Shown one piece after another: positions 1-22,753 of a stretch of 22,753 nt of DNA. Origin of the DNA: Deltaproteobacteria bacterium (GTDB lineage: Bacteria > Campylobacterota_A > Desulfurellia > JAGGSF01); contig JAGGSF010000076.1 in the NCBI GenBank assembly GCA_021159235.1, forward strand, positions 1 through 22,753, written 5' to 3'. The position numbers were made by a program, and so were the translations under genes. The notes below the pieces were generated by a model. The model had not been told where the DNA came from, ran no database searches, and worked only from the letters and a program-made list of their open reading frames with translations. Positions within the stretch are counted from its first letter, which is position 1, and the number at the start of each line of letters is the position of its first letter.

Positions 1-121
1 CTTATGCATTGTTGCTTTTGCCTCGTAGTCGTAGACTTTAGAACACAAAACTTAAAACTTATATTTAACATAATAATAGGCATTTTATCATTTTTTTAAA
101 GGGTATTTAATTTGCTTATTT
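1..121. other. AT-rich non-coding stretch downstream of the RND pump gene
   Basis: No reading frame with a recognisable product and no convincing hairpin-plus-T-run terminator for the leftward RND operon was found here. It contains AT-rich tracts and a short tandem-like CGTAGTCGTAG string. The next gene to the left lies outside the window. Confidence 0.5.
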
Positions 122-3100
122 TTATTTTTTCTCTTTGGATTTTTTCTTGAGCTTCATGATAAGGTAGAAAAACATTGGTATAAAGAATGTTCCTACAATA
201 GTTTGAAATAGCATACCGCTTACAACCGTTGTGCCTATTATATGACGGGAAGAAGCGCCGGCACCCCCCCAGAAGATGAGTGGCAAACTGGCAAAGATAA
301 AGACAAGAGATGTCATAATAATGGGTCTGAATCTTATCCTTGCAGCCTCAACAGTTGCAACCAGCAACGGATATCCTTTCTCCATTCTCTGCAGTGCAAA
401 TTTGACTATCAGGATGGCATTCTTGGCGGACAATCCCGCCAGAACCAGCACACCTATGTTGAAATAGATATCTTTTTCTAAATGCCCCAGCCATAAGCCT
501 GAAACAGCACCGAACATAGCAAATGGAATTATCAGCATAATGGCAAATGGTACAGTGAAACTTTCGTAGAGCGCTGCAAGGATTAGAAACACAAAAATTG
601 CCGTGTATATGAATACATTGCCGCCGGATTTTGATAGTTTCTTTTCCTGGTAGGATGTCCCCGACCAGCTGATAGTGTATCCTGGAGGCAAAACCTTGTT
701 AGCAATTTCTTCTATGGCTTTCATGGCATCGCCGGAGCTGTATCCGAATGCTGCTTGTCCTGTAATGTGGGCTGCTGTAAACATATTGAATCGTTCCACG
801 ACATCGGGTCCAACAATTCTCTTTAAGCGGACGAGTGAGCTTAACGGAATGAGCTTTCCCGTTCTGGATTTAACGAATACATAGTCGTAATCCCTTAAAT
901 TTTCTCTAAACTCTCTATCGGATTGCATGTTGACATGAAATGTTCTTCCAAATAGGTTAAAATCGTTTACATAGTATGTTCCGAATGTAGATTGAAGCGT
1001 TGCGAATATATCCGCTATTGGAACATTCAAGGCCTTCGCCTTTTCTCTGTCCACTGTTATTTTATACTGAGGAACATTGGTGTTGAGTGTGGAGCGCACC
1101 ATCATCAGCCTTTTATCTCTATTTGCCTTTTCTACTATTTCCTTTACATACTTGTTTAACAGATGAATATCTCCCCCTGTTCTATCCTGAACATACATAT
1201 CAAATCCACTGGTTATACTCATGCCGGCTACAGGAGGTGGATTCAAGGCCAAAATATGAGCCTCCTTGCTTTGTGAAAATTTCATCATGAGCTGTTTTAT
1301 CACATCCCAGGAACTATCCTTTCTTTCTGACCAGTCCTTTAAATGCGCAAAACCTATGCCGGAATCTGTTTTATAGGCAAATGTTATTAAATCTGTACCC
1401 GATACATAGCCGGTAGTTACAACATTGGGATTACTTTTAACGATATTTTCTATACTGTTTTGAACAGCTACGGTTCTTTTCAACGATGCACCCGGCATCA
1501 GATAATACATGAGCATGATATCACCCTTATCTTCTTCCGGCACCAGTCCGGTGGGCAATCTGTTTGATAGAAAGATCGTTGCACCTATCATAACGGCAAA
1601 TATGATCAATCCCAAAACGGAGAATTTTATTATTCGTCTTACCCCTTCTGTAAAACCCTTGGTCAAGCGGTTGAAAACAGAATAAAATGCCCTTGAAAAC
1701 CAGGTTTCTCTTATACCACCCTTGCGCAGAATCAAAGCACACAGAGTAGGGGTCAGTGTTAATGCCACAATGCCTGAAATGGTTACGGATGTTGCAATGG
1801 TTAAGGCGAATTGTTGATACATCTTTCCACTGAAACCACCGACAAATGATGCAGGAATGAAGACGGCATCCAGAACCAGAACGATGGCTATGATAGGAGA
1901 AGTTATCTCCTTCATTGATTTTATTGCTGCATCCTTTGGACTGATATCTTTGCTTTTCGCTATTCTGTCTGTATTTTCTATAACAATTATGGCATCATCC
2001 ACCACAAGGCCTACAGCAAGGACCAGCCCGAATAGTGTTAAGAGATTGATGGAAAAGCCCGCCGCATAGAATCCTGCAAATGTGCCTATGATGGATACGG
2101 GAATGGCTAAAACAGGTATGGTTGTAGCCCTTAATGTGCCCAGGAACATATAGATGACAATGGTGGCCAGTAATATGGAAATTAGGAGGGTATAAACAAC
2201 CTCTTTAACAGATGCCTTTATAAAGTTTGTAATATCGTAGACATTGTGATATTCAATATCTGGTGGAAATCTCTTTGAGAGTTCTTTCATTGTTTCATCT
2301 ACTTTTTTAGAGACCTCAATTGCATTGGCGCCGGAAGACAGCCAGATTCCCATGGCAACGGCTTCCTGTCCATTGTATTTGCTATCTGCAAAATACCTTT
2401 CCGCACCCAATTCCACCCTTGCAACATCCTTCAGTTTTAATGCGGAACCATCTGGATTTGCCCTTATAATGATATTTTTAAACTGTTTGACTGTTTTCAG
2501 GCGGCCCCTGGTTGTTATACTATATGTATAAGTGCTGTTTTTTATGGGTTCCTGTCCGATCTGTCCTGCCGCAAACTGCTCGTTCTGTCTTCTTATAGCA
2601 CCGGCAACATCTGCTGGAGACAAATCATACATGGCGAGCTTATCCGGTTTCAGCCATATCCTGATGGAATAGTTCTTGATTCCCCATGTAATGGCATGTC
2701 CAACACCTGGAACCCTCTTTATATCATCCAGTACATTGACGAGCACATAATTGGCAATATAGGTGGCATCATGCTTGTTGTTCTTGGAAGTAAAGGCAAT
2801 CACCTTTAAAATATCGGGTGTTCTTTCTACGACCATTACACCCTGTCTCCTTACGATCTCCGGCAGTTTATTTAATGCTAACTGAACCCTGTTGTTCACA
2901 TCTACCTTTGCTACCGCCGGGTCTGTGCCTATCTTGAAGGTTGCATTTATAAATAGTGTACCATTTGGTGATGCTACAGATGAGATATATATCATGTTTT
3001 CAACGCCGTTTATCGCCTCCTCCAGCGGGGCTGCCACTGTTTTTGCAAGTGTTTGCGCATCTGCACCGGGATACTGTGCTTGAACCAGAATAACGGGTGG

Positions 3101-3220
3101 TGTAATGGTTGGATATTCCTTTACTGGTAAATCCTTAATAGCGATAGCACCTGCCAAAATGACAATTATTGAGATGACAATAGAAAATACAGGTCTATCT
3201 ATGAAAAATTTAGAAAACAT
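122..3220 (-). CDS. RND multidrug efflux pump, HAE1 (AcrB/MexB) family, inner-membrane transporter
   Basis: Proton-driven exporter of hydrophobic or amphiphilic compounds; as a trimer it would form the inner-membrane part of a tripartite efflux system. The protein has 1032 residues, the usual length for the family. It starts with the typical MFSKFFIDRPVFS helix and has a large periplasmic loop after TM1. TM4 carries the proton-relay pair D408-D409 in VGLVVDDAIIVIEN, and the TM10 motif GLSAKNAILIVKFA holds the matching lysine. A second large periplasmic loop lies in the C-terminal half. The ATG directly follows the stop codon of the adaptor gene with no gap, so the two are co-transcribed and probably translationally coupled. 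The HAE1 assignment (drugs rather than metals) rests on the aspartate pair and N-terminus; the substrate cannot be told. No outer-membrane TolC-like partner is in the window. Confidence 0.95.
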   Translation of the reverse strand: MFSKFFIDRPVFSIVISIIVILAGAIAIKDLPVKEYPTITPPVILVQAQYPGADAQTLAKTVAAPLEEAINGVENMIYISSVASPNGTLFINATFKIGTDPAVAKVDVNNRVQLALNKLPEIVRRQGVMVVERTPDILKVIAFTSKNNKHDATYIANYVLVNVLDDIKRVPGVGHAITWGIKNYSIRIWLKPDKLAMYDLSPADVAGAIRRQNEQFAAGQIGQEPIKNSTYTYSITTRGRLKTVKQFKNIIIRANPDGSALKLKDVARVELGAERYFADSKYNGQEAVAMGIWLSSGANAIEVSKKVDETMKELSKRFPPDIEYHNVYDITNFIKASVKEVVYTLLISILLATIVIYMFLGTLRATTIPVLAIPVSIIGTFAGFYAAGFSINLLTLFGLVLAVGLVVDDAIIVIENTDRIAKSKDISPKDAAIKSMKEITSPIIAIVLVLDAVFIPASFVGGFSGKMYQQFALTIATSVTISGIVALTLTPTLCALILRKGGIRETWFSRAFYSVFNRLTKGFTEGVRRIIKFSVLGLIIFAVMIGATIFLSNRLPTGLVPEEDKGDIMLMYYLMPGASLKRTVAVQNSIENIVKSNPNVVTTGYVSGTDLITFAYKTDSGIGFAHLKDWSERKDSSWDVIKQLMMKFSQSKEAHILALNPPPVAGMSITSGFDMYVQDRTGGDIHLLNKYVKEIVEKANRDKRLMMVRSTLNTNVPQYKITVDREKAKALNVPIADIFATLQSTFGTYYVNDFNLFGRTFHVNMQSDREFRENLRDYDYVFVKSRTGKLIPLSSLVRLKRIVGPDVVERFNMFTAAHITGQAAFGYSSGDAMKAIEEIANKVLPPGYTISWSGTSYQEKKLSKSGGNVFIYTAIFVFLILAALYESFTVPFAIMLIIPFAMFGAVSGLWLGHLEKDIYFNIGVLVLAGLSAKNAILIVKFALQRMEKGYPLLVATVEAARIRFRPIIMTSLVFIFASLPLIFWGGAGASSRHIIGTTVVSGMLFQTIVGTFFIPMFFYLIMKLKKKSKEKK

Positions 3221-4354
3221 CTACCGCTTGGTATCAATGATTTTTTCTACTTTTACAGGCATACCGGGTTTAACTCTGAAAAGGTTATTGACAATCACCA
3301 GATCTCCTTCCTTTAAGCCCTTTTCAACGATATAACAATTTCCTGATGTCTCACCGAGTTTTACGGGTTTTGCCTGAGCTTTTCCTTTATCTACGACAAA
3401 TACCATTGTGCCCAGTGGATTTTGTAAGATAGCTTTCTGGGGTACCATAATGGCATGTTTTTTGACCAGTCCATGCAATGCAATCCTGACAAACTCCCCG
3501 GGCATTAAGGAACTGTCCGGATTTTGAAACACCGCCCTGGCTTTAACGGTAGAAGTTTGAATATCCATATTTGTGTCTATGAAATCAACAAAGCCCATCT
3601 CTTTATACCGTTTACCATTGATCTTGATAACGGCTTTGATTTTTCCTGCCGGATTTTTCCAGCTGCCATTTTTGATACAATATTTTTCTTTGATGACATC
3701 CATATTGGGAATTGAGAACTCAGCATATATCGGGTTGATTTGGGTTATCGTGGTAAGCGGTGTCCCGTTTGTTACTAAGTTTCCCACATCTACACATTTT
3801 AATCCTGTGATACCACTTATAGGTGCCTTAACGGAGGTGTAATTTAGGTTGATTTTTGCCATTCTTAGTTTTGCCTTTGCTTCTGCGGTGCCAGCTTTGG
3901 CAACTTCATAGGCTGATAAAGCTGCATCCCTTTCCTTCTGGCTTACTGCATTTTCTTCATATAAGGCTTTGATACGGTTCCAGTCCCTTCTTGCTCTATT
4001 CAGCTGGGCTTCTCTCATTTGAAGCAATGCTTTTGCCTCGTCTACCTTCGCCTGATAGGTGTCCGGTTCTATCTGGTACAAGAGATCACCCTTTTTAACA
4101 AATTGACCCTCTGTATAAAATTTCTTTATCAATGTGCCCGTTACTCTTGCTACAACCTGAACCTTTCTTACACTTTTTAATCTTGCAGGGTATTCTAAGA
4201 CAACCGGGAGACTTGATGGTTTCGGAACTCTGTAAACATCTACCGGAATTGCCTGAGGTAAGGTTTTGTGTTCTTTACATTGTCCGTTAGAGACAAGAAG
4301 GTTCAAACCTGTTATTAATATTAATAGTATCATGAGTATTGTCTTTTTAGCCAT
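3221..4354 (-). CDS. Periplasmic adaptor (membrane fusion protein) of the RND pump
   Basis: AcrA/MexA-type adaptor that would bridge the RND pump and an outer-membrane channel. With the start chosen here it has 377 residues: a signal sequence (MAKKTILMILLILITG), a split lipoyl/barrel-sandwich domain (VVARVTGTLIKKFYTEGQFV and later SVKAPISGITG), and between the halves a coiled-coil alpha-hairpin rich in Ala, Lys and Glu. Beta-barrel and membrane-proximal domains follow, ending near the VKPGMPVKV motif. The frame stays open upstream to an ATG at 4396, but that would add a second hydrophobic stretch ahead of a good signal peptide, so the MAKK start is preferred. Neither start has a clear Shine-Dalgarno. 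A Cys follows the hydrophobic core, but with Gln at -1 it is not a lipobox. First gene of the operon, immediately upstream of the pump. Confidence 0.9.
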   Translation of the reverse strand: MAKKTILMILLILITGLNLLVSNGQCKEHKTLPQAIPVDVYRVPKPSSLPVVLEYPARLKSVRKVQVVARVTGTLIKKFYTEGQFVKKGDLLYQIEPDTYQAKVDEAKALLQMREAQLNRARRDWNRIKALYEENAVSQKERDAALSAYEVAKAGTAEAKAKLRMAKINLNYTSVKAPISGITGLKCVDVGNLVTNGTPLTTITQINPIYAEFSIPNMDVIKEKYCIKNGSWKNPAGKIKAVIKINGKRYKEMGFVDFIDTNMDIQTSTVKARAVFQNPDSSLMPGEFVRIALHGLVKKHAIMVPQKAILQNPLGTMVFVVDKGKAQAKPVKLGETSGNCYIVEKGLKEGDLVIVNNLFRVKPGMPVKVEKIIDTKR

Positions 4355-4383
4355 CCGTGCAAAAGTAACACATGCAATGAAGA

Positions 4384-4412
4384 TTGTCAACAACATAGTA
4401 GAGCTTTATAAA
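4384..4412 (+). promoter_or_regulatory. Sigma70-type promoter candidate for nrdG-nrdD
   Basis: TTGTCA (4384-4389), a 17-nt spacer, then TATAAA (4407-4412): 5/6 matches in each box at ideal spacing. The predicted start near 4419 gives a leader of about 30 nt that has no visible Shine-Dalgarno before the nrdG ATG. It overlaps the 5' end of the possible extended adaptor frame on the other strand. No NrdR-box pair was recognised. Confidence 0.5.
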
Positions 4413-4448
4413 TTGACTAAAGCTTGTGTTTAATATACCATTTGTTTC

Positions 4449-5132
4449 ATGAAAGTAGGCGGATTTCAAAAGGTGTCTCTTGTGGATTATCCTGGATATG
4501 TTTGTTCTATTATCTTTACCATAGGTTGTAATTTTCGCTGCGCATATTGTTATAACCACAGTTTAGTGTTACCGGAGGAATATCCAGAACCCATCCCCTT
4601 AGAAGAAGTATGGCAATATTTAAGGAGAAGAAAAGGGAGGATAGATGCGGTGGAGTTTACAGGTGGTGAGCCTACATTGCAGAAGGATTTAATAGAACAG
4701 ATATCGAGGGTGAAGGAGATGGGTTTTTTAGTGAAGTTGGATACGAATGGTTCGAATCCAGAAGTTGTTGACAGCTGTATTAAAAAAGGTATTGTAGACT
4801 ACATTGCTATGGATGTGAAGGCACCGCTTGAAAAATATATGGAAGTGGTGGGAGTATGTGTGGATACAGGTAAGATAAAAGCGTCTATAGATATGATAAA
4901 AGGTTTTAAAGATTATGAACTCCGCACCACCCTTTATCCCGCACTTACCGATGAGGATTTCTTAAAAATTTTTGAACTGGTTAAAGGAGCAAAAAATTAT
5001 TTTCTTCAGGTGTGTTCATTGGAAAATACATTGAAAGACTGTTCACATTTAAAACAATTTTCCGAGAAGAGGATGCAGAGTTTAAAAAAACTGACCTATA
5101 ATTTTGTAAATTATTGTGAGATAAGGAGATAA
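4449..5132 (+). CDS. nrdG: Anaerobic ribonucleoside-triphosphate reductase activating protein (radical SAM)
   Basis: Uses a [4Fe-4S] cluster and S-adenosylmethionine to create the glycyl radical on NrdD, making the reductase competent under anoxia. The 227-residue protein has the radical-SAM cysteine motif C27-x3-C31-x2-C34 (IGCNFRCAYCYN) and the SAM-contacting GGEP at residues 72-75 in EFTGGEPTLQ. It begins with the MKVGGFQKVSLVDYPG signature typical of the longer NrdG type found with Thermotoga-like reductases. It lies 9 nt upstream of nrdD, the opposite of the common nrdD-nrdG order, and overlaps nothing. The ATG follows a predicted leader of about 30 nt without an obvious ribosome-binding site. 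Function is well supported by family motifs and by the neighbouring nrdD. Confidence 0.93.
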   Translation: MKVGGFQKVSLVDYPGYVCSIIFTIGCNFRCAYCYNHSLVLPEEYPEPIPLEEVWQYLRRRKGRIDAVEFTGGEPTLQKDLIEQISRVKEMGFLVKLDTNGSNPEVVDSCIKKGIVDYIAMDVKAPLEKYMEVVGVCVDTGKIKASIDMIKGFKDYELRTTLYPALTDEDFLKIFELVKGAKNYFLQVCSLENTLKDCSHLKQFSEKRMQSLKKLTYNFVNYCEIRR

Positions 5133-5141
5133 GGGGAAAGG

Positions 5142-8100
5142 ATGATTAGTCGTATTGTAAAAAGGGATGGTAAGATCGTAGATTTTAATCTGAAGAAGAT
5201 CACAGATGCCATATACAAGGCGTTGAAAGCAACAAACAGGGATGATTATGGAATGGCAAAAAGGCTAAGCGGAGAGGTTCTGCTTATATTAGAAAGGAAA
5301 TACAGTGAAGAAAATATACCTGGCGTAGAGGATATTCAGGATGTTGTAGAATATGTTCTTTTAGAAAACAAACTCTATGAAACGGCAAAGGCATACATTA
5401 TATATCGCCAGAAGCATAAAGAATTAAGAGAATTAAGAAAACTGTTAGATCCTGCTGGTCTCATTGAAGCATATCTTTATCGCTCGGATTGGTTGGTAAG
5501 GGAAAATTCAAATATGAGTTTCTCTCTACAGGGTATGAACAGCTACGTTGTGAGAAAGGTTGTTTCAGAATACTGGTTGACAAATATTTATCCCAAAGAG
5601 ATAGCGCAGGCCCACAGAAGTGGAGATTTCCATATTCACGATCTGGATTTTTTAGGAGCCTATACATACTTTGGCAAGGAAATAATATTGACAAAGATAA
5701 GCAACGAACTCTTGCTTACTTCGTTTGAACAATTGTATGAATTAATTGCTGAAAAGGAAGTAGTCTTGAGTGAGAAAGATGAAGCCTATGCGAAATATCC
5801 GAAAGAGCTTCTTGTTCTTGATAAAAATGGATGGACAAGGGTCTTGAGAGTAGTGAGAAAAAGAAAGAATAGGCCCATGTTGTTTGTCAAAAATAGAGGG
5901 GGAAGAAGTGTCATAGTTACGGATAATCATCCAATGATTACCGAAAATGGGGAAAAAGAGGCAAAAGATGTAATTGTTGATAGGGATAGGACATTTACTG
6001 TTGATTTGAGTAGTCTACTCGAGAAGGAAGATTTGTGGCGCATTCAATATATAGATTTGTTGAGAGAAATCAAAAAGCATGGCTGGATAAGTAAGAGAGA
6101 TAGACTTTTCTTCAATGGAGAGCCTTTAGACGATCTTAGAGATGAAGAGGGAGACGGATATATCCATACCATAGGTTTTATCTCTAAAAGAAAAATAAAA
6201 CTTACGCGAAAATTTGGTTATTTTATTGGATTTACACTGGCAGAAGGCTACCTTAGTTACAATGAGAAAGAACCAAGGTGTGTTTCCTTAACCCAGAAAG
6301 ATAAAAAACTTCTCCTAAGGGCTAATGAAGGACTGATAGAAAATGGAATGTCGGGATGTCTTATTAAAAGAGAAGATAGATTTGAATTGCAGGTAAAAAA
6401 CCCCTTTTTGCGCTTTTTATTTGAAAAAGTATTCAAAATTAAGCCAGGAGCAAGGAATAAAACATTGCCCATAAATATTCTCTCATACAACAAGGATTTT
6501 GTTGAGGGATTGATTGCAGGTATTTTGGATGGAGACGGATCAATTGATACATCAAGAACAACGCTTTCTTTGAGAATTTCTTCAAGAAGCCTGCTGGAAC
6601 AGATGGCTTTATTGATGCAGCTACTTGGCTTTATACCAAGAGACAGAAATATAGAGGGAGAGGGGAGCATAAGGGAATTTAACGGGAAAAAAATTGTTCA
6701 AAATTATCCCATTTATGGTCTTTCATTTAGAAAAACAACTATAGGCATTTCATCGGAGAAATATATTGAGGCAGAACTTTCGACAAAAGCGTGGCATGAT
6801 GAAACTCGTTCTGCCTGGCATAAGATAATAAATAAAAAAGAGATAAACATTCCTGATGAGTTTATATATGATATTACAACTGAGAGTGGAACGCTTGTTG
6901 TAAACGGTATGTGGAATCATAATTGCGTGGGTTGGGATATAGAAGATTTGCTCCTGACAGGTTTTGGAGGAGTGCCGGGAAAGGTAGAATCTAAACCTGC
7001 CAAACATTTCAGGAGTGCGTTAGGCCAGGTAGTTAACTTCTTCTTCACATTACAGGGTGAATCGGCAGGTGCCCAGGCTTTTTCTTTTGATGGACAAACA
7101 CCAATTGTCATAAAAAGAGATAACAACATAGAATTTATTACATTAGAGATGCTATTTAACGATTATAAACATCATGTAGAAAATCTAAATGAATCTGAAG
7201 TAATTTTCACAGGGAACATTTACAGAAGATACGCTATTGATGATGCTGACAAAAGGGTATATCTGGATTCAAGATTGCCTACAGAACCGATTTTATTTCA
7301 GTTTGACCAAATAGAAGTTTTAACAGAGAATGGCTTCATGCCGTTAAAGGCTATATCAAGGCATAAAATAGAAAGTAGGGATGATGAACTGCTTATGGTG
7401 GAGACGGAAGACGGTAGTATTCTCAGGATAACACGTTCCCATCCTGTAATTTTATCAGATGGAGCAATTAAAAGGGCCGATGAGCTCAGTGTAGGCGACG
7501 AGCTTTTATCCACAAATTCAAAGGTCAATCTCTTTACTGAAAAAATAAAATTGCAAAGTGATTTTGCTTATCTCATCGGCTTTATGATTGCTGAAGGGTG
7601 TTGGGGACATCAAACAAAAGATTATACCATTGTTTCGCAGAAAAAGAATACAGAGGAAAGAGAGAAGATAGAGCATATCTTAAAGAAATTGAAAATACCC
7701 TATTATAAAGATGGAGAGTTTAATATCGTTTTTGGAACCACAAGAATAGGTAGATTTATAAGAAATCATCTTAAATTGCAGGAAGGAAGTCACAGAAAAA
7801 ATCTACCAGCGTTTGTTTTTGAGTTAACAAGAGAGAACATAGGCGACATAATCAGTGGGATAATAGATGGTGATGGAAGTGTTGATAAAGAGAGAATAGT
7901 CAGAATTTCTTCCACGAGTTATACATTGCTAATGCAATTAAAACAAATACTGGGAATCCTTGGTATAAATTCAACAACAAGATATATTGGTTATAAAAAT
8001 GCAAAAGAAAACTGGAAGGATGTTTATGTTATAAGGTTTCGTGTAGACAAGGAACACCTTCAACTCTTTAGACAATCTATCAAGCTCCAGAATGTTAAAA

Positions 8101-10733
8101 CGAAAACAAGAGAATCTCCGAAGTTCTCATCCAAGGTTGTTAAAATTGCCGAAGCTAAAAATAACAGCGAATATGTATACGATATAACTACGGAAAATGA
8201 ATACTTTTTGGTGAACAATATAGTCGTTCATAACTCTAATTTCGATACATATCTGAGTCCATTTATCAGATACGATAATATGAACTACAAACAGGTGAAA
8301 CAGGCATTGCAGGAATTTTTATTCAATATGAATGTACCTACAAGAGTGGGATTTCAATGTATGTCAGAAGATACGGAGATTCTTGGGATAGATGGCTGGA
8401 AAAAATATAATGAGGTTAAAGAAGGAGATATAATTGCTACTTTTAATGTAGATGGTGGTTTTTTAGAGTATCTGCCGGTTAAACATGTCTTTGCCAGAGA
8501 GTATAAGGGGAAGATGTATAATTTGAAAAACCGAATCAGCGACCAGTTAATTTCACCGGATCACAGGATAGTTAGAAGGAAATTTGACTCAGAAAGATAT
8601 GTTCTGGAAAAAGTTGAAGATGTTCTAAAACTAAAATCACCATTTATGGTACCGATTGGAAGCGGAGGAAATGTAAAAGGAGATGTTTCCATTAGTGAAG
8701 ATGTAATTAAGTTGATTGCGTGGGTAGTTTCTGAAGGCAGTTTGGATAAAAGTGGTAGAGGTGATGGTAGAATTAGTATCTATCAATCAAAAGTAAAAAG
8801 TCCATATGAGTATGAAGAAATTATTGCTACATGCCGTAATTTAGGACTGAAGTATACTGAAAGAACTCAACAAGGCCTTGGAGATGATTGTAATGTCATA
8901 AGATTTGATGCAGACAGCACCAGAAAAATTTTGAATTACTTTGATTCTAACAAAGAAAGGGGCATTAAATTTATCCCTGATATTATTCTTAATGCAGATA
9001 CGGAGTCTTCAAGACTATTTATAGAAACCTATATTCAAGGTGATGGTTATGAGGGGTGTAAAATTGTTACTACTTCTGAGGCTATACGGGATGGATTATT
9101 ACAGGTAATCGTGAATGCAGGATATGGGGCAACGGTTTCAGTGCGAAAACCGGACAATAAGTTGTCTAAGAAAGATAGATTTATCATAAGAGTGATCAAG
9201 CATAGGGATACTTATATTGAAAAGATTGAAGAAGTTGAGTATGAAGGCATTATCTGGTGTCCCAATACGGACAATGAGACTGTAGTTGCGAGAAGAAATG
9301 GAAAAATTTTTATTACGGGCAATACACCATTTACAAATGTTACACTGGATTTGAAAGTTCCTGATTTTATGAAACATAAAGCGGTAATTGTTGGTGGCAA
9401 GTTGCAGAATGCATCCTATGGTGAATTTCAGAAGGAAATGGATATGTTCAATAGAGCCTTTGCTGAGGTGATGGCAGAGGGCGATGCAAAGGGAAGACCT
9501 TTTACCTTTCCTATTCCAACCTATAACATCACAAAGGATTTTGAGTGGGATAACGAAAATTATATACCTATATGGGAGATGACAAGAAAGTATGGTATTC
9601 CATACTTCTCAAATTTTGTTAATTCTGATATGAAACCGGAAGATGCAAGGAGTATGTGCTGCAGGCTCAGACTCGATTTGAAGCAGTTGGCGAAGCGGGG
9701 CGGTGGTTTATTCGGTTCTAATCCTTTAACCGGTTCCATTGGCGTGGTTACCATAAATATGCCCAGAATTGCCTATCTTTCCAAAACGGAAGGAGAGTTT
9801 TTTGAAAAGCTGGAAAGATTGATGGAAATGGCTAAGGAATCACTGGTAATAAAGAGAAAGATGATAGAAAAACTAACGGATGCTGGTCTTTATCCTTATT
9901 CCCGTCATTACCTGAGAAATGTTAAGGAAAGATTCGGGGAATACTGGAAGAATCACTTTTCAACGATTGGACTTATCGGCATGAACGAGGCTTGCCTGAA
10001 TTTTGAACCTTTAAGATGCACCATTGGAGATGAAAGGGGTAAAGAATTTGCCTTAAAGGTGCTTGATTTTATGAGGGGAAAATTGTTGAAATTCCAGGAA
10101 GAGGAAGGTAATAACTACAATCTGGAAGCAACACCTGCAGAGGGCACTTCTCATTCTCTGGCTCTACTGGATAAAGAGCGTTTTCCTGATATTATCACTC
10201 AGGGCAGCGGGGATGGCGTTTTTTACACAAATTCTTCCCAACTACCTGTAGATTTTAGCGATGACATATTTGAGGTGTTGGATCTGCAGGATGAAGTACA
10301 GTGTAAATACACAGGAGGCACGGTCATTCACATATTCTTAGGCGAATCCTTAAATGATTACAGGTCTGTTAAAAATTTAGCGAGGAAGGTGATTGATAAT
10401 TACAGACTCCCATATTTTACCATAACTCCCACCTTTTCCATTTGTCCCATACACGGTTATATTCCTGGAGAACATCCTACCTGTCCTGTATGTGAAGAGG
10501 AGAAAAGGGTTGAAATTAAAGCTGAGATACAGAAGCTTAAAACTCAACTTGAGCAGATGAAGGCAAGAGAAGAAACTTCAGGTAAAATTAAAAGACTGGA
10601 AAAAGAATTAAAAGAGGTAAAAGGCACCCCTTGTGAGGTATTTTCCAGAAGTGTAGGTTACCTGCGTCCTGTAAGCCAGTGGAACAGGGGGAAGCAGGAA
10701 GAATTTAAGAAAAGAAAAGCATTTAAGGTGTAG
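5142..10733 (+). CDS. nrdD: Anaerobic (class III) ribonucleoside-triphosphate reductase precursor with three inteins
   Basis: Reduces ribonucleoside triphosphates to deoxyribonucleotides without oxygen, using a glycyl radical. The 1863-codon frame encodes exteins 1-174, 595-647, 1032-1072 and 1395-1863, which join to a 737-residue protein. Seen in the exteins: an N-terminal ATP-cone (about 1-95), FHIHDLDFLGAY joined to CVGWD, GAQAF joined to SNFDTYL, GFQ joined to TPFTN, and MCCRLRLD (1505-1512). The zinc site is C1768PIH plus C1781PVC. The glycyl-radical loop is RSVGYLRPVSQW with Gly1839 (mature Gly713). Residues about 1785-1828 form a charged, heptad-like insertion between the zinc site and radical loop. 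The ATG at 5142 is preceded by AAGGGGAAAGG and by AAGGAGA in the end of nrdG. Activation is presumably by the adjacent NrdG. Activity requires removal of all three inteins. Confidence 0.95.
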   Translation: MISRIVKRDGKIVDFNLKKITDAIYKALKATNRDDYGMAKRLSGEVLLILERKYSEENIPGVEDIQDVVEYVLLENKLYETAKAYIIYRQKHKELRELRKLLDPAGLIEAYLYRSDWLVRENSNMSFSLQGMNSYVVRKVVSEYWLTNIYPKEIAQAHRSGDFHIHDLDFLGAYTYFGKEIILTKISNELLLTSFEQLYELIAEKEVVLSEKDEAYAKYPKELLVLDKNGWTRVLRVVRKRKNRPMLFVKNRGGRSVIVTDNHPMITENGEKEAKDVIVDRDRTFTVDLSSLLEKEDLWRIQYIDLLREIKKHGWISKRDRLFFNGEPLDDLRDEEGDGYIHTIGFISKRKIKLTRKFGYFIGFTLAEGYLSYNEKEPRCVSLTQKDKKLLLRANEGLIENGMSGCLIKREDRFELQVKNPFLRFLFEKVFKIKPGARNKTLPINILSYNKDFVEGLIAGILDGDGSIDTSRTTLSLRISSRSLLEQMALLMQLLGFIPRDRNIEGEGSIREFNGKKIVQNYPIYGLSFRKTTIGISSEKYIEAELSTKAWHDETRSAWHKIINKKEINIPDEFIYDITTESGTLVVNGMWNHNCVGWDIEDLLLTGFGGVPGKVESKPAKHFRSALGQVVNFFFTLQGESAGAQAFSFDGQTPIVIKRDNNIEFITLEMLFNDYKHHVENLNESEVIFTGNIYRRYAIDDADKRVYLDSRLPTEPILFQFDQIEVLTENGFMPLKAISRHKIESRDDELLMVETEDGSILRITRSHPVILSDGAIKRADELSVGDELLSTNSKVNLFTEKIKLQSDFAYLIGFMIAEGCWGHQTKDYTIVSQKKNTEEREKIEHILKKLKIPYYKDGEFNIVFGTTRIGRFIRNHLKLQEGSHRKNLPAFVFELTRENIGDIISGIIDGDGSVDKERIVRISSTSYTLLMQLKQILGILGINSTTRYIGYKNAKENWKDVYVIRFRVDKEHLQLFRQSIKLQNVKTKTRESPKFSSKVVKIAEAKNNSEYVYDITTENEYFLVNNIVVHNSNFDTYLSPFIRYDNMNYKQVKQALQEFLFNMNVPTRVGFQCMSEDTEILGIDGWKKYNEVKEGDIIATFNVDGGFLEYLPVKHVFAREYKGKMYNLKNRISDQLISPDHRIVRRKFDSERYVLEKVEDVLKLKSPFMVPIGSGGNVKGDVSISEDVIKLIAWVVSEGSLDKSGRGDGRISIYQSKVKSPYEYEEIIATCRNLGLKYTERTQQGLGDDCNVIRFDADSTRKILNYFDSNKERGIKFIPDIILNADTESSRLFIETYIQGDGYEGCKIVTTSEAIRDGLLQVIVNAGYGATVSVRKPDNKLSKKDRFIIRVIKHRDTYIEKIEEVEYEGIIWCPNTDNETVVARRNGKIFITGNTPFTNVTLDLKVPDFMKHKAVIVGGKLQNASYGEFQKEMDMFNRAFAEVMAEGDAKGRPFTFPIPTYNITKDFEWDNENYIPIWEMTRKYGIPYFSNFVNSDMKPEDARSMCCRLRLDLKQLAKRGGGLFGSNPLTGSIGVVTINMPRIAYLSKTEGEFFEKLERLMEMAKESLVIKRKMIEKLTDAGLYPYSRHYLRNVKERFGEYWKNHFSTIGLIGMNEACLNFEPLRCTIGDERGKEFALKVLDFMRGKLLKFQEEEGNNYNLEATPAEGTSHSLALLDKERFPDIITQGSGDGVFYTNSSQLPVDFSDDIFEVLDLQDEVQCKYTGGTVIHIFLGESLNDYRSVKNLARKVIDNYRLPYFTITPTFSICPIHGYIPGEHPTCPVCEEEKRVEIKAEIQKLKTQLEQMKAREETSGKIKRLEKELKEVKGTPCEVFSRSVGYLRPVSQWNRGKQEEFKKRKAFKV
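5664..6923 (+). mobile_element. Intein 1 in NrdD (residues 175-594, 420 aa) with LAGLIDADG endonuclease; atypical Thr1
   Basis: Inserted between Tyr174 and Cys595 of the precursor, interrupting the conserved GAY-CVGWD motif. The N-terminal block reads TYFGKEIIL with Thr (ACA) at position 1 instead of Cys or Ser. Block B is VTDNH (Thr260, His263). The endonuclease has motif 1 FIGFTLAEG (Glu368) and motif 2 IAGILDGDG (Asp465), both keeping the acidic residue. Block F is FIYDITTES, and the C-terminus is WNHN (His593-Asn594) followed by Cys+1. The borders are fixed by reconstructing the uninterrupted NrdD motif. No Cys sits at the block F position used by class 3 inteins. Whether splicing works with Thr1 cannot be told from sequence. 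By eye, base composition is more AT-rich than the exteins. Confidence 0.9.
7083..8234 (+). mobile_element. Intein 2 in NrdD (residues 648-1031, 384 aa) with LAGLIDADG endonuclease; Ser1/Ser+1
   Basis: Splits GAQAF and SNFDTYLSPFIRYD. It starts SFDGQTPIVI (Ser648) and ends IVVHN (His1030-Asn1031) before Ser+1, an all-hydroxyl nucleophile pair. Block B is RITRSH (Thr764, His767). Endonuclease motifs are LIGFMIAEG (Glu818) and ISGIIDGDG (Asp911), so both catalytic-type acids remain. Block F is YVYDITTENEYFLVNN. All splicing landmarks are standard for a class 1 intein, so it is probably splicing-competent and possibly still mobile. The C-terminal block resembles that of intein 1 (both YDITTE), hinting at distant common ancestry. 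Confidence 0.93.
8358..9323 (+). mobile_element. Intein 3 in NrdD (residues 1073-1394, 322 aa) with LAGLIDADG-like endonuclease; Cys1/Thr+1
   Basis: Splits GFQ and TPFTNVTLD. It starts CMSEDTEILGIDGW (Cys1073), the classical class 1 N-terminus. Block B has Ser in place of the usual Thr (SPDH, Ser1138-His1141). The endonuclease motifs are divergent but keep the acids: IAWVVSEG (Glu1198) and IETYIQGDG (Asp1301). It ends RNGKIFITGN with Gly1393-Asn1394 instead of His-Asn, followed by Thr+1. The IIWCPNTDNETVVARRNG stretch before the end is typical of inteins with a Gly-Asn terminus. It appears to come from a different lineage than inteins 1 and 2. Confidence 0.92.
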
Positions 10734-10736
10734 GAA

Positions 10737-11267
10737 ATGCGTGTTTTAAAGCTTTTTTTAATATTGATATTTATGGCTGCTCTTTCTTCCATGGTTTATA
10801 GCAAAGAGTTAAAAAAGGAGATAACGGTAAGGGTAGTGAAATCCAATCTCTTTTATACAGAGAGAATTACATTTGATAGGGAAGGGTTTGATAGAGAAAA
10901 AAACAGTTACTTAAAAGACAGGGGTTCCTATCGTTTAATGGTAATGGATAGATTTAAGAAGAGATATTTAAAGGAATCTCCCCTGAGAGCAGGGGGTTGG
11001 AAGGATGTAATGTTTTCCGATAAAGAGCGGACCTTAACCATTCAGTGCACGGTAAGGGGAGCGGTAACAAGAACGATGGGAGAAAATGTAGCCGACTTTG
11101 GATGGCTTCTGGAGCCTTACAGTATGGACCTCTTTTGCTTTAAAAAAACATCTCCGAGACAGCTTTCAGCCTGCAAGAAGGTGAATAATACTCTGAATGC
11201 ATTTGTGTTGAGATTTCCATCATCCATTGTTGGACATTGCTATTATCATGTGTGGTATAAGCAATGA
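10737..11267 (+). CDS. Secreted protein of unknown function, first gene of the pilus cluster
   Basis: I do not recognise a family. The 176-residue protein begins with a clear signal peptide (MRVLKLFLILIFMAALSSMVYS, cleavage probably just after it) and then appears soluble, so a periplasmic or exported location is likely. It contains four cysteines after the signal peptide (in TIQCTV, LFCFKK, SACKK and GHCYYH), which could form disulfides, and many basic and aromatic residues. The ATG lies 3 nt after the nrdD stop, with AAGGTG at 10725-10730 as a probable ribosome-binding site inside the end of nrdD. Its stop overlaps the next start as ATGA, so it is translationally coupled to the PilM-like gene and is probably part of the pilus machinery. 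A specific role would be a guess. Confidence 0.8.
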   Translation: MRVLKLFLILIFMAALSSMVYSKELKKEITVRVVKSNLFYTERITFDREGFDREKNSYLKDRGSYRLMVMDRFKKRYLKESPLRAGGWKDVMFSDKERTLTIQCTVRGAVTRTMGENVADFGWLLEPYSMDLFCFKKTSPRQLSACKKVNNTLNAFVLRFPSSIVGHCYYHVWYKQ

Positions 11268-12568
11268 AATGTTTTCTTTCTCTAAGTATTGGGGAAAAGG
11301 AATTTTCATTTCTGCGTGGATTTAGAAAGAGAGGATATGTGGTAGTAAGAGAGCTAAAAACATATCCCATAGACAGAATAAACATGATTTCTTCTAAAAG
11401 AGAGGATGTTTATGTCAATTATGCCAGCTCGTTTTCTTATTTTGATGTCCAGAATGTACCGAGAATGAGTAAAAAAGTGCTCCCTCTTTACTTGAGAAAG
11501 AGAATAGATGATATGGGTATAATGAAGGAGAGGGAGGATTTTTTTATAAAATATAGAGTAGTTGAAGAAACAGAGGAAATTTTGAAGGTTGCTTACTTCA
11601 CCGCACCCAGAAGAGAAAAAGAAAAGATATTCCAGGCTTTGCAATCGAGGTTTCAGATATTAAAACTCTTTACATTGAAGATGTGTGCCATAGCCCGTTT
11701 GCTTTCTCATATTACCAGGAAGATAAATGTTGCCGTTTTTAAGGATGGAGGAGAAACATTATGTGTGTTTAATAGAGATGGTGTTATCTATCATGTGCAT
11801 GTCTCAAGAACGGAGATATCCGATGTGGAACTGGAAAGTGCTATTCGCTATTTTGAGGAAAACTTTCATGAAAGGTTAAAGATTTGTTTTCTTATCGGAG
11901 AAGAAGTGCAGAAGGAATATAATATCTCTGTACCTGTTTGCAGTCCTTTCTTTGGTAATTTGATTAGAGGAATAAACAACAGGGATGCAAACAACTTTGC
12001 TTCGGTCTTAGGAAATCTGTTTGTAACGGATGAAGAAAATTTATTACCCGAACAATACACGAGTTTGGTTAAAAACCTGCATTTATCTAAGAGAATAGGT
12101 GTGTGTTTTTTTATTTTCTCTTTTATCTTTCTTGTTTTGGCTGTATACAACTTGGGTATAATTCACAATTTGAAAAGGTGTTATGAAATAAAACGTGCGG
12201 TTGTGGAAAGGGAGATAGATCATATAAATAGGTCAAGACCCAGTGAAGAAGAAATTAGAAAACTCAACGCTTTTATAAATCTTTATAGAACTTTTCTGGA
12301 TGAACCAAAGGTGACGGCTGTAACGGTATGGTTTTGCAAGAATACACCTCGCAATATAAGATTTACAAATGCAGACATGAAGATGGAAAACGGAAGTCTC
12401 AATATAAGTATAAAGGGGATGGCCTTGGGCAACTATGAAGGAGCAAAGCAGTCCTTCATTCTTTTATTAAACAGAATGAAAACGCATTTTATTTTGCAGG
12501 ATAAGGTGTTCAACTATACGGGAAGTGGAGGGTTTTTTTCTATAAAGTGTATTAGAAAAAAATTATGA
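11264..12568 (+). CDS. PilM-PilN-like (MshI/GspL-like) inner-membrane assembly protein
   Basis: The layout matches a fusion of the cytoplasmic actin-like PilM and membrane-anchored PilN of type IV pili, as in GspL or MshI. Of 434 residues, about 1-255 are a soluble, degenerate actin-like part. ENLLPEQYTSL (258-268) resembles the cytoplasmic INLLP lead-in of PilN, followed by one transmembrane helix (about 278-300). A helical stretch (305-345) and a C-terminal ferredoxin-like region (about 350-434) would lie in the periplasm. Such proteins link the cytoplasmic motor ATPase to the PilO/PilP ring. The sequence is very diverged, so recognition relies on topology and gene order (this gene, PilO-like, PilP-like, secretin, TPR protein), which matches mshI-J-K-L-N. 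Start and stop overlap both neighbours as ATGA. Confidence 0.72.
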   Translation: MKCFLSLSIGEKEFSFLRGFRKRGYVVVRELKTYPIDRINMISSKREDVYVNYASSFSYFDVQNVPRMSKKVLPLYLRKRIDDMGIMKEREDFFIKYRVVEETEEILKVAYFTAPRREKEKIFQALQSRFQILKLFTLKMCAIARLLSHITRKINVAVFKDGGETLCVFNRDGVIYHVHVSRTEISDVELESAIRYFEENFHERLKICFLIGEEVQKEYNISVPVCSPFFGNLIRGINNRDANNFASVLGNLFVTDEENLLPEQYTSLVKNLHLSKRIGVCFFIFSFIFLVLAVYNLGIIHNLKRCYEIKRAVVEREIDHINRSRPSEEEIRKLNAFINLYRTFLDEPKVTAVTVWFCKNTPRNIRFTNADMKMENGSLNISIKGMALGNYEGAKQSFILLLNRMKTHFILQDKVFNYTGSGGFFSIKCIRKKL

Positions 12569-12954
12569 ATCTTTTTAAAAAATGGTGCCTTTTTCCCATA
12601 ATTTCATCTGTGATTCTGTTTATCTGTCTGTCCTTTTTTTACTACACTGCTGCTTTGAAAAAGGATTTTAGTGATAAACTGCAAGCTCTGGATGTTTGTT
12701 TTAAGAAGGTGCAGAGAGAAAAACAAGAGGTGAAACTGATAAAAAATTTAAGAGAAGAGATAGAAGAGGAAGGATTATTCATAGAATCAACACCTATTGA
12801 AATAAGTGCTGAATTTACGGGAAGGGATATTTCTACGGTTATAAATTACATAAATAGCACATATTACAGAGGTGGACTCTTTTTTGTGGACAGGTTTACA
12901 ATAGATGCAAAAGAAGGTGGTGTGCAGTATGCCATTAAAGGGAAAAAGTTTTAG
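12565..12954 (+). CDS. PilO/GspM/MshJ-like inner-membrane pilus assembly protein
   Basis: A small 129-residue bitopic protein: short basic N-terminus, one transmembrane helix (about residues 8-28), a charged coiled-coil segment (about 30-72), then a small alpha/beta domain (EISAEFTGRDISTVINYINS). This is the PilO/GspM/MshJ layout; those proteins dimerise with the PilN/GspL periplasmic domain. It is shorter than typical PilO. The ATG overlaps the previous stop as ATGA, and the 3' end overlaps the next gene by 26 nt. Assignment is from topology and position and not from a recognised signature. Confidence 0.68.
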   Translation: MNLFKKWCLFPIISSVILFICLSFFYYTAALKKDFSDKLQALDVCFKKVQREKQEVKLIKNLREEIEEEGLFIESTPIEISAEFTGRDISTVINYINSTYYRGGLFFVDRFTIDAKEGGVQYAIKGKKF

Positions 12955-13348
12955 ATTGTTTTTGCCGTATTGTTTAGCCTGCATTGCCTTCTTGATTTTG
13001 TTTTTTTCTTATAAACCAGGATCTGAACTTGAACTACCGCATATTAAGACTATAAATATTAACACGAAGGGTGTGAAAATAGAACATATAAAAAATCTGC
13101 ATTATGAAGGGTTACCCAACCCATTTATTGGCAGGGAAAAGATTGTGGAAAAATTAACGCGAGGAAGTGTTGATGTATCTTGTGAGCATACCCTTTCACT
13201 TATTATTCTCGGCAATAAGAAGACCTGCATCATAGATGGAAAAACGATGAGAGTAGGAGACAGGGTGGATGGGTTGAAGGTATTAAAAATAGAGAGAAAC
13301 AGTGTGACTATTCTGGAGAATGGAAAGAAAAAACGATTGAAGATATAG
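12929..13348 (+). CDS. PilP/GspC/MshK-like periplasmic linker to the secretin
   Basis: The 139-residue protein has a membrane anchor (about residues 11-29), a disordered periplasmic linker, and a C-terminal beta domain (about 85-139) with the pattern seen in the homology region of GspC/PilP: SLIILGNKKTCIIDGKTM, then VGDRVDGLKVLKIERNSV and ILENGKKKRLKI. This domain normally contacts the N domains of the secretin. The frame is open from an ATG at 12905, but the ATG at 12929 has AAGGTGG 8 nt upstream and places the N-terminus just before the membrane helix, so it is chosen. It overlaps the previous gene by 26 nt and ends 1 nt before the secretin gene. Confidence 0.75.
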   Translation: MPLKGKSFRLFLPYCLACIAFLILFFSYKPGSELELPHIKTININTKGVKIEHIKNLHYEGLPNPFIGREKIVEKLTRGSVDVSCEHTLSLIILGNKKTCIIDGKTMRVGDRVDGLKVLKIERNSVTILENGKKKRLKI

Positions 13349-13349
13349 A

Positions 13350-14807
13350 ATGAGAAAAATAGTTTCTTTGGTTTTGGTTTTATTTTTGGTTACCGCTTGT
13401 GTTTCAAATAAAAATGTAAAAACAGAGAAAACCGCCCCTCTTATTCCACCACCTAAGAAAGAGGTGCCGCCCTTAAAACCCATCGTTAAGAAGATATCCC
13501 CTCTGGATAATAAGTATTTTACATTGAGTGCGAAGGGAATAGATTATAAGGTCGTTTTATACGAGATAGCTAAGGATGCAGGTTTGAATCTTATCATTAA
13601 AGAGGATGCTGATTCGGTTGTCCCAGAAAGTGCGCATTCTTTGACGGTGAATTTTATACATCTGCCCCTTAGTCAGGCCTTAGATATAATTACAAAGTCT
13701 AACAATCTCTTTTATGAGATAAGAGAAAATGTGCTGTATATAAAAGGATATTCTACAAAGGTTTTTTCTCTGGATTTTATCTCTCATATTCGTTCCTCCA
13801 CCCTCAATGTAGGAGGGGATGTTTTGGGGGGAGTAGGTACAGAGGATGTAACGACTCCCTTAACCGGTAGCTACGCTCTCAAAGGTTCTGTGAAGGAAGA
13901 TGTAACTGATATCTACAAGCAGATTGAAGATGGCGTCAGGACATTTCTCTCTAAGAATGGGAAGTATTCCCTGGATAAACTCACCGGAACTCTTGTTGTA
14001 TACGATCAGAGAAAAAATCTGGACAGAATAAGCACATACATTGGTAATGTAAAGAGAGCCTATATCAGACAAGTGCTGATTGAAACAAGAATTATTGAGG
14101 TAACTCTCAACAAAGATAATGAATTGGGTATTGATTGGCAGGCGATGGGACACAAGATATTGAACAGAAAATTTGAGTTGAATATGTCACAGACATTGGC
14201 CCTGAGTGATTATACTTTCAGTGTAGGGGTGGCAGGTATTAGAAGTGGTGTAACAGGTGATAAAGCCTTGCTTACCGCTTTGTCCACCTGCGGTAAAGTG
14301 CGCACCATCTCCAATCCCCGGATTCGTGCCTTAAATGGGCAGCCGGCACTGATCAGTGTGGGTAAATCTATTTCTTATATCAAAAAATTGGAATATGAAA
14401 CAGAAACTGTCAGCGGTGGAACGACGACAACAAAACCCACGGTAGAGATCGCTTCTATATTTGACGGAATATTGTTGGGTGTAACACCGTATATTGGTGA
14501 AAATGGAAGTATTCTGCTGAGTATTACGCCCATAAAGAGCGACTTAGAATCATTAAAGGAGGTAAAAATTGGCACCAACACATATACATTACCCCAGGTA
14601 AACTTGAGAGAAACATCTACTGTGGTTAAGGTGAGAAGTGGAGACATTGTTATCCTGTCCGGTCTAATTGGAAAAAAGGAAGAAAAGAAGGAAAGTAAGG
14701 TGCCTCTTTTTGGTGATATTCCCGTATTGGGAAATGTATTTAAGCAACAGGTGGAAACCGCACATAACATAGAATTGGTCATTTTCATAAAGCCCAGCAT
14801 TATCTGA
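13350..14807 (+). CDS. mshL: MshL-type outer-membrane secretin lipoprotein
   Basis: Forms the multimeric outer-membrane pore through which a pilus or pseudopilus passes. The 485-residue protein has a lipoprotein signal ending in LVTAC (Cys17), a Pro/Lys-rich linker, and an STN domain (about 56-135, ending VLYIKGY). A secretin N-domain follows (YSLDKLTGTLVVYDQRKN, 206-223), then the transition RQVLIETRIIEVTL and GIDW typical of the MshL/PulD group. The secretin core has ISNPRIRALNGQPALISVG (320-338) and the C-terminal signature VPLFGDIPVLGNVF (451-464). It starts 1 nt after the PilP-like gene, and its TGA overlaps the next ATG. PilQ is the main alternative name; the neighbourhood and N-domain favour MshL. 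Confidence 0.92.
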   Translation: MRKIVSLVLVLFLVTACVSNKNVKTEKTAPLIPPPKKEVPPLKPIVKKISPLDNKYFTLSAKGIDYKVVLYEIAKDAGLNLIIKEDADSVVPESAHSLTVNFIHLPLSQALDIITKSNNLFYEIRENVLYIKGYSTKVFSLDFISHIRSSTLNVGGDVLGGVGTEDVTTPLTGSYALKGSVKEDVTDIYKQIEDGVRTFLSKNGKYSLDKLTGTLVVYDQRKNLDRISTYIGNVKRAYIRQVLIETRIIEVTLNKDNELGIDWQAMGHKILNRKFELNMSQTLALSDYTFSVGVAGIRSGVTGDKALLTALSTCGKVRTISNPRIRALNGQPALISVGKSISYIKKLEYETETVSGGTTTTKPTVEIASIFDGILLGVTPYIGENGSILLSITPIKSDLESLKEVKIGTNTYTLPQVNLRETSTVVKVRSGDIVILSGLIGKKEEKKESKVPLFGDIPVLGNVFKQQVETAHNIELVIFIKPSII

Positions 14808-15601
14808 TGAGCAAATTATATGAAGCTTTAAAAAGGATAGAGAAGAAAGAAGAGAAGAAAGGGAAAAGTGGTGGAAATATACCATGTGCCATACATCGCA
14901 GGACTATGGATTACTGGATGGGTGGTATTGTCGTTTTTATGATAGCTTTTATTGTAGCAGGTTTTATATTGACGAGGTTGTCTGAGAAAAGGAAGGTTGC
15001 CTCTATCACCTCCACTAAGGTTGACGTGGTTCAGCAGAGGAAAACAGGAAAGGTGGTTGAAAGTCCTGTAAAGCTTGAGGCTGTAAAAACACCTCCGAAG
15101 CAGGCTTCAAAGGTTGAAAAAGCTTCTTCCAGGGTAAAAAAGGTAGCATTACTTCCAGAGAAGATCAAAAAATCTGCATCCCCAGGGAAAAAGGTCAGAA
15201 AAATAGTAAAGAGACCTGTTAAAAAAAAAGTATCCACTTACGATATTACATTGCTTACCTTAGAGGCTCAGAGAGCGACCGAAAAGGGAGAAATAGAAAA
15301 GGCGGTAGAAATGTATAGGAAATTACTCTGTATAAGGAAAGATGATGTATATTTAATGAATAACTTAGGTGCATTATACATAATGGAAGGTAAATACAGC
15401 GATGCTCAGCAGATACTGAAGAAGGCTTACAGCGTTTGCACAGATATGGACATTGCTTTAAACTATGCCAGTGCTTTGTATAAGGGGGGAGATAAAGAAA
15501 GTGCCCGAATGGTTTTAAAACATATTAATCCTTCACTTTTAAAGACGGATGAGCAAAGGGAAACTTATAGAACCTTGAAACATCTGCTGGAGGGTTGGTA
15601 A
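14807..15601 (+). CDS. MshN-like membrane-anchored TPR protein of the pilus cluster
   Basis: Of 264 residues, 1-34 are cytoplasmic and start MSKLYEALKRIEKKEEK, similar in kind to the short motif that opens MshN and GspB-like proteins. One transmembrane helix (about 37-57) is followed by a Lys/Pro/Ser-rich, probably extended periplasmic linker (60-142). At least two to three tetratricopeptide repeats follow (about 148-250, with NNLGALYIMEGKYSDAQQIL clearest). This architecture and the position directly after the secretin match MshN, thought to act in pilus or pore assembly. The ATG overlaps the secretin TGA by one base. The MshM ATPase gene usually found nearby is absent. Confidence 0.75.
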   Translation: MSKLYEALKRIEKKEEKKGKSGGNIPCAIHRRTMDYWMGGIVVFMIAFIVAGFILTRLSEKRKVASITSTKVDVVQQRKTGKVVESPVKLEAVKTPPKQASKVEKASSRVKKVALLPEKIKKSASPGKKVRKIVKRPVKKKVSTYDITLLTLEAQRATEKGEIEKAVEMYRKLLCIRKDDVYLMNNLGALYIMEGKYSDAQQILKKAYSVCTDMDIALNYASALYKGGDKESARMVLKHINPSLLKTDEQRETYRTLKHLLEGW

Positions 15602-15605
15602 ATTT

Positions 15606-16025
15606 ATGGAGAGGTTTAATTCAAGATACTGTTTTGTCTGTGGCAAAGAAAATAAAGGTGGTTTTGGCCTGACATTTTATAAGAAGGGAAACCATGTAGA
15701 AACTACAGTAAAAGTTCCACAGAAATTTAACGGATATAAAAACATTGTTCATGGTGGCATTGTCTCTACATTGCTGGATGAAGTAATAAACTGGGCAGCG
15801 TATGCATTATCTAAGGAAAGAAAGTATTGTGTGACGGCAGAGATGACAGTACGCTTTGAGAAACCCATTCCTGTAGAAAAGGAGCTTTTGTTGTGGGGAG
15901 AGGTAGTTGAGGATAACAAGAGAATGCGTATCTGCAGCGGAAAGATATTGATAGAAGGTGAGGTTTTTGCTACGGGGACAGGAAAGCTAATACCTATAAA
16001 AGACGCCTCTACCATTAAAGAGTAA
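15606..16025 (+). CDS. PaaI-family hotdog-fold thioesterase
   Basis: A likely acyl-CoA or acyl-carrier thioesterase of the PaaI/YbgC-like hotdog superfamily. The 139-residue protein has the N-terminal CFVCGKEN motif (Cys9, Cys12) common in one PaaI branch, and the family hallmark HGGIVSTLLDEV (His49, Gly50-51, Asp58, Glu59), where the acidic residue acts in catalysis. The substrate is unknown. The ATG lies 4 nt after the TPR gene stop, with GGAGG about 11 nt upstream, so it appears to be the last gene of the same transcript although its role in pilus assembly is not evident. The 3' end overlaps the end of the convergent epimerase gene by 11 nt, leaving no space for a terminator. Confidence 0.87.
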   Translation: MERFNSRYCFVCGKENKGGFGLTFYKKGNHVETTVKVPQKFNGYKNIVHGGIVSTLLDEVINWAAYALSKERKYCVTAEMTVRFEKPIPVEKELLLWGEVVEDNKRMRICSGKILIEGEVFATGTGKLIPIKDASTIKE

Positions 16026-16974
16026 TGTTGTTATATGACATGTACCATGAAACAAATCTTTCTATACCTTCTTCAATACTTACCTTGGGATGAAACCCTA
16101 ACATTTTCTCGCTTTTTCTTATATCAGCGTAGGTTTTAGGCACATCTCCTTTTTGCAATGGCAGGTATACCTTTTTGGCCTTTTTATTTAACCTTTTTTC
16201 TATACAGGATATAAAGTATTCTAAGGAAATGCTTTTACCTCTTCCCAGATTGAATATTTCATACTCAAAGGGTTTATTTAAGGATGCGATTACGCCATCT
16301 ACAATATCATCAATATATGTAAAATCCCTTTCCATTTTCCCATAATTGTATACTTCTATAGTTTTCCCCTCGATTATTGCCTTTGTGAACTTAAATAGAG
16401 CCATATCCGGTCTGCCCCATGGTCCGTAAACGGTGAAGAATCTTAAACCTGTTGTGTTTAAATGATATAGGTGGTGATATACGTAAGCTATGAGTTCATC
16501 AGCCCTCTTTGTTGCCCCATATAAGGATAGCGGTTTATCTACGGCATCATCGGTGGAAAAGGGAATCTTTTCATTCCCCCCATACACACTGGAAGAAGAA
16601 GCATACACGAAGTTCTTTACATTGCACCTGCAAGAAAGTTCAATTATATTTAAGAAACCTTTGATATTTGATTGTTCATATGAAAAAGGGTCTATCAAAG
16701 AATGCCTTACCCCGGCCTGGGCTGCTAAATGGCACACAACATCAATGTTGGTTGTTTCAAATATCTTCTCCAATTGTTTGAAATGGGCGATATTTAATTT
16801 CCAAAACTTAAAGTTTTTCTCCTTTAACAAGAGAGACAATCTATCCTTTTTTAATCTTACACTGTAATACCTGTTTAGATTATCTATACCAACAACCGTG
16901 TTTCCCTGAGAAAGCAGTCTCTTTGCCACATGAAATCCTATGAATCCTGCACAACCCGTTACTAAATAGATCAC
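16015..16974 (-). CDS. NAD-dependent sugar-nucleotide epimerase, UDP-glucuronate 4-epimerase-like
   Basis: Short-chain dehydrogenase/reductase of the extended type, probably making UDP-galacturonate (or a related sugar) for lipopolysaccharide or capsule. With a GTG start it has 319 residues. The NAD-binding motif TGCAGFIG is at residues 6-13, AAQAGVRHS follows, Ser126-129 precede VYG, and the catalytic Tyr152-x3-Lys156 pair is in YGATK. The stretch FFTVYGPWGRPDMALFKF is highly characteristic of UDP-glucuronate 4-epimerases (CapI type). The frame is open upstream to 17118, but the family begins at this IYLVTG strand, and a consensus promoter places the mRNA start at the GTG itself. It is therefore predicted to be leaderless. 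It converges on and overlaps the thioesterase gene. Confidence 0.9.
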   Translation of the reverse strand: MIYLVTGCAGFIGFHVAKRLLSQGNTVVGIDNLNRYYSVRLKKDRLSLLLKEKNFKFWKLNIAHFKQLEKIFETTNIDVVCHLAAQAGVRHSLIDPFSYEQSNIKGFLNIIELSCRCNVKNFVYASSSSVYGGNEKIPFSTDDAVDKPLSLYGATKRADELIAYVYHHLYHLNTTGLRFFTVYGPWGRPDMALFKFTKAIIEGKTIEVYNYGKMERDFTYIDDIVDGVIASLNKPFEYEIFNLGRGKSISLEYFISCIEKRLNKKAKKVYLPLQKGDVPKTYADIRKSEKMLGFHPKVSIEEGIERFVSWYMSYNNITL

Positions 16975-16980
16975 AGCGGC

Positions 16981-17009
16981 ATTATATTTAGCGGGTGGTC
17001 GTTTGTCAA
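16981..17009 (-). promoter_or_regulatory. Perfect sigma70 consensus promoter of the epimerase gene
   Basis: Read on the minus strand: TTGACA (17009-17004), a 17-nt spacer (17003-16987), TATAAT (16986-16981), then GCCGCT and the GTG start codon. Six bases separate the -10 box from the GTG, so the expected transcription start coincides with its first base (16974). Both hexamers match the consensus at every position. Confidence 0.82.
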
Positions 17010-17020
17010 AACTGTTGACA
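17004..17020. repeat. Inverted repeat formed by two back-to-back -35 boxes (TGTCAA-N5-TTGACA)
   Basis: The -35 elements of the leftward epimerase promoter and the rightward PHP-operon promoter face away from each other with only five bases between them, forming a perfect 6-5-6 palindrome. It may simply be the two -35 boxes, or may double as a regulator site. Confidence 0.7.
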
Positions 17021-17043
17021 GCTAAAAGATGTGACATTATACT
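17015..17043 (+). promoter_or_regulatory. Near-consensus sigma70 promoter of the PHP-PQQ-htrA-ftsH operon
   Basis: TTGACA (17015-17020), a 17-nt spacer, TATACT (17038-17043): 11 of 12 consensus bases at ideal spacing. The predicted start near 17050 gives a leader of about 44 nt containing GGAGG (17079-17083) before the first gene. No other strong promoter was noticed between here and ftsH. Confidence 0.75.
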
Positions 17044-17093
17044 GAGAATGTTAATATTTCCAATATTTATTGAGCATTGGAGGCGAATGTATA

Positions 17094-17753
17094 GTGATTG
17101 ATTTTCATACCCATACACTGTTTAGTGATGGTGAGTTGTTGCCTTCAGAGTTAGCCAGAAGGGCGAAAGATATGGGTTATCGTAGTATATGTTTTACCGA
17201 TCATGTGGATATGTCCAACATGGAAACGGTGATAACAGGCGTGAAAAAAGCTGTGGGTGGCTTGGAAAAATACTATGGTTTATATGTATTTGCGGGGGTG
17301 GAGATCACTCATGTTCCACCTCCCTTAATAAAAGAGGCAGTTGAAAAAGCAAGGTCAATGGGGGCGGAAATAGTTGTTCTTCATGGAGAGACGATTACAG
17401 AGCCAGTGGCGGAAGGCACAAACAAAGCAGCGATTGAAGTGGGAGTAGATATACTGGCTCACCCCGGTCTGATTACAGAAGAAGATGCACATTTAGCTAA
17501 GGAGAAAGGCGTGTTCTTAGAGATTTCTGCTCGTAAGGGTCATTGTTTGGCCAACGGTCATGTGTGGAATATGGCTAAGAAAACGGGAGCAAAATGTGTG
17601 ATAAACACAGATGCACATGCCCCTGAAGATTTGGTAAGTAGATCTTTTGCTCATAGGGTTTTGTCAGGTGCGGGCATGAATGAAAAAGAGGTTGAAGATA
17701 CATTCAACAATGCAGAGTTCCTTCTGCAGAAATTGATAGAGAGAAGAGGATGA
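17094..17753 (+). CDS. PHP-domain metal-dependent phosphoesterase (histidinol-phosphatase-like)
   Basis: A predicted metal-dependent phosphohydrolase of the PHP superfamily with unknown substrate. With the GTG start it has 219 residues and shows the four PHP motifs: His5-Thr-His7 (IDFHTHTLFSDGE), Asp36-His37 (FTDHVD), Glu70 and His97 in the middle, His123 (LAHPG), and Asp173-x-His175 (NTDAH). The GTG at 17094 has GGAGG (17079-17083) 10 nt upstream and starts exactly at the VIDFHTHT strand, as expected for the family. The frame also allows a TTG at 17070, but that has no ribosome-binding site and adds residues outside the domain. Its stop overlaps the next ATG as ATGA. Histidinol phosphatase is only one option; no other histidine-pathway gene is present. 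Confidence 0.87.
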   Translation: MIDFHTHTLFSDGELLPSELARRAKDMGYRSICFTDHVDMSNMETVITGVKKAVGGLEKYYGLYVFAGVEITHVPPPLIKEAVEKARSMGAEIVVLHGETITEPVAEGTNKAAIEVGVDILAHPGLITEEDAHLAKEKGVFLEISARKGHCLANGHVWNMAKKTGAKCVINTDAHAPEDLVSRSFAHRVLSGAGMNEKEVEDTFNNAEFLLQKLIERRG

Positions 17754-18823
17754 AAAAGATATCTTTTGTTTTAGTTTTTTTGCTATTTTTTACCGCTGAA
17801 GCAGGAGCAGGTTATTATGTAAACTGGCGCATTACTCCTGTTCTAAATACTGTTCATATCATTAGTATAGGGAAGGTGGGTAAGGTTTTTCCTGTTGTGG
17901 ATGGAGATTTTCTCTATATAGGAAGTAAAGATGGCAGATTTTATAAGATTGACTGGAGGAAGCGTGATGTTGTATGGAAGGTAAAATTGGGAGCTTCTAT
18001 AGAATCATGCGCTGTCTGTTTCAATAATGATGTGTTTGTAGGGGATAACAGTGGAGCACTGTATTGTATAGACAAAACCTCTGGAAAGATAAAGTGGAAA
18101 AAGCAGTTTGACTTTCCTGTACTGGGGAAACTGAATATATACAAAAATAAGATCTTCTTATGCACGGAGGATAACTCTGTATGGTGTGTTTTACCAGATT
18201 CAGGAGAAATTTTATTTGGATTTCGTAAGCCTTATGAAATGATAAGTGTGAGAGGTGTTTGTTCACCTGCATTTGATGGGGATTCTATGTATGTTGGATT
18301 TAATGATGGATATGTATATAAGGTGGATCTTTCTACAGGTAAAGAGGAATGGGGAACATTTATCGGCAAAAAGGGAAGGTTTTTCGATGTAGATGGTGTA
18401 ATTTCTGTGTCAAGAGATGTTGTGTTTGCAGCTTCCTGTAACGGTTGGACGGTGGCGTTGAATAAAAAAAACGGAGATATCATATGGAAGCGCAATATCT
18501 CTTCTTATGCAGGTGTGGTGGCTACACCTGTATTCTCAGTTGTTCCTGCTAAAAATGGTGAAGTTGTAGCGTTAGACCTGGACAGTGGTGAAAAGGTATG
18601 GAGTCTTAAGGTTTCTCGTAAGCCTGTTTGCGCTCCTGTTCTTATAACGCATGATATAATATATGTGCTTACTCAAGAAGGCAGGATAGTTGCCATAGAT
18701 AAGGATGGCAAAGTTATCAATACGAAAAGGTTAGACGGAGGTTTTGATGGGGGATTTTCTATCGCTGGAAGTAAACTGTTTACCATAAGTGAAAAGGGAA
18801 AGATATTTGTTATTGGAGAATGA
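17750..18823 (+). CDS. Exported PQQ-repeat beta-propeller protein (BamB-like)
   Basis: The 357-residue protein has a signal peptide (MKKISFVLVFLLFFTAEAGA) and then repeated propeller blades of the pattern hydrophobic-GSKDGRFYKIDWRKRDVVWK, SGALYCIDKTSGKIKWKK, GYVYKVDLSTGKEEW, WTVALNKKNGDIIWKR, GEVVALDLDSGEKVW and GRIVAIDKDGKVI. These repeats are typical of BamB and PQQ-like propellers. I see no lipobox, so it is probably free in the periplasm and not a lipoprotein as in E. coli BamB. No dehydrogenase catalytic part is present, so a scaffold role in the envelope is more likely than enzymatic PQQ use. It overlaps the upstream PHP gene and ends 1 nt before htrA, pointing to a shared role in envelope protein handling. 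Confidence 0.85.
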   Translation: MKKISFVLVFLLFFTAEAGAGYYVNWRITPVLNTVHIISIGKVGKVFPVVDGDFLYIGSKDGRFYKIDWRKRDVVWKVKLGASIESCAVCFNNDVFVGDNSGALYCIDKTSGKIKWKKQFDFPVLGKLNIYKNKIFLCTEDNSVWCVLPDSGEILFGFRKPYEMISVRGVCSPAFDGDSMYVGFNDGYVYKVDLSTGKEEWGTFIGKKGRFFDVDGVISVSRDVVFAASCNGWTVALNKKNGDIIWKRNISSYAGVVATPVFSVVPAKNGEVVALDLDSGEKVWSLKVSRKPVCAPVLITHDIIYVLTQEGRIVAIDKDGKVINTKRLDGGFDGGFSIAGSKLFTISEKGKIFVIGE

Positions 18824-18824
18824 G

Positions 18825-20201
18825 ATGATAAAAAAGATCTTTTTTATCATTTTTATTATATTCTTCTCCATACCTGTTTATGCCTTAAATGTTTCATCCT
18901 CTGTAGTTCAGAGGGAAAGCTTTTCTCCTATTGTAGAAAAGGTATTGCCGGCAGTTGTTAATATCCGCACCACACAGATTGTAAGGGAAAATCCATTGAT
19001 GGATTTCTTTGATAAGGATGATCCATTCTATCGGTTTTTTAAGCGGTATTTTGGTGAGATACCTCACGAATATCAACAAAAGTCATTAGGTTCCGGTTTT
19101 ATCATCTCTTCCGATGGATATATCCTGACCAACAATCACGTAATCTCACGGGCGACCAAGATAAGGGTGAAGTTGCTTTATACAGGTGAGGTTTACGATG
19201 CAAGGGTAGTGGGGGGGGATCCAAAAACGGATGTTGCACTCTTGAAGATTAAAGCATCCCGGAAATTGCCTACGGTAGCCTTAGGTGATTCTGACAATAT
19301 AAAAGTGGGAGATTGGGTTCTGGCAGTAGGTAACCCGTTTGGATTAAATGGCACTGTTACCTGGGGTATTATCAGTGCCAAGGGAAGGGTTATTGGACAG
19401 GGTCCTTATGACCATTTTCTACAGACGGATGCTGCTATAAATCCTGGTAATTCTGGTGGACCACTGGTGGATATGAATGGAAGGGTTGTTGGTATAAATA
19501 CTGCTATTGTAGCCTCGGGTCAGGGTATAGGGTTTGCTGTTCCTATAAATATAGCAAAAAAACTCATTCCGCAGTTAAAAAAAGGGAACATTGTTCGTGG
19601 ATGGCTGGGGGTGCTGGTTCAGAATGTAACACCAGACATGGTGAAGTTCTTTAAGCTTCCCGACACCTCAGGTGCAATTGTTTCACAGGTTGTAAAGGGT
19701 AGTCCAGCAGATAGGGCGGGAATTAAAGAAGGAGATGTGATTGTAGAGTACGATGGGAAAAAAGTAAACTCTGCTACTGATCTTCCATATTTGGTAGCAT
19801 TTACCACGCCGGGAGAAACAGTGAATATAAAGATTGTTCGTGATGGAAGGGAGATTATAAAGCATGTGACGATAGGAAAGAAACCGAAGAAGATCGCCTT
19901 AGAGAGGGAAAAAGAAAGTAGATTGGGAATAACAGTGACAAATATAACTCCTTATGTAAAAGAAGAATATAATTTGAAGATAGATAATGGAGTGGTAATA
20001 ACGGATGTAAGAGAAGGTAGCATTGCCTATCTCTCCGGTTTGAAGAAGGGGGATGTAATAATAGAGGTGAATAGAAAAAAGGTGAAGGATGTAGCAGATT
20101 TTAACGAAAAGATAAAAAAAGCATTGAAGAAAAAAATCATTCTTTTTCTGATTAACAGACGGGGTAACCAGATTTACCTTTCTATATCTGTCCATGAATA
20201 A
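18825..20201 (+). CDS. HtrA/DegP family periplasmic serine protease with two PDZ domains
   Basis: Degrades or chaperones misfolded periplasmic proteins. The 458-residue protein has a signal peptide (MIKKIFFIIFIIFFSIPVYA), a long LA loop rich in Phe and Asp (NPLMDFFDKDDPFYRFF), and a trypsin-like domain with the triad His105 (TNNHVI), Asp136 (KTDVALLKI) and Ser210 (GNSGGPLV). Two PDZ domains follow (about 255-345, starting RGWLGVLVQ, and about 365-455, starting RLGITVTNI). The ATG at 18825 has GGAGA 5 nt upstream and opens the signal peptide. A possible ATG at 18789 would place charged residues before the signal and is rejected. It is 1 nt downstream of the propeller gene and overlaps ftsH by 8 nt. 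DegP, DegQ and MucD cannot be separated from sequence alone. Confidence 0.95.
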   Translation: MIKKIFFIIFIIFFSIPVYALNVSSSVVQRESFSPIVEKVLPAVVNIRTTQIVRENPLMDFFDKDDPFYRFFKRYFGEIPHEYQQKSLGSGFIISSDGYILTNNHVISRATKIRVKLLYTGEVYDARVVGGDPKTDVALLKIKASRKLPTVALGDSDNIKVGDWVLAVGNPFGLNGTVTWGIISAKGRVIGQGPYDHFLQTDAAINPGNSGGPLVDMNGRVVGINTAIVASGQGIGFAVPINIAKKLIPQLKKGNIVRGWLGVLVQNVTPDMVKFFKLPDTSGAIVSQVVKGSPADRAGIKEGDVIVEYDGKKVNSATDLPYLVAFTTPGETVNIKIVRDGREIIKHVTIGKKPKKIALEREKESRLGITVTNITPYVKEEYNLKIDNGVVITDVREGSIAYLSGLKKGDVIIEVNRKKVKDVADFNEKIKKALKKKIILFLINRRGNQIYLSISVHE

Positions 20202-22017
20202 TAAGAAAGATAAAAACTACAGGGTTATCAAGTTATCCATAATGTATGTCTTAATTGCCCTTCTTCTCATCTATCTGTATCAAGGTTTTTTTGGTACAAA
20301 CAGAGAAACCATTCCCTACAGCACATTCAAGGAATTTGTAGCTCAGGATCGTGTTAAATCCTGTAGAGTATCGGAGAAATACATAAAGGGTGTTTATATA
20401 GATAAAAGCGGGAAGATGCATAGTTTTGTTACCATTCCGGTTGAGGATCCAAAGTTGACTGATGAGCTTATTGCTCATAAGGTGAAATTTGAGGGTGTTC
20501 CTTCTGCTGGATGGTTGACCAATCTCCTGTTTGGATGGATAATACCTTTTGGTGTTCTTTTTCTTCTATGGCTTTTTATCATCAAAAGAGCGGGAGCATC
20601 TGGTAAGGGTTTGTTTAGCTTTGGTAGAGGAAGGTATAAGGTTTATTCCAGCGAGCGTCCTGATGTAAAGTTTAGCGATGTGGCAGGTGCAGAAGAGGCA
20701 AAGGTAGAAGTGGAAGAGATAATAGAATTTCTGAAGGATCCGCAGAGGTTCCAGAGGCTGGGCGGGAAAATGCCTAAAGGAGTGCTTCTGGTGGGAGCTC
20801 CTGGTACAGGTAAAACATTGCTGGCCAGAGCTACCGCGGGTGAAGCGGAAGTTCCATTTATCAGTATTACCGGTTCAGCATTTGTGGAGTTGTTTGTAGG
20901 CGTAGGAGCAGCGCGGGTAAGGGATCTCTTTGCAGAGGCAAAGAGATTGGCACCTTCTATTATATTTATTGATGAAATTGATGCTATTGGCCGGACCAGG
21001 GATGCGGGTGGATTTACCACTCATGAGGAAAGAGAGCAGACTTTGAATCAACTCCTGGCAGAAATGGATGGTTTTGATCCCAGCAGAGGGATTGTTGTTA
21101 TGGCAGCAACGAACAGGCCGGAGGTACTTGACCCTGCTTTGCTCAGGCCAGGTCGTTTTGACCGGCAGATACTGGTGGATAAACCGGACATAAAGGGAAG
21201 AGAAGAAATTTTAAGATTACACGCAAAGAAGATAGTGTTGGGAGAAGATGTAGATTTAAAAGTGATTGCTCAGGAAACACCGGGGTTGGTAGGGGCAGAC
21301 TTAGCCAATATCGTTAATGAGGCGGCGCTTTTGGCAGCCCGGGAAAGTGCAGATAAGGTCTATAAAAAACACTTTGAGGAAGCCATAGATAGAAGAATGG
21401 CAGGTTTAGCAAAGAAAAACAGGGCGATGAGTCCTAAAGAGAAAAAAACCGTTGCTTACCATGAATCGGGTCATGCTATTGTTGGTTACCTGTTAAAGGG
21501 AGTAGAAGTTGTGCACAAGGTGTCCATTATTCCAAGGGGAGTTGCTGCATTAGGTTTTACTCAACAGAGACCCACGGAGGAACACTATTTAATGCGCAAA
21601 AGTGAGATTTTGGATAAGATATGCATGCTGTTTGGAGGAAGGGTAGCGGAGGAAATCGTGTTTGGTGATGTATCCACGGGAGCACAGAATGACCTCTACG
21701 CAGCTACAGATTTAGCAAGAGCTGTGGTGACACAATTCGGTATGGACGAGGAATTAGGTCCTATTATTTATGAAAGAGAAAGACGACCTCTCTTTTTGCC
21801 TACCCCATTTTCACCTAAGGAAACATACTACAGCCAGAAGACATCGGAAGCTATTGATAGAGAAACGCGGAAGATTATAGATAGTTGTTATAACAGAACC
21901 AAAAAGTTGCTTTTGGAAAACAGGTCAAAATTAGACAGGTTGGCTCAAAGGCTCTTAGAAAGAGAGGTTGTGGACGAAAGGGAACTAAAGGAGATTATGG
22001 AAAGTAAGGATACTTAG
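20194..22017 (+). CDS. ftsH: ATP-dependent zinc metalloprotease FtsH
   Basis: Membrane-bound AAA+ protease that extracts and degrades membrane and regulatory proteins at the cytoplasmic face. The 607-residue protein has TM1 (about 13-32), a periplasmic domain, TM2 (about 112-131), Walker A GAPGTGKT (201-208), a pore loop FVELFVGVG (230-238), Walker B IIFIDEID (256-263), the second region of homology ending RPGRFDRQ (318-325), and the zinc motif HESGH (423-427). A further acidic ligand lies near TGAQNDLYAATD. Length and domain order are normal. The ATG overlaps the htrA 3' end by 8 nt, so translation is probably coupled. The stop codon overlaps the stop of the convergent GspF-like gene. Pairing of FtsH with HtrA in one operon links cytoplasmic-side and periplasmic-side quality control. 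Confidence 0.97.
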   Translation: MNNKKDKNYRVIKLSIMYVLIALLLIYLYQGFFGTNRETIPYSTFKEFVAQDRVKSCRVSEKYIKGVYIDKSGKMHSFVTIPVEDPKLTDELIAHKVKFEGVPSAGWLTNLLFGWIIPFGVLFLLWLFIIKRAGASGKGLFSFGRGRYKVYSSERPDVKFSDVAGAEEAKVEVEEIIEFLKDPQRFQRLGGKMPKGVLLVGAPGTGKTLLARATAGEAEVPFISITGSAFVELFVGVGAARVRDLFAEAKRLAPSIIFIDEIDAIGRTRDAGGFTTHEEREQTLNQLLAEMDGFDPSRGIVVMAATNRPEVLDPALLRPGRFDRQILVDKPDIKGREEILRLHAKKIVLGEDVDLKVIAQETPGLVGADLANIVNEAALLAARESADKVYKKHFEEAIDRRMAGLAKKNRAMSPKEKKTVAYHESGHAIVGYLLKGVEVVHKVSIIPRGVAALGFTQQRPTEEHYLMRKSEILDKICMLFGGRVAEEIVFGDVSTGAQNDLYAATDLARAVVTQFGMDEELGPIIYERERRPLFLPTPFSPKETYYSQKTSEAIDRETRKIIDSCYNRTKKLLLENRSKLDRLAQRLLEREVVDERELKEIMESKDT

Positions 22018-22753
22018 TGCATAACCTCTCCCAATTTGAATATCGGTAGATACATGGCGATGACGATGAAACCTATTATTCCTCCCAGAACAATGATCAT
22101 TACAGGTTCCATTATGGAAGTAAGATTCTTGACGGCATCGTCTACCTCCGCTTCGTAGAATCTGGAAACATTTTCTAACATTTCATCTAACCTGCCTGTT
22201 TCCTCTCCTACGGATGTCATTTGAACAACCATCGGTTCAAATATATGCGCCTGCAAGAAGGCACTGGCTACAGTTTCTCCCTTTCTGATCCTGTCTCTTA
22301 TTGAAGAGAGCGCATCTTCTATAACTTTATTTCCCGCTGTTTTAACAGCAATATTAATGGCTTCCAGAAGTGGTAATCCACCTTTTACCAATGAAGAAAT
22401 TGTAGTAGACAGGCGAGCAACAATTCCTTTGTTGATCAATTTGCCGAACAGAGGTAGGTGAAGTAAAACATTATCTATAAACTTTCTTGCTCTTTCGTCT
22501 TTTTTGTGTAAGAGTTTAATTGTTATCACGAGTGCGATGATACACAATACAATAGGTAAAAACGCCTTTCTGGTGAATATACTTATATTGATTACTATTG
22601 TTGTAAGTAGAGGTAAATGCATGCCCGCAGACTGATAAATTTCGGCAAAGGTGGGAATGACTTTTACCAGTATAAGAATGATTACTGCTATAGCCACTAC
22701 ACTTACAATAAGAGGGTAGGCCAGTGCGCCTTTAATCTTTCTTTTTAAAGTTA
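22014..22753 (-). CDS. GspF/PilC/MshG-type inner-membrane platform protein, 5' end beyond the window
   Basis: Polytopic inner-membrane core of type IV pilus and type II secretion machines, contacting the motor ATPase. About 246 C-terminal residues are visible; the frame stays open to the window edge, with LKRKIKGALAYPLIVSVV at the edge matching the region before the middle membrane helix, so this is a partial gene and not a short one. Seen are a large hydrophobic stretch, a second cytoplasmic GspF domain (KGGLPLLEAINIAVKTAG, then VVQMTSVGEETGRLDEML), a final membrane helix (EPVMIIVLGGIIGFIVIAMY) and the usual LPIF end. It could serve the MshL cluster at 10.7-15.6 kb, but it faces the opposite way about 6 kb off, so this is inference. 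The stop overlaps the ftsH stop. Confidence 0.92.
   Translation of the reverse strand, partial: TLKRKIKGALAYPLIVSVVAIAVIILILVKVIPTFAEIYQSAGMHLPLLTTIVINISIFTRKAFLPIVLCIIALVITIKLLHKKDERARKFIDNVLLHLPLFGKLINKGIVARLSTTISSLVKGGLPLLEAINIAVKTAGNKVIEDALSSIRDRIRKGETVASAFLQAHIFEPMVVQMTSVGEETGRLDEMLENVSRFYEAEVDDAVKNLTSIMEPVMIIVLGGIIGFIVIAMYLPIFKLGEVMH

Follow-up and report, generated by a model that had tools for sequence, protein, structure and literature searches.

How a class III ribonucleotide reductase (RNR) is obtained from a gene crowded with three inteins, and how the first of these may splice when it begins with threonine, are the questions raised by the nrdD gene of the window, i.e., the whole stretch of 22,753 nucleotides analysed here, which is contig 15 in a genome (G000) of 1.13 Mb and 122 contigs, from a small phylum represented by 25 genomes. 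The precursor is encoded at 5142-10733 by a single uninterrupted open reading frame of 1863 residues, on the forward strand, as are all of its segments and the nrdG-like activase gene (radical SAM, 227 residues; 4449-5132; Pfam Radical_SAM, 6e-23) found directly upstream, in a gene order that is also present in L018 and L022.

The inserts have 420, 384, and 322 residues, 1126 in sum, and follow mature residues 174, 227, and 268, where the joints read GAY^CVGWD, GAQAF^SNFDTYL, and VGFQ^TPFTN. An intein is recognised when its removal restores an uninterrupted homologue exactly, and this was found at all three inserts, given that the intein-free NrdD of the same-genus genome G002 (L018), 89% identical to that of the window, reads GAYCVGWD, GAQAFSNFDTYL and VGFQTPFTN, exactly as at the window joints. 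This alignment, which the original prediction had asked for, bears out the reading of three inteins, placed at conserved sites of NrdD. The predicted coordinates, the 1126 added residues, the 737-residue enzyme, and the spacers of 53 and 41 residues all hold, while the span from the first to the last site is 94 residues rather than the 95 given before. Of the other relatives, G001 (L022), from the same genus, carries the third intein only, and G009 (L023), from another family, has the site of intein 3 alone occupied.

Removal of the inteins leaves a mature NrdD of 737 residues with a computed mass of 84.95 kDa, made up of the N-extein (mature residues 1-174; 5142-5663), with an ATP-cone and the start of the NRDD domain, the extein segments 175-227 (6924-7082) and 228-268 (8235-8357), and the C-extein (269-737; 9324-10730), which contains the finger-loop SMCC and the glycyl-radical motif RSVGYLRP (10647-10670). 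The spliced protein reaches 646 bits against Pfam NRDD, with a single main stretch (121-665), whereas the unspliced precursor reaches 576 bits, divided among five pieces, and also contains matches to the Pfam Intein_splicing and LAGLIDADG models. The features of a class III NrdD are thus all present, namely, the full NRDD domain, the active-site Cys175, the finger-loop CC, and the C-terminal RSVGYLRP. A search of the window against Rfam gave no match.

The glycyl-radical motif is fused to NrdD in the window genome, and in most relatives from the phylum this segment is a separate open reading frame of 57-60 residues, overlapping the NrdD stop or placed directly after it (L022:1266-4456, L023:839-4002, and L018/L024, for example). 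A second, free-standing glycyl-radical protein of 60 residues is encoded at L025:1420-1602 (reverse strand; G000 contig 20) and also in L026 (G001 contig 2); the neighbours of the L025 gene, judged by eye, are Fur/PerR-like, rubrerythrin-like, and desulfoferrodoxin-like, and the protein appears to be a replacement part for NrdD under oxidative stress, by analogy with GrcA/YfiD for pyruvate formate-lyase. Downstream of nrdD, the operon at 10737-16025 is similar to a cluster for type II secretion or type IV pili; it encodes a secretin (13350-14807) and a TPR protein, and two of its genes are unassigned.

Site 174 is read as Y-C in the intein-free gene, so that intein 1 can only extend from Thr175 to Asn594 of the precursor (420 residues; 5664-6923), and its residue 1 is a threonine, encoded by ACA (5664-5666); a shifted boundary that would provide Cys or Ser as residue 1 is excluded by the same Y-C reading. 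This threonine, which is invariant in a wide family, is the most unusual feature of the locus, and it was missed in the original prediction, whose own joint (GAY-CVGWD) already fixes it as the first residue of the intein. The remainder of intein 1 comprises block B, T-D-N-H (Thr86, His89; 5919-5930), with its T and H invariant in the family, a LAGLIDADG endonuclease with the motifs FIGFTLAEG (6222-6248) and LIAGILDGDG (6510-6539), and the end His419-Asn420, followed by Cys+1. The sequence features of class 1 inteins are found in T86, H89, D403, N420, and C+1, and residue 1, which in class 1 is Cys, Ser, or, formally, Thr, is Thr in intein 1, Ser in intein 2, and Cys in intein 3.

The AlphaFold model of intein 1 with its native flanks has a pLDDT of 90.6 and is matched in VIA-align by full-length inteins, such as TliVMA (7qsu; Z 29.7) and PI-PkoII (2cw7; 26.6), and residues 6..425 of the model (Thr1..Asn420) align from residue 1 to the end with class 1 inteins such as 2cw7, 1dq3, 4e2t, and Mtu RecA. 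In this confident model, Thr1 is predicted to sit where class 1 inteins have Cys1 or Ser1. The class 1 LAGLIDADG inteins TliVMA, PI-PkoII, and PI-PfuI (1dq3) have in common with intein 1 a HINT domain with a nested endonuclease, the TxxH, the block F Asp, and the HN/C end, whereas the family of intein 1 always has Thr1, together with a Glu6 at the position that Thr occupies in inteins 2 and 3. A BFVD structure search with intein 1 returned general viral inteins only.

The family was searched for using patterns from the intein middle and block B, with residue 1 not used. The genome-wide scan yielded 19 loci and the viral scan four, two of them already in the set, all in NrdD and at the same site. 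Threonine is residue 1 in all 24 homologues with a readable N-terminus (one of which, L057, came from a later survey), and all four ACN codons are used to encode it; two viral NrdD inteins that are 46% and 28% identical to intein 1 begin with Thr. The family is present in at least six bacterial phyla, in archaea (Thermoplasmatota), and in viral contigs, and its hosts include Omnitrophota, Bipolaricaulota, Chloroflexota, Desulfobacterales, Peptococcaceae, Staskawicz- and Nealsonbacteria. In the Peptococcaceae genome that carries a Thr1 intein in NrdD, a class I/II-type RNR is encoded as well, and it has an intein-like insertion (G043:C4:47421-49940). The family is rare, being found in 2/297, 5/100, 1/285, 5/292, and 1/379 genomes of the five phyla surveyed, when only matches strong enough for membership are counted, and a search of 72,556 plasmids and 50,697 phage records yielded no member. 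The residues invariant in the 22 aligned rows (27-98% identity, median 45%) include Thr1, Glu6, Thr86, His89, Asp403 (block F:4), His419, and Asn420 in the intein, and Tyr-1 and Cys+1 in the exteins.

In the literature, the formal definition of class 1 admits Ser1, Thr1, or Cys1 (PMC5222942; legend of a figure in PMC4031507), but the running text of PMC4031507 gives Cys1 or Ser1 as the nucleophiles of step 1, and Cys or Ser alone are named for residue 1 in PMC7664689 and PMC8529194. For threonine, the open-access literature provided formal definitions only and no characterised natural Thr1 intein, and the family of intein 1, with its obligatory Thr1, is widespread and apparently uncharacterised.

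Several lines of evidence bear on whether intein 1 splices. Pairs within the family have dN/dS values of 0.09-0.13, which are lower, at most 0.1, in the splicing part, and show purifying selection on these inteins, which argues for splicing. The Cys+1 of intein 1 is mature Cys175 and aligns with Cys79 of T4 NrdD, which is known as an active-site cysteine, so that the unspliced enzyme should be dead. The catalytic subunit of class I/II RNR (PF02867) was provisionally undetected, in what are mostly MAGs, in G000, G001, and G002, and in 14/16 of the Thr1-carrying genomes, in a search in which the control genomes gave the expected matches, and NrdD is, provisionally, the only RNR detected in the window genome. 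Taken together, the dN/dS values, the confident model with Thr1 in the place of Cys1 or Ser1, the active-site Cys+1, and the lack of a detectable class I/II RNR make the splicing of intein 1 very likely. The claim that the inserts must be removed is supported, and the doubt that had been raised about the splicing of so crowded a chain finds its answer here, since, with no class I/II RNR detectable, correct splicing is implied in vivo. A splicing-dead intein 1, either retained in the protein or cutting the chain to give a split NrdD, would fit with the unusual Thr1, but is very improbable for a family that is under purifying selection, has an invariant catalytic set, and is inserted directly before the catalytic Cys of the only RNR detected.

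The best explanation, which is probable rather than firm, is that NrdD contains three self-excising inteins, the first of which splices in a class 1-like manner from Thr1. The inteins would be autonomous HINT/LAGLIDADG elements around which the precursor folds, and the self-excision of all three, with joining of their flanks, would result in the 737-residue class III reductase. In intein 1, splicing would begin with an N-O acyl shift by Thr1 (block A Thr1...Glu6, with the block B TxxH and the block F Asp retained), the oxyester would then be handed to Cys+1, the catalytic cysteine of the enzyme, Asn420 would cyclise, and the ester would rearrange into a peptide bond. The strict invariance of the threonine argues for a chemical role, and Thr1 is thus, on balance, the likely nucleophile of class 1 splicing in intein 1. 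Against this mechanism, threonine is a poor nucleophile. A hydroxyl is also usually unable to replace a catalytic Cys (PMC5222942).

On the other hand, Cys+1 may attack directly, in the manner of class 2 inteins and without Thr1 as the nucleophile, which is possible, if doubtful. Class 2 inteins work without a nucleophile at residue 1 when the +1 residue is Cys, as it is in intein 1. The absence of the usual Thr6 from block A, where Glu6 is found instead, and the presence of KlbA (class 2; 2jmz, Z 17.0) among the structural matches point in this direction, as does the invariance of Cys+1, although this residue would be invariant anyway, being the active-site cysteine of the enzyme, and a non-nucleophilic residue 1 should vary (Ala, Gly, Pro), which it never does in the 24 homologues. 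In addition, class 2 is defined by the absence of Cys, Ser, and Thr from residue 1 (PMC5222942), where all 24 have Thr, and the class 2 MjaKlbA, which has Cys+1 in common with intein 1, differs in its Ala1 and in the Ser that replaces the penultimate His (PMC7765530), while intein 1 retains both Thr1 and His419.

A lower probability is given to the Thr1/Glu6 inteins being a distinct mechanistic type, in which either an activated Thr1 is strictly required or Thr1 only shapes the site and Cys+1 attacks directly, in which case the catalytic residue of the reductase would start the very splicing that creates the reductase; the base activating Thr1 would perhaps be the invariant Glu6 or a nearby Lys, by analogy with the Ntn hydrolases. 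The use of an internal block F cysteine, as in class 3, where a Cys or Ser at residue 1 is not needed either (PMC5222942, PMC7891396), is contradicted by position 4 of block F, which is Asp403 rather than Cys in 22/22 rows, with no WCT triplet, and can hardly be credited.

In addition to the intein for which a start from Thr1 is preferred, the precursor contains two inteins that are, by sequence, ordinary class 1 members. Intein 2 (384 residues; 7083-8234) begins with Ser1 and ends with His-Asn before Ser+1, and intein 3 (322 residues; 8358-9323) begins with Cys1 and ends with Gly-Asn before Thr+1. The Pfam HINT splicing domain matches intein 2 with 54 bits, above the cut-off, and intein 3 with 17.7 bits, under it, yet the latter is homologous from end to end to phage inteins, with 26-28% identity over the full length. 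Pfam LAGLIDADG_3 is over the cut-off in inteins 1 and 2, each with two motifs read in the sequence, and the LAGLIDADG-type motifs of intein 3 (SEGS and QGDG) were read by eye only. Intein 2 is distantly related to intein 1 (27% over 244 residues of the latter), and for its relatives, the viral contigs, the 25 genomes of the phylum, and the phages gave no match, or weak partial matches only. The penultimate Gly of intein 3 is shared with the class 1 mycobacteriophage RDF intein, in which it is functional (PMC5050341), and which differs in the host gene and in the +1 residue, Thr in intein 3.

The three inteins would have been acquired independently, by endonuclease homing. In its DNA, the intein 3 of G000 is 96.7% identical to that of G001 (96% at fourfold sites, dS 0.076), in contrast with flanking exteins that are 83-87% identical (dS 0.731), while the 123-bp extein piece directly upstream (8235-8357) is 98.4% identical; the exteins of G001 are closer to the intein-free G002 (92-96%). 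Such near-identity of the intein and of its upstream tract within diverged exteins is the trace expected of a recent transfer of the endonuclease type, in which 5' co-conversion stopped close to site 227, and it shows intein 3 to be a recent acquisition. At site 174, the intein tree and the extein tree disagree, with, for example, a Chloroflexota intein placed among those of Bipolaricaulota and a viral intein among those of Patescibacteria. In a genome of 122 contigs, an assembly chimera might also join inteins from different strains or genes, but this is exceedingly improbable: a single reading frame stays open over 1863 codons, the joints are exact, the same intein 3 is found again at its site in a sister genome, and the pairing of sites 174 and 268 recurs in L031, L036, L041, and L043.

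The crowding itself was read in related NrdD genes, with the intein-free gene as the reference, and further sites were found after residues 379/380, 542, and 600. L041 (174, 268, 600), L043 (174, 268, 380), and L051 (174, 379, 600) have three inteins each, and L031, L036, L040, L045, and L052 have two, and site 227 is occupied in the window alone among the NrdD genes read. The crowding on which the original prediction had placed its emphasis is thus unusual, but it is not unique, and adds one more case to a pattern already known. In the haloarchaeal MCM, as in NrdD, several inteins have been gained and lost independently at close conserved sites of a replication gene, four in that case (PMC10643990); the gene and the set of sites are different, and NrdD has three sites filled within its 94 residues. 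The NrdD intein of Clostridium phage c-st and the approximately 80 RNR inteins of RNRdb (PMC3653736, PMC2795772) share class III RNR host genes with the window, a likeness of host gene.

Some of these related genes have particularities of their own. The viral NrdD of L031 combines a full Thr1 intein with a 150-residue form of the intein of site 268 (L031:6582-7031) that has no endonuclease-sized insert. In L040 and L043, the inserts after reference residue 380, between the finger-loop cysteines (SMC^CRLRL), begin with Pro (PIHGDEM... and PLHPDTQ...) and are possible Pro1 inteins, and L051 and L052 have Cys1 inteins one residue before this insertion point.

With zero, one, and three inteins, the sister genomes form a natural series in which homing, and the cost of carrying several inteins at once, can be studied. 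It is the Thr1 family that merits testing at the bench, given that its presence in bacteria, archaea, and viruses, directly before the catalytic Cys of an essential enzyme, makes it testable whether threonine can start splicing, and threonine-started splicing would give split-intein tools a new reactivity.
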